From positions 124,001 to 188,000 of the forward strand of contig JAAFKA010000007.1 of NCBI GenBank assembly GCA_013299115.1: a stretch of 64,000 nucleotides of DNA. The letters run 5' to 3'. Below the pieces are notes generated by a model. The model did no database searches. It saw nothing but the letters and a program-made list of their open reading frames with translations, and was not told the origin of the DNA. This stretch comes from Cytophagales bacterium. GTDB lineage: Bacteria > Bacteroidota > Bacteroidia > Cytophagales > Thermoflexibacteraceae. The translations under genes were made by a program, and so were the position numbers. Positions 1-64,000 of the stretch are shown here, one piece after another; the first letter of the stretch is position 1; every line of letters starts with the position of its first letter.

Positions 1-434
1 ATAGTGGGCAAATAGCCTTTCCTGGTGGCAAAAAAGACCCAACAGATGCCAATTTATTGGAAACAGCCCTGCGTGAGTGTTGCGAAGAAATTGGTGTAGA
101 GATAGACCCTGCCCATTTTTTGGGGGCTTTGCCTGATATTTACATTGTGCCGAGTCATTCGGTAGTTACGCCTTTTGTGGCTTTTTTGCCCACGCAGCCT
201 GTCTATACGCCTGACAAAAGGGAAGTTGCAAAAGTTTTGGAATTCGACTTGTCGCACTTTTTTAATCCTGATGTCTATACTTTGCAAGACATCAAGATTG
301 GAGAAAACAAGACTTGGAAATTGCCTTGCTACCAAATAGACGAGCATATTATTTGGGGAGCAACAGCACGTATGATTCAAGATTTTACGAAATTGGTAGG
401 AGAAGAGAATTTTAAGCAATATATCGCCGTTTAG
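1..434 (+). CDS. Nudix hydrolase, CoA pyrophosphatase-like (5' end missing)
   Basis: The reading frame enters from the left edge (codons in phase from base 3) and stops with TAG at 432. The Nudix box is visible: PGGKKD at about bases 21-38, then ETALRECCEEIGVE at 60-101, giving the G...RE..EE.G pattern that binds the divalent metal and cleaves nucleoside-diphosphate-X bonds. The following IVPSHSVVTPFVAFL stretch is typical of the CoA/acyl-CoA pyrophosphatase branch (NudL/NUDT7 type), so CoA turnover is the likely role; that assignment is family knowledge, not shown here. About 144 residues remain and the family is usually near 200, so roughly the first quarter lies outside the window. Confidence 0.8.
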   Translation, partial: SGQIAFPGGKKDPTDANLLETALRECCEEIGVEIDPAHFLGALPDIYIVPSHSVVTPFVAFLPTQPVYTPDKREVAKVLEFDLSHFFNPDVYTLQDIKIGENKTWKLPCYQIDEHIIWGATARMIQDFTKLVGEENFKQYIAV

Positions 435-600
435 CGAGGTTTTGGTTGCTCAACATGGCTTTGGTTGCTCAAAACCAAAAGTATGTTGGGAGATAGTAAC
501 TTTTTGTTGCGTAGGAGCTACGCAAGGCAAAATAACCTATGGGCTACTAATATAAAGTCCGCAATAGAATTGACCAACGTGATAAAAATATTTCAAATAT
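435..600. other. intergenic spacer, no gene
   Basis: No credible gene. There are two direct copies of TTGGTTGCTCAA (about 441-472), bracketed by GGTTTTG and CAAAACC, which can form a hairpin behind the Nudix gene. Past it is AT-rich DNA leading into the MITE-like element. Confidence 0.5.
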
Positions 601-718
601 TAGAGGTTATTATGATTTGTACCGTACCCTTTGGCGGGGGTTGCCTCCAACTGCAAGGTCAATTAGCTGAAAATCAACAAGTTAATTTTCTATAAAAAAA
701 TTATCGTAATAACCTCTA
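601..718 (+). mobile_element. MITE-like element, copy 1 of 5
   Basis: 118 bp bounded by TA on both sides. The left end GAGGTTATTATGAT and right end ATCGTAATAACCTC are inverted repeats. The body contains GTACCGTACCCTTTGGCGGG and a Pro/Gly-rich shadow reading frame. It carries no transposase, so if it moved it did so with help from a transposase elsewhere. It ends 29 bp before the Roco gene. Other copies are at 11466, 46657, 50565 and 59829. Confidence 0.65.
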
Positions 719-747
719 TTCAAAATTCAACATTAAAAATTAAACAA

Positions 748-3657
748 ATGACCCTCGCCCAAGAACTCATAGCCGAAAACAAACGCACACACAGCACCTT
801 CTTAGACTTAGGAAACTGCGGACTAACAGAACTCCCCGAAGAACTGTTTGACTGTGTGTGGATAGAGAATTTGAATTTGAGCTATTGGTATTATGATGAA
901 AAAGAACAGAAAAGCCAAAAAAGCAAAAACAAACCAGAAAGTAACCAACTCAAAACACTGAGTAATAAAGCTAATTTGCTATCTAAACTCAATATTTTTA
1001 GCAACAAAAAGGATATAGCTTCGCTAAAAAAGTTGCGTATTTTAACTTTTAGTTCTAATCAAGTTTCAGATATTTCTTGCCTACAAAATTTGACTAATTT
1101 AACCTATTTAGATTTTAGTGCTAATCAAGTTGTTGATATTTCTTGCTTACAAAGATTAAGGAATTTAACACATTTATATTTTAGTTCTAATCAAGTAGTT
1201 GATATTTCTTGCTTACAAGGATTAAGGAATTTAACTAATTTGTATTTTGATGGTAATCAAGTTGTTGATATTTCTTGCCTACAAGGATTAAGGAATTTAA
1301 AAGAATTAGATTTTCGTTATAATCAAGTTGTAGATATTTCTTGCTTACAAGGATTAAGTAATTTAACAAGTTTACATTTTAGTTATAACAAAGTTGTTGA
1401 TATTTCTTGCTTACAAAGGTTAAGCAATTTAACACATTTATATTTTAGTGATAATCAAGTTGTAGATATTTCTTGCCTACAAGGATTAAGCAATTTAACA
1501 TATTTATCTTTCAGTTCTAATCAAGTTGCTGATATTTCTTGCTTACAAGAATTAAGTAATTTAACACATTTATATTTTAGTGATAATCAAGTTGTTGATA
1601 TTTCTTGCTTACAAGGATTAAGCAATTTAACCTATTTAGGTTTTAGTTCTAATCAAGTTTCAGATATTTCTTGCCTACAAGGATTAAGTAATTTAACACA
1701 TTTATATTTTTATAAGAATCAAGTTGTTGATATTTCTTGCTTACAAGGATTAAGCAATTTAACTAATTTAGATTTTAGTTCTAATCAAGTTGTTGATATT
1801 TCTTGCTTACAAGGATTAAGTAAATTGGAGGAATTGTATTTTAAAGGAAACCCTGCTTTTTTGCGTTTGCCTGCTGTTTTGCAAGAAAAATATCCCAAAA
1901 GTACGATGAACCAAATAGAGTTGTTGCAATATTGGTTAGATAATTTTGGGAATGAAAACGAGCAAGAGGGGTATTTTCGTGAGGCAAAAGTGGTGTTTGT
2001 GGGTGAGGGCAAAGTGGGCAAAACTTCGTTGTTGAATTTGGTGTTGTATGGGCAAAAAATAGAAACCAATCGGACAGAAAAAATAGAAATTCACACCAAT
2101 AAAAACCTGTTTAGGTATGGACAGGAGCCATTAACCACTTATTTTTGGGATTTCGGCGGGCAGGAAATTATGCACGCCACCCACAAGTTTTTTATGACCG
2201 ACAAAACGGTGTATGTCTTGGTGGTCAGTGGCAGAGAAGACAATACCGAAAACTTAGACAAATGGTTAGAAATGTTGCAAAGTAGCGTAGGTGCTTCGCC
2301 TATTGTCCTGGTTGTCAATCAGTTAGACGAGGAGAAAGACAAACATCGGCTGGCTTATCACACCCTCAAAGACCAGTATCCGCAAATCATGGGCTTGGTA
2401 GAAACTTCGTGGCTTACCGAAAGAGGCATAGCCGAATTGCAAACCCAAATTCAGGCAGCTTTGCAGATTTTGCCCCATTTTACAGAGCCTTTTCCCCGCA
2501 AATATTTTGCAGTAAAAGAGAAATTGCAAGCCACCAACCAAAATTATATTCACTACACCGAGTACGAAACCATTTGCCAAACTATAGCCGAGCAGCAAAC
2601 CATTGATTTTAACCCCACGAGCCAAGAAATTTTGGCAGATATGCTCAATAGTTTGGGTATTATGCTCAATTTCAGGCACAAACACGAAAGTTTGCAGGAG
2701 TTGTGCATTTTTAACCCCGAATGGATTATCAACGGGGTGTATCAAATCATTAATTCCAAAGCAGTACAAGAAACGCAAGGCAAGATTAGTGATGATGAAA
2801 TTAACAGACTATTGAAAAACATAGGCTACAAAACAAAAGATGAAAGAAGTTTTATTATTGAGATGATGAAACATTTTAAGTTGTCTTACCCCAAAACTTT
2901 TGTGAACTGTGAATTGTATTACCTCATTCCCAGCCTTTTCCCTGTGGACAAACCGCAAGAAATGACAGCTTATTGGCAGGGCAAGTCGGCAGGTTTGCAT
3001 TTTCGTTTTCAGTACCAAGTTTGGCGAAACGACTATTTGTCTTATTTTTTGGTGTTTCAACACGACAAAATCAAAGGCAGTTTGTTTTGGAAAAACGGGG
3101 CAGTCTTGCAATATCAAAACCACGAAGTGCAGATAGAAGCAAATCGTTATAGCAAAACCATTGAAATTCAGGTAGTTGGCAGTGCAGACAAACGATATGC
3201 TTTGTGGCAAGTTCGGGAGGCTTTGGAACAGGTGCATAGTTTGTTTGTGAAAGAAAATCTGAAAATTACGGAGTGGATTGTCCGCAAAGAAAACGACAAA
3301 GAAGATGCTTTTGAGGTGCAAAAACTCAAAAAATTATTAAAATTGGGAGAAACACACATTATGAGTACAGAAATTGAGAGAAAATTTGAGATTGCAACAG
3401 AATTATTGGAAGGTGTAGAACTAAGCAATGCCGAAAAACTGGGTGCAGCTTTGCAAGAAAAGAAATTGAGCAAGGAGCAAAGCAAACAGTTGGTAACTTT
3501 GGTAGAAGACTTAAATTTGCTCAAATTCTTCGAGTTGCTCGATGTTTGGGGCATTGCTGGCGTAGAAAAAAGTTATTTGCGAAAACAATTTATTATGGAA
3601 GACTATCGCAAAACAGATTATTGGGATAGGTTGATAACGTATGTGAGAAGTTTGTAA
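748..3657 (+). CDS. LRR-Roc-COR (Roco family) GTPase
   Basis: 969 residues. Residues 93-356 are twelve almost identical 22-residue leucine-rich repeats (pattern LSNLTxLxFSxNQVVDISCLQ, a Cys in every unit), with a degenerate thirteenth closing the solenoid. A Roc GTPase follows: P-loop GEGKVGKTS at about 419-427, switch II DFGGQE at 468-473, and NQLD at 524-527 in place of the usual N/TKxD. A COR dimerisation region spans roughly 580-865, and a short helical tail fills the last 100 residues. Roco proteins are dimeric GTPases related to LRRK2; their bacterial roles are mostly unknown. There is no kinase domain. No signal peptide or membrane segment is seen, so it is probably cytoplasmic. The start ATG follows the MITE-like element, and the next gene begins 60 bp after the stop with its own promoter. 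Confidence 0.93.
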   Translation: MTLAQELIAENKRTHSTFLDLGNCGLTELPEELFDCVWIENLNLSYWYYDEKEQKSQKSKNKPESNQLKTLSNKANLLSKLNIFSNKKDIASLKKLRILTFSSNQVSDISCLQNLTNLTYLDFSANQVVDISCLQRLRNLTHLYFSSNQVVDISCLQGLRNLTNLYFDGNQVVDISCLQGLRNLKELDFRYNQVVDISCLQGLSNLTSLHFSYNKVVDISCLQRLSNLTHLYFSDNQVVDISCLQGLSNLTYLSFSSNQVADISCLQELSNLTHLYFSDNQVVDISCLQGLSNLTYLGFSSNQVSDISCLQGLSNLTHLYFYKNQVVDISCLQGLSNLTNLDFSSNQVVDISCLQGLSKLEELYFKGNPAFLRLPAVLQEKYPKSTMNQIELLQYWLDNFGNENEQEGYFREAKVVFVGEGKVGKTSLLNLVLYGQKIETNRTEKIEIHTNKNLFRYGQEPLTTYFWDFGGQEIMHATHKFFMTDKTVYVLVVSGREDNTENLDKWLEMLQSSVGASPIVLVVNQLDEEKDKHRLAYHTLKDQYPQIMGLVETSWLTERGIAELQTQIQAALQILPHFTEPFPRKYFAVKEKLQATNQNYIHYTEYETICQTIAEQQTIDFNPTSQEILADMLNSLGIMLNFRHKHESLQELCIFNPEWIINGVYQIINSKAVQETQGKISDDEINRLLKNIGYKTKDERSFIIEMMKHFKLSYPKTFVNCELYYLIPSLFPVDKPQEMTAYWQGKSAGLHFRFQYQVWRNDYLSYFLVFQHDKIKGSLFWKNGAVLQYQNHEVQIEANRYSKTIEIQVVGSADKRYALWQVREALEQVHSLFVKENLKITEWIVRKENDKEDAFEVQKLKKLLKLGETHIMSTEIERKFEIATELLEGVELSNAEKLGAALQEKKLSKEQSKQLVTLVEDLNLLKFFELLDVWGIAGVEKSYLRKQFIMEDYRKTDYWDRLITYVRSL
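1024..1815 (+). repeat. 66-bp tandem repeat encoding LRRs (12 units)
   Basis: Twelve in-frame 66-bp units, each coding one 22-residue LRR. Neighbouring units are near-identical in DNA as well as protein (GTTGATATTTCTTGC recurs in most). This implies recent homogenisation and easy gain or loss of units without breaking the frame. Confidence 0.9.
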
Positions 3658-3663
3658 GAAGTA

Positions 3664-3697
3664 TTGCAAAAACTTTTACCAACTATTCGTATCTTTG
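3664..3697 (+). promoter_or_regulatory. Bacteroidota-type promoter of ATPase copy 1
   Basis: TTG at 3664-3666, a 23-bp gap, then TATCTTTG at 3690-3697, matching TTG-N17-23-TAnnTTTG. It lies 20 bp before the ATG, so the leader is very short. Confidence 0.55.
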
Positions 3698-3717
3698 CAA
3701 AAAATAGATTTTCGTTT

Positions 3718-5262
3718 ATGAAAGAATTATCCTTACCTCTCAACGATTTTGCTGATGTGATAGAAGGCAATCGTATTTATGTGGACAAAACAATGTTTTT
3801 GTCGCCTTTAATTCAAAAAAAAGGCTTTTATTTCCTTTCCCGTCCTCGCCGTTTTGGTAAGTCGTTGCTGTTGAGTACCTTGAAATACATTTTTAAAGGT
3901 CGCAAAGAGTTGTTTAAGGGTTTGTATATAGAAGACAAAATTGAGTGGAAAACTTACCCTGTCATTCATTTAGATTTTTTGAATATCAGCTATAAGGATA
4001 CCACTTTGGCAAAAGGGCTGAAAAGTTATTTGCATGACGAAGCCGAAAAAGAAAATATAGTGCTGACCAAAGATTCTCCGCGAGAGTTATTAAAAGAACT
4101 TATTATAAAGCTGAAAGCAAAATACAATCAAAATGTGGTGATTCTGATAGACGAATATGACAAAAGTATTGTGGATTACATAGACGAGCCAGCCCAGGCT
4201 ACAATCAATCGTGATACGCTAAAAAATTTCTTCGGAACATTGAAAGGCATGACCGTCGATTTGCAATTTATTTTTCTCACAGGAGTTTCCAAATTTTCCA
4301 AAGTTTCTTTGTTTTCTGACCTCAATAATTTGGTGGATTTAACTCTTGATAAAAATTATACAACCCTGTTGGGTTATACACAAGAAGAAATAGAAAGCTA
4401 TTTTGCAGATTATTTGGAGAAGTATTGTGTAGAAAAAAATATGACCTTAACTGAATTATTGGCAGAAATCAAAAGATGGTACAACGGCTATTCGTGGGAC
4501 AGTATAAACAAAGTCTATAATCCCTACTCAATTCTCAACTTTTTGTATAGTGGCGAATTTCTTAACCATTGGTTTAGCACAGGCACGCCAACGATGGTTG
4601 TAAAATTGTTGAATAGAAAGTATATAGAAGACTTTAAAGATGTGTCCTTAGATATTTTTGAGTTAGAGAGGTATGATATTACCCAAATAGAAAAACATTT
4701 AGTTTCTTTGCTTTTCCAAACAGGCTACTTGACAATAACAAAAAAAGTAGATGCCGAAACATTTTTGCTCAACTATCCCAACAAAGAAGTACGAGATTCT
4801 TTCAATTCTTTTCGGGTTGCCGACTATATTGAGGGTGATGTGAGCCTTAGCAGGTTGAAATATAACCTCAAAACCAGCTTACACGAGGGTAAGATGGATT
4901 TGTTTGTAGAAAATTTGACTATTTTATTTGCCCAAATTCCCTACCAAATAGTAATACCTAATCGGGAGGCTTATTATCAGTTGATAATTTATTTGACGTT
5001 GAAAATTTTAGGTTTAGAAATTATTGCTGAAGAAAACACCAACAAAGGTAGGATTGATGCCATTATTTTTGTTTCCGACTACATTTACATCATAGAATTT
5101 AAGTTTTCGAGTAGCACCAAACAGGCTTTGTTGCAAATCAAAGACAAAAAATATTACGAAAAGTACCTTGCCGATAGCCGACAAATTTGTTTGGTAGGCA
5201 TGAACTTTGATTACGAAAACCGCACTGTAATTGAGTGTGTGATGGAGAAAATAGAGAAATAA
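3718..5262 (+). CDS. AAA-ATPase-like / PD-(D/E)XK nuclease family protein, copy 1
   Basis: 514 residues from the ATG at 3718. The N-terminus carries YVDKTMF and the P-loop-like SRPRRFGKSLLLS (about 40-52), then VVILIDEYDK as the Walker B segment. These are hallmarks of the AAA-ATPase-like family that ends in a PD-(D/E)XK nuclease-like domain (AAA_9/DUF1703 type). The C-terminal GRIDAIIF...YIIEFKFS gives the D...ExK core near residues 445-465. The family is abundant in gut and aquatic Bacteroidota, often in many copies; its biological role is not established. It differs from copy 2 by Gln instead of Lys at residue 469. An upstream TTG start is possible, but the ATG coincides with the duplicated boundary and is preferred. 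Confidence 0.85.
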   Translation: MKELSLPLNDFADVIEGNRIYVDKTMFLSPLIQKKGFYFLSRPRRFGKSLLLSTLKYIFKGRKELFKGLYIEDKIEWKTYPVIHLDFLNISYKDTTLAKGLKSYLHDEAEKENIVLTKDSPRELLKELIIKLKAKYNQNVVILIDEYDKSIVDYIDEPAQATINRDTLKNFFGTLKGMTVDLQFIFLTGVSKFSKVSLFSDLNNLVDLTLDKNYTTLLGYTQEEIESYFADYLEKYCVEKNMTLTELLAEIKRWYNGYSWDSINKVYNPYSILNFLYSGEFLNHWFSTGTPTMVVKLLNRKYIEDFKDVSLDIFELERYDITQIEKHLVSLLFQTGYLTITKKVDAETFLLNYPNKEVRDSFNSFRVADYIEGDVSLSRLKYNLKTSLHEGKMDLFVENLTILFAQIPYQIVIPNREAYYQLIIYLTLKILGLEIIAEENTNKGRIDAIIFVSDYIYIIEFKFSSSTKQALLQIKDKKYYEKYLADSRQICLVGMNFDYENRTVIECVMEKIEK

Positions 5263-5306
5263 TTTTTGTTTTTTGCTGTTTCTTTACCCTCAAAGGAGTC
5301 GATAGA

Positions 5307-5343
5307 CCCTGCCAATAGTTTATTTGACAAACCGTTGGCAGGG
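5307..5343 (+). terminator. hairpin between the two ATPase copies
   Basis: CCCTGCCAA (5307-5315) pairs with TTGGCAGGG (5335-5343): a 9-bp stem with a 19-nt loop and no strong T-run after it. The left flank GATAGACCCTGCCAATAGTT resembles 46627-46645, so this may be a repeat remnant as well as a terminator. Confidence 0.35.
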
Positions 5344-5372
5344 CTTGTAATTCCTTTAAGGTTGTTGTTTTG

Positions 5373-5400
5373 TTGTTTACAGCAAAATCCTCTATCTTTG
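5373..5400 (+). promoter_or_regulatory. promoter of ATPase copy 2
   Basis: TTG at 5373-5375, a 17-bp gap, TATCTTTG at 5393-5400, then the same 20-bp leader as copy 1. The -33 box lies in unduplicated DNA, so the two copies share the -7 box but have different upstream halves. Confidence 0.55.
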
Positions 5401-5420
5401 CAAAAAATAGATTTTCGTTT

Positions 5421-6965
5421 ATGAAAGAATTATCCTTACCTCTCAACGATTTTGCTGATGTGATAGAAGGCAATCGTATTTATGTGGACAAAACAATGTT
5501 TTTGTCGCCTTTAATTCAAAAAAAAGGCTTTTATTTCCTTTCCCGTCCTCGCCGTTTTGGTAAGTCGTTGCTGTTGAGTACCTTGAAATACATTTTTAAA
5601 GGTCGCAAAGAGTTGTTTAAGGGTTTGTATATAGAAGACAAAATTGAGTGGAAAACTTACCCTGTCATTCATTTAGATTTTTTGAATATCAGCTATAAGG
5701 ATACCACTTTGGCAAAAGGGCTGAAAAGTTATTTGCATGACGAAGCCGAAAAAGAAAATATAGTGCTGACCAAAGATTCTCCGCGAGAGTTATTAAAAGA
5801 ACTTATTATAAAGCTGAAAGCAAAATACAATCAAAATGTGGTGATTCTGATAGACGAATATGACAAAAGTATTGTGGATTACATAGACGAGCCAGCCCAG
5901 GCTACAATCAATCGTGATACGCTAAAAAATTTCTTCGGAACATTGAAAGGCATGACCGTCGATTTGCAATTTATTTTTCTCACAGGAGTTTCCAAATTTT
6001 CCAAAGTTTCTTTGTTTTCTGACCTCAATAATTTGGTGGATTTAACTCTTGATAAAAATTATACAACCCTGTTGGGTTATACACAAGAAGAAATAGAAAG
6101 CTATTTTGCAGATTATTTGGAGAAGTATTGTGTAGAAAAAAATATGACCTTAACTGAATTATTGGCAGAAATCAAAAGATGGTACAACGGCTATTCGTGG
6201 GACAGTATAAACAAAGTCTATAATCCCTACTCAATTCTCAACTTTTTGTATAGTGGCGAATTTCTTAACCATTGGTTTAGCACAGGCACGCCAACGATGG
6301 TTGTAAAATTGTTGAATAGAAAGTATATAGAAGACTTTAAAGATGTGTCCTTAGATATTTTTGAGTTAGAGAGGTATGATATTACCCAAATAGAAAAACA
6401 TTTAGTTTCTTTGCTTTTCCAAACAGGCTACTTGACAATAACAAAAAAAGTAGATGCCGAAACATTTTTGCTCAACTATCCCAACAAAGAAGTACGAGAT
6501 TCTTTCAATTCTTTTCGGGTTGCCGACTATATTGAGGGTGATGTGAGCCTTAGCAGGTTGAAATATAACCTCAAAACCAGCTTACACGAGGGTAAGATGG
6601 ATTTGTTTGTAGAAAATTTGACTATTTTATTTGCCCAAATTCCCTACCAAATAGTAATACCTAATCGGGAGGCTTATTATCAGTTGATAATTTACTTGAC
6701 GTTGAAAATTTTAGGCTTAGAAATTATTGCCGAAGAAAACACCAACAAAGGTAGGATTGATGCCATTATTTTTGTTTCCGACTACATTTACATCATAGAA
6801 TTTAAGTTTTCGAGTAGCACCAAAAAGGCACTGTTGCAAATCAAAGACAAAAAATATTATGAAAAGTACCTTGCCGATAGCCGACAAATTTGTTTGGTAG
6901 GCATGAACTTTGATTACGAAAACCGCACTGTAATTGAGTGTGTGATGGAGAAAATAGAAAAATAA
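5421..6965 (+). CDS. AAA-ATPase-like / PD-(D/E)XK nuclease family protein, copy 2
   Basis: 514 residues, same length and domain order as copy 1: P-loop-like RPRRFGKS, Walker B ILIDEYDK and a C-terminal D...EFK nuclease-like core. Only residue 469 differs (Lys here). The gene is intact, with its own promoter. Both copies lie behind the Roco gene on the same strand, but a functional link is inference only. It is followed by asd, which also has its own promoter. Confidence 0.85.
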   Translation: MKELSLPLNDFADVIEGNRIYVDKTMFLSPLIQKKGFYFLSRPRRFGKSLLLSTLKYIFKGRKELFKGLYIEDKIEWKTYPVIHLDFLNISYKDTTLAKGLKSYLHDEAEKENIVLTKDSPRELLKELIIKLKAKYNQNVVILIDEYDKSIVDYIDEPAQATINRDTLKNFFGTLKGMTVDLQFIFLTGVSKFSKVSLFSDLNNLVDLTLDKNYTTLLGYTQEEIESYFADYLEKYCVEKNMTLTELLAEIKRWYNGYSWDSINKVYNPYSILNFLYSGEFLNHWFSTGTPTMVVKLLNRKYIEDFKDVSLDIFELERYDITQIEKHLVSLLFQTGYLTITKKVDAETFLLNYPNKEVRDSFNSFRVADYIEGDVSLSRLKYNLKTSLHEGKMDLFVENLTILFAQIPYQIVIPNREAYYQLIIYLTLKILGLEIIAEENTNKGRIDAIIFVSDYIYIIEFKFSSSTKKALLQIKDKKYYEKYLADSRQICLVGMNFDYENRTVIECVMEKIEK

Positions 6966-6974
6966 ACCGCAATT

Positions 6975-7005
6975 TTTGCTTTTTATGTTTAGCATTGTAC
7001 TTTTG
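6975..7005 (+). promoter_or_regulatory. asd promoter
   Basis: TTTG at 6975-6978, exactly 19 bp, then TACTTTTG at 6998-7005: the canonical Bacteroides TTTG-N19-TAnnTTTG. It lies 34 bp before the asd ATG. Confidence 0.6.
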
Positions 7006-7039
7006 TCTTTGGTTTTTATCTTTTTGAACTATTACACTT

Positions 7040-8041
7040 ATGAAAGTAGCTTTAGTTGGTGCCACAGGTTTGGTAGGCAGCGAAATGTTAGCCGTTTTAG
7101 ACGAACACAACTTCCCCTTGACCGAGTTAATCCCTGTTGCTTCCGCCAAATCCGTAGGCAGCAGTTTGGTCTATAAAGGCAAGTCTTACACAGTCCGCAG
7201 CATGGCAGAAGGCATAGCAGCAAGACCTGAAATTGCTATTTTTTCGGCTGGTGGCTCTGTTTCATTGGAATATGCACCCCAATTTGCAGCCGTAGGCACT
7301 ACGGTTATAGATAATTCTTCGGCGTGGCGAATGAATCCTGCCAATAAATTGGTAGTACCAGAAATCAACGCCCACCTCTTGACAAAAAACGACAAGATTA
7401 TTGCCAACCCCAACTGCTCGACTATTCAAATGGTGCTGGTACTCAATCCTTTGCACCTCAAATATAAAATAAAAAGAGTAGTCGTTTCCACTTACCAATC
7501 TGTAACAGGCACAGGTAAAAAAGCTGTCGACCAGCTGATGCAAGAAAGGGCAGGCATAGCCGACCAAGACGTGGCAAGAGCCTATCCTCACAAGATAGAC
7601 CTTAATGTGTTGCCTCACATAGACGTATTTTTAGACAACGGCTACACCAAGGAGGAGATGAAAATGGTAAACGAAACCAAAAAAATAATGGGAGATGATT
7701 CTATTCGTGTTACTTCTACCACAGTCCGTATTCCTGTCATGGGCGGACATTCGGAGGCTGTAAACATAGAATTTGAAAATGATTTTGATTTGGCAACTGT
7801 TCGCCAATTATTGGAGCAAACGGCAGGTGTGGTGGTGCAAGATGATGTGAAACAAAACATTTATCCAATGCCAATGAATGCCAAAGGCAGAGATGAAGTA
7901 TTTGTAGGCAGAATCAGACGAGATGAGTCGCAAGCTAACTCCCTGAATTTGTGGATTGTAGCCGATAATCTCCGCAAAGGAGCAGCCACCAATGCTGTAC
8001 AAATTGCAGAGTATTTGGTAAAAAATAATTTATTGGCTTAA
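7040..8041 (+). CDS. asd: aspartate-semialdehyde dehydrogenase
   Basis: 333 residues. The enzyme reduces aspartyl phosphate to aspartate semialdehyde with NADPH, the branch point to lysine/diaminopimelate, threonine and methionine. The N-terminal Rossmann motif is VALVGATGLVGSE. The catalytic Cys is in NPNCSTIQM (Cys126), and SVTGTGKKAVDQL and GGHSEAVNIEF lie in the dimerisation domain. Length is normal for the family. It is a single gene with its own promoter; the glycosyltransferase remnant starts 9 bp after the stop on the same strand. Confidence 0.95.
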   Translation: MKVALVGATGLVGSEMLAVLDEHNFPLTELIPVASAKSVGSSLVYKGKSYTVRSMAEGIAARPEIAIFSAGGSVSLEYAPQFAAVGTTVIDNSSAWRMNPANKLVVPEINAHLLTKNDKIIANPNCSTIQMVLVLNPLHLKYKIKRVVVSTYQSVTGTGKKAVDQLMQERAGIADQDVARAYPHKIDLNVLPHIDVFLDNGYTKEEMKMVNETKKIMGDDSIRVTSTTVRIPVMGGHSEAVNIEFENDFDLATVRQLLEQTAGVVVQDDVKQNIYPMPMNAKGRDEVFVGRIRRDESQANSLNLWIVADNLRKGAATNAVQIAEYLVKNNLLA

Positions 8042-8050
8042 TTTTTTTAT

Positions 8051-8797
8051 ATGCTATCCATTGTCATACCTATTTACAACGAGGAGGAAAATTTGCCTAC
8101 CCTATATAAAAAATTGGTAGAGATAAGTCCTTTGTGAGAGGAGGCTTACGAGGTTATTTTAGTCGATGATGGGTCTGCTGACCAGTCTGCATCGATGATG
8201 CAAAAAATAGCCGAACAAGACCCCCACTTCAAAATTGTAACCCTTAGTCGTAATTTTGGGCATCAGCCTGCTATTTCGGCAGGTATCAGCATAGCCAAAG
8301 GCGATGCCGTAGTGATAATGGACGGCGATTTGCAAGACCCACCCGAAGAACTCCCACGTTTTTTGGCAAAATGGCAAGAAGGTTATGAGGTGGTCTATGC
8401 CATTCGCACCAAACGCAAGGAAGGGCTGTTTAAACGAATAGCTTACAAGTCGTTTTACAAATTGTTGGATTTTATCAGCGACATAGAAATTCCCTTAGAT
8501 TCGGGAGATTTTTGTGTGATGGACAAAAAAGTGGTGCGTGTACTCAACGAGGAAATGCCCGAACAGTTGCGTTTTGTGCGGGGCTTGCGGGCTTTTGCAG
8601 GTTTCAAACAAATAGGCGTAAAATACGAAAGAGCAGAACGGAATGCAGGCGAAGTGAAATATACATTTAGCAAATTAGTCAAATTAGCCTTAGATGGTTT
8701 ATTTGGTTTTTCTATATTCCCCTTGCGTTATCGTATCTACTCCATTTTACGATTGTCAAGGTCTGCGACCATTGCCAACGTATGCAAACAATTATAA
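8051..8797 (+). pseudogene. family 2 glycosyltransferase (DPM1/GtrB-like), broken
   Basis: Begins with an intact start at 8051 (MLSIVIPIYNEEENLPTLY), the usual opening of dolichyl-phosphate-mannose-synthase-like glycosyltransferases. An in-frame TGA at 8135-8137 then interrupts it. After the stop the frame continues with VILVDDGSADQS, the DxD region MDGDLQDPPEE and RGLRAFAGFKQIGVKYER, all recognisable. The C-terminal membrane segments expected after FSIFPLR are missing; a dispersed repeat (8748-8782) supplies the last residues and the stop. Normal length is about 310 residues. Two independent lesions point to a decaying gene. An internal start could give a 200-residue product lacking the nucleotide-binding N-terminus, which would not be expected to work. 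Confidence 0.8.
8748..8782 (+). repeat. dispersed GGTACG-type palindromic repeat, truncating the glycosyltransferase
   Basis: TACGATTGTCAAGG, then GTCTGCGACC, then ATTGCCAACGTA: the same imperfect palindrome as at 14496, 14551, 17625, 26816 and 26874. It reads into the end of the glycosyltransferase frame and abuts the epimerase gene. Confidence 0.75.
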
Positions 8798-8808
8798 AAC
8801 ATAAATTT

Positions 8809-9210
8809 ATGCTCAAAGTCGAACACATAGGGATTGCAGTCAAAGATTTAGCACAATCCAACCAACTTTTTGCCAAACTATTTGGGCAAGAAGCCTATAA
8901 ATTGGAAAATGTAGTTTCCGAAGGGGTGCAAACCTCTTTTTTTAAAATAGGAGATACCAAAATAGAATTGTTAGAGGCTACTCATGCTGAAAGCCCTATT
9001 GCCAAATTTATAGAAAAAAGGGGAGAGGGCATTCACCACCTTGCCTTTGAGGTGGCAGATATTCAGGCAGAGATGCAAAGACTTCAAAAAGAAGGATTTA
9101 CCTTGCTCCACACCACGCCCAAAGAGGGTGCAGACAACAAATTGATTTGTTTTTTGCATCCCAAAGGCACAAATGGTGTTTTGATAGAATTGTGCCAAGA
9201 GAAAAAGTAG
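8809..9210 (+). CDS. mce: methylmalonyl-CoA epimerase
   Basis: 133 residues, VOC superfamily, two beta-alpha-beta-beta-beta halves. It interconverts (R)- and (S)-methylmalonyl-CoA in propionyl-CoA metabolism. The metal ligands expected for the family are in place: His in KVEHIGIAV, His in GIHHLAFEV and Glu in VLIELCQ. The ATG at 8809 is chosen because upstream codons are repeat-derived. Length matches the family (about 130-145). Convergent with the E2 gene, separated by a hairpin. Confidence 0.9.
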   Translation: MLKVEHIGIAVKDLAQSNQLFAKLFGQEAYKLENVVSEGVQTSFFKIGDTKIELLEATHAESPIAKFIEKRGEGIHHLAFEVADIQAEMQRLQKEGFTLLHTTPKEGADNKLICFLHPKGTNGVLIELCQEKK

Positions 9211-9219
9211 GGCGTATAA

Positions 9220-9248
9220 CTATCAGGTGGCTTAAAGACACCTGATAG
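9220..9248. terminator. hairpin between convergent mce and E2 genes
   Basis: CTATCAGGTG (9220-9229) pairs with CACCTGATAG (9239-9248): 10-bp perfect stem, 9-nt loop. No T-run, but its position between convergent genes suits a shared terminator. Confidence 0.5.
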
Positions 9249-9271
9249 CCGTACTTGCCCAATAACTTAAA

Positions 9272-10594
9272 TTACAACACTTTCTGGCTTACATCAAATT
9301 TTTCCAAATAATCTGCCACTCTACGCACAAAAGAGCCACCCAAAGCCCCGTCCACAATTCGGTGGTCGTAAGAGTGAGAGAGGAACATCATTTGGCGAAT
9401 GCCTATCAAATCTCCTTGTGGAGTTTCTATTACGGCAGGTTTTTTGATAATTGCCCCCAATGATAAAATAGCCACTTGCGGTTGTAAAATAATAGGAGTT
9501 CCCATGACATTGCCAAAAGAACCAATATTCGATACAGTGTAAGTACCACCCGACAATTCATCTGGGGTCAATTTGTTTTCTCTTGCACGTTTGGCAAGGT
9601 CGTTTACCTTGTGAGTCATGCCCAACAAGTTGAGTTGGTCTGCATTTTTGATAACAGGCACAATCAAATTGCCTGTGGGTAAAGCCACCGCCAAACCTAA
9701 GTGAATATCTTTTTTGATAATAATTTTGTCGCCATCAATAGAAGAATTTACCAAAGGAAAATCTTTTAATGCTTTGACTACTGCCATCATAAAAATTGGT
9801 GTGTAGGTCAAACTTACGCCCTCTTTTTCTTTGAAAGCCTTGACATGAGCATTTCGCCAATTCACAATATTGGTAACATCAGCCTCCACAAAAGACGTAA
9901 CGTGAGGAGAAATGTGTTTAGAGTCCACCATGCGTTGGGCTATCATTTTCCTCATTCTGTCCATTTCTATTATCTCCACATTGCCCGAATAAGAAACGGC
10001 TGGTTTCACTTGCTCAACAGCAGGCGTTGAGGTGGTAGTAACAGTGGCAATGGTTTGTGTAATGGGTGCTTGTGCAACAGGTTGCGTAGCAAGAGTTGGC
10101 GTAATTTTGCCCGACTTTTTAGCCTCCAAATAAGCCAACATATCTTGTTTAGTCAATCTGCCACCTTGCCCTGTGCCTGCTATGGTTTCCAATTCTGCCA
10201 TTGCAATATTTTCTTGCTTTGCCATATTCATCACCAAAGGCGAATAAAAACGGTTCGTAGCAACTTCTACCGTTGGGGCAGTTGTTGCAATCGTCTGTGG
10301 TTTTTGAGGATTGGCAACCACTTGCGGCGTGGAAGTAGCCCCGCCTGTGCCGCCGCCTGTGTCTATGACTGCAATGGGTTTGCCCACCTGCACTACTTCG
10401 CCTTTTTGGGCTTTCATTTCTACCAAAACGCCAGCGTGCAACGAAGGAATTTCGGTATCTACCTTGTCCGTTGCCACTTCTAATACTGCCTCGTCTTGTT
10501 CTATTTTGTCGCCCACTTTTTTGAGCCAATTTAATATGGTGCCTTCCATGACACTTTCGCCCATTTTGGGCATCAACATTTCGACCAAAGCCAT
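9272..10594 (-). CDS. 2-oxoacid dehydrogenase E2 (dihydrolipoamide acyltransferase)
   Basis: 440 residues. One lipoyl domain (1-80) with the lipoylated Lys44 in EVATDKVDTE, a Thr/Pro/Ala-rich linker, a peripheral subunit-binding domain (about 115-157, FYSPLVMNMAKQ...AGTGQGGRLTK), a second linker, and the acyltransferase catalytic domain ending in SYDHRIVDGALGG with catalytic His411. It forms the core of a 2-oxoacid dehydrogenase complex and transfers acyl groups from E1 to CoA. The single lipoyl domain suits the branched-chain or 2-oxoglutarate type; substrate cannot be fixed without E1, which is not adjacent. Confidence 0.9.
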   Translation of the reverse strand: MALVEMLMPKMGESVMEGTILNWLKKVGDKIEQDEAVLEVATDKVDTEIPSLHAGVLVEMKAQKGEVVQVGKPIAVIDTGGGTGGATSTPQVVANPQKPQTIATTAPTVEVATNRFYSPLVMNMAKQENIAMAELETIAGTGQGGRLTKQDMLAYLEAKKSGKITPTLATQPVAQAPITQTIATVTTTSTPAVEQVKPAVSYSGNVEIIEMDRMRKMIAQRMVDSKHISPHVTSFVEADVTNIVNWRNAHVKAFKEKEGVSLTYTPIFMMAVVKALKDFPLVNSSIDGDKIIIKKDIHLGLAVALPTGNLIVPVIKNADQLNLLGMTHKVNDLAKRARENKLTPDELSGGTYTVSNIGSFGNVMGTPIILQPQVAILSLGAIIKKPAVIETPQGDLIGIRQMMFLSHSYDHRIVDGALGGSFVRRVADYLEKFDVSQKVL

Positions 10595-10639
10595 GTTAAG
10601 TGATGTGTTTTATGGTGTGTTTTATTGGATTGAATGAAA

Positions 10640-10647
10640 CAAAGGTA
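10640..10647 (-). promoter_or_regulatory. -7 box of the E2 gene
   Basis: TACCTTTG on the minus strand, 46 bp before the E2 ATG. No TTG at the preferred 17-23 bp spacing, so only the -7 element is claimed. Confidence 0.35.
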
Positions 10648-10700
10648 GTAGTTTTTTTATTTTTTTATAACTTGCAATAAGATTATTTAAAAGCTACTAA

Positions 10701-10736
10701 AAAACCCTACAATTTCTCCAAGAAATGTAGGGTTTT
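10701..10736 (-). terminator. intrinsic terminator of the 10765-11397 gene
   Basis: AAAACCCTACAATTTCT pairs with AGAAATGTAGGGTTTT with one bulged base. Reading the minus strand, the stem is followed by a T-run and it lies 28 bp past the stop codon. Confidence 0.75.
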
Positions 10737-10764
10737 GCATAGTCGTATTTTAAAGCCAAACTAT

Positions 10765-11397
10765 TTACCGCACAATGGTATATTGTTTTTTGAAGTCGGC
10801 AGCTTGTTTTTCTTTGAGGAGTTTAATTTTGGTTTCTTGCTCCTCTATCCACTTCAATTCGCTGTAATCTCCTTCGGGGTGTACTTCTTGGTAGTACCTG
10901 TATGTTTCGCCTAAATCTGCAAAAACCTCTTTAAGTTTGTCTTCTAAAATCACAAAGTTGGTCGTAATATTAATTTTCAGTTCCTCTATTTCGGCGGGTT
11001 TTTCCAGAATAATAGCTTCTACGTGGACAAGTTGCTTAGCCTCATCCGTAGTGAGTTGGTTGGGTTTGAGGTCTGGTTGAGTTTTGGGCACAGGAATTTT
11101 TGCAAACAGTTCGTCAGATTTTGATTTTTGCTGCACCCCTATAATTGACTCCTCATCGGCAATGGCTTCTATGTATAAAATTTGCTTCATTGCCTCCACA
11201 TCAGCTTTGTCTTTTTTAGACATCAGACTCCACCTTTTTTTCATATACTTTGTCCATAACAACTTGTTGTTGGGGTCTTTGAGGAGTTTTGCCCAAATTT
11301 CAGGTCTGCGATAAGGGTCACTTTTTTGGGCTGAACTTTGCGAAATTGCTACTACACAGAGCAATATTACAAAAAAGATGCGTAAAAAGAATTTCAT
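10765..11397 (-). CDS. secreted protein of unknown function
   Basis: 210 residues from the ATG at 11397, chosen because it directly begins a signal peptide (MKFFLRIFFVILLCVV followed by AISQSSAQ, cleavage expected after SAQ). The mature part is charged and helical, rich in Lys/Glu, with YRRPEIWAKLLKDP near its start and a Lys-rich C-terminus. No domain recognised. Probably periplasmic. Monocistronic, with a terminator downstream. Confidence 0.65.
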   Translation of the reverse strand: MKFFLRIFFVILLCVVAISQSSAQKSDPYRRPEIWAKLLKDPNNKLLWTKYMKKRWSLMSKKDKADVEAMKQILYIEAIADEESIIGVQQKSKSDELFAKIPVPKTQPDLKPNQLTTDEAKQLVHVEAIILEKPAEIEELKINITTNFVILEDKLKEVFADLGETYRYYQEVHPEGDYSELKWIEEQETKIKLLKEKQAADFKKQYTIVR

Positions 11398-11465
11398 AAC
11401 TTGGTTAAAATTTATGATATGGTACATTTGCCTTAAATAAATACTCGAAATTAAACAAATCTTAT

Positions 11466-11582
11466 TAGAGGTTATTAAGATTTGTACCGTACCCTTTGGC
11501 GGGGGTTGCCTCCAACTGCAAGGTAAATTAGTTGAAAATCAACAAGTTAATTTTCTGTACAAAATTATTGTAATAACCTCTA
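11466..11582 (+). mobile_element. MITE-like element, copy 2 of 5
   Basis: 117 bp, TA-bounded, ends GAGGTTATTAAGAT and ATTGTAATAACCTC. Same body as copy 1 with a few substitutions (one base shorter). It lies between the start of the secreted-protein gene and the end of the dedA gene; next to it ATTTCTTGCA and TGCAAGAAAT (about 11585-11611) form another small hairpin. Confidence 0.65.
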
Positions 11583-11707
11583 TTATTTCTTGCAATTTTT
11601 ATGCAAGAAATAACCTATTAGTGGACTACGTAAAAAATAAAAAAAGGTTGGATTTAAGCAACAGAAAATTATCTAATCTAAGACCAAACCTTAAAATTTG
11701 CAACTAT

Positions 11708-12328
11708 TTACATTTTTCTTAATTTTATTTTCCTAATCAAAGGGGCAAGTGTTATCAAAACCACCATGAGCAAGGAATAGCCTACATATTCTTTCACTTC
11801 GGGGAAAACATCACCACACCAATAGCCCAACAGCACGAAACTCAAAGACCAAATAGAAATTCCTGTTAGACTGTAAGCCGAAAAATGCCCGAAGTGCATA
11901 CGGACTATGCCCGCAAAGATAGGCAATAAACTTCGCAAAACAGGGAAAAAACGACCAATTAATAAGGCAGTGCTTCGGTATCTGCGAAAAAACAGCTTTG
12001 CCCTTGCAAAATGGCGGCGTTTAAAAAACAAACCATCTTCTTTTTGTATCAACTTGTATCTACTTTTTGCCCCAGTATAGTAGCCAAACAACGTACCCAA
12101 AACCGCAGCCGTAAACGATGTTGCTAACAAAATAGGCAGTGAATGATGCCACAACTCCAATCGTGAACTCAATCCTGCCACAAATAGCAAAGACTCCCCT
12201 GGTAAGAAAATACCTACCAAAGTCCCCGACTCGGCAAAAATTATCCAAAAAAATAGAGTCAAGCCTCCAAATTCTAAAATAGATTCTGGAGTTGCAAAGT
12301 TTTCAATAAATTGCCACCATTCAGCCAT
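11708..12328 (-). CDS. DedA family membrane protein
   Basis: 206 residues, several membrane segments. Diagnostic DedA features: FAESGTLVGIFLPGESLLF near residue 30, FGYYTGAKSR, the amphipathic re-entrant GRFFPVLRSLLPIFAG, and a C-terminal hydrophobic pair ending in a basic tail. DedA proteins are inner-membrane transporters; some are undecaprenyl-phosphate or phospholipid flippases. The upstream DUF983 gene ends 7 bp before this start, so the two are co-transcribed. A second dedA lies at 61274. Confidence 0.9.
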   Translation of the reverse strand: MAEWWQFIENFATPESILEFGGLTLFFWIIFAESGTLVGIFLPGESLLFVAGLSSRLELWHHSLPILLATSFTAAVLGTLFGYYTGAKSRYKLIQKEDGLFFKRRHFARAKLFFRRYRSTALLIGRFFPVLRSLLPIFAGIVRMHFGHFSAYSLTGISIWSLSFVLLGYWCGDVFPEVKEYVGYSLLMVVLITLAPLIRKIKLRKM

Positions 12329-12335
12329 TGGTTAA

Positions 12336-12713
12336 TTATAATTTTTCATTGTAAGCAACCCCACCAAAAAAATGCAACATCAAAGTTCGCGAATACCTAA
12401 AACTCATGGGCATCGTCAGCACCAAAATAGAGCAAATCACAGTCAAATAAACCCACAAAGGCGGATTTGCTAATAAAAAGTAAACACAAAAAAAGCTAAT
12501 TACAATGGTTGCAATGGAAAAAGCATAGCTAAAATACATAGCCCCATAAAAAAATCCTGGTTCCACCTCAAATTTTAGCCCACAATGCGTACATTTTTCG
12601 TGCATAGCGGCATAATTGAGGAGGTTAAAAGCCGAATTTTTATACAGTACAGTTTGTCTGCATTGCGGACAACGGTGCTGCACTAAGGCTGGCAATAAAC
12701 CTATTTTTTTCAT
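12336..12713 (-). CDS. DUF983 family membrane protein
   Basis: 125 residues from the ATG at 12713. Two CxxC pairs (HRCPQCRQ and EKCTHCGLKF) form a likely zinc ribbon, followed by the family signature EPGFFYGAMYFSYA and two hydrophobic helices. Function of DUF983 is unknown. It heads a two-gene unit with dedA. The ATG is preferred over an upstream one because the conserved region starts a few residues after it. Confidence 0.85.
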   Translation of the reverse strand: MKKIGLLPALVQHRCPQCRQTVLYKNSAFNLLNYAAMHEKCTHCGLKFEVEPGFFYGAMYFSYAFSIATIVISFFCVYFLLANPPLWVYLTVICSILVLTMPMSFRYSRTLMLHFFGGVAYNEKL

Positions 12714-12901
12714 AGCTGTTTGGTTTAGTTTGCAAAATAGCAAGTTATGTTTTTTTGCAATATTTTTAAACACTGCAAAGAAATATTTTTTTGATAGACG
12801 TAAATTTTTTTTGCAAAAAAAAACACCTCACTGTTGCGTTTCGACTCTTTTTGACGTATAGGATATAGAGGGGTTTGTTAAAATCTGTAAAACTGTGCTG
12901 T

Positions 12902-12922
12902 TGTTTGTGTCCTCACAAACGA
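12902..12922. repeat. short palindrome GTTTGTGTCCTCACAAAC
   Basis: GTTTGTGTCCTCACAAACGAC; the same palindrome is at 15482-15501 and, as GCTTGTGTCCTCACAAGC, at about 26751-26768. All three lie in intergenic DNA. Confidence 0.55.
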
Positions 12923-12951
12923 CAATATTCAACTTTAAACCATATAAAACA

Positions 12952-13509
12952 ATGAAAACAAAATTTTTCCAATGGTGTGTACTTGCCCTGCTGGGCAGTT
13001 CGTTGAGTAGCTGCTACTATTGGCAGGAAAGAAACACCACCAATTTTGCACCGACTACTACTGCCTATAAACCTATTTATGCGGCGGCAAGTGTAGCCAA
13101 AAATATTTCTGTAACAGCACCTGCAAAACTCGATAAAGTTGGTAAAATCTACTACAAAGACAATTTTATTTTTATCAACGAAACCAACAAAGGTATTCAC
13201 ATTATCAACAATGCCAATCCTCGCAATCCGCAAAAAGTGGCTTTCTTGAATATCAACGGCTGTACAGATATTGTCATCAAAGGAAATTGGCTTTATGCCA
13301 ACAACTTGACAGATTTGGTGGTGCTTGATGTTACAGTACCGCAAAATGCGACGCTGAAAACTCGTGTGGAAAATGCTTTTCTCAATGCAAGCCAAAGACC
13401 TCCACAACGCAATGCTTCTTTTATCTGCCCCGATGCCTCAAAAGGCTCGGTAGTGGGTTGGGAAGAAATTACCTCCGCAGACGAAAGAAAATTGGCTACT
13501 TGTTGGTAG
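12952..13509 (+). CDS. LVIVD-repeat lipoprotein
   Basis: 185 residues. Lipoprotein signal peptide with lipobox LSSC at Cys21, so it should be membrane-anchored. The mature part has beta-propeller-like LVIVD repeats (FIFINETNKGIHIINNANP, WLYANNLTDLVVLDV). Only about two repeats are present, so it is short for the family. It pairs with a similar gene 180 bp downstream on the same strand. Ligand and role unknown. Confidence 0.75.
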   Translation: MKTKFFQWCVLALLGSSLSSCYYWQERNTTNFAPTTTAYKPIYAAASVAKNISVTAPAKLDKVGKIYYKDNFIFINETNKGIHIINNANPRNPQKVAFLNINGCTDIVIKGNWLYANNLTDLVVLDVTVPQNATLKTRVENAFLNASQRPPQRNASFICPDASKGSVVGWEEITSADERKLATCW

Positions 13510-13576
13510 TTTGTAAAACTACATTTGTGTAGTTACGAACTTCAGTATAATGCTATGAAACAAAGAAACTATATTT

Positions 13577-13624
13577 ACAACCTCGCAGCCGTTGAACAAT
13601 AATAGCCCTACGTGCAACGTAGGG
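13577..13624 (+). repeat. short copy of the CAACCTCGAAG / CCCTACGTGCAACGTAGGG repeat
   Basis: Decayed arm CAACCTCGCAGCCGTTGAAC followed by AATAATAGCCCTACGTGCA and ACGTAGGG. It belongs to the family seen in expanded form at 46812, 56560 and 60912. It is followed at 13646-13661 by a TTCGTCTTTAGGCGAA palindrome. Confidence 0.6.
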
Positions 13625-13689
13625 AAAGCTATTAGTCAAAAAAAATTCGTCTTTAGGCGAATATACAAACCTTTTATTTTCAAAAACTT

Positions 13690-14454
13690 ATGAAAAAAAT
13701 ATTTATTCAGTTCTTGTTTGCGTCATTGGTAAGCTGCTTGGCAGCTTGCAATGCAAGTCAAGAAAGTGCGTCGCCAGGCGGTGGAGGCACAGGCAGCAGT
13801 GGTTCTATGGCAAGCATGGCAATTGTAGGCGATGCGTTGTATATCTTGGAAAACCAAAAAGTTAAGTTGTTTGACATAGGGCAACCGACCAATCCTCTGT
13901 TTATACAAGACCTCAACGTGGGCAATGGTTTGGAAACTATTTTTCCCTACAAAGACAAGTTATTTTTTGGCTCGCAAACAGGTATGGTTATTTTTGACAA
14001 TACCAACCCAAAAAATCCGCGTTATTTGAGTACCTACGAACACATTACGGCTTGCGACCCTGTGGTGGTGCAAGGCACATACGCCTACGTAACCCTCCGC
14101 AATGGTAGCCTATGCCGCAGGGCACCCAATCAGTTGGAAGTGATAGACGTAAAAGACCCGCGAAACCCCAAATTATTGCAAGTCTATCCTATGGTAAATC
14201 CACAAGGTTTGGGCATCAGAGATACTGTTTTGTACCTTTGCGATGGGCAAGATGGGCTAAAAGTATTTGATGTGGACACCACCAAACAGTTTCATACGAT
14301 TAATCAGTTGCAACAGATTAAAGGTTTCGATACCTATGATGTCATTTCTCAACCCAATTTGCTCATGCTCGTAGGCAAAGATGGTTTGTACCAATTTGAT
14401 ACTCGAAACCCCAACAACTTGCAACAGTTGAGCATGATACGAAGAGGACAGTAG
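13690..14454 (+). CDS. LVIVD-repeat lipoprotein
   Basis: 254 residues. Lipoprotein signal with LAAC lipobox near residue 20, then a Gly/Ser linker (GGGGTGSSGS) and about five LVIVD/propeller repeats: ALYILENQKVKLFDIGQPTN, TGMVIFDNTNPKNPRY, NQLEVIDVKDPRNPK, DGLKVFDVDT, DGLYQFDTRNPNN. Likely a cell-surface beta-propeller. It resembles the preceding gene and the two may be paralogues acting together. Confidence 0.8.
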   Translation: MKKIFIQFLFASLVSCLAACNASQESASPGGGGTGSSGSMASMAIVGDALYILENQKVKLFDIGQPTNPLFIQDLNVGNGLETIFPYKDKLFFGSQTGMVIFDNTNPKNPRYLSTYEHITACDPVVVQGTYAYVTLRNGSLCRRAPNQLEVIDVKDPRNPKLLQVYPMVNPQGLGIRDTVLYLCDGQDGLKVFDVDTTKQFHTINQLQQIKGFDTYDVISQPNLLMLVGKDGLYQFDTRNPNNLQQLSMIRRGQ

Positions 14455-14495
14455 TTAATTTTTAGTTTTGAATGTTTAATTTTTGTAACTATTTA

Positions 14496-14604
14496 GGTAC
14501 GTTGGCAACGGTGCTTTTCGCACCTTGACAATCGTACCAGCTCAATTTTTATACGATGGTCAAGGTACGAAAAGCATGGGGTTGCTCAAACCGTTGCCAA
14601 CGTA
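14496..14604. repeat. two inverted GGTACG-type repeats
   Basis: Unit one at 14496-14538 runs GGTACGTTGGCAACGG ... CCTTGACAATCGTACC. Unit two at 14551-14604 runs in the opposite order (ATACGATGGTCAAGG ... CCGTTGCCAACGTAT). The centres differ (GTGCTTTTCGCA in the first), so arms are conserved and centres are swapped. Confidence 0.65.
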
Positions 14605-14677
14605 TAAAAATTTGCTCAAAGCCACCCGATGGGTAAAATTTTAATTTTATAGTTATCAACAACAATCTCAAAAACCA

Positions 14678-15448
14678 ATGCAAAAACACCTTATTCTCTG
14701 CTTTTACTTTTTGTGCTTTGGTTGGCTGGCTGCGGGCTGCCGACCTTTATACGCACCTATGGGCATGACCGAAACCACTGCGTTTATGCCTACTCCTTCG
14801 CCACTTTCCTTGCCCGATAGTGGTTCTCGTCAATCGCAGCACTACGTATCAGGTAGCTATGCCAATGGTTTTCGTTATTTGCCCCAAGATTTTAACCAAT
14901 TTTTAGTAGGACAATATCATTGGGGACGTACCAAAAATCGTGGGAAAAATAAGTTTGAAACCATAGCTTTGGGAGGTTATTTTCATGTGGGCAACTATGA
15001 AGTCAAAGATTTATATTTTTTAAGCAATGGTCGCAACCAATGGTTAGGAAATTATAGGGCTTGGGGAGTAGGTGCAAGGTTTGCTGCCAATCATATAATC
15101 AAAAAAGGACAAAATTGGTACCTCATGCCTATAGGTTATATGGGTACATTGGGCATAGAAAGTGGCGACTATTTCAGATTTAGAGCAGATGCTACTGAAG
15201 CCAATGTTGTTAGTGATTTTGGTGGCAGTATCATTTTAAGCAATAGTTATACTTTTGGTGTAGGTTGCAAAATAAAAGACAAATGGCACATAGATTTTCA
15301 AAATGCACTAAGTTTGCATTATTTCATTTTGCTTACTTACAATGTCAATCTCAATGTGCAGTACAAAAAACATTTTCATTTTAATACAGGAGTTTATACG
15401 CTGGGTTTTAGTCCTGCATGGCGGATGGGGTTTAGTTATGGATTTTAA
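14678..15448 (+). CDS. putative outer-membrane lipoprotein, beta-rich
   Basis: 256 residues. Lipobox LAAGC at about 17-21. The remainder alternates aromatic and small residues in a porin-like pattern (FLVGQYHWGR, ETIALGGYFHVGNYEV, SYTFGVGCKIKDKWHIDF) and ends in GFSPAWRMGFSYGF, with a terminal aromatic as in beta-barrels. No named family recognised. Monocistronic. Confidence 0.65.
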   Translation: MQKHLILCFYFLCFGWLAAGCRPLYAPMGMTETTAFMPTPSPLSLPDSGSRQSQHYVSGSYANGFRYLPQDFNQFLVGQYHWGRTKNRGKNKFETIALGGYFHVGNYEVKDLYFLSNGRNQWLGNYRAWGVGARFAANHIIKKGQNWYLMPIGYMGTLGIESGDYFRFRADATEANVVSDFGGSIILSNSYTFGVGCKIKDKWHIDFQNALSLHYFILLTYNVNLNVQYKKHFHFNTGVYTLGFSPAWRMGFSYGF

Positions 15449-15580
15449 AAACCTTATAGGTTTAGTGCCTTTTTTGTCGTGGTTTGTGTCCTCACAAACG
15501 ACTTTTGAGTTGTTTCCGTTCAACCATTGCCAAAGTCTATCGACTATTGGCAAGGTTTCACTACGAAATACCCAAAAAAA

Positions 15581-16858
15581 CTAATATTTCCAATTAAACA
15601 AAGGATAATTAGTCATCCAATCATTAACTTCTTTTTTGACCTCAGCCAATACCATTGGTTTGTCGTGATTTACCAATGCTTTGTCTATCAACTCCGCCAA
15701 ACGAGGCATATCTGTTTTTACTAAACCCCTGGTGGTAATGGCAGACGTACCAATTCGCATACCCGAAGTAACAAATGGCGACTTGTCGTCAAACGGCACC
15801 ATATTTTTGTTTATCGTAATATCAGCCAAGCCTAATACTGCTTCGGCTTGTTTGCCTGTAATATTTTTGTTGCGAAGGTCTATGAGCATGAGGTGATTGT
15901 CTGTTCCTCCTGAAATAATGTTGTAGCCTTTGTCCATAAAAACATCTGCCAATACATCAGCATTTTCTTGTACTTGCTTGATATACATGGCATAATCATG
16001 CGTGAGTGCCTCTGCAAAACCTACGGCTTTGGCTGCAATGATATGTTCTAAGGGACCTCCTTGCGTACCAGGGAATACGCCACTATCCAATAATTCCGAC
16101 ATCATTCGCAAGCCACCTTTTGGGTTTTTGACACCAAAGGGGTTTTCAAAATCTTCGCCCATCATAATCAAGCCACCGCGTGTGCAACGGAGAGTTTTGT
16201 GGGTGGTCGTGGTTACAATGTGGCAATGTTTGATAGGGTCATTCAAAAAACCTTTAGCTATTAAGCCCGCAGGGTGCGAAATATCTGCCAAAAGCAAAGC
16301 CCCTATGCTGTCGGCAATGGCACGCAGCCTTGCATAATCCCAATCACGAGAATAAGCCGAAGCTCCGCAAATCATCAGTTTTGGTTTTTCGGCTTTGGCG
16401 GTTGCCTCCACTTTGTCGTAATTAATCAAACCTGTTTCTTTCTCCACGCCGTAGAAAGTTGGGCGGTAGAGTTTGCCCGAAAAATTGACAGGAGAGCCAT
16501 GCGTGAGATGCCCGCCATGCGAAAGGTCAAAACCCAAAATCGTATCGCCAGGGTTCAGGCAAGCCAACATCACCGCAGCATTTGCCTGCGCTCCTGAATG
16601 GGGCTGCACATTTGCCCACTCTGCCCTAAACAATTCTTTTGCCCTTTCTATTGCCAATTTTTCGACCTCATCTACAAATTCGCAACCGCCATAATACCGT
16701 TTGCCCGGTAGTCCTTCGGCATATTTGTTGGTGAGAACAGACCCCGCAGCTTCCATGACCGCAGGAGATACAAAATTTTCTGACGCAATGAGTTCAAGTC
16801 CTGAAACCTGACGGCGACGTTCTTTTTCTATGATTTCGAATACTATGTCTTTTGCCAT
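15581..16858 (-). CDS. glyA: serine hydroxymethyltransferase
   Basis: 425 residues from the ATG at 16858. PLP enzyme that converts serine and tetrahydrofolate to glycine and methylene-THF. Motifs: [35 protein letters not shown], and the PLP Lys in [14 protein letters not shown]. The upstream ATG at 16897 would add 13 residues; the inner start [17 protein letters not shown] fits the family N-terminus better. Length is normal. Single gene. Confidence 0.95.
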
Positions 16859-16905
16859 TTGAGTAGCCAATGATTTAGATAAATGTTGTGGTTGCAATTT
16901 TATGT

Positions 16906-16959
16906 AGTGCGGACTTTAGTCCACACAGACTACTTGTAGTGCGGACTTTAGTCCGCACC
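16906..16959. repeat. two copies of GTGCGGACTTTAGTCCGCAC palindrome
   Basis: GTAGTGCGGACTTTAGTCCACAC at 16904-16926 (one arm decayed) and GTAGTGCGGACTTTAGTCCG at 16937-16956, which continues CAC. The ACTTTAGTC core recurs at 26563, 29934, 60604, 60881, 61139 and 61239. Confidence 0.65.
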
Positions 16960-17153
16960 ATTATCTTTTTTTATGTTTGCAATTTCCTAAGTTTTTTGGT
17001 TTTATTAGCAGGCAAAGGCAAAAAAATTATTGCATTATCAATTTATTTTGTGTTTCCTTTGCAACGCCTTATTTTTCTTACATTGCCCTTGCGAAATTAG
17101 GCAAACTTATTGCAAGTAATTACGTTAAATTAGTATTAAAAAATCTATTTGCA

Positions 17154-17606
17154 ATGAAAACGATATTCATTTTTCTCTTTAGTTTTCTCGGAAGCTATGC
17201 CTTACAAGCACAAGACTGTAACTTTTCGACTCTTTACCGTAAGGCAATGAGCCAAATAGATACAGGTTATACCTTTACGAAAAGTTTTAAGCTCAAACCT
17301 ACTGACGTGGGGCAGTTAGACAATACAATTGTGATGGCAGCAGGCAAAAATTATCACCTCTACGTGGAGTCGGCAGACCCAGACCCACACAATGGGATTT
17401 TGGTCTTACTCCGCGATGAAACGGACAAAGTAGTGTTGGCAACAAATTTTGATGCGAGCAAAAAAATATTAAAGCACGTGATTAGTTTCACTTGTAAGAA
17501 AACAGGTATTTATCATCTTATTTTGGATTACAGCAAAGCAAAAGTTCATTGTGGGGTGGCGGTAATGAGTTTTAAGAAAGAACCTGTTTTGCAAGCAAAA
17601 AAATAA
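17154..17606 (+). CDS. secreted protein of unknown function
   Basis: 150 residues from the ATG at 17154, which begins a signal peptide ending ALQAQ. The mature part looks beta-rich (VGQLDNTIVMAAGKNYHLYV, GIYHLILDYSKAKVHCGVAV) with two or three Cys, possibly a small beta-sandwich. No family recognised. It precedes hemF by 96 bp with a dispersed repeat between them. Confidence 0.65.
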   Translation: MKTIFIFLFSFLGSYALQAQDCNFSTLYRKAMSQIDTGYTFTKSFKLKPTDVGQLDNTIVMAAGKNYHLYVESADPDPHNGILVLLRDETDKVVLATNFDASKKILKHVISFTCKKTGIYHLILDYSKAKVHCGVAVMSFKKEPVLQAKK

Positions 17607-17624
17607 AAAAACTGTAATTGTTCA

Positions 17625-17674
17625 GGTACGATTGTCAAGGTCTTGACGGGGCTGCCTAAGCCATTGCCAACGTA
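17625..17674 (+). repeat. GGTACG-type repeat with a chimeric centre
   Basis: GGTACGATTGTCAAGG at the left and CCATTGCCAACGTA at the right match the standard unit, but the centre TCTTGACGGGGCTGCCTAAG carries GGGGCTGCCTAAG, which belongs to the different repeat at 26580-26593. Confidence 0.6.
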
Positions 17675-17702
17675 TTTAAACAGTTTTACAAAAACTATAA
17701 CA

Positions 17703-18602
17703 ATGCTAACCAAAGGACAAATAAGTGAATGGTTTAAAGACTTGCAAGATAGTATTTGCAGGGCAATAGAGCAAGCAGATGGCAAAGCTGTTTTTCAGGA
17801 AGACCTCTGGACAAGAGAAGGCGGGGGCGGGGGCAGAAGTCGCATCATACAAGAGGGCAAAGTGATAGAAAAAGGCGGAGTAAATTTTTCGGCAGTCTAT
17901 GGCGAAACTCCTGAAACCATTTTGCGAGCCTTAAAATTGGAGAAAGCCGACTTTTTTGCCACAGGCGTATCTATTGTGATGCACCCAAAAAATCCTTATG
18001 TGCCTATTATACACATGAACGTAAGGTATTTTGAGATGACCAACGGCATTTGGTGGTTTGGCGGTGGCATAGACCTCACGCCGCACTATGTAGAGCCGAC
18101 TGATGCTGTTTTTTTTCACGAAACTTTGCAAGCTGTTTGCGACAAACACCAACCTCACTACTACCCAAAGTTTAAGGCTTGGGCAGACGACTATTTTTAT
18201 ATCAAACACCGCAAAGAAACCAGAGGAATTGGAGGTATTTTTTTCGACCATTTGGCAGACGAAGGCAGCATAGACAAGGCACAACGCTGGGCTTTTGTGC
18301 AGGAAGTAGGCAATGCTTTTGCACCTATTTACACCTACTATATGAACAAAAACAAAAATTTGCCCTATACACCCAAAGAAAAAGAATGGCAATTTTTACG
18401 CAGAGGTCGTTATGTAGAGTTTAATTTGGTGTATGACAAAGGCACAAAATTTGGCTTAGACACCGATGGCAGAACAGAATCTATTCTCATGAGTTTGCCC
18501 CCACAAGCTAATTGGGTCTATAACTTTCAACCCAAACCCCAATCAAAAGAAGCCGAAACTTTGGGTTGGTTGAGAAAAGGTGTGGATTGGGTGGGGAAGT
18601 AA
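17703..18602 (+). CDS. hemF: oxygen-dependent coproporphyrinogen III oxidase
   Basis: 299 residues. It decarboxylates coproporphyrinogen III to protoporphyrinogen IX with O2 in haem synthesis. Signature segments: TREGGGGGRSRII, GGVNFSAVYG, WWFGGGIDLTPHYV, RGIGGIFFDHL, and RRGRYVEFNLVYDKGTKFGL followed by DTDGRTESILMSLPP. The ATG at 17703 is placed 6 residues before the first conserved helix; an earlier start would be repeat-derived. Its presence implies an aerobic haem-making organism. Confidence 0.95.
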   Translation: MLTKGQISEWFKDLQDSICRAIEQADGKAVFQEDLWTREGGGGGRSRIIQEGKVIEKGGVNFSAVYGETPETILRALKLEKADFFATGVSIVMHPKNPYVPIIHMNVRYFEMTNGIWWFGGGIDLTPHYVEPTDAVFFHETLQAVCDKHQPHYYPKFKAWADDYFYIKHRKETRGIGGIFFDHLADEGSIDKAQRWAFVQEVGNAFAPIYTYYMNKNKNLPYTPKEKEWQFLRRGRYVEFNLVYDKGTKFGLDTDGRTESILMSLPPQANWVYNFQPKPQSKEAETLGWLRKGVDWVGK

Positions 18603-18918
18603 CATTTGTGCGGCATTAACAGCAGCATTTTTGTTTAATCTTACAAGCAAAAAAAGTAAAAAACTTTAAACTTTATTTTGTATTTTATTTGGAAAATTAA
18701 AATGCAATGATAACCTTTGTGCCATGCATCACATGATGCAACAGAAAACCATTTAACCAAAACCAATCATACACATAAATTAAAGGTTTACTACAAAAGG
18801 GGAATTTTATTCCCCTTTTGTGTTTTAAAAGATGCCTTACTTTGTATTTTTTCCCTTTAATAAAGTTTTTAATCTTTCTTCTGTGGCTTATTTTTATCTT
18901 TGTCAAAAAACATTTTCT
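18603..18918 (+). terminator. gene-free spacer with a terminator-like hairpin at 18793-18821
   Basis: No gene in this 316-bp stretch. ACAAAAGGGGA (18793-18803) pairs with TCCCCTTTTGT (18811-18821), with a 7-nt loop and GTTTT after it. A second, weaker dyad (TGCATCACATGATGCA, about 18725-18740) precedes it. The hairpin separates hemF from the vWA gene. Confidence 0.55.
18895..18902 (+). promoter_or_regulatory. -7 box of the vWA gene
   Basis: TATCTTTG, 16 bp before the ATG at 18919. No clear TTG at the usual spacing. Confidence 0.4.
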
Positions 18919-20352
18919 ATGAAAAGTAATTTCTATAGTTTGTTTTGGGTTGCTACCAATTCTTACCAAGCAATCAAAAAAAATTGTTGGCTGGTCTGCT
19001 TGTTTTACGTTGCTTACTTGCCCACTTTTGCCCAAAAAGCACAAAGACTAATGCCTGAAAAAACAAGAATTTTATTTGTTTTAGACGGTTCAGGTAGTAT
19101 GCGTGCAGAATGGGACGGCACACAACGCATGAACATAGCCAAACAAAGATTAGGCGAATTGATAGATTCCTTGAAAATAAATCCTAATGTCGAATTGGCT
19201 TTGCGAGTTTATGGACATCAGTTTCCGCCCAAAGCCCAAAACTGCCAAGATTCCAAATTGGAAGTGCCTTTTAAAGCCCGAAACAATGCAGAGGTCAAGA
19301 GTAAACTCATGCAAATAGACCCCAAAGGCGTAACACCGATTGCCTATTCATTGGAACAAGCCACCAAAGATTTTCCCGAAGACAAAAACTATCGCAACTT
19401 AATTATTATGATTACAGACGGGTTGGAGTCTTGCAAAGGCGACCCTTGTGCCATTTCATTGGGCTTGCAAAAAAAAGGAATTTTATTGAAACCTTACATC
19501 ATTGGTTTGGGTGTGGGCAAAGATTTTACACAGGCTTTTAGCTGTATGGGCAAGGCTTATGATGCCCGCAGCAGTGCAGATTTTAAAAACCTTTTGGGCA
19601 GTGTGATACGCCAAACTTTGGGCAAAACCACCATTAGTGTAGAGTTGCAAGACACAAATACCCAAAACAAAGAAACCAACGTAAACATGACCTTTATCAA
19701 CCGAGTTACAGGAGAGGCTATTTACGACTTGGTGCATTGGCGAGATGCCAGAGGGCAAACTGATGAATTGGAGATAGATGCAGCCATAGATTACGACATT
19801 ATTGTCAATACCTTACCTGCTGTAAAATTAGAAAATGCACAAATAGAAGGGGGCAAACACAACGTCATTAAGATAAAAACTCCACAAGGCGGACTAAAGT
19901 TTACTTTGCGTGCTTCGTCTGAATACGGCAATATCAAAGCCATTGTGCGGAGGTCAGGCGAAATGAAAACTTTGTATGCCCAAAAAATGAACATGACCGA
20001 AGATTATCTGGTGGGCAAATATGATGTGGAGATTTTAACAGTTCCTCGAAGTTACAAAACAGTGGAAGTCAAACAAAGTTCTGTTACAGAAGTGTTTATA
20101 GAGTCACCAGGCTTGTTGAATCTAAATAGTTTGCTCGAAGGGTATTACAGCATTTACCAAACCGACAATAACCAACCTGTTTGGGTGGACAATGTGGAGG
20201 TAGGCACAGTAAAAAGTATGGCAGTAGCCCTGCAACCGGGCAATTATAAAATTGTCATTCGGGCAAAAGAGGCAAAAGGAAGTGTTTACACCATTGTCAA
20301 AAAATTTACGATTACTTCGGGAGGCACAGTGAGTATGGATATTTTGAAGTAA
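18919..20352 (+). CDS. von Willebrand factor A domain protein, exported
   Basis: 477 residues from the ATG at 18919. A hydrophobic N-terminal segment (NCWLVCLFYVAYLPTFAQ) reads as a long signal peptide. The vWA domain follows, with the MIDAS motif DGSGSM near 56-61, the Thr site in PKGVTPIAYSLE and the Asp site in IMITDGLESCKGDPC, so it should bind a divalent metal and a protein partner. Four Cys may form disulphides. The C-terminal half is beta-rich, with no named domain. The giant sensor gene begins 67 bp downstream on the same strand, so a shared transcript is plausible. Confidence 0.8.
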   Translation: MKSNFYSLFWVATNSYQAIKKNCWLVCLFYVAYLPTFAQKAQRLMPEKTRILFVLDGSGSMRAEWDGTQRMNIAKQRLGELIDSLKINPNVELALRVYGHQFPPKAQNCQDSKLEVPFKARNNAEVKSKLMQIDPKGVTPIAYSLEQATKDFPEDKNYRNLIIMITDGLESCKGDPCAISLGLQKKGILLKPYIIGLGVGKDFTQAFSCMGKAYDARSSADFKNLLGSVIRQTLGKTTISVELQDTNTQNKETNVNMTFINRVTGEAIYDLVHWRDARGQTDELEIDAAIDYDIIVNTLPAVKLENAQIEGGKHNVIKIKTPQGGLKFTLRASSEYGNIKAIVRRSGEMKTLYAQKMNMTEDYLVGKYDVEILTVPRSYKTVEVKQSSVTEVFIESPGLLNLNSLLEGYYSIYQTDNNQPVWVDNVEVGTVKSMAVALQPGNYKIVIRAKEAKGSVYTIVKKFTITSGGTVSMDILK

Positions 20353-20419
20353 TTTTTAAAGCTGAATTTTAAAATCATATTTTGTATCTTGTCGTTACTT
20401 ATTTTTTCATTGCAAAATC

Positions 20420-23400
20420 ATGTCAAACTTTACTTTTCATCTCATTTGGGCTAAACTTTTGGTTTGGTGTGGGGCAATTTTGTTGCTGCCTCACTTCTTT
20501 GCTGCTGCCCAAGAAGCCCAAAACGGCAATATTTTTACGCACAATTACAGAGCAAAGAAAGATTATGATGGGCATACCCAAAATTGGACTTGTTTGCAAA
20601 GCCCCACAGGACTGCTCTATATTGGCAATAACGAAGGGTTGATAGAATATGACGGCGTAAAATTTACCAAAATAGCAAGTCCTGGTATTTTGCGGTCTTT
20701 AGCTATTGATGCGAATGGCGTGTTGTATGCAGGTTGCAAAGGACAATTTGGCTATTTCAAACCCAATGAGCAAGGCGAATTGGTGTTTTTCTCTTTGTCC
20801 AAAACTTTGCCCGAAGCTGAGCAAAAATTTTCCAATGTTTGGAAGGTGTATGTTATAGACAATAAAGTGTATTTCTGTACTTTTGAGGGCATTTATCTGT
20901 TCAAAGACTTGCGTTTTGTCAAGGCCTTTCATACAGAAACCTCGTTTTTTGTGGCTTTCCAAATCAACAACCGAATTTATACCCAAGCTACCAAAAAAGG
21001 TTTAGTTTATATAGACGAGCAAGACTCGTTGCGGTTGATAAAAGGCAGTTCGGTTTTTGCCGACAACTACAAGGTTTATAATATTTTTCCACACGACACC
21101 AACAAAATCATTGCAGCCAGCCGAAAAAGAGGCTTATATCTGTTTGACCCCGCCGAAATAGGCAGCAAAGACTCCGTAACTTTTACCAAAATGCCTCTGG
21201 AAATAGACAGCTTAGTTATCAAGAACAGTTTTGTGCCTGTGGTCAGGACTACCGACAACAAAATGGTTTTTGGTACGACGAGTGGCGGTGCAATCATAGG
21301 TAATAACGAGGGCAAACTGCTCAATGTGATAGACAAAAAAAGTGGCTTGCAAGACAACAATGTGTGGGATTTGAAAACAGACCAACACCAAAACCTTTGG
21401 ATACCTCTCAATAATGGCATCAGTAGTGCTGCTTTGCAATATCCTGTTACTTATTGGAATGAAACGCATGGGTTGGTGGGTAACAAAGTATATTGTGTTA
21501 CCAAATTTGAAAACACCATGTATGTAGGCACACCGCAAGGCGTATTTTACGTAAAAGGCAATCAAGTAGAAAAAGTGCAAGGCTCGGATAGTCAAGTGTG
21601 GCAGTTTTTGAAATTGCAAGTTGGTGGCAAAGAAAAATTATTGTATGCCTTCAATGCAGGTGTATGCGAAATTGTGGACAAAAAAGCTATTTTGCTTAAC
21701 AATGATATAAGTTGTTATGCAGTAGCACAGCCTTATAAAAACAATCCTTTATTTTACTTAGGGTCGAGGACAGGCTTAAAAGTTTTGGAATATAAAAATG
21801 GCAAGGCAATAGTCAAAGACACTATCAAACAAGTGAAAAGTGAAGTTCGCAAATTGGTAGCACACCAACAAGATATGTGGGTAGAGGTAGCAAGCAAAGG
21901 GGCTATGGTTTTGCAAGCCATTAATCCAACTACGCTGTTGCCCACGACGACCAAAATTTTTGATAACGGCAAAGACCTCAATGCTGGTTCAGATTTGGGT
22001 ATTTTGAGTTACCAAAATCAATTATTTTTGGCAAGTCAAAACAAATTTTTTGAGGTAAGTCCAAGTTATGAATTGATAGAACAGAAAAAATTTAACGAGG
22101 CTATTCAATTACCACAAGCAAGTGTAGTGGTGATGCAAGAAGACCAACAACAAGCTATTTGGTTAGGCGGGGCTTACGAAAAAAATAACCATAGCCAAAC
22201 TTTATTAGGCAGGTTGAGCAAAAAAGGAGAACAATTTACATGGGACAACTATGTTTTCAGAAGATTGCCCAACATGGAAATCAACGCCATTTTTGCAGAC
22301 GACAACAACATTATTTGGATTGGAGGCAGCGAAGGACTATTTCGCTATGATGGCAACCAACCTTTGCAGCCTAACAAAAATTTTGCTGCTTTGATTCGCA
22401 AGGTGAGTTTGGGCAATGACTCCACCTTATTTAACGGACATTTTGCCGACTTTTTGGGCAAAAATCCGCAAGATACTACGCACCAATTATTTAAAGTTTT
22501 GCCCACGCAAAACCAAGCAAGCAATTTGAAAATAGCTTATGCTTTCAATGATTTGTTGTTTGAGTATGCTTGCCCATTTTTTGATGCCCAAGAGGAAAAT
22601 GAATACAGTTACAAACTCGAAGGTTTCGACTCCGAATGGTCTGCGTGGACAAAAGAAACCAAAAAAGAATACACCAATCTGTACGAAAAAAGCTATGTTT
22701 TTAAGGTAAAAGCACGCAATGTCTATGGCGAAGAAAGTGCAGAAGCTACTTACGCATTTTCCATTGCCCCGCCTTGGTATCGTACATGGTTTGCTTATTT
22801 GCTCTATGCCGTTGGTTTTTTGTTGTTGGTTTATGTCCTCATCAGGTTGAATACGGCAAGGTTGCAACAGCAAAACGAAAAATTGGAAAAAACAGTCAAA
22901 GAAAGAACTACCGAAGTGGTGCAAAAAAATCAGGAGTTAGAGCAACAAAAAGAGGAGATTTTGGCACAACGCGATGCTATTGTCGAGAAAAATAACAATT
23001 TGGAAATAGCCTACCAAGCCATTAACCAACAAAAAGAGGAAATAGAGGCACAACGTGATAATTTGGAAATGGCAAACCAAGAAATCAATCAACAAAAAGA
23101 GGAGATTGAAGCCCAACGAGATAACATAGCCGAACAAAAAACACAAGTAGAAAAAGCCTACCAAAACATAGAAACTCTTGCCGACATAGGGCAAAAAATA
23201 ACGGCTTTGTTGGATATTAAAACCATTATCAGTACGGTGTATGCCAATGTAAACCAACTCATGCCCGCAGAGGCTTTTGGTATTGGTTTGTATTATCCTC
23301 GCACCAAAAGTATTTATTTTGAAGGTTTTATAGAAAAAGGCGAAATTTTACCTGTGCATTGGCATAGTTTGCAAGACAAAGTATTGCCTGTAATTTGTTT

Positions 23401-24448
23401 TAAAAAGCAAAAGGAAATTGTGATTAACAACCTGCAAACCGAATACAGCCAATACCTCGACGAGCCACTAACCGCAGCAGCAGGCGAATTGCCCCAATCT
23501 TTGGTCTATCTGCCGTTGAGTTTGGAGAAAAAACTTATTGGCGTTATTACAGTGCAAAGTTTCAAACCCAATGCGTATTCGTCTTTTCAACTTACGATGT
23601 TGGAGTCGTTGGCGTCTTACATCACCATTGCCTTAGACAATGCAGCAGCCTACGAGATGATAGAAAGCAAAAATTCGCACATCACGAGCAGTATCCGCTA
23701 TGCTCAAAGTATTCAAAAGGCAATTTTGCCCGAAAAAACGCAACTTGATACCTATTTCCCTGACCATTTTGTGTTGTATAAGCCCAAAGATGTGGTTTCA
23801 GGAGATTTTTATTGGCTTTCTACTATCAAAAACAAAGAAACGCAAACAGTAAGCAAAATTTTCTTTGGCGTCATGGATTGCACAGGGCATGGCGTGCCTG
23901 GGGCTTTTATGTCTTTAATTGGCAATACCTTGCTCAATAAAATAGTGGCAAATTACGCCAATTCTCCTGCCGAAATTTTAGACAAGCTGCACCAAGAAAT
24001 TCAGTTGGCACTTCGCCAACACGAGGAGGCAAACAAAGATGGCATGGACGTGGCTTTGTTGCAAGTAAACTACGAAAGCCAAACACCCAAAGTAACTTTT
24101 GCGGGGGCAAAACGACCTTTGTATGTGGTGAAAACAAACGGACAACTGATAGAGTACAGAGGGACACGCAAATCAATAGGCGGAAAACAGAAAGAAGATG
24201 TACTGTTTGAAAACCAATTAGTGCCGTTGGGTGCTGGCGACTGCCTCTACCTCTCCACAGACGGCTATGCAGACCAAAACAACCAAGAAAGAGAATCAAT
24301 AGGCACAGCTCGGTTCAAGCAATTTTTGACCGAAATTTATGCTGCCCCAATGCCTGAACAGTTGGCTCGGTTTGCCGAATTTTTGGAAAACCACCAAAAA
24401 GAGGAAGAACAACGTGATGATATTACCTTAGTGGGGATTCGGTGGTAA
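20420..24448 (+). CDS. membrane sensor: beta-propeller, Y_Y_Y, GAF and PP2C (SpoIIE) phosphatase
   Basis: 1342 residues. Signal peptide, then two-component-regulator propeller repeats through about residue 690 (periplasmic sensing part). Y_Y_Y domain about 700-780 (LLFEYACPFF, YSYKLEGFDSEWSAW, FKVKARNVYGEES), one membrane helix near 789-809, a coiled coil about 815-915 built of repeats such as INQQKEEIEAQRDN, a GAF domain about 920-1080, and a C-terminal SpoIIE-type PP2C phosphatase (DVVSGDFYW, FFGVMDCTGHGVPGAFMSL, DDITLVGIRW). It should sense an outside ligand and dephosphorylate an anti-sigma-factor antagonist or similar target. The layout mirrors hybrid two-component sensors, but the histidine kinase is replaced by a phosphatase. 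Confidence 0.9.
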   Translation: MSNFTFHLIWAKLLVWCGAILLLPHFFAAAQEAQNGNIFTHNYRAKKDYDGHTQNWTCLQSPTGLLYIGNNEGLIEYDGVKFTKIASPGILRSLAIDANGVLYAGCKGQFGYFKPNEQGELVFFSLSKTLPEAEQKFSNVWKVYVIDNKVYFCTFEGIYLFKDLRFVKAFHTETSFFVAFQINNRIYTQATKKGLVYIDEQDSLRLIKGSSVFADNYKVYNIFPHDTNKIIAASRKRGLYLFDPAEIGSKDSVTFTKMPLEIDSLVIKNSFVPVVRTTDNKMVFGTTSGGAIIGNNEGKLLNVIDKKSGLQDNNVWDLKTDQHQNLWIPLNNGISSAALQYPVTYWNETHGLVGNKVYCVTKFENTMYVGTPQGVFYVKGNQVEKVQGSDSQVWQFLKLQVGGKEKLLYAFNAGVCEIVDKKAILLNNDISCYAVAQPYKNNPLFYLGSRTGLKVLEYKNGKAIVKDTIKQVKSEVRKLVAHQQDMWVEVASKGAMVLQAINPTTLLPTTTKIFDNGKDLNAGSDLGILSYQNQLFLASQNKFFEVSPSYELIEQKKFNEAIQLPQASVVVMQEDQQQAIWLGGAYEKNNHSQTLLGRLSKKGEQFTWDNYVFRRLPNMEINAIFADDNNIIWIGGSEGLFRYDGNQPLQPNKNFAALIRKVSLGNDSTLFNGHFADFLGKNPQDTTHQLFKVLPTQNQASNLKIAYAFNDLLFEYACPFFDAQEENEYSYKLEGFDSEWSAWTKETKKEYTNLYEKSYVFKVKARNVYGEESAEATYAFSIAPPWYRTWFAYLLYAVGFLLLVYVLIRLNTARLQQQNEKLEKTVKERTTEVVQKNQELEQQKEEILAQRDAIVEKNNNLEIAYQAINQQKEEIEAQRDNLEMANQEINQQKEEIEAQRDNIAEQKTQVEKAYQNIETLADIGQKITALLDIKTIISTVYANVNQLMPAEAFGIGLYYPRTKSIYFEGFIEKGEILPVHWHSLQDKVLPVICFKKQKEIVINNLQTEYSQYLDEPLTAAAGELPQSLVYLPLSLEKKLIGVITVQSFKPNAYSSFQLTMLESLASYITIALDNAAAYEMIESKNSHITSSIRYAQSIQKAILPEKTQLDTYFPDHFVLYKPKDVVSGDFYWLSTIKNKETQTVSKIFFGVMDCTGHGVPGAFMSLIGNTLLNKIVANYANSPAEILDKLHQEIQLALRQHEEANKDGMDVALLQVNYESQTPKVTFAGAKRPLYVVKTNGQLIEYRGTRKSIGGKQKEDVLFENQLVPLGAGDCLYLSTDGYADQNNQERESIGTARFKQFLTEIYAAPMPEQLARFAEFLENHQKEEEQRDDITLVGIRW

Positions 24449-24508
24449 TTACCAAAAAAACTATAAGATTAAAAAAAACTTATAAGTTTAAAATTGATAA
24501 TAATATTT

Positions 24509-24540
24509 AGACCTAACATTTTCAAAGAAATGTTAGGTCT
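24509..24540. terminator. bidirectional terminator
   Basis: AGACCTAACATTT (24509-24521) pairs perfectly with AAATGTTAGGTCT (24528-24540), 6-nt loop, between the convergent sensor and glycogen synthase genes. GTTATTTT follows on the plus strand and an A-rich run flanks the other side. Confidence 0.7.
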
Positions 24541-24550
24541 GTTATTTTCC

Positions 24551-26353
24551 TTATATCCTTTGCATAGCCAGCAAATGGGCTGTGTCATAATAACTTCGCA
24601 TTTTGTTAGCCCAGTCGTACTGCATCGAGATACTTTCTACTTTGTTGCGTTGGGCTATTCTGTCGCGGCGGTTGAGTTTCACAAAGTTGAGCATAGCCGT
24701 AGCTAATTGGTTTGCCGAGTCGTCAAAAGAATTGTATCTGCGGCGAATGACATTGATTCCGTAGCTGTTGTGGTCTTCTACGTGGTGCATAGAGTAGTCG
24801 CCAAAACCCGCCAAATCACTTGTAATGGTAGGCACACCACTTGCAATACACTCCAAAGGCGTATAACCCCAAGGCTCGTAGTAGCTTGGGAAAATTCCCA
24901 AATGACAACCTCTTACAAATTGCCCATACTCCATACCAAATAAAGGATTGGTAACAGAAATAAAATCGGGGTGATAAACCACTTTTACCTTGTCGTGAGC
25001 ATTATTGACCAACTGCGTTTTGCGTAGGGCATTCAAAATTTCATCTCTGCGGTCATTCACCAAATTGTGCGTTACGACTATGGGCAAAGAGTTGGTTTTC
25101 CACGACTGCAAAGTGCGGCGAAGGCGAAGTTTCCAATAATCATCTACAAAGTCATTCAACGGAGGCAATTTGGGTTTTGTGCCTGCTGCCACCTCATAAA
25201 ACATTTTTTCGCCTACTTGTTTGGTGATTGCCTCGCAGGTAGCCCTGATTTCCTCCATCATTGCCCTCGACTGCAACACATTGGGGTTAATGGTGTGGTA
25301 AGGCTGTTTGGTAATAAAAAACATGACAACTGTGGTGTCTATATTTTCTAACCTCATCATCCAATTCAGGCGTGCTAAGGCTTCTATGGTGAGGTCGAAA
25401 CCTTTGTTTTTGTACTCAAACCTGCCCGAAGTGAAAAAATAAACTGTTTTTTCTAAGTCAAATTTATAGGCATTGAAAAAATGCCCCATGACAAATTGGT
25501 GGATTTTTTCCTTAAATTTTTGGTGCAAATTTTGAAATTCGTGCAAAGCTATAAACCTTTCTATGTTTAAGCCGTTGGGCGTAATCACATCGGGAGATTT
25601 GCCCAAAAAATGCCTACATTCCTCGCCTGTAACCTCACTCACCGTTGTAAATACGTGGGCGCCGTGGGCAGACATTCTTTCTATGCGTGCAGGACAGTCT
25701 AAGCCAAATCTTTTTGCCTCATCCTCCCAATTATAGTGCGACATATTGTCGTAAAAATTTTCGTCGCCCATAGCCAAATACCTCCCCAACTGGGTGGCGT
25801 GAGTGGTGAAAACAGTGCTGATTTTCATCTGCTCTTTTCGGCAATAGGCAATGGGCAAACTTGCCATCCACTCGTGAAAGTGGGCAACAATAGGTACTGA
25901 ACCATTGACTACATTGTTCAGAATACGCAAAAAAGTGGTAACTTGGTGCGAAAACGTAAGCACTTGGTCTATCAAAGTGCTTCCTTCGGGGGCAGAAATT
26001 TTGAAGTTTTCCCAAAGAAAATACTTGATTTCGCCCAATTTGTGCATCACAGATTGGGGATTAAACAAGACAATTTTGGGTCTGCCTGTTACCAACCATA
26101 CCCCATAATGCACCTCAAAACCATATTCACGCATTTTGAGAACTGCCTGCCCCACAGGGTTGTTGTAATCTTCGGAAGGGTCGAATTCGGAGGAAACCAT
26201 ATTAGGCATATAAGGTCCGATACCGAAATAACGGTTGCCCCACTTCTCCACCATGGCTGGCACTTTCGACCTGATAACTGTATAAATACCGCCTACTTGG
26301 TTGCAAACTTCCCAAGCAGTTTCTATGAGTATTGGTTCTGTATTTTTTTGCAT
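24551..26353 (-). CDS. glycogen synthase, GT3 (eukaryotic-type) family
   Basis: 600 residues from the ATG at 26353. The N-terminus ETAWEVCNQVGGIYTVIRSK is the substrate loop of GT3 glycogen synthases (GYS), not the KTGGLGDV of bacterial GT5 GlgA. Further GT3 matches: VAHFHEWMASLP, VFTTHATQLGRYLA, ITPNGLN, and the E-x7-E retaining catalytic region YYEPWGYTPLECIASGVP. It should extend alpha-1,4-glucan from UDP-glucose. GT3 enzymes in Bacteroidota are known. Eukaryotic regulatory tails are absent. No other glycogen gene lies nearby. Confidence 0.88.
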   Translation of the reverse strand: MQKNTEPILIETAWEVCNQVGGIYTVIRSKVPAMVEKWGNRYFGIGPYMPNMVSSEFDPSEDYNNPVGQAVLKMREYGFEVHYGVWLVTGRPKIVLFNPQSVMHKLGEIKYFLWENFKISAPEGSTLIDQVLTFSHQVTTFLRILNNVVNGSVPIVAHFHEWMASLPIAYCRKEQMKISTVFTTHATQLGRYLAMGDENFYDNMSHYNWEDEAKRFGLDCPARIERMSAHGAHVFTTVSEVTGEECRHFLGKSPDVITPNGLNIERFIALHEFQNLHQKFKEKIHQFVMGHFFNAYKFDLEKTVYFFTSGRFEYKNKGFDLTIEALARLNWMMRLENIDTTVVMFFITKQPYHTINPNVLQSRAMMEEIRATCEAITKQVGEKMFYEVAAGTKPKLPPLNDFVDDYWKLRLRRTLQSWKTNSLPIVVTHNLVNDRRDEILNALRKTQLVNNAHDKVKVVYHPDFISVTNPLFGMEYGQFVRGCHLGIFPSYYEPWGYTPLECIASGVPTITSDLAGFGDYSMHHVEDHNSYGINVIRRRYNSFDDSANQLATAMLNFVKLNRRDRIAQRNKVESISMQYDWANKMRSYYDTAHLLAMQRI

Positions 26354-26530
26354 AGCTATCAAAAAATTTAGCTTGTTATTGGTTGTGTGAAATATAAATG
26401 AAAAAAATAATAAAAAACAACAACAAGCCAAAAAAGTTTATAGATAGGCTGATTTGTACTTTTATTACAAGGCAACTGTGAGGCATCCAAAAAGTCAAAA
26501 GAAACGAAAAACAATAAGTAAGTAGTTGAA

Positions 26531-26745
26531 CCTAAGCAGCCCCGCTTAATAGCATTGAACTTTAGTCCAATGCTATTAGGCGGGGCTGCCTAAGCTAAGA
26601 AGTTATTTTTAAGTGGGGCTACCTAAGTGCCGTAGGCACGAAATATTTATAGTAAGCTATACTCCTCAACTCCGCTAAGTGCCGTAGCAGTTCCACTGCG
26701 GGCAAAATATATCGTACCTACGGTGCTTAGCGGAGTGGGGCTACG
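26531..26745. repeat. palindromic repeat cluster upstream of glycogen synthase
   Basis: 26531-26593 is a long hairpin: CCTAAGCAGCCCCGCTTAAT with AGCATTG, inverted as CAATGCTATTAGGCGGGG and CTGCCTAAG around an ACTTTAGTC core. 26614-26745 contains CTAAGTGCCGTAGGCACGAA and decayed inverted counterparts (CTACGGTGCTTAGCGGAG). The 26354-26530 stretch has no visible feature. Confidence 0.6.
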
Positions 26746-26815
26746 CCATTGCTTGTGTCCTCACAAGCAATTTACGCAAAAGTGTTTGGTGGGAACATAA
26801 ACAATGACAAAAAAA

Positions 26816-26912
26816 GGTACGATTGTCAAGGTCTGCGACCATTGCCAACGTACCTGACAAAGAATAGCAAAAAGGTACGATTGTCAAGGTCTTCGACCAT
26901 TGCCAACGTACC
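26816..26912. repeat. two direct GGTACG-type repeats
   Basis: Units at 26816-26854 and 26874-26912, each 39 bp, GGTACGATTGTCAAGG ... CCATTGCCAACGTACC, centres TCTGCGA and TCTTCGA. They lie just past the stop of the TPR gene (minus strand) and could serve as its terminator. Confidence 0.7.
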
Positions 26913-26927
26913 TTTTTTACAAAAAAT

Positions 26928-28628
26928 CTACTGTTTCTTGATAATATTCAGCAACTCATTAGCATCTTTTGCACTTTTCGATACATTGAGTATGTCTGTA
27001 ACTTGGGCATTAGTGGGGTCGTAGGTCAGGGCTTTTGTCCACATTTCCTCTGCTTTGGCTTTGTCTTTCATGCCGTTGAGGTAGTAGTTTGACAAAAACC
27101 AGCAAGCCTCTACCAAATCTTTGATAGATTTTGATTTGTCTTGTTGCTTGTCCATCAACTCCAAATATTTTTCATAATAAGGTTTAGCTACAAATTTTGC
27201 AGCACCTGATTCTTTTAGGTTGGTGGAAGTGGGGTCTAACCTTACTTTTGCCCTTGCCTTAAACAAGTTGGCTTGGGTAGAGCTTGGCACTAATTGCAAC
27301 AACTTAGAGAAAGTAGTATCTGCTAAGACATTGCTTTGGTCTGTTTTTGCAAAATAATAAGACAAACCTAATTTGAAAAAAGCATTTGAATTGACATCTT
27401 TTTTCATTTTTATCAACCCTTCATAAATTTCGGCTGCTTTGGCATATTTTTTTTGCTTGTAAAACATTTCTGCCAAATCTGTCATGGTTTTTTCGGCTTT
27501 GGTCGTGTCTAATTGCGAAAATTTGGACAAGTTTTGAATAGCCTTTGTGGTGTCTGCTCCTGCTGGTTTGCAGAGATAAGCCTTGCCTAAATATTCATAA
27601 TCTTTTGCCAATACTTTTGAGGTGTTAGACTCTTTAAAAAACTGCTCCATTTGATTGGCTGCATCATCACATTGCTTGATTTCGTAGTAAGAATAGCCCA
27701 ACAAACGGTGAATTGGGGCATAATTCATTACTTTATCCAATTCTCTCAAAATATCAATGGCTTCCATGAAATCTTTGTTGAGAAACAAAAACGCAGCAAA
27801 TTGGTACTTTGCATCTAAACCTGCATCAGATTTATCTATGTATTTGCGGTAGGCATCAATAGCTTCTTTGTAGCGACCTGCCAAGTAATACAACCAGCCC
27901 AATTCCCTGTACGCAGGCGTATAGGTAGGGTCTATTTCTATGCCTTTTTTGTATAATTCCAAAGCCCCATTGTAGTTTCTGGCACGAATAAGCACCTTGC
28001 CTGAACGAATATAGCCTTTTGCAGAGTTCGGGGCAAGGCGAATTGCCTCGTCATAGTCTGTATTGGCACGACTGCCATCGTTTTGCATCAAGAAGGCATC
28101 GCCACGCATGAGGTATAAATCCACTCTTTTTTTGTCCCTTTCCATAGCTTTGGTCAATACTTCTATGGCTGCTACGGGGTCGTTGTAGTCAAACATGGTG
28201 TAGCCTTGTGCTATGCGGTACAGCACTTCTACGTCTTTGTTTTTGGTGCTTTCCCTTGCATCATTGAAGTAAGAATTGGCAGACTCTTTTTGTTTAGCAA
28301 ACATTTTGACAGTGCCTAAACCTACTTTGTTCAGAGCAAATTTGGCATCTTTGCCCAAACCTGTTTCAAAGTGCATACGTGCCGTATCTATGTATTCCTC
28401 TACGGAGTCCACTTCATAGACCAGCAGGTAATAATTGCCCAAATGGTAGAGATTTTCGGCAGACGGCGTGGTTTTTACCAAATTTTGTAGGACTTTTTTC
28501 GCATTTTTGAACTGCTCGATGTCTAAGAATTTTTGAGCATCTTGCAAAGTCTGTTGTGCTATGGCGCCAGTGCTGCCCAACAAGAGCCAAACACAAGCCA
28601 ATAATGTAAAGAAACGGTTTAGTTTCAT
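26928..28628 (-). CDS. TPR-repeat protein, exported
   Basis: 566 residues. Signal peptide ending AIAQQ. The rest is a nearly continuous tetratricopeptide solenoid of roughly ten units (for example VDLYLMRGDAFLMQNDGSRA, PAYRELGWLYYLAGRYKEAI, APIHRLLGYSYYEIKQCDDA). TPRs mediate protein-protein contacts; a periplasmic scaffold role is likely but the partner is unknown. Monocistronic, with its own promoter at 28672-28704. Confidence 0.85.
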   Translation of the reverse strand: MKLNRFFTLLACVWLLLGSTGAIAQQTLQDAQKFLDIEQFKNAKKVLQNLVKTTPSAENLYHLGNYYLLVYEVDSVEEYIDTARMHFETGLGKDAKFALNKVGLGTVKMFAKQKESANSYFNDARESTKNKDVEVLYRIAQGYTMFDYNDPVAAIEVLTKAMERDKKRVDLYLMRGDAFLMQNDGSRANTDYDEAIRLAPNSAKGYIRSGKVLIRARNYNGALELYKKGIEIDPTYTPAYRELGWLYYLAGRYKEAIDAYRKYIDKSDAGLDAKYQFAAFLFLNKDFMEAIDILRELDKVMNYAPIHRLLGYSYYEIKQCDDAANQMEQFFKESNTSKVLAKDYEYLGKAYLCKPAGADTTKAIQNLSKFSQLDTTKAEKTMTDLAEMFYKQKKYAKAAEIYEGLIKMKKDVNSNAFFKLGLSYYFAKTDQSNVLADTTFSKLLQLVPSSTQANLFKARAKVRLDPTSTNLKESGAAKFVAKPYYEKYLELMDKQQDKSKSIKDLVEACWFLSNYYLNGMKDKAKAEEMWTKALTYDPTNAQVTDILNVSKSAKDANELLNIIKKQ

Positions 28629-28671
28629 CTTTGATTAAGAATAGTTAGATTAATAATTTTTGTGTAGCAAA

Positions 28672-28704
28672 CAAATATACATAACTTGTTTTCAATAAAC
28701 CAAA
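28672..28704 (-). promoter_or_regulatory. promoter of the TPR gene
   Basis: Minus strand: TTTG at 28704-28701, a 21-bp gap, TATATTTG at 28679-28672, 44 bp before the ATG. The rest of the 28629-28837 spacer shows nothing else. Confidence 0.55.
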
Positions 28705-28837
28705 TCCTTATTGGTAGATTTTATTGAAAAGTAATCAAAACACAGCCCAAAAGTAACAACAAAGTGTTAAAAAAGTATAATTTTTTTGGAATCAAGTTTG
28801 AAATAAAATCAACTATAAAGCTCAAATAGATTTTTTC

Positions 28838-29845
28838 TCACACTCCAACCCAATGTAGCACCTCTATTCCCACTACTTCGCCCTGCTTAAAAGTGAGGTG
28901 ATTCGGTGCTTTTACCTGCAAAACCGTATATTCGCCTTTAGGCGAATGTTGTATTTGCACCTGTAACTCCTGCAAAACCCCGCCGAAACTAATTTGTTGC
29001 ACCATTGCTTTGGTTGGCGTAATTTCAGGATTGACCAAGGCTAAATGTTCAGGTCTTATGCTAATGGTTTGTTTTTGGGTGGCAAAAGTCCCCAATGCTG
29101 TTTGCAGCCCCGTCTCCGTAGGCGTACCTGTGAGTAAGTTTGCCTTGCCAAAAAATAAGGCAGTATAACTATCGGCAGGTCGTTGGTAAAGATTTTGCGG
29201 TGTTTCGTATTGCAACAGTTGCCCTTTTCGGAGGAGAGCCACCTTGTCGGCAGTGAGCAAGGCATCTTTAGTGTCGTGAGTTACCAAAATAGCTGTAATC
29301 CGTGTTTGGCGGATAATTTGGCAAAGTTCGTCGCGTAGTTGTTCACGCCGTATTTCGTCTAAGTTGCTAAAAGGCTCGTCGAGTAGCAGCACTTCGGGTT
29401 GCGGGGCTAAGGCACGTGCTAAAGCAATGCGTTGCTGTTGCCCACCCGACAATTCATGGGGATACCTTTTTTGATAGCCTTGCAATCCTACCAAATCCAA
29501 CATTTCATTGCCAAGCATAGTATTTTTGGATTTGGGAGCCAAACCATACGCTATATTTTCGGCTACGGTCAAGTGCGGAAACAGAGCATAATCTTGAAAA
29601 ACCATACCTACTCTGCGTTTTTCGGGTTTTACCCAAGTAGTCGGGTCTGCCACCACTTGTTGGTTGATGGCAATACAACCTTCTGTTAAGGTTTCAAGCC
29701 CTGCCAAGAGTCGCAACAAAGTTGTTTTGCCACAACCACTTTCGCCTGTCAAAGCCACTAAATTGCCTTTGGGAATTTGCAAATTAATGTTTTGCAAAAC
29801 AAAAACGTCTGTATATTTTTTGCCAACGGCTATACAATTTATCAT
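28838..29845 (-). CDS. ABC transporter ATP-binding protein (FbpC/PotA-like)
   Basis: 335 residues from the ATG at 29845 (an upstream TTG is less likely). Walker A GESGCGKTT, Q-loop QDYALFPHLTVAENIAYGL, signature LSGGQQQRIALARAL, Walker B VLLLDEPFSNLDE, H-loop VTHDTKDA, then a C-terminal TOBE-like domain (SIRPEHLALVNPE). This fits importers of iron(III), polyamines or molybdate. No permease or binding protein is adjacent, so it is an orphan ATPase here. A TTCGCCTTTAGGCGAA palindrome sits in frame near its 3' end. Confidence 0.88.
   Translation of the reverse strand: MINCIAVGKKYTDVFVLQNINLQIPKGNLVALTGESGCGKTTLLRLLAGLETLTEGCIAINQQVVADPTTWVKPEKRRVGMVFQDYALFPHLTVAENIAYGLAPKSKNTMLGNEMLDLVGLQGYQKRYPHELSGGQQQRIALARALAPQPEVLLLDEPFSNLDEIRREQLRDELCQIIRQTRITAILVTHDTKDALLTADKVALLRKGQLLQYETPQNLYQRPADSYTALFFGKANLLTGTPTETGLQTALGTFATQKQTISIRPEHLALVNPEITPTKAMVQQISFGGVLQELQVQIQHSPKGEYTVLQVKAPNHLTFKQGEVVGIEVLHWVGV
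28931..28946. repeat. TTCGCCTTTAGGCGAA palindrome inside the ABC gene
   Basis: A perfect 16-bp palindrome in coding sequence (reads SPKGEY). The same or near-same palindrome is intergenic at 13646-13661, 39692-39707 and 42811-42826. Confidence 0.65.
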
Positions 29846-29956
29846 GGATTTGGCTGTCAATAATATTATTTCCTATTAAACGAAGGCAAAACAAATAGAT
29901 AGCAACTATCCGAAAAGTCAAACTATGTACCACAGACTTTAGTCTGTAAATATATC

Positions 29957-31219
29957 TTACTTTTTTGCCCTCTCAAACAACAAAGTTGCAAACCTCTGCA
30001 CGCCAATCCTAATACTTTCCTCATCAACCATAAAATTTGGTGCGTGAATCATGGCTATCATTCCTTTTTCAAAGTTTGAACCTCCCAAAAAGAAATAAAC
30101 CCCTCTCACTTTTTGTTGAAAATACGAAAAATCGTCATTAGAAAAAGGTACTTGCCCATAATCAACTGTTACAGTCCCTTTGCCGTAATTTTTTTCTAAA
30201 ATCTCGATAGCAGCAGTAGTCAATTCAGGGTTATTGTCAATGGTTGGGTTTTCTTTGGGAGAAGTTAGTGCCAATAGTTGAGCAGCCAAACCCTCACTTT
30301 CAATTACTTTTTTGATAGCAGGAATGATGTTTGCCAATTTATTTTTATCTGTTTCATACACATCAATTACTAAAAAAGTGGTGTCATTCCTCGTATAATT
30401 GATTACGTGATTTTCGTCTACCAAAAAATAATCTTTGAATATTGTGTTTGGGCTGGCAAGTCCAACGGCTGGGTCAAGAATCTGTTGAAGTTCCCAAGGC
30501 TTACTGTTATTGATAGTTCGGGTAAGTGTGCTGCCAATTTTTGAGGTCAATGCAGCCAAAGTTTCTTTGGGCAAAGTGTTTTTAAAGGCAATTTTAATTC
30601 CTTTTTGGTAAGCAAATAGCTCATTGGGTTTTACCATTATCTGCCCTATCGACATGGGTGTGATGTGCAGACCGTATATTTCGGTTGGGTTTATTTTAGC
30701 AAACAATTTATTTGCTACCATATTTTTTGCCCCTGTAAAAGGTTCTTCTTCGGGCTGAAAAATAAAATAGACAGTGCCTTCCAAAGTTTTTTTATGCTTT
30801 GCCAACACTTCGGCAATTCCCAACGCAATGGCAACGTGGACATCATGCCCGCAGCCATGCTGCACACCTTTTATGGTAGATTTGAAATCCACATTATCGG
30901 GAAAATCATTGGGCAGTGCGTCCATATCTGCTCGCCAAGCTATGCTTTTGCCTTTTTTTGCCCCTTTCAAAATCCCAACAATCCCATAACCATAAATGTC
31001 GGTTTTGACCTCTAAGCCCAAATCTAACAAATATTTTTTGATAGTTTCTTGGGTTTGCTTTTCCTTGCCCGCCAACTCTGGATTGGCATGAATAGTACGC
31101 CTGATTTTGATAAGTTTATCAAAAATTTTGTCTGTTTCCAATTTAAAATTGGCTACTGTGTTTTGTGCTTTTGCAAAAAAACTTGCAAACAATAAGCTGA
31201 CTAAAATAAGTTTTTTCAT
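29957..31219 (-). CDS. M20D family amidohydrolase (IAA-amino-acid hydrolase-like), exported
   Basis: 420 residues. Signal peptide ending FFAKAQ, so periplasmic or secreted. Metal ligands of the M20D family are visible in GVQHGCGHDVHVA (Cys/His) and FQPEEEPFTGAKNM (Glu), with a final HAPNF His. Related enzymes cleave amide bonds of N-acyl amino acids or hippurate-like substrates. Substrate unknown. A TAACTTTG -7 box lies at 31243-31250 on the minus strand. At 29930-29950 an ACAGACTTTAGTCTGT palindrome sits past the stop. Confidence 0.88.
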   Translation of the reverse strand: MKKLILVSLLFASFFAKAQNTVANFKLETDKIFDKLIKIRRTIHANPELAGKEKQTQETIKKYLLDLGLEVKTDIYGYGIVGILKGAKKGKSIAWRADMDALPNDFPDNVDFKSTIKGVQHGCGHDVHVAIALGIAEVLAKHKKTLEGTVYFIFQPEEEPFTGAKNMVANKLFAKINPTEIYGLHITPMSIGQIMVKPNELFAYQKGIKIAFKNTLPKETLAALTSKIGSTLTRTINNSKPWELQQILDPAVGLASPNTIFKDYFLVDENHVINYTRNDTTFLVIDVYETDKNKLANIIPAIKKVIESEGLAAQLLALTSPKENPTIDNNPELTTAAIEILEKNYGKGTVTVDYGQVPFSNDDFSYFQQKVRGVYFFLGGSNFEKGMIAMIHAPNFMVDEESIRIGVQRFATLLFERAKK

Positions 31220-31307
31220 GATTCTGTTTTTTAAAGTTCTTGCAAAGTTACAAATAAACTAAAAAAGAAAATGGCACAAATGTGTCAAAAAAAATGCAGT
31301 TTCTAAA

Positions 31308-31342
31308 AAATCGTACAAGGTTTTGAAAACCTTGTACGATTT
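31308..31342 (-). terminator. intrinsic terminator of asnS
   Basis: AAATCGTACAAGGTTTT and AAAACCTTGTACGATTT form a 17-bp perfect stem around a single G; on the minus strand a T-run follows. It lies 11 bp past the asnS stop. Confidence 0.85.
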
Positions 31343-31353
31343 GAGTTAAAATC

Positions 31354-32808
31354 TTAAAACTCCGCACTTCTCGGATACCTCGGAAACGGAATAACATCGC
31401 GAATATTTGCCATGCCTGTTACAAACATTATCAACCTCTCGAAGCCCAGCCCAAAACCACTGTGAGGGGCAGTGCCAAATTTTCGCAAATCCAAATACCA
31501 CCACAAACTTTCCAAAGGCATTTTTTTGTCTGTTACCACTTTGAGCAACTTTTCATAACTTTCCTCCCGTTGTGAGCCACCAATCATTTCGCCAATTCCA
31601 GGGAACAAAATATCCATTGCACGTACAGTTTCTTTGCCAACTTCCTCATTTTCATTCTGTTTCATATAAAAAGACTTGATATTTTTGGGGTAGTTAAACA
31701 AAATAACAGGCTGTTTAAACTCTTTTTCTACCAAATATCTTTCGTGTTCAGATTGCAAATCCATTCCCCACTTGATTTCGTTGTATTGGAATTTGCCTTT
31801 TTTATGGTGATTGGAACTCAACAATACTTTAATAGCTTCGCTATAACTCAATTTTTTGAAGTCATTGTCCACCACAAAACGCAATTTTTCTATCAGCCCC
31901 ATTTCACTTCGTTCTTCGGCTTTCTTTTGGCTTTCCTCTTTTGCCAATCTTTCGTCTAAAAACTTCAAATCATCGGGGTAGTTCTCCAACGCAAAACGAA
32001 TGACGTATTGGATAAATTCTTGTGCCAACGCCATGTTGTCTTCCAATTCATAAAACGCCATTTCAGGCTCAATCATCCAAAATTCGGCTAAGTGGCGAGC
32101 AGTATTGGAGTTTTCAGCCCTAAAAGTGGGTCCAAATGTATAAATATCACCCATTGCCATTGCCCCAATTTCACCCTCTAATTGTCCTGAAACGGTGAGA
32201 TTGGTGGCTTTTCCAAAAAAATCTTGCGAATAATCCACCGCTTTGTGTTCATTCAACGGAGGATTCTGGGCATCTAAGGTCGTAACCCTAAACATTTCGC
32301 CTGCACCTTCGGCATCAGAGCCTGTGATGATGGGAGAATGAAGGTAATAAAAACCTTTGTCGTGAAAAAACTTGTGAATAGCAAAAGCCAAGCCATGACG
32401 CAACCGCAAAACGGTGCTAAAAGTCTTGGTGCGTGGGCGAAAGTGGGCATTTTCACGCAAAAATTCCATGCTGTGTGCCTTCGGTTGCATGGGGTACTGT
32501 TCAGGATTTGCCTCGCCCAACACCACCACCTCCGTTGCCTGCACCTCTACGGACTGCCCTGAACCTTGCGAGGCTATCAACGTGCCTGTTACAGACAAAC
32601 AAGCCCCTGTGTGTGCATTTTTCACGCAATCTTCGCCCAAAGTATCTAAATTCACCACAATTTGTATGTCGTGAATGGTGCTACCATCGTTGAGTTGAAT
32701 AAAAGCAACGCCTTTGCTGCCCCGCTTAGTGCGTACCCAACCTTTTACGTTTACTGTTGTGTTTGCCACACCTGACTGTAAAAGGTGTGCTATTTTTGTA
32801 TGTTTCAT
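31354..32808 (-). CDS. asnS: asparaginyl-tRNA synthetase
   Basis: 484 residues. N-terminal OB-fold anticodon-binding domain ([20 protein letters not shown]), then a class II catalytic core: motif 2 [20 protein letters not shown] and motif 3 [16 protein letters not shown]. It charges tRNA-Asn. Length is normal. It lies 9 bp downstream of the nuclease-like gene on the same strand and has a strong terminator, so the two form a unit. No separate promoter is obvious in the 9-bp gap. Confidence 0.95.
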
Positions 32809-32817
32809 TTCTGTTTG

Positions 32818-35238
32818 TTATGCTACTTTTGATTTTGTAATTTCTATTAAACTGTCGTATTTTTCATAAAAAGCTGTTTCGGTCAAAAAACCGCCATTCG
32901 ACAATTTTAGGTTTTGTATATCATTTTTGATAGCCATTTCAAAATTAACTAAATTATTTAGAAAAGCATCTATAAAATCTTCCATACTAAATTTGCCTTG
33001 TTTGTTGTCATAATAATTAAAAATGCTATCTAATATTTTGTCTATTGGCTTGGAGTTTTGTTGGGTTGAATCTGCAAATAATTCTCCAGCATTGTCTGCC
33101 CAATATTTGGGATTAGTTTTCAAATCTTTTAATGTTTTGGCTATTTTTGCAGCATTTTCTTGCGATAATTTTGTCAATTTTGCTAATATATCGACCAACG
33201 AAGTTACTTTGCGTGCAAAATCACTTTCAACAATGGTGAGTATATCCTTGTTAATACTTTCTGCGTTGATAGTAAAGTTTAACAACGAAAGGTGATTGAC
33301 ATATTTAGAAGGCGTAAAGAGATGCCAAAAATTAGCATTGGTGTTTTTTTTGTTATACTCTTTTCTAAATTCTCCAAACGAAGTATCCCAAGTAATAAAA
33401 ATAGGTTCATCTACTTTGTTATTGTTGTCGTACAAAAAACACAACATTTGCGTATCTTTGTCGGCAGTCGTGTCATTTCTGAAACTATATTTTATATGGC
33501 TCGAATAAGTATTTTGCAGACTTTTTTTCATATTTTCAAAAAATATACCTTCATAATTTTTTACAAATGGTTTAATGCCCAATAAGTGTAAAATATCTGT
33601 TGCAATATCTGAAATAAGGCGGAGGTTTTGTTTGTGTTCAAAACCATAGTCTAATAAAAAATCTTCGTAAGACAATACGCCATCAGGCAATAAATTGTCG
33701 TGTAATAAAATATGATAAAAGTTAAAAAATATATTGGCAGAGCCTCCCAAATCTCGAATATCAACGTCTGCAATTTTGGTGTAAGGAATTAGAGAAAATG
33801 CTTCTTTAATATGATTGGCTACCTCGTCGAGATAATTTCTATGGACAAAAACTTTTGTAGAAGTATCTTTTTTCAAATAGGCTATAAAATCAACAGCCGA
33901 ATTATAATAAGGATTGGTAGAAACAATTTTTTCTTTGGGATAGGCTACACACAAAATATACAATACAATTTGCGTGTCCAAATAAATAACTTTTGCCTGT
34001 TCTCTTACATATTGTTCCAATTTATCGGGTTGTGTAAATTTTGCAAAAACTTCGCCTGCACAAATGCGTTGCACAAAATCATTTTTTCTGCACAATTCGA
34101 GTAACTCATTAGATAAGTTGGTGGCTGTTTGTCGGTCTTTCGTTTGCCGAAAAATAAAAGTAAATAAATTTTTGTCCGCATAATTACCAGCAACCTCAGC
34201 TTCTGAGTAGTCTAATTCTTGGCTAATTTCCTCAAAATCTTTGCGGAAGTAGGCTTTAAAATATTTTGTAATTTCGTCTATGAATAACAAATATTTGTCT
34301 TGTAGGTCATATTTTGTCAAGGTTTCTGTTATTTGACTGACAAAATAGTTTTCTTGCAACAAAAACTCATGCTTTACATTTTCAATTCTTTGTATTTCTG
34401 CGGCGGTTAAAGCTAAGTTTTCATTGCGATTTGTAATTTTTTTGAGGGCTACCAAACGTGAAAACTGTTGCCTACAAAAATCCATTTCCTCATCTTTGCC
34501 CTCCTTTTTTGTAGATTTGATAACAAATTTGTCATTTAGTTTTTCTGCAATTTGTTGAGAAATGGTATTGCTAAGGTTAAATTGTTTGTTGAGTGCAACG
34601 CACAAATCTTTTGTATTGATTTCTCTTTTTGTATAAATGGTGTGCAAAATAAAAGAGTTGATGATATGATTTTTAATTTCTGCCGTATCACTACCATAAG
34701 AAATTAAATCATACATCATTTTTTTGCTCTCATCTAACTGCAACTTAGTTGCTGTAACATAAATACCAAGTTGCTCAAAAATTTTATTTTTAAGAGGTAC
34801 ATACTCCTCACTTGCTGCAACTTCTGCAATAAATTTTGCGTCAATAATTTTTAGGTCAATATCATAGTAGATACGTGCCTTGTTTGTAAGGTCATTAACT
34901 TTTTTTTCAGATATATTTTGCGAACAGAAGAATAACAAAGTTGGTTCGTAACCAAAATTGAGTGCTAATTTTTTTATTTTGACTACATCTTGAAAAATTT
35001 TAGTATTTATATCTGTTTTTTGTACTGTTAATTGAATAGGTAGTTTTCGCTGCCATTTATTGACAAAAAACTTTAAATCAAGTCCCCCGTCATTTGTTCC
35101 ATCAGTTTTAACTATGTCAATAACGGCAGCTTGCTCTAACTTATAATAAAGTTCTATGAAAGTTTTTACAACAGCACTAAACTTAGCCACATCGAGGCTG
35201 CTAATGGTGTTTTCGTAAACTTTGGATAAATCAGACAT
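32818..35238 (-). CDS. putative two-domain nuclease: restriction-endonuclease-like N-terminus plus PIN-like domain
   Basis: 806 residues from the ATG at 35238 (a TTG seven codons upstream is less likely). Residues 30-110 look like an Mrr/PD-(D/E)XK fold: TDGTNDGGLDLKFF (Asp50, Asp54) followed by the strand LPIQLTVQK. The expected QxK reads Gln69-Leu-Thr71, so the lysine is not in the canonical place. A long helical middle follows. Residues 415-625 match the PIN pattern: VIYLDTQIVLYIL (Asp421), NYLDEVANH (Glu472), ADKDTQML (Asp593/595) and IFITWDTSF (Asp618), the four acidic positions of PIN ribonucleases. The C-terminus is helical. No known named family is recognised; domain calls are by eye. 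It has its own promoter and leads directly into asnS. Confidence 0.6.
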   Translation of the reverse strand: MSDLSKVYENTISSLDVAKFSAVVKTFIELYYKLEQAAVIDIVKTDGTNDGGLDLKFFVNKWQRKLPIQLTVQKTDINTKIFQDVVKIKKLALNFGYEPTLLFFCSQNISEKKVNDLTNKARIYYDIDLKIIDAKFIAEVAASEEYVPLKNKIFEQLGIYVTATKLQLDESKKMMYDLISYGSDTAEIKNHIINSFILHTIYTKREINTKDLCVALNKQFNLSNTISQQIAEKLNDKFVIKSTKKEGKDEEMDFCRQQFSRLVALKKITNRNENLALTAAEIQRIENVKHEFLLQENYFVSQITETLTKYDLQDKYLLFIDEITKYFKAYFRKDFEEISQELDYSEAEVAGNYADKNLFTFIFRQTKDRQTATNLSNELLELCRKNDFVQRICAGEVFAKFTQPDKLEQYVREQAKVIYLDTQIVLYILCVAYPKEKIVSTNPYYNSAVDFIAYLKKDTSTKVFVHRNYLDEVANHIKEAFSLIPYTKIADVDIRDLGGSANIFFNFYHILLHDNLLPDGVLSYEDFLLDYGFEHKQNLRLISDIATDILHLLGIKPFVKNYEGIFFENMKKSLQNTYSSHIKYSFRNDTTADKDTQMLCFLYDNNNKVDEPIFITWDTSFGEFRKEYNKKNTNANFWHLFTPSKYVNHLSLLNFTINAESINKDILTIVESDFARKVTSLVDILAKLTKLSQENAAKIAKTLKDLKTNPKYWADNAGELFADSTQQNSKPIDKILDSIFNYYDNKQGKFSMEDFIDAFLNNLVNFEMAIKNDIQNLKLSNGGFLTETAFYEKYDSLIEITKSKVA

Positions 35239-35275
35239 CGTCAGATTATTGTGTTGCAAAATTTGTGTGATACTG

Positions 35276-35303
35276 CAAAAATATAAAACTTATCTAAAAA
35301 CAA
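35276..35303 (-). promoter_or_regulatory. promoter of the nuclease-like gene and asnS
   Basis: Minus strand: TTG at 35303-35301, a 17-bp gap, TATTTTTG at 35283-35276, 37 bp before the ATG. Confidence 0.5.
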
Positions 35304-35497
35304 CTATTTTTAGCGTATAGAAAAATCTAAATATTACAACTTCTTTTAGCAAAAAAGCCTTGCCCAAGGCTTTATGCCTGCCCAAAATATTCACCTCATC
35401 AAAACCTCCACAGGCGAATGTTGGCTGGACTTGACCAAAGATTACACAGGCTTGGTGATTTGCTGCAAGCTACCTATCACAAAAGATTTGCGGAGAA
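35304..35497. other. spacer without a supported gene
   Basis: Contains the hairpin AAAGCCTTG/CAAGGCTTT at 35354-35373. A 63-codon open frame from 35374 runs through the rhomboid promoter and is not supported as a gene. Confidence 0.5.
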
Positions 35498-35529
35498 TTT
35501 GTAAAAAACTACCAATCCTTTTATCTTTG
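35498..35529 (+). promoter_or_regulatory. promoter of the rhomboid gene
   Basis: TTTG at 35498-35501, a 20-bp gap, TATCTTTG at 35522-35529, 39 bp before the ATG. Confidence 0.6.
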
Positions 35530-35568
35530 TCGTTCACACTTTATTTTGGCACTTTACTTTGGTAGTTT

Positions 35569-36366
35569 ATGCAAGAACAAATCACCCCTGCTGTCCGCAA
35601 TTTATTGCTTATCAATATCATATTTTTTGTTATCAAATCATCTGGTTTCTTTGCTTTTGATTTCGAAGATGAATTTGGATTACACCATATAGATTCGCCT
35701 TATTTCAAGTTTTACCAATTAGTTACACATATTTTTATGCACGGCAATTTTTTGCATATTTTGAGCAATATGTTGGGCTTATTTATGTTTGGACCTATTT
35801 TAGAACACCTTTGGGGCAGCAACCGTTTTCTAATATTTTATTTTATATGTGCTTTTGGGGCAAGTTTACTCCATTCTTTTGTCAATTTTTGGGAAGTTAA
35901 ACACCTAAGCGACGCCATTATTTTCTATGATACCAACCCAAATCCCGCAACTTTTGAGTTGTTGATGCAAAAATATAGTGCAAAACTGTACCTACTCAAT
36001 CAGGATTTTGTCAATTCTTTTTTAGACAATCCACAAAATAGTTCCCTCATAGCCGAAAGTAAAAAGGCTTTGCAAAATGTTTTTGAGGCAAAACGAGACG
36101 TACCAATGGTGGGGGCTTCGGGTGCAATTTTTGGTATTTTGGCTGCCTTTGCCCTCTTATTTCCCAATGTAGAATTGCGTTTGCTCTTTCCGCCTGTGCC
36201 TGTCAAAGCAAAATATATGGTAGGTTTTTATATAGCTTTCGAAATTTATCGTATCATAGACAACAGACCAGACGACAATGTAGCCCATTTTGCTCACTTG
36301 GGCGGTGCTTTGTTTGCTTTTATCTTGATTAAAATGGGATTTGGTGGCAAATTTCGGAGGTTTTGA
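35569..36366 (+). CDS. rhomboid family intramembrane serine protease
   Basis: 265 residues, about six membrane helices. The catalytic serine is in MVGASGAIFGILAAFA (GxSG) and the catalytic His in NVAHFAHLGGALFAF. HIFMHGNFLHILSNMLGLFMFG is the conserved helix 2 region. An unusual roughly 60-residue soluble insert (about 115-175, KHLSDAIIFYDTNPNPATFE onwards) sits between helices. It cleaves membrane proteins; substrate unknown. Ends with TGA. Confidence 0.92.
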   Translation: MQEQITPAVRNLLLINIIFFVIKSSGFFAFDFEDEFGLHHIDSPYFKFYQLVTHIFMHGNFLHILSNMLGLFMFGPILEHLWGSNRFLIFYFICAFGASLLHSFVNFWEVKHLSDAIIFYDTNPNPATFELLMQKYSAKLYLLNQDFVNSFLDNPQNSSLIAESKKALQNVFEAKRDVPMVGASGAIFGILAAFALLFPNVELRLLFPPVPVKAKYMVGFYIAFEIYRIIDNRPDDNVAHFAHLGGALFAFILIKMGFGGKFRRF

Positions 36367-36373
36367 GATGTAA

Positions 36374-36470
36374 CACATTCACACGCTAAAGCGTATGTTA
36401 CATTCACACGCCTTAGCGTATGTTACACTCACACGCTAAAGCGTATGTTACATTCATACGGCGTATGTTA
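36374..36470. repeat. 25-bp tandem repeat, CACACGCTAAAGCGTATGTTACATT type
   Basis: About three and a half units with period 25 (starting near 36380, 36405, 36430, 36455). Each holds the GCTAAAGC or CCTTAGCG dyad; the second and fourth units are variants. A pair in inverted orientation is at 48891-49021. Confidence 0.75.
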
Positions 36471-36536
36471 TCATTGACTATTTGATTTCTCAAATATTAT
36501 TTATAACTTGCTGCAAGCATAACGAACAAACAACCC

Positions 36537-37280
36537 ATGACAAAATTCTCTATTTTTATTCGTACCATTTTGGTTGGCTTTGTCTTGCTATTTTTGTCAG
36601 CATGTGGGGGCTACAAAACGCAGCGAAACTACACCAAAAATTTGGCAGCCTCGCCCAAAATAGCAGTGCTTACGCCTTATGCAGACGTAGAGGAATTGTA
36701 TTTGGCAAATGATTTTAAGCAAGAAAAGCAAACCTTAGACACCATAGGCATAGAAAAAGGCAAACAAGCCATTCAAAAGAAAACCATCGAGGGTTTGCCA
36801 CCAACCCTAAATCCTTATCCTGTGCAGCTAACCCAAGAGTTTCAGCAAAAAAGCAAAGCCGATGTGTTGCTCATGCTCAAAGAATTAGATAAAAATTCCC
36901 TCAAAGATGTCATCATGCCTGCTTACGTGAAAGAATTGTTGAAACAAAAGCAATTAGCTACTGTGGTTTTGCTTTATCACATAGGCAGCTATAAATCTTC
37001 GAGAAGAAACAAACAAGACGAAGTAGTTTATAACACCAAACAAGCCTTAGACGGTATTTTTTCGGCTGGTTCTCCCACCAATTCCTCTGCACCAAACTTT
37101 CCTGATGATGCCATCAGTGTTTTGCATTTGGTAATTTATGACGTAAAAGAAGAAAAATTTTTGTACTACGATAATGAAACCAACTTCGAGGTCAGTGAGC
37201 CTGATGTACCCATACCTGCCGAAGCCGTTGATAATCAACTCAAAGAATTGTTAAAAAAATTGAAAAAAGACTTGCATTAA
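36537..37280 (+). CDS. lipoprotein of unknown function
   Basis: 247 residues. Lipobox LSAC near residues 20-23 (FVLLFLSACGGYK). The mature part begins KIAVLTPYADVEELY, has a Lys-rich middle and DDAISVLHLVIYDVKEEKFLYYDNE near the C-terminus, which recalls lipoproteins that act with secretion or stress systems, but no family is claimed. It ends in a Lys-rich helix. Terminator 15 bp after the stop. Confidence 0.7.
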   Translation: MTKFSIFIRTILVGFVLLFLSACGGYKTQRNYTKNLAASPKIAVLTPYADVEELYLANDFKQEKQTLDTIGIEKGKQAIQKKTIEGLPPTLNPYPVQLTQEFQQKSKADVLLMLKELDKNSLKDVIMPAYVKELLKQKQLATVVLLYHIGSYKSSRRNKQDEVVYNTKQALDGIFSAGSPTNSSAPNFPDDAISVLHLVIYDVKEEKFLYYDNETNFEVSEPDVPIPAEAVDNQLKELLKKLKKDLH

Positions 37281-37294
37281 GTAAGTAGACAAAT

Positions 37295-37323
37295 TTATCG
37301 GACACTTTAAAAGTGTCCGATAA
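37295..37323 (+). terminator. terminator of the lipoprotein gene
   Basis: TTATCGGACACTTT and AAAGTGTCCGATAA form a 14-bp perfect stem, followed by TTGATTTT. Confidence 0.75.
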
Positions 37324-37437
37324 TTGATTTTCAAGGGGTTATAAAAATAGAAACTTACTTTTATTTTGTCTTATTACTTAAGTGGCTGCAATTTTAAAAA
37401 AAAGTTATATTTGTTATGCTTGCATAATAAATAATAT

Positions 37438-37445
37438 TAACTTTG
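37438..37445 (+). promoter_or_regulatory. -7 box of the marR-type gene
   Basis: TAACTTTG, 33 bp before the ATG. The nearest TTG (37411-37413) is 24 bp away, one more than the usual range. Confidence 0.4.
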
Positions 37446-37478
37446 TGTTCAAAGTTCATACACACACTTTATAAGCCG

Positions 37479-37981
37479 ATGCCCGACAAAAAATATATCA
37501 ACCGCAAATCTTTAGACCTTAACATCAAGGCTGCTTGGCTAGCCATTACCAAAATGTATAATACCTTAGGTTTGGAGTACGGCATTACACACTCCAACGG
37601 CTTTGTGCTACTCAATATTGATGCTGAAAAAGGTGTGCCTGCCACCAAAATAGCCCCAATGATGGGTATGGAAGCTGGCAGTTTGACTCGTCTGCTAAAA
37701 AGCTTGGAAGACGAAGGTTGGATTTATAGACAGACAGACACCGAAGACAAACGCAAGGTTATTGTCTATCTAACTAAAGAAGGCAGACAAAAACGTGAGT
37801 TAGCAAAGTTAGCCGTAAGAGAATTTAACCGCCGAGTACGAGAGGAAATCCCCGCTGAAAAGTTGGAAATCTTTTTTGATGTCATAGAAACGGCTTACCA
37901 GGTAGCTGAGAACATAAGAGAACACGCAGCAGAGGAAGTGGCTGAAAAAGTGCCAGAAGTTGTAAAAGAAGAAGTATTTTG
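37479..37981 (+). CDS. MarR family transcriptional regulator
   Basis: About 167 residues from the ATG at 37479; an earlier TTG is less likely. Winged helix-turn-helix: VPATKIAPMMGMEAGSLTRL is the HTH, DEGWIYRQTDTEDKRKVIVY the wing, LTKEGRQKRELA the following helix. A Glu-rich tail (HAAEEVAEKVPEVVKEE) is unusual. Likely a ligand-responsive repressor. The thioesterase gene starts 20 bp downstream, so both probably share a transcript; lipid or aromatic acid response is a guess from that neighbour. Confidence 0.88.
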
Positions 37982-38001
37982 ATACATTTTAAGACAAGAC
38001 C

Positions 38002-38433
38002 ATGCAATACAAAAAACAAGCACACATTAGGTGGTCAGATTTAGACCCAAACTATCATCTCCGCCATTCAGCTTTTTATGATTTGGCAGCCCAATTTCGT
38101 ACCGAGTTTTTGCAGAGTCAGGGCATAGGCATAGAGTTGTTTCAGCAGCACCGAGTTAATCCTGTGTTATTAAGAGAAGAAGGTGTTTTCAAGAAAGAAA
38201 TCCGCTACGGACAAGAAATTTTTCTCCTTTTCGAACTGAAAGGACTCAGTGCTGACTTATCTAAATATAGCATTCAAACTTCCTTTCTGCGCGCAGACGA
38301 TACCTTGTGTGCCACCGTAACAGTTTTCGGTGGTTGGTTAGACTTTAATACACGCAAATTGGTAGTGCCTCCACAAGTAATTATTGATACTGTGGAAAAA
38401 ATGCCGAAACACAAGGATTTTGAATTATTATAA
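38002..38433 (+). CDS. acyl-CoA thioesterase, 4HBT hotdog family
   Basis: 143 residues. The opening IRWSDLDPNYHLRHSAFYDL is the catalytic region of the 4-hydroxybenzoyl-CoA thioesterase/YbgC-like hotdog fold (Asp in place). A single hotdog of normal length. It hydrolyses acyl-CoA thioesters; chain length cannot be told. Downstream of the MarR regulator in the same unit. Confidence 0.8.
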   Translation: MQYKKQAHIRWSDLDPNYHLRHSAFYDLAAQFRTEFLQSQGIGIELFQQHRVNPVLLREEGVFKKEIRYGQEIFLLFELKGLSADLSKYSIQTSFLRADDTLCATVTVFGGWLDFNTRKLVVPPQVIIDTVEKMPKHKDFELL

Positions 38434-38571
38434 CTTTTGCCTCCAAAGTAATTTAATTGTACTGTTCAAATTAATTGCACTATTCAAAAAAAATTGCCTA
38501 AAAACTTTCTCTTTCAACTAAAAAACTTAGCTTTACGGCAAGTAAAATAAACACCAAAACACACCAAAATT

Positions 38572-39684
38572 ATGATTATCGGAGTTCCAAAAGAAATTAA
38601 AAACAACGAAAACCGTGTGGGCATGACCCCATCTGGCGTAATGGAAATGGCAGACAGAGGGCATACGGTCTATATTCAATCTACCGCAGGCGAAGGCAGT
38701 GGTTTTGATGATGAAGACTACATTTCGGCAGGGGGCAAAATATTGCCTACTATCAAAGACGTTTACCAAATAGCCGACATGATAGTAAAGGTAAAAGAGC
38801 CAATCAAAGAAGAATATCCTTTGATTAAAAAAGGACAACTTTTGTTTACCTATTTTCACTTTGCGTCTTCGGAAGACTTGACCCATGCTATGATTAAAAA
38901 TGGGTCGGTATGTTTGGCTTACGAAACCGTAGAGAAAACCGACAGAAGTTTGCCTTTGTTAATCCCAATGTCTGAAGTGGCAGGCAGAATGTCTATTCAA
39001 GAAGGTGCAAAATATTTGGAAAAACCAATCAAAGGCAAAGGAATTTTGTTAGGCGGCATACCAGGCGTAAAACCAGCCTACGTTTTGGTTTTAGGCGGTG
39101 GCATCGTGGGTACGCAAGCAGCACGTATGGCTGCGGGCTTGGGTGCAAAAGTTACCATTATGGACGTAAATTTGCAACGCCTACGCTACCTCGACGAAAT
39201 CATGCCTGCCAACGTAACTTGCTTAATGTCAAGCAAGTACAACATCAGAGAAGAAATTAAACACGCCGACCTTATCATCGGGGCAGTCCTCATTCCAGGA
39301 GCAAAAGCACCTTCTTTGATAACCAGAGATATGCTTAAACTCATGCACCCAGGCGCAGTAATGGTAGATGTGGCAATAGACCAAGGAGGCTGTTTTGAAA
39401 CCAGCAAAGCCACTACCCACGAAAATCCTACCTATATCATCGATGATGTGGTGCATTATTGCGTAGCCAATATGCCAGGTGCCGTACCTTATACTTCTAC
39501 CATTGGTTTGACCAACGCCACCTTGCCTTATGCCATTCAGTTGGCAAACAAAGGCTGGAAACAAGCCTGCAAAGACAACCACGAATTGTTGTTAGGTTTG
39601 AACGTAGTCGATGGAAAAATTGTTTATAAAGCTGTAGCCGAAGCCTTTAACTTGGCTTATACACCAGTAGAGCAAGTGATGTAA
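38572..39684 (+). CDS. ald: alanine dehydrogenase
   Basis: 370 residues. NAD-dependent L-alanine/pyruvate interconversion. The N-terminus MIIGVPKEIKNNENRVGMTP contains the substrate-binding Arg and Lys region. The dinucleotide-binding motif is VLGGGIVGTQAARMAAGLGA near 170-190; AIDQGGCFETSKATTH and CVANMPGAVPYTSTIGLTNA are conserved. Length is typical (about 370). Single gene, bounded downstream by a strong terminator. Confidence 0.95.
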   Translation: MIIGVPKEIKNNENRVGMTPSGVMEMADRGHTVYIQSTAGEGSGFDDEDYISAGGKILPTIKDVYQIADMIVKVKEPIKEEYPLIKKGQLLFTYFHFASSEDLTHAMIKNGSVCLAYETVEKTDRSLPLLIPMSEVAGRMSIQEGAKYLEKPIKGKGILLGGIPGVKPAYVLVLGGGIVGTQAARMAAGLGAKVTIMDVNLQRLRYLDEIMPANVTCLMSSKYNIREEIKHADLIIGAVLIPGAKAPSLITRDMLKLMHPGAVMVDVAIDQGGCFETSKATTHENPTYIIDDVVHYCVANMPGAVPYTSTIGLTNATLPYAIQLANKGWKQACKDNHELLLGLNVVDGKIVYKAVAEAFNLAYTPVEQVM

Positions 39685-39754
39685 ATCTATATTTGCCTTT
39701 AGGCGAATACCATCAGTTTTAGATAACAATTAACTTCAAAAAACTTAGATTGGC

Positions 39755-39788
39755 AAAACTAACAGTTCTCCTAAGAACTGTTAGTTTT
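39755..39788. terminator. bidirectional terminator between ald and crtB
   Basis: AAAACTAACAGTTCT pairs perfectly with AGAACTGTTAGTTTT, 4-nt loop, T-rich on the plus side and A-rich on the other. A TTTGCCTTTAGGCGAA palindrome copy lies at 39692-39707. Confidence 0.85.
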
Positions 39789-39795
39789 ATTATTT

Positions 39796-40632
39796 TTACC
39801 AATAATTCAATCGGTGTTTGATATAACTTCTAATCAAAATAGAAATTTTGCGGTTATTAGGCAAACGTATTCTCTCTGCCAAGACTGCGGCGCTACTTGC
39901 TTTTTGAATTTTTTTGAATAGTTTGAGATAGTAGATGTATGCCAAATAGACCCCTAACTGAGCTTTTTTGGGTAAGTTCATAATGCCCCAATAAGCTGCA
40001 TCAAAGTCCTTTTGAATATCAACTTCTATGGAATGTTTGACCTCCTCTGTAAATCTTTCATAATCCAAATCAGGAAAATATACCCTTCCTCTCTCCATAT
40101 AATCACTTCGCATATCTCTCAAAAAATTTACTTTCTGAAAAGCAGCCCCCAATTTTCTTGCTGAGTCACGCAAACGCAAATATTCAGATTGATTGCCCTC
40201 ACAAAAGACGTGCAAACACATCAAACCCACTACTTCAGCAGAGCCATAAATATATTCTTCATACTTGGCAGTATTATATTCGTGCATATACAAGTCCATT
40301 TCCATGCTATGTAAAAAAGCCTCTATCAAATCTTTTTCTATCCCAAACTGATTGACTACCAACTGAAAGGAATGTAAGACAGGGTTTAAACTTATTTTTT
40401 CGTCTATAGCTCTGTATGTATCACTTTTAAACTCTGCCAACAATTTCTTTTTATCATACCCATGAAAGGTATCTACTATTTCATCGGCATAACGAACAAA
40501 ACCATAAATACTATAAATGGGGCGGTGCAAACTCTTATCCAAAGTCCGAATACCCAATGAAAACGAGGTACTATAATGTTTGGTTATCAATTCACTACAT
40601 TTGTAGGTGGTTGTATTAAATAAATCCATCAT
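39796..40632 (-). CDS. crtB: phytoene/squalene synthase family protein
   Basis: 278 residues. First Asp-rich motif YADEIVDTF and second DMRSDYMERGRVYFPD are those of head-to-head prenyl synthases. It should condense two GGPP to phytoene, the first step to carotenoids, which pigment many Cytophagia. Length and spacing match bacterial CrtB. The start is one of two adjacent ATGs. Other carotenoid genes are not adjacent; squalene synthase (HpnC/D) is the alternative reading. Confidence 0.82.
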   Translation of the reverse strand: MMDLFNTTTYKCSELITKHYSTSFSLGIRTLDKSLHRPIYSIYGFVRYADEIVDTFHGYDKKKLLAEFKSDTYRAIDEKISLNPVLHSFQLVVNQFGIEKDLIEAFLHSMEMDLYMHEYNTAKYEEYIYGSAEVVGLMCLHVFCEGNQSEYLRLRDSARKLGAAFQKVNFLRDMRSDYMERGRVYFPDLDYERFTEEVKHSIEVDIQKDFDAAYWGIMNLPKKAQLGVYLAYIYYLKLFKKIQKASSAAVLAERIRLPNNRKISILIRSYIKHRLNYW

Positions 40633-40930
40633 AGCTTTGCAAAGTTTTTTTAGATGAAAAGTAGGTTTAATTATTGTAGCACTTATATAACCCGCAAAAA
40701 AAATAAATGTTCTATTTTTTGGACAATTTTGTTTAACTAAACAAGCTCAAAAATTAATCAAAAGTCATTCGCATAGTACCTACAAATATAAATTAGATTA
40801 GTCTTTGCACGAAATTTAGCAAATATACGATTAATATTCTAATTTTTAAACCCCAAACTTTATAATTTCGTTATATTTGCACGATTATTGAATTACCAAT
40901 GAACCAATAAAGCAAAATTCTCTTGTTGTA
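40633..40930 (+). promoter_or_regulatory. divergent intergenic region with a -7 box at 40872-40879
   Basis: AT-rich, no gene. TATATTTG at 40872-40879 is the likely -7 element of the gene at 40931, giving a leader of about 45 nt. No matching TTG is found upstream, and no clear crtB promoter is seen. Confidence 0.35.
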
Positions 40931-41746
40931 ATGAAAAAAATAAGCTACTTTCTCCTCCTTTGCTTGCTACTTGTCATCAATAGTTTGCAAGCCCAAGAAA
41001 CTTCCTACACTGTGATGTATGTCAGTGGAACAATCAAATTGCAAGCCACAAACAAACCTATTAAGATTGGTGACAAACTCACAGGCGAAAGTGAAGTGGT
41101 CTTTGCCAATAAAAATGATGCTTTGGCACTACTCAGTTCCAAAGGTCGTTTTACAGTCAAAATCAAAGGTGTGGAAGAAGAAGGCGATGCCATAATAGTA
41201 CAAAAATATATTCAACCCGCCAGAGGTCGGTTTAACATTCCTCGCCAAAGCAACTCGCAACTTCAAGACCTCCAACGAAACTTTGAGCTAAGTGCCTATG
41301 TAGTTTTGGATACAGGAACTTACTTGCTTGTAAATCCTGTGGCTTTTCCAATGAATAAAACTTCTTATTTTTATGTAACTTACGAATATGAAGGCAAAGA
41401 AGTTACTCAACAATTACCTGCTTTCCGCAATAAATTATTGCTTTCTGAAACAGTGGTTTATGGCACACGCAGCCCCAAAAAAGTGAAAGAAGTCTATCTT
41501 TTTTACTACAATTTTAATAAAGACGACAGCATTTTGATTTCGGCTTTCAACTTACAATTCATTAAAGACCACAAAAAGTTGAAAGAAGAAGTAAATATTT
41601 TAGTCAATATGTTAGTCAATCGCAAAGCCTCTAAAGGTGAAATTTGTGGCGAAGTTACCAATTTCATGAATGAGTTTTATGGTAATATCAATGCTGACGA
41701 CCTCTACAAATGGTTGGATAAAACTTATCAGATTCACAATTATTAA
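40931..41746 (+). CDS. secreted protein of unknown function
   Basis: 271 residues with a signal peptide ending SLQAQ. The first 90 mature residues (VMYVSGTIKLQATNKPIKIG, DALALLSSKGRFTVKIKG) look like the FecR/SH3-like beta module common in Bacteroidota surface proteins. The rest has VKEVYLFYYNFNKDDSILI and a helical C-terminus. No named family. Monocistronic, convergent with the GlxA-like gene. Confidence 0.7.
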   Translation: MKKISYFLLLCLLLVINSLQAQETSYTVMYVSGTIKLQATNKPIKIGDKLTGESEVVFANKNDALALLSSKGRFTVKIKGVEEEGDAIIVQKYIQPARGRFNIPRQSNSQLQDLQRNFELSAYVVLDTGTYLLVNPVAFPMNKTSYFYVTYEYEGKEVTQQLPAFRNKLLLSETVVYGTRSPKKVKEVYLFYYNFNKDDSILISAFNLQFIKDHKKLKEEVNILVNMLVNRKASKGEICGEVTNFMNEFYGNINADDLYKWLDKTYQIHNY

Positions 41747-41756
41747 CAACAGATGA

Positions 41757-42677
41757 TTACCCTGCCAACAACCTACTTATCTGCCTTTCGCTACTTAATC
41801 CACACTGTTCGGCTATTTGTTTGCGAGAAAGGTTAGGATTTTTTAAGAGTTCAGCTATTTTTTCTTTCCGCAACAGCGTAATATAATCATGTAAAGTAAT
41901 GCCTGTTTCCTGTTTAAAGATTCGAGTTAGATTGCGTGTACTCATTGAGGCTATCTCCGCCAAGTCGAGCAAAGTGCTGGGGCGATGTAAGTTGAGTTGC
42001 AACCAATCCTGTAATAGGTGTATGCCTGTGTGTATGTGATTGCGGTAAGTCAAAAATACACTTTGCTGTTGAGTTTCACCTGTTCTACGGTTATAAACCA
42101 CCAACTCCCTTGCAACTTTAAAAGCAAAATAGTCGTCTTTCATTTGGGTCAGAATGTGCAAAGCTAAATCTATACCCGAAGTTACACCTGCACTTGTGTA
42201 GATGCCATCTTCCTCTGTAAAAAGTATGTTTTCTTGTACTTTTGCTTTTGGGTAATGCCGTTGCAATTCAGCTGTTCGTTTCCAATGAGTGGTACATCTT
42301 CTACCATTTAGCAAACCCGCTAAACCCAAAAAAAAAGCTCCAGTGCATATTGTGCAGAGCTTCGCACCACGTTGGTAAGCCATAGTAACCCACTCTAAAA
42401 GCTGTTTTTCGGCTGCCAATTCTTTGGAGTGCATATAGTTAATGTCTGCACCTGGAATGAAAATAAAATCTCCGACTTGTGGACTGATAGCAGAAAAATG
42501 TTGCAAATCACCAAAGGGCAAAGTCGTGGAGGTGTGTAAACTGGTCGTAAAACTACAATAATGCACCTGTATTTTTGCTCCATACCCTATTGCTTCCAAG
42601 AAAACTTGGTCTGCCCCTGCTAAATCTAATAGATGTAAATGAGGTAAGATAAGAAAAATTATTTGAGTATTTGCCAT
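41757..42677 (-). CDS. GlxA-like AraC family regulator with DJ-1/PfpI domain
   Basis: 306 residues from the ATG at 42677. N-terminal DJ-1/PfpI (amidase-like) domain with LCTICTGAFFLGLAGLLNGR as the nucleophile-elbow region, C-terminal AraC double HTH (LDLAEIASMSTRNLTRIFKQ ... RKQIAEQCGLSSERQISR). These regulators sense small amines or amides; DJ-1 domains here are generally sensory. No target is evident. It stands between a secreted-protein gene and the tuf terminator. Confidence 0.88.
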   Translation of the reverse strand: MANTQIIFLILPHLHLLDLAGADQVFLEAIGYGAKIQVHYCSFTTSLHTSTTLPFGDLQHFSAISPQVGDFIFIPGADINYMHSKELAAEKQLLEWVTMAYQRGAKLCTICTGAFFLGLAGLLNGRRCTTHWKRTAELQRHYPKAKVQENILFTEEDGIYTSAGVTSGIDLALHILTQMKDDYFAFKVARELVVYNRRTGETQQQSVFLTYRNHIHTGIHLLQDWLQLNLHRPSTLLDLAEIASMSTRNLTRIFKQETGITLHDYITLLRKEKIAELLKNPNLSRKQIAEQCGLSSERQISRLLAG

Positions 42678-42810
42678 AACTTCGTAGTAGAATAAGAAAT
42701 AATATGAACTGTGGTAATTTAAGCCATTTCTTTTGTGGGACGCAAAAATATTCATTAACTAAGCAACAATTATTTATCATAATTACTTATCATAATTGTT
42801 TTGTACATCA

Positions 42811-42826
42811 TTCACCTAAAGGCGAA
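42811..42826. repeat. TTCACCTAAAGGCGAA palindrome
   Basis: Near-perfect copy of the 16-bp palindrome also at 13646, 28931 and 39692. It sits directly downstream of the tuf terminator. Confidence 0.55.
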
Positions 42827-42834
42827 TATACAAT

Positions 42835-42868
42835 AAAAAAGCCTTATCAATTAAGACAAGGCTTTTTT
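42835..42868 (-). terminator. intrinsic terminator of tuf
   Basis: AAAAAAGCCTT pairs with AAGGCTTTTTT; minus-strand T-run after the stem. It lies 25 bp past the tuf stop. Confidence 0.85.
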
Positions 42869-42892
42869 ATTATGATTAGTAAATTGTACGGA

Positions 42893-44080
42893 TTACTTTG
42901 TAATTTCTACAACTTGACCTGCACCAATAGTTCTGCCACCTTCACGGATAGCGAAACGCAAGCCTTTTTCCATAGCAATTTCTTTTTGCAATTTTACAGT
43001 AATTGTGATGTTATCACCAGGCATAACCATGTCCACACCTTCTGGCAAGCTGATAGTACCTGTAACGTCAGTTGTACGGAAGTAGAACTGAGGGTTATAA
43101 CCTTTGAAGAATGGCGTGTGACGACCACCTTCTTCTTTTGACAACACATAGATTTCAGCCGTAAATTCTGTGTGTGGTTTTACGCTACCTGGTTTGCAAA
43201 TAACCATACCTCTACGGATTTGCTCTTTGTCAATACCACGCAATAACAAACCTACGTTATCACCAGCTTCACCTCTGTCCAATATTTTACGGAACATTTC
43301 AACACCTGTAACAGTAGATTTCAAACCTTCTGCACCCATACCTAAGATATCAACAGTTTCGCCAGAGTTTACTACACCTCTTTCAATTCTACCAGTTGCA
43401 ACTGTACCACGACCAGTGATAGAGAATACGTCTTCAACAGGCATCAAGAAAGGTTGGTCAACCAAACGAACAGGCAATGGAATATGGTTATCAACAGCAT
43501 CCATCAACGCATCGATAGTTTTAGTCCATTTTGGTTCGCCATTCAAGCCACCCAAAGCAGAACCTTGAATAACAGGAATAGTATCGCCAGGGAAGTTATA
43601 GAAAGTCAATAATTCTCTGATTTCCATTTCAACTAACTCCAACAATTCTGGGTCATCAACCATGTCCACTTTGTTCATGAAAACAACCAAAGAAGGTACA
43701 CCTACTTGGCGAGCCAACAAGATGTGTTCACGAGTTTGAGGCATAGGACCATCAGTTGCAGCCACAACTAAAATAGCACCGTCCATTTGAGCAGCACCTG
43801 TAACCATGTTTTTAACATAATCGGCGTGTCCAGGGCAATCTACGTGAGCATAGTGTCTTTTTTCAGTTGAATACTCTACGTGAGAAGTATTGATAGTAAT
43901 ACCTCTTTCTTTTTCTTCTGGTGCATTATCGATAGAAGAGAAATCACGCATTTGAGCTAAACCTTTGCTTGCCAATACTTTAGTGATTGCTGCTGTCAAG
44001 GTTGTTTTACCATGGTCAACGTGACCAATAGTTCCTACGTTTAAGTGAGGTTTTGAACGGTCAAAATTTTCTTTAGCCAT
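42893..44080 (-). CDS. tuf: elongation factor Tu
   Basis: 395 residues. GTPase that delivers aminoacyl-tRNA to the ribosome. P-loop GHVDHGKT (19-26), effector region [28 protein letters not shown], then domains II and III ending [10 protein letters not shown]. It is preceded on the minus strand by tRNA-Tyr, tRNA-Gly and tRNA-Thr, so it is the last gene of that transcript, closed by its own terminator. Confidence 0.98.
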
Positions 44081-44205
44081 TTTTGTAATTTGAAATTAGT
44101 TTTTTTACGATTGAAACAAATAATACTCACACCTTCACCAGTTCCATTGGAAAACAAAACACATAAAAGTTACTGTTTGTTTACCTGTGGCAATCAGTAA
44201 AATTG

Positions 44206-44277
<72 letters not shown>

Positions 44278-44290
44278 TTCGATTGAGTTG

Positions 44291-44363
44291 AGCGGAAGAC
44301 GAGGCTCGAACCCGCGACCTACAGCTTGGAAGGCTGTCGCTCTACCAACTGAGCTACTTCCGC
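44291..44363 (-). tRNA. tRNA-Gly (TCC)
   Basis: 73 nt. Acceptor stem GCGGAAG/CTTCCGC, anticodon arm ACAGC-CTTCCAA-GCTGT with anticodon TCC, T-loop GGTTCGA. CCA not encoded. 13 bp from tRNA-Thr. Confidence 0.93.
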
Positions 44364-44385
44364 ATACTTACACTCTGTGGAGTGG

Positions 44386-44468
44386 TGGAGAGAGAAGGAT
44401 TCGAACCTTCGAAGTCGTAAGACAACGGATTTACAGTCCGTCCCGTTTGGCCACTCTGGAATCTCTCC
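44386..44468 (-). tRNA. tRNA-Tyr (GTA)
   Basis: 83 nt with the long variable arm of class II tRNAs. Acceptor stem GGAGAGA/TCTCTCC, anticodon arm ACGGA-CTGTAAA-TCCGT with anticodon GTA. CCA appears encoded just past the discriminator A (44383-44385). Confidence 0.93.
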
Positions 44469-44589
44469 AAATTTAAAGAACTTGTTATGTTGCAAGTAAA
44501 GAATTGCTAATTGGTAGTTAAAGTTTACTATACAGTAGTTAATAGCTATTGTTTTGTATTTTTACTTGCCGTTTCATTTAATTGCGTTG

Positions 44590-44623
44590 CAAAGGTAGTG
44601 GCTTTTTTGAAAACTACCAAACT
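44590..44623 (-). promoter_or_regulatory. promoter of the tRNA-Tyr-Gly-Thr-tuf transcript
   Basis: Minus strand: TTTG at 44623-44620, 22-bp gap, TACCTTTG at 44597-44590, about 120 bp before tRNA-Tyr and past the stop of the symporter gene. Confidence 0.5.
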
Positions 44624-44648
44624 TTTTGTTTTTTTTTTATAACTTTTT

Positions 44649-46430
44649 TTAAAAATATTTATCGAGTAGCTTATTTAGCTGCCAAGCGGAGAGCAAAACT
44701 AAGCCAAAACAGACTGTGGCAAGGGCATAATCGGCAAAAATTAGCTTGCCAATGAAGAATAAAGTGCTGTAAATCAAGACAATACCTAAACCCCACGCCA
44801 AGAAGAGTGGTTTGCTATTGGTTTTTGCTAACTTTGCCAATTTGCCTTCCTCTTTGGTGTTAGCAAGGGTTTGGAAGGGCTGCCAAAAGCCTATGGGTTT
44901 GATGAGGTCGTAAAAAGTTTGTAAAGTTTGGTGATTGGTAGGCGTTGTGTAGAGGGTTACAAGCACCCAAGTTAAGGTGGTGAAAGCTACGGTAACGAAA
45001 AAGTCGTAAGGAAATACGAGGGCAGTTAGGCTGATGTGGTTGGTGTAGGCTATGCAACTAAAAGGAATGAATGGGGCAAGGGTGGCTGCAATTTCACTCC
45101 ACGCATTGATACGCCACCAAAACCACCGCATGATGAGGACTAAACCCAAACCTGCCCCGCAGTTTATCATAAATTGGAAGGCTGCTTCCATAGTAGATAA
45201 TTTGGTGGTTACGAACAAACCAATGAGCATAACCACAAAAGTTGCAAATTTTGAAATCATAACTAATTGATTTTCAGTAGCTTGTGGTTTCATAAATCTT
45301 TTGTAAAAGTCGTTTACCAAATAGCTTGTTCCCCAGTTGAGTTGGGTGGCAATGGTACTCATATAGGCTGCTAAAAACGCAACCAAGAGCAAACCTCGCA
45401 AACCAACGGGCATAAAATCTTTGATTGCCATGATGTAACCTAATTTTTTGTCTTTTTCGGGCAATTCGGGGTAGAGAATGATGACGCAAAGTCCTACCAT
45501 AATCCAAGCCCAAGGGCGAAGGCAATAATGGGCAATTTGGAAAAACAAGGTGGCTTTTACGGCATCTTTTTCTGTTCGGGTACTCATCATGCGTTGCACT
45601 ACGTAGCCGCCGCCGCCCGGTTCTGCCCCTGGATACCAGCTTGCCCACCATTGAAAACCTATGTAAGAGATAAAAGTGGCTATGCTAATGGTCAAAACTT
45701 CTACTGTGCCTGTGGTGTTGGTGGCACTGCCAATTTGAGGAAAAAATGCGAGGGAGACTGCGGGCAGTTTGGCTTGCAAACCTGCAATTCCTCCAATTTT
45801 TTCACTATTGACAACTACAAAAGCCAAGACTATGCAGCCTGTCATGGCTATCACAAATTGGAAAGCATCGGTTACGGCTACGCCCAACAACCCCGAAAGG
45901 CTGGAATAAAAGGCGGTGAGCAACATGGCTGCTGCCACGTACCACAAAACTTGTTCGTCTGAAATATTGAAAAAGACTTTGAGAATGGCTGCTAAGGCTA
46001 TATTGACCCAAGCTATGATGACGCTGTTGAGGAAAATGCCCATATAAATTGCTTTGAAACCTCGCAAATAGGCTGCGGGTTTGCCCGAATATCGTTTTTC
46101 TATGAGTTCGACATCGGTTAAAATATTGGCTCGTTGCCAGAGGTTGGCGAAGAAAAAAGTGGTGAGCATACCGCCAATGACTGCATTCCACCAGAGCCAG
46201 TTGCCACTAATGCCATTTTTGACTACCAATTCGGTTACTAACAGCGGCGTGTCGGCTGCAAAGGTAGTGGCAACCATAGATACGCCTGCCAAACCCCACG
46301 ATAAATTGCGACCTCCCAAAAAATAAGATTCGGTATTTTTGCCTGCTTGTTTGGCGTAATATAAGCCGATGAACAAAGATACAACAAAATAAAGGGCAAT
46401 GATGACCCAATCAATCCAATGTAAAAACAT
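44649..46430 (-). CDS. sodium/solute symporter (SSS family)
   Basis: 593 residues with about 13-14 hydrophobic helices. The N-terminus (DWVIIALYFVVSLFIGLYYA, SYFLGGRNLSWGLAGVSMVA, TTFAADTPL) is the sodium-binding core region of SSS transporters. LLLVAFLAAYMSTIATQLNW matches the helix 8 sodium site. Likely a Na+-coupled sugar, amino-acid or nucleoside importer; substrate unknown. Single gene. Confidence 0.88.
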   Translation of the reverse strand: MFLHWIDWVIIALYFVVSLFIGLYYAKQAGKNTESYFLGGRNLSWGLAGVSMVATTFAADTPLLVTELVVKNGISGNWLWWNAVIGGMLTTFFFANLWQRANILTDVELIEKRYSGKPAAYLRGFKAIYMGIFLNSVIIAWVNIALAAILKVFFNISDEQVLWYVAAAMLLTAFYSSLSGLLGVAVTDAFQFVIAMTGCIVLAFVVVNSEKIGGIAGLQAKLPAVSLAFFPQIGSATNTTGTVEVLTISIATFISYIGFQWWASWYPGAEPGGGGYVVQRMMSTRTEKDAVKATLFFQIAHYCLRPWAWIMVGLCVIILYPELPEKDKKLGYIMAIKDFMPVGLRGLLLVAFLAAYMSTIATQLNWGTSYLVNDFYKRFMKPQATENQLVMISKFATFVVMLIGLFVTTKLSTMEAAFQFMINCGAGLGLVLIMRWFWWRINAWSEIAATLAPFIPFSCIAYTNHISLTALVFPYDFFVTVAFTTLTWVLVTLYTTPTNHQTLQTFYDLIKPIGFWQPFQTLANTKEEGKLAKLAKTNSKPLFLAWGLGIVLIYSTLFFIGKLIFADYALATVCFGLVLLSAWQLNKLLDKYF

Positions 46431-46656
46431 AAAAATAAGTGTGGAATAGGTATATGATATGCAGAACTAATGTAAAATTCAAATAAATTTCAAGGCAATA
46501 AAGTGCGTGGAATGTCGTCATTTTTATTGCTTTCAATTTAATACTTTCAATAGTATTGTAAGGTATCGTTATAATCTTCTCTTCTTTTGTTTTGGAAACT
46601 ACTTTTGATAAAATTGGCAGTGGTCGATAGAACCTGCCAATAGTTATTTTTTTGAA
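46431..46656. other. spacer without gene
   Basis: AT-rich, no gene. Near 46620-46645 GTCGATAGAACCTGCCAATA repeats the flank of the hairpin at 5299-5320. Confidence 0.4.
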
Positions 46657-46774
46657 TAGAGGTTATTACGATAATGTTTGTATAGAAAATTAACTTGTTG
46701 ATTTTCAGCTAATTGACCTTGCAGTTGGAGGCAACCCCCGCCAAAGGGTACGGTACAAATCGTAATAACCTCTA
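46657..46774 (-). mobile_element. MITE-like element, copy 3 of 5 (inverted)
   Basis: 118 bp in the opposite orientation to the other copies, TA-bounded, with terminal GAGGTTATTACGAT and ATCGTAATAACCTC perfect inverted repeats. It lies beside the 75-bp tandem array. Confidence 0.7.
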
Positions 46775-46811
46775 TGGAAGGTTATTTTTAACTATTTACA
46801 GGGTCTATCGA

Positions 46812-46980
46812 CCCTATGTGCAACGTAGGGAAACTTTTGCAATGTGAAACCTCCTTTGCAACCTCGAAGGGGTTGAACAATAATAGCCCTATGTGCAACG
46901 TAGGGAAACTTTTGCAATGTGAAACCTCCTTTGCAACCCCGAAGGGGTTGAACAACAATAGCCCTACGTGCAACGTAGGG
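46812..46980. repeat. 75-bp tandem repeat (about 2.25 units)
   Basis: Units start at 46812, 46887 and 46962. Each runs CCCTATGTGCAACGTAGGG, AAACTTTTGCAATGTGAAAC, CTCCTTTGCAACC, then the hairpin arm CCTCGAAGGGGTTGAAC and AATAATAG. It belongs to the CCCTACGTGCAACGTAGGG family and sits just past the dipeptidase stop. Confidence 0.8.
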
Positions 46981-46995
46981 ACATCATAACGTAAC

Positions 46996-48405
46996 TTATT
47001 TTTTCAAACTTGCAAAATATTGATAAAACAAAGGGATAGTTTCTATTCCTCTGCGGAAATTGAACAAACCAAATCTTTCATTTGGGGAGTGAATGGCATC
47101 ACTATCCAAACCAAAGCCCATGAGAACAGAGTCTATATTCAAGGCTGCTTTGAACATAGCCACAATGGGAATACTACCGCCGCCGCGTTGGGGAATTGGT
47201 TTTTTGCCAAACGTAGTTTCGTAAGCCAACTCTGCTGCTTTGTAAGCTACGGAGTCGGTAGGCGTAACTACAGGCTCGCCGCCGTGCAGGGCTGTAACTT
47301 TCACCCTGACCGAAGGCGGGGCTATGCTCTCAAAATGTTTGGTAAACAACTCCGTAATTTCCTCCGAAACCTGATGAGGCACTAACCGCATAGAAATTTT
47401 GGCGTAAGCCTTAGAAGGTATCACTGTTTTTGCACCTTGCCCAGCGTAGCCTCCCCAAATTCCGTTTACGTCTAAGGTTGGGCGAATAGAAGTTCTTTCT
47501 AAGGTAGAGTAGCCTTTTTCGCCATGCACATCGGGCAAGTCGAGGGCTGCTTTGTATTGTGCCAAATCGAAAGGGGCTTTTGCCATTTCTGCCCTTTCTG
47601 CTGCCGATAGTTCAGCTACTTTGTCGTAAAAACCTTTGACTGTGATGTGGTTGTTTTCATCGTGCAAAGAGGCTATCATTTGGCACAAAATGTTGATAGG
47701 ATTGGCAACTGCTCCACCATATAAACCCGAATGTAAATCTCTGTTGGGCGAGGTTATCTCCACTTCCATATAACTCAATCCACGCAAACCTGCTGTAATA
47801 GAAGGTATGTCATTGGCAATCATACCTGTATCTGAAATCAAAATCACATCTGCCTTCAATTTTTCTCTGTTGGCTGTGCAAAAAGCACCCAAATTAACCG
47901 AGCCTATTTCCTCCTCACCTTCAATCATAAACTTCACGTTGCAGGCTAAGCTGTTGGTTTTCATCATCAACTCAAAAGCCTTGATGTGCATATACATCTG
48001 TCCTTTGTCATCGCAAGCCCCGCGTGCATAGATGTAACCATCGGCTATGCGAGGCTCAAAAGGCGGAGAAGTCCACAATTCCAAAGGGTCGGCGGGCTGC
48101 ACATCATAGTGTCCATAAACTAAGACCGTAGGCAAGGCAGGATTGATAAGTTTTTCGCCATACACAATGGGGTAGCCTGCCGTTTGGCACACCTCCACGT
48201 TATCTGCCCCTGCGGTTATCAACTGATTTTTGATAAATTCGGCAGCCCGATGCACTTCGTTGGCATAAGATTTATCGGTGCTTACCGAAGGAATACGGAT
48301 AAGGTCGCAAACTTCGGCTAAAAATCTGTCGTGATGTTGGGCTATGTATTGGCTTTGCGTAGCCACAATAGATTGGATTTCAGATTGGATTTTGTTTTGT
48401 TGCAT
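46996..48405 (-). CDS. M20 family dipeptidase
   Basis: 469 residues from the ATG at 48405 (a TTG upstream is less likely). Zinc ligands of the M20A/carnosinase-like branch: VYGHYDVQPADPLELW (His, Asp), CDDKGQMYMH, MIEGEEEIGS and the late His in IHSPNERFGLFNF. No signal peptide, so cytoplasmic peptide breakdown is likely. Length matches PepV/CNDP-like enzymes. Single gene. Confidence 0.9.
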   Translation of the reverse strand: MQQNKIQSEIQSIVATQSQYIAQHHDRFLAEVCDLIRIPSVSTDKSYANEVHRAAEFIKNQLITAGADNVEVCQTAGYPIVYGEKLINPALPTVLVYGHYDVQPADPLELWTSPPFEPRIADGYIYARGACDDKGQMYMHIKAFELMMKTNSLACNVKFMIEGEEEIGSVNLGAFCTANREKLKADVILISDTGMIANDIPSITAGLRGLSYMEVEITSPNRDLHSGLYGGAVANPINILCQMIASLHDENNHITVKGFYDKVAELSAAERAEMAKAPFDLAQYKAALDLPDVHGEKGYSTLERTSIRPTLDVNGIWGGYAGQGAKTVIPSKAYAKISMRLVPHQVSEEITELFTKHFESIAPPSVRVKVTALHGGEPVVTPTDSVAYKAAELAYETTFGKKPIPQRGGGSIPIVAMFKAALNIDSVLMGFGLDSDAIHSPNERFGLFNFRRGIETIPLFYQYFASLKK

Positions 48406-48530
48406 AAATGCTGTTTTTGATTTTGGCAATGATAGTAATTTTAACCTTTAAAAAAAATGCTATTCAAAAGATTTTTTTTGTAGCTTGCAAAGGATTTTCT
48501 AACCATTCAATACGCTAAATTTAAAACCTT

Positions 48531-48875
48531 ATGCTTAATCTTGTTTTGCGTTTGCTGCTTACGGCAGTTGTTATTTTTGTTGGGGCAACCTACATTCCAG
48601 GTGTGGAAGTAAAGGACTTCAAAACAGCTTTAATTGCTGCGGTGGTCTTAGGCTTGCTAAACACCTTTGTTAAACCTATTTTGAAGTTTTTTGCATTTCC
48701 AATTACGATTTTGACCTTGGGTTTGTTTCTTTTGGTTATCAATGCAGCTATGGTTTTTGCAACGGCTTATTTTATTGAAGGTTTTGCCATTAACAGTATG
48801 GTCATGGGCTTTGTGTTCAGTTTGGTAATTTCTTTCTCTTCCTTTGTGTTGAGCAAGTTTTTTGATAATGATTAG
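48531..48875 (+). CDS. YvlD/phage-holin-4_2-type membrane protein
   Basis: 114 residues with four membrane helices. The conserved NTFVKPILKFFAFPITILTL is the signature of the YvlD (mycobacterial 4TMS/phage holin family 4) proteins, which are mostly chromosomal and of unknown function. Complete, single gene, followed by an inverted repeat pair with a hairpin inside. Confidence 0.85.
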   Translation: MLNLVLRLLLTAVVIFVGATYIPGVEVKDFKTALIAAVVLGLLNTFVKPILKFFAFPITILTLGLFLLVINAAMVFATAYFIEGFAINSMVMGFVFSLVISFSSFVLSKFFDND

Positions 48876-48890
48876 TATAGCTTGCGTAAA

Positions 48891-49021
48891 ATGTAGCATA
48901 CGCTTTAGCGTGTGATTTTTTCCTGAATTTGCAAAGCAAGTTCAGGAAAAAAGTCTTTTCTTACTACTTTATTGGTAACTATGCCTTACAAAGTTCACAC
49001 GCTAAAGCGTATGTTACATTC
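48891..49021. repeat. inverted CACACGCTAAAGCG pair with nested hairpin
   Basis: Left AATGTAGCATACGCTTTAGC (48891-48910) and right GCTAAAGCGTATGTTACATT (49002-49021) are inverted. Between them TTTTTTCCTGAA (48917-48928) pairs with TTCAGGAAAAAA (48942-48953), giving nested hairpins. Confidence 0.7.
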
Positions 49022-49042
49022 ATACCACCATTTAAAATTAAG

Positions 49043-49495
49043 ATGTTTCCTCTCAAAGAAAAACTATTAGCCACTTGCCTCCAACTTATTCAAAATCAGC
49101 TATCGAGTATCACAGCAAGTATAAAAGAAGCCCAAGATGCTGCCAACGAAGATACCAAAAGCAGTGCAGGAGATAAATATGAAACCACCAGAGCCATGAT
49201 GCAGATAGAAATAGAAAATTTATCTAAAAGATTGGCAACTGCCCAGCAGCAGCAGCAAATTTTGCAACAAATAGTTTTCCAACCTCACTATACCCTTGCC
49301 ACCACAGGGGCAGTCGTAGAAACTTCACAAGGCTTTTATTTTTTGGCTATTGGTTTAGGCAAACTAACCATAGACTCCACCGACTTTTTTGTCGTTTCTC
49401 CGCAATCTCCAATAGGTGCAAAACTATACCAAGCAAAAGTAAATGACGAGGTGCTGTTTAATGGAAAAAAAATGACTATTAAAGCCATTTGGTAG
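49043..49495 (+). CDS. GreA/GreB-like C-terminal domain protein
   Basis: 150 residues from the ATG at 49043. Helical N-terminal half with Gln/Ala-rich heptads, then a domain ending SPIGAKLYQAKVNDEVLFNG, like the FKBP-like C-terminus of Gre factors. In Bacteroidota this family is often mislabelled 3-oxoacyl-ACP synthase. Whether it binds RNA polymerase is not shown; the N-terminal coiled coil lacks the obvious acidic tip of GreA. Upstream codons are repeat-derived, so the inner ATG is chosen. Confidence 0.65.
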   Translation: MFPLKEKLLATCLQLIQNQLSSITASIKEAQDAANEDTKSSAGDKYETTRAMMQIEIENLSKRLATAQQQQQILQQIVFQPHYTLATTGAVVETSQGFYFLAIGLGKLTIDSTDFFVVSPQSPIGAKLYQAKVNDEVLFNGKKMTIKAIW

Positions 49496-49525
49496 GCAAT
49501 GAAATGAAAAATGAAAAGTGAAAAA

Positions 49526-49558
49526 TTTGGTATTTGATAAATCAAATACCTACTTTTG
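49526..49558 (+). promoter_or_regulatory. promoter of the SMP-30-like lipoprotein gene
   Basis: TTTG at 49526-49529, 21-bp gap, TACTTTTG at 49551-49558, 26 bp before the ATG. The spacer holds the palindrome TATTTGATAAATCAAATA, which could be an operator. Confidence 0.55.
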
Positions 49559-49584
49559 TTTGATTAAAAACTTTATTTATTAAA

Positions 49585-50523
49585 ATGAAAAAAATTATTG
49601 TAAGTACCTTTTTTGCTGCTGCCATAACTTTGACAGCTTGCGACAAAAAAACAGGCGAAACCACCGAAAACAACGCCACGCAAGACACTACGGCTGTTAA
49701 AACCGACACCTTGCCCGCAAAACCCAAAGCCGAATTGGTAAAATTGTGGGAAACAGACACCACCTTGCGTACTTGTGAGTCGGTGTTGTTTCATGCCCAA
49801 GCCAATGTGCTGTATGTGGCAAATATCAACGGAATGCCTACGGACAAAGACAAAAACGGCTTTATTTCTAAACTTACTCCCGAAGGCAAAATAGAAACTT
49901 TGGAGTGGGCAAAAGGATTGAATGCACCCAAAGGAATGGGCATTTTGGGCGACAAACTCTACGTTACAGACATAACAGAATTGGTAGAAATAGCCTTAGC
50001 CACAGGCAAAATTACCAAAAAATATCCCCTCAAAGGTGCAGAGTTTTTAAACGACATAGCAACAGACGAAGCCACAGGCAACGTCTATTTTACGGATATG
50101 AAGAAAAATAAAATCCATGTCTTAGCTACCAAAACAGGCAAAATAACAGATTTCATAGCTGCCGATTCGTTGGGTAGCCCCAATGGATTGTATGTTGCCG
50201 ATGCCAATACCTTAATGTTGGCTACCAATGGCGACAGCAAATTCAAGAAAATCGACATGACTACCAAACAAATCAGCACCGTCGTAGAAGGAATAGACGC
50301 AGGAGATGGCGTAGAAAAAGTAGGCGACAATGCCTATTTGGTATCAAGCTGGACAGGTGAGGTGTTTTATATCAACAACAACGAAAAATTGAAACTCTTA
50401 GACACCCAAGCCGACAAAATTAATGCTGCCGACATTGGCTACATACCTGCCTCCAAAACTTTGTTAGTGCCTACGTTTTTCAAAAACAAGGTGGTGGCGT
50501 ATCAGTTGGTAGTGAATGAATAG
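49585..50523 (+). CDS. SMP-30/gluconolactonase-like lipoprotein
   Basis: 312 residues. Lipobox LTAC near residues 16-19, then a Thr/Glu-rich linker and a six-bladed beta-propeller of the SMP-30/strictosidine-synthase type: LYVTDITELVEIALATGKIT, NVYFTDMKKNKIHVLATKTG, LGSPNGLYVADANTLMLATN, AYLVSSWTGEVFYI. Likely an outer-membrane-anchored hydrolase or binding protein; metal ligands cannot be assigned by eye. Confidence 0.82.
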   Translation: MKKIIVSTFFAAAITLTACDKKTGETTENNATQDTTAVKTDTLPAKPKAELVKLWETDTTLRTCESVLFHAQANVLYVANINGMPTDKDKNGFISKLTPEGKIETLEWAKGLNAPKGMGILGDKLYVTDITELVEIALATGKITKKYPLKGAEFLNDIATDEATGNVYFTDMKKNKIHVLATKTGKITDFIAADSLGSPNGLYVADANTLMLATNGDSKFKKIDMTTKQISTVVEGIDAGDGVEKVGDNAYLVSSWTGEVFYINNNEKLKLLDTQADKINAADIGYIPASKTLLVPTFFKNKVVAYQLVVNE

Positions 50524-50564
50524 CCTGTAACATCATTTGTTTTTGAGTAAAATAAAAAGCTTAT

Positions 50565-50682
50565 TAGAGGTTATTACGATTTGTACCGTACCCTTTGGCG
50601 GGGGTTGCCTCCAACTGCAAGGTCAATTAGCAGAAAATCAACAAGTTAATTTTCTATACAAAAATTATCGTAATAACCTCTA
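50565..50682 (+). mobile_element. MITE-like element, copy 4 of 5
   Basis: 118 bp, TA-bounded, perfect ends GAGGTTATTACGAT/ATCGTAATAACCTC. The 5-bp flank TTATTAG matches that of copy 2. Confidence 0.7.
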
Positions 50683-50687
50683 TTACT

Positions 50688-50754
50688 ATTTTGTCATTCT
50701 GAGCATAGCGAAGAATCCGACTCAGATTCTTTGCTATACTCAGAATGACAAAAT
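50688..50754. repeat. TTTTGTCATTCTGAGC hairpin repeat
   Basis: 30-bp stem (50688-50717 with 50725-50754, two mismatches), 7-nt loop, just downstream of guaB. The same family with a perfect 29-bp stem is at 54291-54353. Probably doubles as a terminator for convergent genes. Confidence 0.7.
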
Positions 50755-50762
50755 AAAAAAAC

Positions 50763-52238
50763 TTACCTTCCCTGATTATAATTGGGGGCTTCTCTCGTAA
50801 CAATCACGTCATGCGGGTGGCTTTCTTTGACTCCTGCTGCCGTTATTTTTACAAATTTTGCGTTTTTCAAAGTTTCCACGTCTTTTGCACCGCAGTAGCC
50901 CATGCCAGCACGCAAACCGCCGACTAATTGATAAATCACTTCGCCCATCCAGCCTTTGTAGGGTACTCTGCCCACAATGCCTTCGGGAACTAACTTTTTG
51001 ATGTCGTCTTCTGCATCTTGAAAATACCTGTCCTTAGACCCTTCTTCCATTGCCTCCAAAGACCCCATGCCTCTGTATGCCTTGAATTTGCGACCTTCCA
51101 ATAAAATAACTTCGCCTGGGGCTTCCTCTGTTCCTGCTAACAATGAGCCTATCATAATCACATTTGCCCCGCCTGCTATTGCCTTTACCATATCTCCCGA
51201 ATAACGAATACCGCCATCGGCTATAATCGGAATACCTGTACCGAGCAAGGCTTTGGCTGCCTCATAGACCGCAGATAATTGGGGCAAACCCACACCTGCA
51301 ATGACTCTGGTGGTGCAAATGCTACCAGGACCTACGCCCACTTTTACTGCATCTGCCCCTGCATCTGCTAAGGCTTTTGCTCCTTCACCTGTTGCCACAT
51401 TGCCACAAATCACCTCCAAATCGGGGTATTTTGCTTTTACTTTTCGCAAAGCATCTATCACTCCTTTTGAGTGTCCGTGGGCGGTGTCTATGCTAATGAC
51501 ATCGACCCCTGCTTGGCGAAGGGCTGCTACTCTTTCCATGAGGTCTGCCGTTACGCCTACGGCTGCCCCCACACGCAACCTGCCGAATTGGTCTTTACAA
51601 GCATTGGGTTTGTTGCGTTTTTTCAAAATATCTTTGTAGGTAATTAGCCCAATGAGTTTATAATCTTTATCTACAATAGGCAATTTTTCTATGCGGTATT
51701 GTTGCAAAATTTCTTCGGCTTGGTCTAAGGTAATGCCTTCTGATGCAGTGATGAGGTTTTCCGTTGTCATTACCTGCACCACAGGCAGCGTAAGGTCTTT
51801 CTGAAAACGCATATCTCTGTTGGTAACAATGCCGACCAACTTTGTTTGTTCGTCCACCACAGGAATCCCCCCGATTTTGTACTCCCGCATGATTTGATTG
51901 ACCTCGCGCAGTGTTGCACTATTTCTGACTGTTATAGGGTCTATAATCATACCACTTTCCGACCTTTTCACCTTGCGAACTTGGGCTGCTTGGTCGGCAA
52001 TGTTCATATTTTTGTGGATAAAACCAATACCGCCCTCGTGAGCCATAGCTATTGCTAACTCGGCTTCTGTTACGGTGTCCATAGCAGCAGAGGCAATAGG
52101 AATATTGAGGGTAATATTTCGGGTAAGCTGGGTACGGGTGTCGGTTTCTCTTGGCAACACTTCCGAATAGGCAGGTACAAGCAACACATCATCATAGGTC
52201 AGTGCCTCGTACAAGAACTTTTGATTGTCTAAGTTCAT
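50763..52238 (-). CDS. guaB: IMP dehydrogenase
   Basis: 491 residues from the ATG at 52238. It oxidises IMP to XMP, the committed step to GMP. Catalytic Cys in [13 protein letters not shown]; phosphate-binding [20 protein letters not shown] flap; ends [12 protein letters not shown]. Two CBS domains (about 90-210) are inserted in the barrel ([40 protein letters not shown]). Normal length. The promoter overlaps that of the divergent phhA. Confidence 0.97.
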
Positions 52239-52296
52239 GGCAAACAAGATTTGGGGTAACAGTTAGGATAAAAAACTACTTTCCTTATTTGCCACG

Positions 52297-52329
52297 CAAA
52301 GCTAAGATATTTTTTTGATTACAGACAAA
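52297..52329 (-). promoter_or_regulatory. guaB promoter
   Basis: Minus strand: TTTG at 52329-52326, 21-bp gap, TAGCTTTG at 52304-52297, 58 bp before the ATG. Confidence 0.6.
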
Positions 52330-52331
52330 AA

Positions 52332-52363
52332 TTGCAAAAATTTAGCAAAAATATTTATCTTTG
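52332..52363 (+). promoter_or_regulatory. phhA promoter
   Basis: TTG at 52332-52334, 21-bp gap, TATCTTTG at 52356-52363, 41 bp before the ATG. Its -33 box is 2 bp from that of guaB, so the divergent promoters are back to back. Confidence 0.6.
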
Positions 52364-52404
52364 CACTACCAATAAACAAATACCACTTTAAAATTTCCTA
52401 TTTT

Positions 52405-53145
52405 ATGCGTCAAGAATATGATAAATACACCGAAGAAGACTTTAAAGTCTGGGGTTTGCTCTTTGCGAGGCAAATGAATTTGTTGCCTTCGTTGGCTTCC
52501 AAAGCCTATTTGCAAGGAATTAAGGAGATGAATTTTTGTGTGGAAAAAATCCCAAATTTTCAGGAAATCAATCAAATTTTGGGCAAAACCACAGGCTGGG
52601 CAGTGGAAGTGGTGCCAGGGTTGATACCCCAAAGAGAATTTTTTGAACTGTTGCAAGACCGTAAATTCCCTGCTACTACGTGGCTCCGCAAAATGGAGGA
52701 GTTGGATTATTTGGAAGAACCCGATATGTTTCATGATGTATTTGGGCATTTGCCTTTGCTTACGAACCAAGATTTTTGTAATTTCTTGCGTGATTTCAGC
52801 ACACTTTCTTTGCGATACATAGACAATCCTTTGGCTGTCAAGCTATTAGGCAGATTGTATTGGTTTACCGTAGAGTTTGGGCTGATAGAAAAAGCTGGCG
52901 ATGGGCTGAAAATTTATGGGGCAGGTATTCTCTCGTCAAGTGGCGAATCTGTTTTTTGCCTCACCGACCAAACCCCAAAATATCGTTTTGATGCCGAAAA
53001 AATTATGCTGACTGACTACTACATTGACCATTTTCAGGATAAATATTTTGTGATAGACTCTTACAAGCAACTTTTCGATTCTTTGCCCGAAGTGGAAAGA
53101 GTATTGCAAAAACACGCCCACGAAGAGGCTTTGATGGCTGCGTAA
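52405..53145 (+). CDS. phhA: phenylalanine 4-monooxygenase
   Basis: 246 residues from the ATG at 52405. Pterin-dependent hydroxylase converting phenylalanine to tyrosine. Iron ligands in DMFHDVFGHLPLL (two His) and YWFTVEFGL (Glu); GAGILSSSGES and VVPGLIPQREFFELL are conserved. It is a single-domain bacterial form without the regulatory ACT domain. No pterin-recycling gene adjacent. Confidence 0.93.
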   Translation: MRQEYDKYTEEDFKVWGLLFARQMNLLPSLASKAYLQGIKEMNFCVEKIPNFQEINQILGKTTGWAVEVVPGLIPQREFFELLQDRKFPATTWLRKMEELDYLEEPDMFHDVFGHLPLLTNQDFCNFLRDFSTLSLRYIDNPLAVKLLGRLYWFTVEFGLIEKAGDGLKIYGAGILSSSGESVFCLTDQTPKYRFDAEKIMLTDYYIDHFQDKYFVIDSYKQLFDSLPEVERVLQKHAHEEALMAA

Positions 53146-53173
53146 AAAAATTACTGCCCTCAAAAGTAAACTC

Positions 53174-53293
53174 GGTTGTCTAACAATTTTTGTGGAAAGG
53201 AAACAAAATTGGATTGGATTTATCAAATGCGCTGTTCAAAAAGTGGATTTGATAAATCAAAGTCCACGTTTCCACAAAAATTGTCGGACAACC
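53174..53293. repeat. nested inverted repeat downstream of phhA
   Basis: GGTTGTCTAACAATTTTTGT with GGAAA (53174-53198) pairs with 53269-53293 (25 bp, two mismatches). Inside, ATTTATCAAAT and ATTTGATAAATCAA (about 53218-53260) form a second dyad related to the TATTTGATAAATCAAATA palindrome at 49530 and 59552. Confidence 0.65.
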
Positions 53294-53354
53294 ATAAACT
53301 TTAAATATGCCAAATTTAATACCTCATGTTTCTTATTTTACAGCTTTTTTTAAC

Positions 53355-54209
53355 TTAGCTGCCTTTTCTCAATAGTTCTTCAATTTTCACATCTATAATT
53401 AATCGAAACCAAAAACCTTGCAAGAAATGAAATAATCTGCCTTGTTTGCCATCGAGAAAACCCAAACGAAACACAAAACGGTAGGCAAAATACAGAAAAG
53501 GTCGAATATAAAGAGGCAATTTCCACCAAATATTTTTGAGAAACGCAATTCTTTCATCAGGAGAACCCCAAAATTTGCCCTGAATGGTTTGGTTGCGTTG
53601 GCGTTGTATCCGTTCTACCTCCTCCATTGCCAGCCTGTCGCTGTATTTATTGTGCTTGTCCAACCAAAAACTGATGTTGTTTTCTTTCAGGTTTTCCTCT
53701 ACCAAATAGCCATCTTGCCAGATTAAGGTTTTGCCTTCGACCACAAACCGATGATCCATATTTTCGTTCAGGTCGGAGAAACCAACGCCATAACGAAACA
53801 TTTTGAGCAAATATTTTGGAAAATAGCCACCATAACGTATCCACTCGTTGCGAAAATAGTTTTTGCGGTTAAAATAAATTCCGTTTACTTCTGTTGGCAA
53901 GTCTTGGGTTTTGAAAGCTACCAATTTTGCAAACAATTCGGGACTTACCCACTGGTCTGCATCTAAACCAATGACCCAATCCGTAGCAACAGGGAAGTTT
54001 TTGAGGGCAAAATCCCACTGTTTGGGGTGATTTTCAAAGGGATTGGTTAGCACAGTTGCACCATATTGGGCAGCAATGGCAAGGGTTTGGTCTGTACTCC
54101 CCGAATCTAAAATGAACAAAGGGGCTTGCAACTGCTCAATGGAAGCCAACAAACGAGGTAAATGCGTTTCTTCGTTAAAAGTAAGAATGATAAAAGAATA
54201 AGTGGGCAT
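53355..54209 (-). CDS. family 2 glycosyltransferase (WaaE/KdtX-like)
   Basis: 284 residues from the ATG at 54209. GT-A fold opening YSFIILTFNEETHLPRLLAS, FILDSGSTDQTLAIA, metal-binding DxD as VIGLDADQWVS, then a GIYFNRKNYFRNEWIRYGG region as in lipopolysaccharide-core WaaE-like enzymes. C-terminal YIRPFLYFAYRFVFRLGFLD suggests peripheral membrane binding. The longer frame upstream reads through a hairpin repeat and is rejected. Confidence 0.85.
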   Translation of the reverse strand: MPTYSFIILTFNEETHLPRLLASIEQLQAPLFILDSGSTDQTLAIAAQYGATVLTNPFENHPKQWDFALKNFPVATDWVIGLDADQWVSPELFAKLVAFKTQDLPTEVNGIYFNRKNYFRNEWIRYGGYFPKYLLKMFRYGVGFSDLNENMDHRFVVEGKTLIWQDGYLVEENLKENNISFWLDKHNKYSDRLAMEEVERIQRQRNQTIQGKFWGSPDERIAFLKNIWWKLPLYIRPFLYFAYRFVFRLGFLDGKQGRLFHFLQGFWFRLIIDVKIEELLRKGS

Positions 54210-54237
54210 TTTAAAAATAGCTATGAAATTAAGTTGG

Positions 54238-54245
54238 CAAAGATA
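54238..54245 (-). promoter_or_regulatory. -7 box of the glycosyltransferase gene
   Basis: TATCTTTG on the minus strand, 28 bp before the ATG at 54209; no TTG at the expected spacing. Confidence 0.4.
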
Positions 54246-54290
54246 CTTTTCTTTGTCTATTTTACGTAATTGAATATTGACTATTTTGTA

Positions 54291-54353
54291 TTTTGTCATG
54301 CTGAGCATAGCGAAGAATCTGGCTGATTCTTCGCTATGCTCAGCATGACAAAA
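54291..54353. repeat. TTTTGTCATGCTGAGC hairpin repeat
   Basis: Perfect 29-bp stem (54291-54319 with 54325-54353) and 5-nt loop. Second copy of the family at 50688. The rest of the 54210-54697 spacer (about 54354-54658) holds no gene. Confidence 0.75.
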
Positions 54354-54658
54354 CAAAAAGAAAAATTCTACAATAAGTTTTTTGCAAAAAAATTTGTTAT
54401 TCAAAAAATAACTACTAACATTGCGAAACAAATCTTAATAGTATTAGTTTTTTACTTAGTTAGCTTAATTGCAACTAAAAAAAATAGCTTTTTGTGTTTT
54501 GGTCTTTATTCGTCAGCACAACCAACGACCAATATAGTCTGCTACTAACTGTAACACAAAGCTATAGCCCAAAACGAGTTGATAATACACTTCTTGACAA
54601 AATAAATCATTTGCTAATCTAAGTTGTTCAGCCCAAATTCTGCTGCATTTTCCAATGT

Positions 54659-54690
54659 ATATGCCTATGTTTGGCATATCTCTTTTTTTT
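54659..54690 (+). promoter_or_regulatory. terminator-like hairpin just before rho (possible attenuator)
   Basis: ATATGCC (54659-54665) pairs with GGCATAT (54673-54679), 7-nt loop, followed by CTC and eight T residues (54683-54690). The run ends 7 bp before the rho ATG. Shape and position are those of an intrinsic terminator in a leader. Confidence 0.55.
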
Positions 54691-54697
54691 AATTGTT

Positions 54698-56476
54698 ATG
54701 TACACCATCGAAGAATTAAACGTCAGATTAATCTCAGAACTCAAAGCCATAGCTGATGAGTTAGGCGTGAAAGACACCGCCAAGTTTTCAAAGAAAGAAC
54801 TGGTCTATAAAATTTTAGACCAACAGGCTATTTTGCCCGAATCTGCCCTCCCTAAAAAAATAGCTGCCACCCCGCCTCCCAAAGTAGAAGTGGCAAAAAC
54901 AGAGGAAGACAAAGACAAGAAAAGAAGCCGTATCAGACGTGAAAACGTCAAGGAAGTAGCCGAAGAGCTTACGCCTTTCGACAATATTCCCGACGAACAG
55001 TTGGAGTTTGACAGTAAGGTAGAGGAAATAGAAGAACTTGCTACGATTAGCCCCGTAGAACCTTTGGAAATGGTGGTAGAGCCTTATGTGCTGAAAGAAC
55101 CTACACACAAAGAGCCAAAAGAGAAAGAAGTGGTAGCAAAAGAACACCGCGAACACAACAGCGAAAGCTACAACAGGGAAAACCGAAATCGAGAGAACCA
55201 AAACAGGGAAAATAGGGAAAATCAAAACAGGGAAAACCCCAATAAAGAAAACCCAAACAGGGAAACAGGCAACAAAGAAAATTACAATTCGACTTACCAA
55301 GAAAATAAGTTTCAACGCAATAATAATAATAATAACAACAGAAAGAATCAAGGTCGTGAGTTCGATGGCGTTATTCTCAATGAAGGTGTGCTTGAAATTA
55401 TGACTGATGGCTATGGTTTTTTGCGTTCTCCTGATTACAATTATTTGGCAAGTCCCGATGATATTTATGTTTCGCCTTCGCAAATCAAATTGTTTGGTTT
55501 GAAAACAGGCGACACTGTAAAAGGACAAATTCGCCCACCAAAAGAAGGCGAAAAATATTTTGCTCTTTTGCGTGTAGAAACTGTAAACGGCAAAACGACA
55601 GACGAAATCAGGGACAGAGTGCCTTTTGAGTATCTTACGCCTCTTTTTCCAGAGGAAAAACTGAATTTGACTTGGAAACCCAGCGAATATTCTACACGTA
55701 TCCTCGACCTTTTTGCTCCCATTGGCAAAGGGCAACGTGGTATGATTGTGGCACAACCCAAGACTGGTAAAACGACTTTGCTCAAAGAAATTGCAAACGC
55801 CATAGCCCATAATCACCCCGAAGTGTATTTGTTGGTGTTGCTCATAGACGAAAGACCAGAGGAAGTTACCGACATGGCTCGCAGTGTGAAAGCCGAAGTA
55901 ATAGCCTCTACTTTTGACGAACAGGCAGAAAGGCACGTAAAAGTGGCAAGTATTGTACTGGAAAAAGCCAAAAGATTGGTAGAATGTGGGCATGATGTCG
56001 TGATTTTGCTCGACTCTATCACCAGACTTGCACGTGCTTACAATACCGTAGTGCCTTCATCAGGCAAAATCTTGTCGGGTGGTGTAGATGCCAATGCCTT
56101 GCACAAACCCAAAAGATTTTTTGGTGCTGCCCGCAACGTAGAAAATGGCGGTTCTCTCACCATTATTGCAACGGCTTTGATAGAAACAGGCTCGAAAATG
56201 GACGAAGTTATTTTTGAGGAGTTTAAAGGTACAGGCAACATGGAGTTGCAACTTGACCGCAAATTGGCGAACAAAAGAGTATATCCTGCCATTGACATTC
56301 CTGCTTCGGGTACTCGTAAAGAAGACTTGCTACTCGACAAGATGGATATGCAGAAAATTTGGATACTCCGCAAATATATGGCTGACATGACTTCAAACGA
56401 AGCCATTGAGTTTTTGCTCTCCAACATGAAGGGAACAAAAGACAATGAGGAGTTTTTAAATTCAATGAAGAATTAA
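54698..56476 (+). CDS. rho: transcription termination factor Rho
   Basis: 592 residues from the ATG at 54698. N-terminal Rho helix domain ([20 protein letters not shown]), then a disordered insert (about 60-225) with an Asn/Arg/Glu-rich core (repeats of NREN, about 155-195), an OB-fold RNA-binding domain ([20 protein letters not shown]), and a RecA-like ATPase: Walker A QPKTGKTT at about 352-359, [18 protein letters not shown]-loop [15 protein letters not shown]-loop [12 protein letters not shown]. Hexameric RNA helicase that ends transcription. The E. coli protein is 419 residues; the extra length is the insert, known in Bacteroidota. Confidence 0.96.
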
Positions 56477-56498
56477 GATAGTAAAACAAAGGGCTGTC

Positions 56499-56840
56499 CA
56501 AAAAGTAAGATTACATCACAGGACAAAAGTCCAATTCAATTAAGCTAAGAAAGTATATTTACAACCTCGAAGAGCAATTCCATGTGGGTTGAACAATAAT
56601 AGCCCTACGTGCAACGTAGGGAAGTATTTGCAAATGTGCATCCAACCTCGAAGAGGTTGAACAATGACATGTTGCTATACGAATGTTCAACCCCTTCGGG
56701 GTTGTAGAGTATTCTTGTACCTTTTTCCCTACGTTGCACGTAGGGCTATTGTTGTTCAACCTCTTCGAGGTTGTAGTTTATTTATTAGCTTAACAGCATT
56801 GAATTAAAGCCTGTGATATAACTCTACTTTTTGGACATTT
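56499..56840. repeat. composite palindromic element with inverted outer ends, copy A
   Basis: Outer ends GTCCAAAAAGTA (56499) and TACTTTTTGGAC (about 56826-56837) are inverted, as are CATCACAGG and CCTGTGATA. Inside are CCCTACGTGCAACGTAGGG on the left and its inverse on the right. The core is left arm 56642-56663, centre 56664-56683 (ATGACATGTTGCTATACGAA), right arm 56684-56704. Left flank GGGAAGTATTTGCAAATGTG, right flank GTTGTAGAGTATTCTTGTAC. Confidence 0.8.
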
Positions 56841-57051
56841 CTAATTCAATCCAAGTATTGCTTGTGTTTCCACTCAAAAACTTTTCATCAACCTTATCCA
56901 GAGTAGCCTCGAAAATCTGAAATTGAAAAAGCAAAGTAGCATAATAACCAAACAGATTATTAACAGCGTTGAATTGAAGTTGGCAATTTTTAAAACATAT
57001 TGGCAGATGAAATAAGTTACCAAACCTTCTATTGTACCTAACCCATAACTT

Positions 57052-57417
57052 ATATACGATGCTTACAATAGCCAAGCAAACATACATAATTTGGGTGCTT
57101 ATCAATCAAAAATATTGCAATTTCAAAAACTTATTGACGAGTTTTATATAGGAGAAAAAAGTCCAATTTTTTATGCCGAAAAAATGAATATCACGACCAA
57201 ACACCTCAACAGAATATGCAAAACAACCTTAGATAAAACCGCAACTGCCCTGATATACGAGAGAATACTATTGGAGGCTAAGAGGTTGTTGGTTCATGCA
57301 GACTTGTCTATCAATGAAATAGCTGATAGGTTGGGTTATTTGGATAACAGCCATTTTGCCAATTTTTTCAAGAAAAATACAACCATGACAGCTTCAGAAT
57401 TTAGGGATAGGTTTTAA
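57052..57417 (+). pseudogene. AraC-type DNA-binding domain, N-terminus lost
   Basis: The frame holds only the C-terminal AraC HTH pair: FYAEKMNITTKHLNRICKTT, then ILLEAKRLLVHADLSINEIA and FANFFKKNTTMTASEFR. A TAA at 57046 closes the frame just upstream and there is no ATG before the domain (the first is inside HTH1). The usual 170-180-residue sensing domain is missing; the region upstream to the repeat at 56840 has no recognisable remains of it. Probably a decayed regulator. Confidence 0.65.
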
Positions 57418-57448
57418 ATGAGTGGACAAATTTAACAGAAACTATTTT

Positions 57449-57883
57449 TTATAATGTTTCAGTAAATACGCTATCTACAGCCTCCCATAATTCTACTTTG
57501 TTCCCCTCGGGGTCAAGAATATGCACAAATTTACCGTAGTCGTAGGTTTCTATGTTGTCTAAAACCGTTACTCCACTGGCTTTTAGTTGCCCTACCAAAC
57601 CTTCTATGTTTTGCACTCGATAATTAATCATAAATTCTTTGGTTGAAGGGCTGAAATAAGGGCTACCTTTGGGAAACACACTCCACTGAAGGTGGTTAAT
57701 TTCCTCTGGTTTGTCTAAGTTTCTAAACGAAAACATAGCCCCATAGTCATCGGTTTTCAGCCCCAGATGCTGGCTGTACCATGCTTTGGTTGTTTCCACT
57801 TGTTCGGCAAAGAAAAAAATGCCGCCGATGCCTATTACTTTTGGCACAAGCGGAGTAGTTTCGGTTGAGCTGGTTTGTTCCAT
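57449..57883 (-). CDS. VOC (glyoxalase-like) family protein
   Basis: 144 residues, two VOC halves: GIGGIFFFAEQVETTKAWYS, HLGLKTDDYGAMF, then VHILDPEGNKVELWEAVD, whose Glu is the usual last metal ligand. The first ligand position (GIGGIFF) lacks His, so it may bind metal poorly or act as a resistance/binding protein. Start 21 bp from the next gene's stop; same unit as the CCG gene and mreC. Confidence 0.82.
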   Translation of the reverse strand: MEQTSSTETTPLVPKVIGIGGIFFFAEQVETTKAWYSQHLGLKTDDYGAMFSFRNLDKPEEINHLQWSVFPKGSPYFSPSTKEFMINYRVQNIEGLVGQLKASGVTVLDNIETYDYGKFVHILDPEGNKVELWEAVDSVFTETL

Positions 57884-57904
57884 TTTTTGAGATGATTTTG
57901 GTTT

Positions 57905-58684
57905 TTATAAAGCTTCTGCCAACAATTCAGCCAAGTCATAGACTTTGACCTCTGCCTCTTTATTTTTGTTTTTCATACCGTCGGAGAGCATAGTCATACA
58001 AAACGGACAACCTACGGCTACCATTTTTGCTCCTGTTTCTAAGGCTTCTTCTGTTCTTTCTATGTTCACTTCTTTGTGTCCATGCTCTGCCTCCTTAAAC
58101 ATTTGCGCACCACCTGCCCCGCAACAGAGTCCTTTTGCTTTTGCCCGTTTCATCTCCACTAACTCCATATCTAAGGCTTCTATCAAGGCTCTTGGGGCTT
58201 CGTACACCTCATTTGCCCTACCTAAATAACAGGAGTCATGAAAAGTAATGCGTTTGCCTTTAAAATTACCGCCACCTTGCAAGGTAACTTTGCCCGCATC
58301 TATGAGTTGTTGCAAAAATTGGGAGTGGTGCAGCACTTCATAGTTGCCACCCAAAGCAGGATATTCATTTTTTAAAGTGTTGAAACAATGCGGACAGGCA
58401 GATACAATTTTCTTGATGCCGTAGCCATTCAAAACCTGAATATTATTGACTGCTTGCATCTGAAACAGAAATTCGTTGCCTGCACGTTTGGCGGGGTCGC
58501 CAGTGCAAGACTCTTCAGTGCCTAAAACCGCAAATTTTGTCCCTGTGTGGTTGAGAATTTTGACAAAGGCTGCCGTTACTTTTTTGTATCTATCGTCAAA
58601 AGAGCCTGCACAACCCACCCAAAACAATACTTCGGGGCTTTCATTTTTGGCAGCTAATTCTGCCATTGTTGGTATTTTTAACAT
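57905..58684 (-). CDS. CCG-domain (Fe-S)-binding protein
   Basis: 259 residues. Two cysteine-rich CCG modules: WVGCAGSFDDRY with VSACPHCFNTLKNEYP, and GLCCGAGGAQMFKE with VGCPFCMTMLSDG. This is the catalytic subunit type of heterodisulfide reductase, GlcF and LutA, binding an unusual [4Fe-4S] cluster. The companion ferredoxin-type subunit usually found next to it is not in this window. Probably an electron-transfer oxidoreductase; substrate unknown. Its start is 20 bp after the mreC stop. Confidence 0.85.
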   Translation of the reverse strand: MLKIPTMAELAAKNESPEVLFWVGCAGSFDDRYKKVTAAFVKILNHTGTKFAVLGTEESCTGDPAKRAGNEFLFQMQAVNNIQVLNGYGIKKIVSACPHCFNTLKNEYPALGGNYEVLHHSQFLQQLIDAGKVTLQGGGNFKGKRITFHDSCYLGRANEVYEAPRALIEALDMELVEMKRAKAKGLCCGAGGAQMFKEAEHGHKEVNIERTEEALETGAKMVAVGCPFCMTMLSDGMKNKNKEAEVKVYDLAELLAEAL

Positions 58685-58704
58685 AAGACAAGGATTTTTA
58701 TATT

Positions 58705-59532
58705 TTATTTATTACCTAATTTTTCGGCACTTTGCTGCAAAGAGTCTATTTCTGGTTGCTTGCTATTTTTTAAGACGTAAACGTAAGACAAGCTACTAAA
58801 ATTAGTGCTTAATTTCAAAGTAATATCCAAATTTGTATTTTCAATAGTTTTTTTGACTGCCAACACCGTACCTACCATATAATTTTCGGGGTAGGTGGTG
58901 TTAAAGCCACTTGTCAAAATTGTATCACCTACCTGCACAGGTATATGGCGTGGCACATACAGCACTTGGGCTTTGTCGGGTGCTTTCATTGCCCATTTAG
59001 TAAAACAAGTGGTTTTGCTCTTCTTTAAAGTGGAAGACACCATAATGTCGGAGTGCAAAATCGAATACAGAATAGAAAAATTTGGTGAACAACTTTTTAC
59101 TTTGCCTACCACGCCATCTGTGGTAATTACGCCCATGCCTACCTTGATGCCATCATCACTTCCCTTGTTGATAGTGATATAATTATTGCTATAAATCAAG
59201 GAGTTGTTAATCACTTTGGCTGTAATAAACTCAAATTGCGAGGCTACTTTTGGGCTTACATTTAGCGGAATAGGAATACGCTGATTAACCAACTGCTCAC
59301 GCAAAAGTGCATTTTCGGCTGCCAATTTGCTGTTTACTTCTTTCAAGGCTACATAAGCTGTGGTAGCCGTATAGACACTGTATAAGCCTCCTGTGAGTTC
59401 TTGCATGGTCGTAAAGGCAATAGCTCGTTGGAAACTATTGTTTTGAACTACCAAAAATATACTTACTAACTCCAAACCTAAGAAAGTAAGCAATATACGA
59501 TACTGAAGAAGTAACTCTATGAGCTGACGCAT
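58705..59532 (-). CDS. mreC: rod shape-determining protein MreC
   Basis: 275 residues. One N-terminal membrane helix (ILLTFLGLELVSIFLVVQNN), a coiled coil (LKEVNSKLAAENALLREQLV), then the periplasmic beta domain (VINNSLIYSNNYITINKGSD, VGMGVITTDGVVGKVKSCSP) and VGDTILTSGFNTTYPENYMV. It links cytoskeletal MreB to cell-wall synthases. mreB does not lie upstream nor mreD downstream, unlike the usual mreBCD order. Confidence 0.9.
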   Translation of the reverse strand: MRQLIELLLQYRILLTFLGLELVSIFLVVQNNSFQRAIAFTTMQELTGGLYSVYTATTAYVALKEVNSKLAAENALLREQLVNQRIPIPLNVSPKVASQFEFITAKVINNSLIYSNNYITINKGSDDGIKVGMGVITTDGVVGKVKSCSPNFSILYSILHSDIMVSSTLKKSKTTCFTKWAMKAPDKAQVLYVPRHIPVQVGDTILTSGFNTTYPENYMVGTVLAVKKTIENTNLDITLKLSTNFSSLSYVYVLKNSKQPEIDSLQQSAEKLGNK

Positions 59533-59589
59533 GATATAACAAAATGAGTATTTGATTTATCAAACACTCACACAACAAATTTTCAACCC

Positions 59590-59619
59590 CAAAGTTAATG
59601 AATACAGTGAAAATACAAA
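59590..59619 (-). promoter_or_regulatory. mreC promoter
   Basis: Minus strand: TTTG at 59619-59616, 18-bp gap, TAACTTTG at 59597-59590, 57 bp before the ATG. A TATTTGATTTATCAAA palindrome lies at about 59551-59566 in the leader. Confidence 0.55.
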
Positions 59620-59828
59620 AGAGTTTGAAAATAATTAGTAAATTCTCATCTTCAAGATGCTATTGTTAGCCAGAAATTAGGTGCTGGTGATACAGAATTA
59701 TCAAAGTATAAAGTGATGAATGTTGAGAGGGGAGGAAACGGAAAAGTAAGTATTTTTTCAGGCAAAGAAAAATCAAAAACAAAATGATTGAAAGTTTGTA
59801 AAAAATTATACCTTTGTTTGCAAAAGAA

Positions 59829-59932
59829 TAGAGGTTATTACAATTTGTGCCGTACCCTTTAGGGTGCAAGGTCAATTAGTTGAAAATCAATAAGTTAGTT
59901 TTTCATAAAAAAAATTATCGTCATAACCTCTA
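59829..59932 (+). mobile_element. MITE-like element, copy 5 of 5, internally deleted
   Basis: 104 bp. The ends GAGGTTATTACAAT and ATCGTCATAACCTC are kept, but the GGCGGGGGTTGCCTCC hairpin part of the body is replaced by AGGG. TA-bounded. Confidence 0.65.
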
Positions 59933-59983
59933 ATAACAACCTGATTTTTATTGTATTTAAGCACATTATTTTATTTGCAAGAT

Positions 59984-60601
59984 ATGAACTATACAGCCTT
60001 ACTAAAAGACGAACTTGCTTCGTTGGCAACTTATTTTAATGCCAATGAATTGGCATATTTGGCTCTTACTGCCAAAATAGAACAGCCTTTGCGTGAAAAA
60101 ATAGCCTATCGGTTGCAACAACGCATTACAGCCGAAAATCCTGACCTCTATTGTGCAAGGGAATGGCACGATACAGATATTGCTTTGATAGACAAAGAGG
60201 GCAATGTAAACCGTATTGTGCTTATCAAGTCGGGCTATACGGCAGACGAAACCAATATGAATGCAAGTATGGTGGGCTTTTATCCCAAAAAAATTATAGA
60301 TGATTTGCGGAAAACTGCCGAGTTAGGTGGCAACGAAACCAAATATTTTGCGTTATTGTTCTATACGCACATAGACAAGCCCGTGCCTGCACACCTAAAA
60401 AAAATAGTGAAACACGACAATTCATTGAATAGGGCATTTAAGCAACAAAATGCAGCCCAAATTATAGAAGAAGCACAAGGCTATATCAATCATTTTTTCG
60501 AGCAGCACCGCATCACTACCGAACAAGGCTGCATAGAAGCAGGGCAGTGTTGGGATATTGAGGTAAAAATTTATTATTGGTTTATGGAACTGAGCTTGTA
60601 G
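59984..60601 (+). CDS. protein of unknown function
   Basis: 205 residues from the ATG at 59984. No signal peptide or membrane helix. The segment EWHDTDIALIDKEGNVNRIV and LIKSGYTAD gives an Asp...strand...xxK layout weakly reminiscent of PD-(D/E)XK folds, but the ExK Glu is absent. Aromatic residues are common and it ends KIYYWFMELSL. It stands alone between a MITE-like element and a 670-bp repeat block. Function not assigned. Confidence 0.6.
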   Translation: MNYTALLKDELASLATYFNANELAYLALTAKIEQPLREKIAYRLQQRITAENPDLYCAREWHDTDIALIDKEGNVNRIVLIKSGYTADETNMNASMVGFYPKKIIDDLRKTAELGGNETKYFALLFYTHIDKPVPAHLKKIVKHDNSLNRAFKQQNAAQIIEEAQGYINHFFEQHRITTEQGCIEAGQCWDIEVKIYYWFMELSL

Positions 60602-61273
60602 AACAGACTTTAGTCGAATGCTGTTCGGCTAAGAAAGTAGATGATAAATTTTGTAATTATTTGATTATCAATTAGTTGAATTTATTAAGTTCCGATAGGA
60701 CAATTTCATTGCGGACAACATATTTATAGAAAAAACAAGACCCAACTCCCTCAAAGTGCCGTAGGCACGAAATATTTCGTGCCTACGGCACTTTGAAAGA
60801 TGAGAGAACGGCGTTACTATAAATATTTCGTGCCTACGGCACTAAAAACAGCTGTTCTTAGCTTAACAGCATTGGACTAAAGTCCAATGCTGTTAAGCTA
60901 AGAACAACTCACAACCTCGAAGAGGTTGAACAACAATAGCCCTACGTGCAACGTAGGGAAGTATTTGCAAATGTGCATCCAACCCCGAAGGGGTTGAACA
61001 TTCGTGTAGCAATATGTCATTGTTCAACCTCTTCGGGGTTGTGGAGTAGCCTTGCACCTTTTTCCCTATGTTACACGTAGGGCTAATTGTTCAACCTCTT
61101 CGAGGTTGTAAATATGATTCCTTAGCTTAATAGCATTGGACTTTAGTCGGAGACGCCTAGTCCGTTCACTTTTATGGCATAAAAATTTGATTTTTAGATG
61201 CCAAAAATGCTTTTAAGGTTGATATAACCAAAAAAAACGGACTAAAGTCCGTTCTACAGTAAATTTATTATAC
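60602..61273. repeat. repeat block with long palindromes and composite element copy B
   Basis: No gene. 60752-60795 is a perfect 44-bp palindrome (CAAAGTGCCGTAGGCACGAA and its inverse). 60820-60842 is a half copy. 60854-60905 is a 25-bp perfect stem with a 2-nt loop around GGACTAAAGTCC. 60912-61110 is the composite element: left arm 60979-61000, centre 61001-61020 (TTCGTGTAGCAATATGTCAT), right arm 61021-61041. ACTTTAGTC dyads flank it at 60604, 61139 and 61239. Confidence 0.8.
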
Positions 61274-61936
61274 ATGAAAAACATCAATTCTTTTAGTGAT
61301 TTACTCCAATTTTTGCTCAATGCCGATGAAATTATCAGCGAGGGCGGATTAGCTGCCATTTGCCTGATAGTGTTTGCCGAAACAGGACTATTTTTCTGTT
61401 TTTTTCTCCCAGGTGATTACTTGCTATTTTTAGCGGGGGTCTTGTGTGCTACCCATATTTTAAAAGTTAATATCATCATTTTGACTGTTGCCATTTTTTT
61501 GGCAGCTATTTTGGGCAATTTTACAGCCTATTTTTTCGGCAAAAGCGTAGGCGAGGCACTGTATCAACGCCCCGACTCCTTCTTTTTCAAGAAAAGATAT
61601 ATCAAAAGCACCAGAGAATTTTTTAACAAATATGGTGGCAACTCCTTGATAATTGGTCGTTTTTTGCCAATCATTCGCACTTTTGCCCCTATTTTGGCAG
61701 GAACAGCCCAAATGGACATTAAGCTATTCACAAAATACAATCTGATAGGTGGCTTTTTGTGGTCTTTTGGTTTGGTGTTGAGTGGTTTCTTTTTAGGCTA
61801 TGAATTTCCACAAATCATAGAGTATATTCAATACATCATTTTGTTCTTTTTAGGCGTAACTTCGTTTACTGTTATCAAAGCCTATTTGAAAATTCGCAAA
61901 GAACAAAAAGCAGAAGAACAAAGCAATGAAAGTTAA
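61274..61936 (+). CDS. DedA family membrane protein (second paralogue)
   Basis: 220 residues. FAETGLFFCFFLPGDYLLFL, AILGNFTAYFFGKSVGEALY and GRFLPIIRTFAPILAGTAQM are the DedA signature segments, including the re-entrant loop with its basic and proline residues. Its stop overlaps the next start by 11 bp, so translation of the two is coupled. It differs from the DedA at 11708, so these are two distant paralogues. Confidence 0.9.
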   Translation: MKNINSFSDLLQFLLNADEIISEGGLAAICLIVFAETGLFFCFFLPGDYLLFLAGVLCATHILKVNIIILTVAIFLAAILGNFTAYFFGKSVGEALYQRPDSFFFKKRYIKSTREFFNKYGGNSLIIGRFLPIIRTFAPILAGTAQMDIKLFTKYNLIGGFLWSFGLVLSGFFLGYEFPQIIEYIQYIILFFLGVTSFTVIKAYLKIRKEQKAEEQSNES

Positions 61937-62312
61937 TTTTCTATTTTGGGGTTGCTTGTTGGCAGCCACAGCCGTAGCTTTGGGTGCTTTTGGCGCACAT
62001 GGTTTCAAAAATATATTGACAACGACAGGCAAAGCAGAGGTATTCGAAACAGCCACTCGTTACCATTTTTATCACTCTTTGGGCTTAGTTGGCATAGGTT
62101 TGTGGCAAAAAAGCAATGCAAGTCGTGAGGTAGCCAATCGTAATTTAGTCTATGCAGGTTGGTTATTTTTGGTAGGAATTTTGTTTTTTTCAGGTGCTTT
62201 ATACGTGCTTGCCCTCACAGGTTTTACCAAATTAGGTATGGTAGCTCCGTTGGGTGGCTTGGCTTTTATAGTAGGTTGGTTATTATGTGCAAAAACAGCA
62301 ATTAATTCTTAA
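61926..62312 (+). CDS. DUF423 family membrane protein
   Basis: 128 residues with four membrane helices. AALGAFGAHG-type motif present (VALGAFGAHGFKN) with RYHFYHSLGLVGIGLW, both diagnostic of DUF423 (YgdD-like). Function unknown; inner membrane. Starts inside the end of dedA. Confidence 0.88.
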   Translation: MKVNFLFWGCLLAATAVALGAFGAHGFKNILTTTGKAEVFETATRYHFYHSLGLVGIGLWQKSNASREVANRNLVYAGWLFLVGILFFSGALYVLALTGFTKLGMVAPLGGLAFIVGWLLCAKTAINS

Positions 62313-62329
62313 TGTTGAATTTTGAAATT

Positions 62330-62455
62330 CTCTGCGTATTTTGACCATAAGGCTCACAAAGAAAAAATGCAAAGTACACAAAGAATATTTCTCAAAATTG
62401 TCTTTTCTTAGCGTACCCTGCGTGATACTTGGCGTACTTTGCGGTTAGAAATTTA
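62330..62455. repeat. spacer with inverted CTTTGCG/CACAAAG-type repeat
   Basis: AAGGCTCACAAAGAAAAAAT and AAAGTACACAAAG on the left face CTTAGCGTACCCTGCGTGAT and CTTGGCGTACTTTGCGGTTA on the right. This resembles common non-coding repeats of the phylum; one copy in the window. Confidence 0.4.
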
Positions 62456-62494
62456 TTCAAAATTAAACATTTAAAACTCAAAATTAAAAAAACT

Positions 62495-63394
62495 ATGTTC
62501 GGATTTGGAGAAGACAAACCCACATCTATCGACACACTGATAGACACCTTGCCCACTACTGGGGCAACGGTTTATGCCCTCAAAGCCTTAGACTTTGTGG
62601 TGCCTGGCGAATGGGAAAATGTTACCCGTTTTGACGATATGCTCAAAAAAGTAACAGGCGAAACTGATGCAGCTTTCTTGGCAAAAGTAAAGCAACGCAC
62701 TTTGGCACTTTACAACGACTCGGCAGAAGGCTACCAAACGGCTGTAAAAATTTACGGTTGGGTGGACACTTCCGACAAAATGTTGGGGGCTGCTGCCTTA
62801 GCCAATAAAGTGGCAGAGTCGGTGAGTTTCTTGTCTTTTATGGACAAAATCACGCCAAAAGCCGACAACGCCCAAGCAATAGATTTGGCGGTAAAATTGG
62901 TGGCAGAAGTGGTAGCCTTTACCAAAGTAAATGGCATACCCGGCGATGGAATCTCCGATTTTGTAAAAGCCTTAGCAGAATATGACGGCGAATCTAAAAT
63001 TCGTATGGCTGCATTGGTTTGTTTCGATGGTGTATTGCCTTTGGGTCCAGATTTCGTGGCAAAAGTAGGTCAAGTGTTGGGCGGACTTTCAATGGACAGC
63101 CTAAACGACAACGCTATTTTCCAAAAAATTTCGGGCTTTATTCCCGTAGGAGATAAAGTAGGCTATGTTCGCCAAAGTTTTGATGCAACCAAATCGTGGA
63201 TGAGTGATTTTGCAACCAAAAACAATATTTCTGCTGATAAAATCAAAACGCAACTTTCGTCTTACATAGAAATTGCAGATGACAAATTGGATTATGTGGC
63301 TGGATTTATTGACGTGGCTACCAACTACTACGAACACACAGGCTACCAAGCCGTAGCTGCCCGACTCATAGAAAGAGCCGTAAACGAAGTGTAA
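62495..63394 (+). CDS. protein of unknown function
   Basis: 299 residues from the ATG at 62495. No signal peptide, no membrane helix. Highly acidic and Ala/Val-rich, almost wholly helical (GYQTAVKIYGWVDTSDKMLG, AVKLVAEVVAFTKVNGIPGD). A repeat-like FMDKI/FVKAL pattern is possible. No family recognised. It lies alone between repeats. Confidence 0.65.
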   Translation: MFGFGEDKPTSIDTLIDTLPTTGATVYALKALDFVVPGEWENVTRFDDMLKKVTGETDAAFLAKVKQRTLALYNDSAEGYQTAVKIYGWVDTSDKMLGAAALANKVAESVSFLSFMDKITPKADNAQAIDLAVKLVAEVVAFTKVNGIPGDGISDFVKALAEYDGESKIRMAALVCFDGVLPLGPDFVAKVGQVLGGLSMDSLNDNAIFQKISGFIPVGDKVGYVRQSFDATKSWMSDFATKNNISADKIKTQLSSYIEIADDKLDYVAGFIDVATNYYEHTGYQAVAARLIERAVNEV

Positions 63395-63407
63395 GGTTTT
63401 AATGTTG

Positions 63408-63456
63408 AATACTTAATTTTGAATTTTTAATGTTTGTAAATTCAAAATTAAGTATT
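63408..63456 (+). terminator. hairpin past the 62495 gene
   Basis: AATACTTAATTTTGAATTT pairs perfectly with AAATTCAAAATTAAGTATT, 11-nt loop; AT-only stem. Starts 13 bp past the stop. Confidence 0.5.
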
Positions 63457-63486
63457 GGATTTGTTTAGTTACTTTCAACCAGCCAA

Positions 63487-63564
63487 TTTTGCACACAGAT
63501 AACACTGATTTTATGGATAAAATCGGTGTTTTATCCGTAAAATCAGTGTTATCTGTGTGCAAAA
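63487..63564. repeat. 36-bp stem hairpin
   Basis: TTTTGCACACAGATAACACT with GATTTTATGGATAAAA (63487-63522) pairs with 63529-63564, one mismatch (T/C), loop TCGGTG. Confidence 0.75.
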
Positions 63565-63611
63565 GACGTTATAGTTTCCCCAAGTAAAAACATTCAAACC
63601 TCAAAATTAAA

Positions 63612-64000
63612 ATGAAAAAACTCATTTTTTTTCACTTTTTTTTGTCTTTCTTTTTTGGATTAGTAGCCACTACCAACGCCCAAAATGGCGAATTTAGTGG
63701 TAGAGTTTCCTTATTTTATGAGCAAGTGCGTCATTTTAAGCCCAATAGGGTTTATCAAAGTGGCGGTATCAATGCAGAGTTTTTTGTCAATGATGAAGGT
63801 TGGTTTAGCATAGGTTACAGCACTTCGCTGGGACATGATACCCAAAATGGATTGGTTTTTCATATGCCTTTGGGAGTTTATTTGTCCTCTTATCCTTTTA
63901 GATTGGCTGCTATCAACAGGGTCAATGATGATTTTTATATTTGGCTTGCCGTTTTGCTTTTGATTATACCCGAATCAGCTAATTTTCACTTCAAAGTATC
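63612..64000 (+). CDS. secreted protein (3' end outside the window)
   Basis: 129 codons visible. A signal peptide with an unusually Phe-rich core (MKKLIFFHFFLSFFFGLVAT ending NAQ). The mature part, GEFSGRVSLFYEQVRHFKP, SGGINAEFFVNDEGWFSIGY, is beta-rich like outer-membrane beta-barrels or their assembly partners, and has another hydrophobic run (IWLAVLLLIIPES). No domain assignable from the fragment. The codons contain two runs of eight T. Confidence 0.65.
   Translation, partial: MKKLIFFHFFLSFFFGLVATTNAQNGEFSGRVSLFYEQVRHFKPNRVYQSGGINAEFFVNDEGWFSIGYSTSLGHDTQNGLVFHMPLGVYLSSYPFRLAAINRVNDDFYIWLAVLLLIIPESANFHFKV

Follow-up and report, generated by a model that had tools for sequence, protein, structure and literature searches.

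How can two repeat elements with collinear flanks carry the same short centre in opposite orientation? In the window (the whole stretch of DNA analysed here, 64,000 nucleotides), the centre of one copy, at 56664-56683, reads ATGACATGTTGCTATACGAA and that of the other, at 61001-61020, reads TTCGTGTAGCAATATGTCAT. As a preliminary description had stated, the two centres are reverse complements at 18 of 20 positions, that is, with two mismatches, and the flanks are collinear: the left flank GGGAAGTATTTGCAAATGTG is present exactly at 56619-56638 and 60956-60975, and with up to three mismatches allowed it has two matches in the window against 0.02 expected. A repeat finder independently aligned 56643-56704 in inverted orientation with 60980-61041, over 62 nt and at 95% complementarity; outside this match the arms are collinear between the two copies. 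Since each p2 arm is a palindrome in its own right, the whole block of inner hairpin, centre, and inner hairpin (p2-centre-p2) looks inverted; the sequence fits flip breakpoints inside the p2 arms and at the edges of the centre alike. The composites extend beyond the range initially given, 56642-61041, and lie at about 56528-56811 and 60880-61149.

The repeat unit is about 90 bp long and consists of an outer hairpin (p1), a linker running from AAC to AATAR, a hairpin A, a spacer of 21-26 nt, and an inner hairpin (p2) followed by AAC. Two such units, placed face to face around a centre of 20-23 bp with their p2 hairpins inside, form a composite, and in most copies one half is of subtype X and the other of subtype Y. 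Folded as single-stranded DNA, the centre is the apical loop of a long hairpin (z of -17.3 and -16.6). Both window composites sit between ORFs of at least 100 aa. When 56000-61600 was scanned against Rfam 15, there was no match at the gathering score, and the four matches below that score all lie at a T palindrome near 60860-60900. The features in the window are as follows.

56528-56811, composite copy 1 (BIME-like), with outermost T arms at 56528-56551 and 56785-56811
56562-56591 (+), copy 1 outer hairpin p1, X half, with 13 extra nt at 56574-56586, where other copies have a 14-bp insert, longer by one base
56600-56621 (+), copy 1 hairpin A, X half, with a 7-bp stem, loop TGCAA, and AATAG directly before it
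56622-56642 (+), copy 1 spacer X
56643-56659 (+), copy 1 inner hairpin p2, X half, CAACCTC-GAA-GAGGTTG, then AACA
56664-56683 (+), copy 1 centre (loop), forward relative to the X half
56688-56704 (-), copy 1 inner hairpin p2, Y half
56705-56726 (-), copy 1 spacer Y
56727-56748 (-), copy 1 hairpin A, Y half
56757-56773 (-), copy 1 outer hairpin p1, Y half
60880-61149, composite copy 2 (BIME-like), outermost T arms included
60912-60928 (+), copy 2 outer hairpin p1, X half
60937-60958 (+), copy 2 hairpin A, X half
60959-60979 (+), copy 2 spacer X
60980-60996 (+), copy 2 inner hairpin p2, X half
61001-61020 (-), copy 2 centre (loop), inverted relative to copy 1
61025-61041 (-), copy 2 inner hairpin p2, Y half
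61042-61063 (-), copy 2 spacer Y
61064-61085 (-), copy 2 hairpin A, Y half, stem with two substitutions
61092-61108 (-), copy 2 outer hairpin p1, Y half
13603-13624 (+), single A hairpin after a degenerate p, same repeat family
46859-46980 (+), tandem pair of p-A units from the same repeat family

The preliminary description had advised tabulating the orientation of all genomic copies, and had named as its refutation the case in which the other copies all have one orientation and the two here are independent insertions. Only half of this holds: the two copies are indeed separate loci, but the others differ in orientation. With up to three mismatches, A units have 138 matches in 5.5 Mb (reversed control, 0), and the stretches around 100 of these, together with two further centres, yielded at least 32 composites, a set from which degenerate composites elsewhere could be missing. 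The X and Y sides were assigned by hand. Among the 32 typed composites (L110, which has a degraded centre, lies outside this count, and L116 and L117, which have identical flanks, may represent a single duplicated locus that enters the count twice), X is on the left and Y on the right in 14, the reverse holds in 12, five have like halves, and one is truncated; that is, the centre is oriented one way relative to the X and Y halves in 14 composites and the other way in 12. Close copies agree in orientation, namely all five with a 21-bp centre and all five with an X' spacer (two of the latter possibly being one duplicated locus), and within the assembly none of the loci occurs in both orientations. 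The other loops hardly flip at all: in the stretches around A units, the p loop reads GAA in 169 of 176 cases and TTC in none, and the A loop is unflipped in 103 of 104, as if both were read strand-specifically.

Orientation has changed more than once in the history of the family. On a core tree of the 26 composites with both an X and a Y half, the best tree has four orientation changes (bootstrap range 4-5), of which only two are forced by well-supported (starred) branches; one of these two rests on three rows with a different X2 spacer, and the bootstrap of the tree as a whole had not converged. A single origin of the flip, in which one orientation would form a single clade on this tree, is rejected (p-AU 0.017). 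For the 15 X/Y composites with a 20-bp centre, one flip suffices (p-AU 0.805), which counts against recurrence. A tree built from all arms gives six changes (p-AU 8.5e-5), but we put no weight on it, as exchange of outer p1 variants among the copies distorts it. We take the pattern to be one of slow, recurrent inversion of the centre and not of a fast switch.

A search for an enzyme resembling TnpA-REP, also suggested at the outset, led to a HuH (Y1_Tnp) transposase-like gene of 148 aa at C35:23100-23543, with p-A units of the composite type on both sides and inverted unit pairs in the surrounding arrays; the genome's two remaining Y1_Tnp matches lack units within 700 bp. As in a REPtron, a low-copy tnpA gene is flanked by repeat units, with dispersed copies elsewhere. 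The protein has Tyr114 as its invariant tyrosine and carries the motifs DHIH, WQ, and YIKNQETHH, by which (and not by published models) it would fall into TnpA_Y1 subclass 1.2, and the NCBIfam IS200 model scores it at 54 bits, below the cut-off of 55. Its relatives were compared at 79 loci, some of the matches being partial, and all three patterns DHxH, WQxGY, and YxxNQxxHH are present in 42. Around these genes, p hairpins number 40 in 90 kb of near sequence (within 600 bp; 23 loci) against none in 199 kb of far sequence, and A hairpins 42 near (within 600 bp; 26 loci) against two far (two loci), with motif controls and shuffles both at 0, though all hairpins with a 7-bp stem and a 3-nt loop also crowd near these genes (202 near against 21 far). 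A two-hairpin unit lies within 700 bp at 33 of the 79 loci by a loose rule and at 17 by a stricter one (reversed control, 0), the A-hairpin motif and the stricter linker rule having been framed after looking at part of the data. That not all loci have units counts against the explanation preferred below.

By the stricter rule, the unit layout is found mainly in Bacteroidota, plus three loci that carry the labels Verrucomicrobia (L207 and L224) and Phycisphaerae (L230); these come from MAGs, which leaves their host open to doubt. Of 24 chosen genomes, 16 contain matches to the A part (control, 0), and judging by coordinates 14 of these have such matches away from the locus of the gene itself. 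Inverted unit pairs also occur in an Algoriphagus genome (L305, L307). In a first set of RAYT loci, units were present at one of 30, namely at the gene's own locus; in its two best matches, G045 (56%) and G030 (49%), p palindromes adjoin the gene, with no strict unit and no A-pattern match anywhere. The same centre or A unit was found in none of 38 other genomes in one search and none of 58 in another, any p2-N-p2 centre was likewise found in none of 58, and an exact-pattern scan across genome contigs, possibly one that did not cover this genome, gave no match. The congener G001, read by eye, has a rho 3' region without the composite, and thus no centre with which to compare orientation at that locus. 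The repeats appear to belong to the subclass 1.2 HuH enzyme group, and the units are probably cognate REPs of the protein encoded elsewhere in this genome.

What, then, turned the centre round? It might never have turned in place: recombination or gene conversion could have swapped whole halves, X for Y, between dispersed composites. Five of the 31 untruncated composites have like halves (three Y-C-Y, one X2-C-X2, one X2-C-X), so halves do also recombine between copies and could give apparent flips, and composites that are otherwise unlike have outer p1 variants and the 14-bp insert in common. Yet if exchange were free, the 30 X and 32 Y halves should form like pairs about half of the time, whereas 26 of 31 join X with Y (X2 counted as X), as in-place inversion would leave; the copies are related, which keeps this expectation from being a clean test. 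We regard exchange of halves as an unlikely account, if one to be taken seriously. The preliminary description saw the mark of an invertible segment or a hairpin-mediated flip, and the centre is indeed flipped against collinear flanks, but an invertible switch is unsupported. A site-specific invertase acting at p2-AACA in phase variation would suit a small segment between 21-bp inverted arms that occurs both ways round. Against it, close copies share their orientation, the centre spans no more than 20-23 bp, varies in sequence from group to group and, in both window copies, sits between ORFs, and no recombinase, which had been proposed as something to look for, was detected among the eight neighbouring window ORFs scanned (two of them without a Pfam family). 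We consider such a switch very improbable and set it aside, since orientation follows descent on the tree.

An assembly error, with a nested palindrome joined the wrong way from short reads, would suit an assembly of 74 contigs with multi-copy and almost palindromic elements, but it is scarcely credible here: each orientation is found on more than one contig, several in fact, complete composites have less than 110 bp between their A hairpins, and orientation tracks substitutions in the adjoining arm (the X-side p2 has CTC/GAG in all 13 typed X/Y composites, one of the 14 being untyped, against three of 12 Y/X). The HuH (TnpA-like) protein itself could invert the centre while processing single-stranded p2 hairpins; two hairpins like those beside the gene enclose the centre, and the almost invariant p and A loops would suit a strand-specific reader. 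Y1 enzymes, however, cut a single strand at a site set by a guide sequence, whereas inversion requires both strands, and no cleavage site or footprint was identified; we think this distinctly unlikely. Scarcely better are the chances of a broader proposal, that subclass 1.2 enzymes are working REP mobilisers with their own multi-hairpin REP (p1-AATAR-A-spacer-p2) and that it is their processing of the inner hairpins as single strands that inverts the linker, giving a slowly invertible BIME whose state is copied.

As the likeliest cause of the flip we infer a template switch, or else recombination, between the inverted p2 arms of 21 bp. The inversion is confined between inverted arms, as template-switch loop inversion requires; the p2 arms of the two halves are alike in 12 of 26 composites, different in 12, and untyped in two, so that arm homogenisation, another mark of template switching, is incomplete. 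At about 7.0-7.2 kb of C35, an X2-C23-X2 and a Y-C20-Y composite adjoin (read by eye), and a single inversion across the p2 arms that face each other would yield X2-C23-Y and X2-C20-Y; L185 has the form X2-C23-Y, with a 23-mer identical to that of the X2-C23-X2 composite. In the explanation that we prefer, the HuH (Y1_Tnp) protein would have spread the units, the 20-23-bp linker between X and Y units would be the loop of one long hairpin, a polymerase switching templates or recombination between the p2-AACA arms would occasionally invert it, and the inverted form would then be copied along with the composite. Taken whole, as BIME-like X/Y pairs with a probable cognate HuH protein and an occasional centre flip that is copied along, this reading seems to us somewhat more probable than its negation. 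If the assignment holds, there is now a candidate substrate for a HuH group that is related closely to IS200 transposases, and its binding and cleavage are testable with oligonucleotides. The contrast between rarely flipping loops (p, A) and a flipping centre marks the parts that are perhaps read strand-specifically.

Among known systems, MITEs with terminal inverted repeats are comparable in that a repeat of about 290 bp in a congener has the same outermost T arms, but no target-site duplication or matching transposase was established. The closer comparison, as far as the cited accounts describe it, is with the REP/BIME/REPtron systems of TnpA_REP (RAYT) (PMC6006769, PMC8266576, PMC2817692, PMC3733652), which likewise have multi-copy short palindromic units. 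The units here are short palindromes in high copy, their intergenic position being judged from the two window copies. The 31 untruncated composites have two inverse units joined by a linker, like BIMEs, which are inverted heterodimers of two subtypes, and clusters of units surround a low-copy HuH Y1 gene, as in a REPtron. In contrast to REP systems, there are two to three hairpins per unit, the linker varies in orientation, and in place of the conserved 5' tetranucleotide, most often GTAG, hairpin A is preceded by AATAR (AATAG in the window; AATAG, AATAA, and a few AGTAG elsewhere), an analogue at best; we read the element as a BIME of unassigned REP type. TnpA_Ec is described as recognising REP and not iREP (PMC8266576). 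The protein at C35 resembles subclass 1.2, whose listed traits are DH[IV]H, WQ, Y---Q--HH, and about 148 aa (PMC6006769), in its 148 aa, DH[IV]H, WQ, and YIKNQ..HH. That subclass is tabulated with REP 'no' in the same source, whereas this gene and many relatives (at least about 45% identity), though only part of the 79, are flanked by hairpin units.

For the flip itself, the parallels lie elsewhere: small hairpin-loop inversions in chloroplast genomes, as cited in PMC3123225, and spacer inversion through template switching at short inverted repeats in yeast (PMC8604942). There, as those sources present it, a loop between inverted arms also flips, and does so repeatedly. The centre flip would be a bacterial counterpart of the chloroplast inversions, with the difference that the arms here are dispersed repeat units, so that flipped forms would be multiplied by copying.

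The two repeats in this region are nested palindromes in which two facing units of about 90 bp surround a short centre, a BIME-like arrangement that we call a composite. From the outermost arm (T) inward, the parts below follow one another as far as the centre and then recur as a mirror image.

56528-56811 (approximate): composite copy 1, centre at 56664-56683
60880-61149 (approximate): composite copy 2, centre at 61001-61020
p1: 17-nt hairpin, CAACCYC-GAA-GRGGTTG
linker from p1 to A: AACAAYAATAG
A: hairpin, CCCTACG-TGCAA-CGTAGGG
spacer: 21-22 nt, of subtype X in one half and subtype Y in the other half
p2: second 17-nt hairpin, then AACA, then the centre

Folding either composite as a single strand gives a single long hairpin whose apical loop is the centre (folding energies -73.4 and -74.8 kcal/mol; z-scores -17.3 and -16.6). 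In the genome, 138 sites match the A unit with no more than 3 mismatches, and the unit is found also in p-A tandem arrays and as inverted pairs.

The preliminary description reported that the centre is flipped between these two copies while the flanks are collinear, and the flip is both real and recurrent. Centres and flanks lie where they were described, the centres are mutually reverse-complementary at 18 of 20 positions, and the left flank is seen twice in the window against 0.02 expected matches. A repeat finder reports the two p2-centre-p2 blocks as inverted matches of each other over 62 nt, with the outer arms collinear. Across the 5.5-Mb genome (74 contigs, the window being C67:124001-188000), the exact p2-N-p2 pattern occurs at 29 places; it occurs at none among 58 relatives' genomes. 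Adding degenerate copies from fetched stretches, assigning sides by hand and leaving out one locus (L110) gave a typed set of 32 composites. Tabulating centre orientation against the flanks, as had been proposed, yields both orientations: with the centre read as ATGAC.., the X half is on the left in 14 and the Y half in 12. Five others have like halves (Y/Y three, X2/X2 one, X2/X one, X2 being a further spacer subtype) and one is truncated. By length, the centres are of 20 bp (17 matches), of 21 bp (5) or diverged forms of 23 bp, and both orientations are found within the 20-bp and within the 23-bp centres. By eye, 23-bp centres (e.g., L088, L126, and L184) carry, after AACAAT, the sequence GGTGCAA or something close to it; this stretch resembles a decayed linker plus hairpin A, and the centre may be what is left of an additional unit.

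The two window copies are separate loci, one from each orientation group, and the orientation and tree data give no sign of an in-place flip at either. On a core tree built from A, spacers and p2, with the centre excluded (26 rows, 129 columns), orientation takes four changes, two of them forced by starred branches, and grouping one orientation into a single clade is rejected (p-AU 0.017), with the bootstrap of the tree still unsettled. Three X2-spacer rows, with both orientations among them, are separated from the rest by the best-supported split. Among the 15 X/Y copies whose centre has 20 bp, a single change is not rejected (p-AU 0.805). Orientation is uniform in copies with the X' spacer (5/5) and in those with a 21-bp centre (5/5), which, together with the changes on the core tree, argues that flips recur yet are slower than copying.

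The mechanism is probably ordinary. In yeast, PMC8604942 reports that a template switch from one short inverted repeat to the other inverts the spacer and homogenises the arms; at the p2 arms such switching would invert the centre and retain the X/Y pairing, which would account for inverted centres with that pairing kept in 26 of 31 composites. Against it, the p2 arms are unlike between halves in 12 of the 26, and exchange of halves between copies is a possible alternative. Template switching at p2 may be set beside the recurrent flips of chloroplast hairpin loops cited in PMC3123225; for the bird cases of that paper itself, no stem-loop link was found. At about 7.0-7.2 kb of contig C35, an X2-centre-X2 composite adjoins a Y-centre-Y composite, and one inversion between facing p2 arms would convert them into X2-C23-Y and X2-C20-Y (C23 and C20 being 23- and 20-bp centres). 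The former is the arrangement at L185, which has the identical 23-mer. This single locus, read by eye, suggests that inverted p2 arms recombine also when about 100 bp apart.

Not every loop flips. Loops were tallied at 49 loci of the genome plus window positions 1-53990, with orientation set by the neighbours. The 176 p loops were GAA (169), GCA (4), or AAA (3), and never TTC; the 104 A loops were TGCAA (87), TGAAA (15), TGTAA (1), and one flipped TTTCA; the 40 T-arm loops were TT (26), AA (12), or other (2). We infer strand-specific reading of p and A, and no such reading of the centre and T.

Other repeats were seen along the way. T-T palindromes lie at 26544-26581 and 60861-60898; the T-arm core, GACT-TT-AGTC, is short and occurs in both orientations. 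An element of about 290 bp at 60596-60885 has T ends as in the composites and different inner hairpins, and of 99 matching rows in a congener (G001), most lie on it. A 14-bp insert, GCAATTCCATTGTG, recurs at one fixed place in many p hairpins (e.g., L099, L114, L115, L118, and L122), once in an inner p (L115), as a 13-nt form at 56574-56586, and within a different hairpin in the congener (L190, L192, and L195); it resembles a tiny insertion, either targeted to hairpins or spread by conversion. The window also holds a direct repeat at 3664-6965 (spacing 1703 bp, 300 nt reported 100% identical) in two neighbouring ORFs (532 and 531 aa), 12 copies at 66-bp spacing (909-1934) within a 969-aa ORF, a Rho-like gene (54671-56476; PF07497, PF00006) with a short-repeat stretch at 55157-55279, and direct as well as inverted copies of another dispersed repeat, about 120 bp long (598-725, 11463-11589, 46650-46793, 50546-50689, and 59823-59939).

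A search for a TnpA-REP-like enzyme, as first suggested, found a Y1_Tnp gene at C35:23100-23543 (148 aa; PF01797, E 1.4e-19) flanked on each side by p-A unit arrays; it is one of three Y1_Tnp matches in the genome, and the other two have no units within 700 bp. We examined 79 named loci of its relatives (39-59% identity, drawn from the best 80 of 560). Hairpins of type p number 40 within 600 bp of the gene (90 kb, 23/79 loci) versus 0 beyond 1500 bp (199 kb); those of type A, counted with a motif whose loop pattern is post hoc, having been drawn up after an earlier look, number 42 (26/79 loci) versus 2 (2 loci), a contrast that is not a consequence of that choice. Reversed-motif controls and shuffles gave none for either type, and other hairpin kinds crowd there too (all 7-bp-stem/3-nt-loop hairpins: 202 near, 21 far). 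By a loose rule, 33/79 loci have a two-hairpin unit no farther than 700 bp away, some matches being of another kind (24/49 at 50% identity or more, 7/13 at 45-50%, and 2/17 lower; far DNA 5 matches, shuffles 0). A stricter rule gives 17/79 (reversed control 0/79) and, in our first RAYT set, 1/30, the gene itself; three further loci of that set (L140, L141, and L163) have p palindromes. Among 24 genomes, chosen and not random, AATAR plus hairpin A (at most 1 mismatch) occurs in 16 (reversed control 0) and has no match in 8, including the congener, G045, and G030. Going by coordinates, 14 of these 16 genomes hold one or more matches away from the locus of the gene itself. Units of the form p1-linker-A or p1-linker-A-spacer-p2 stand away from the gene in two Algoriphagus, two Belliella, and one Chryseobacterium genome, and L307 holds an inverted pair with p2 inside.

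All eight solved sequences that match the profile of this protein are named transposases, including ISHp608, and against the NCBIfam IS200 model the protein reaches 54 bits, marginally below the cut-off. In E. coli, TnpA_REP is reported to recognise REP, and not iREP, as a single strand (PMC8266576). The motifs of our protein (DHIH, WQ, and YIKNQETHH) agree with those of subclass 1.2 in PMC6006769, where Table 1 lists 148 aa, DH[IV]H, WQ, YIKNQKEHH, and REP "no". The less ordinary part of these results is a candidate REP unit for a HuH group that was published as having none.
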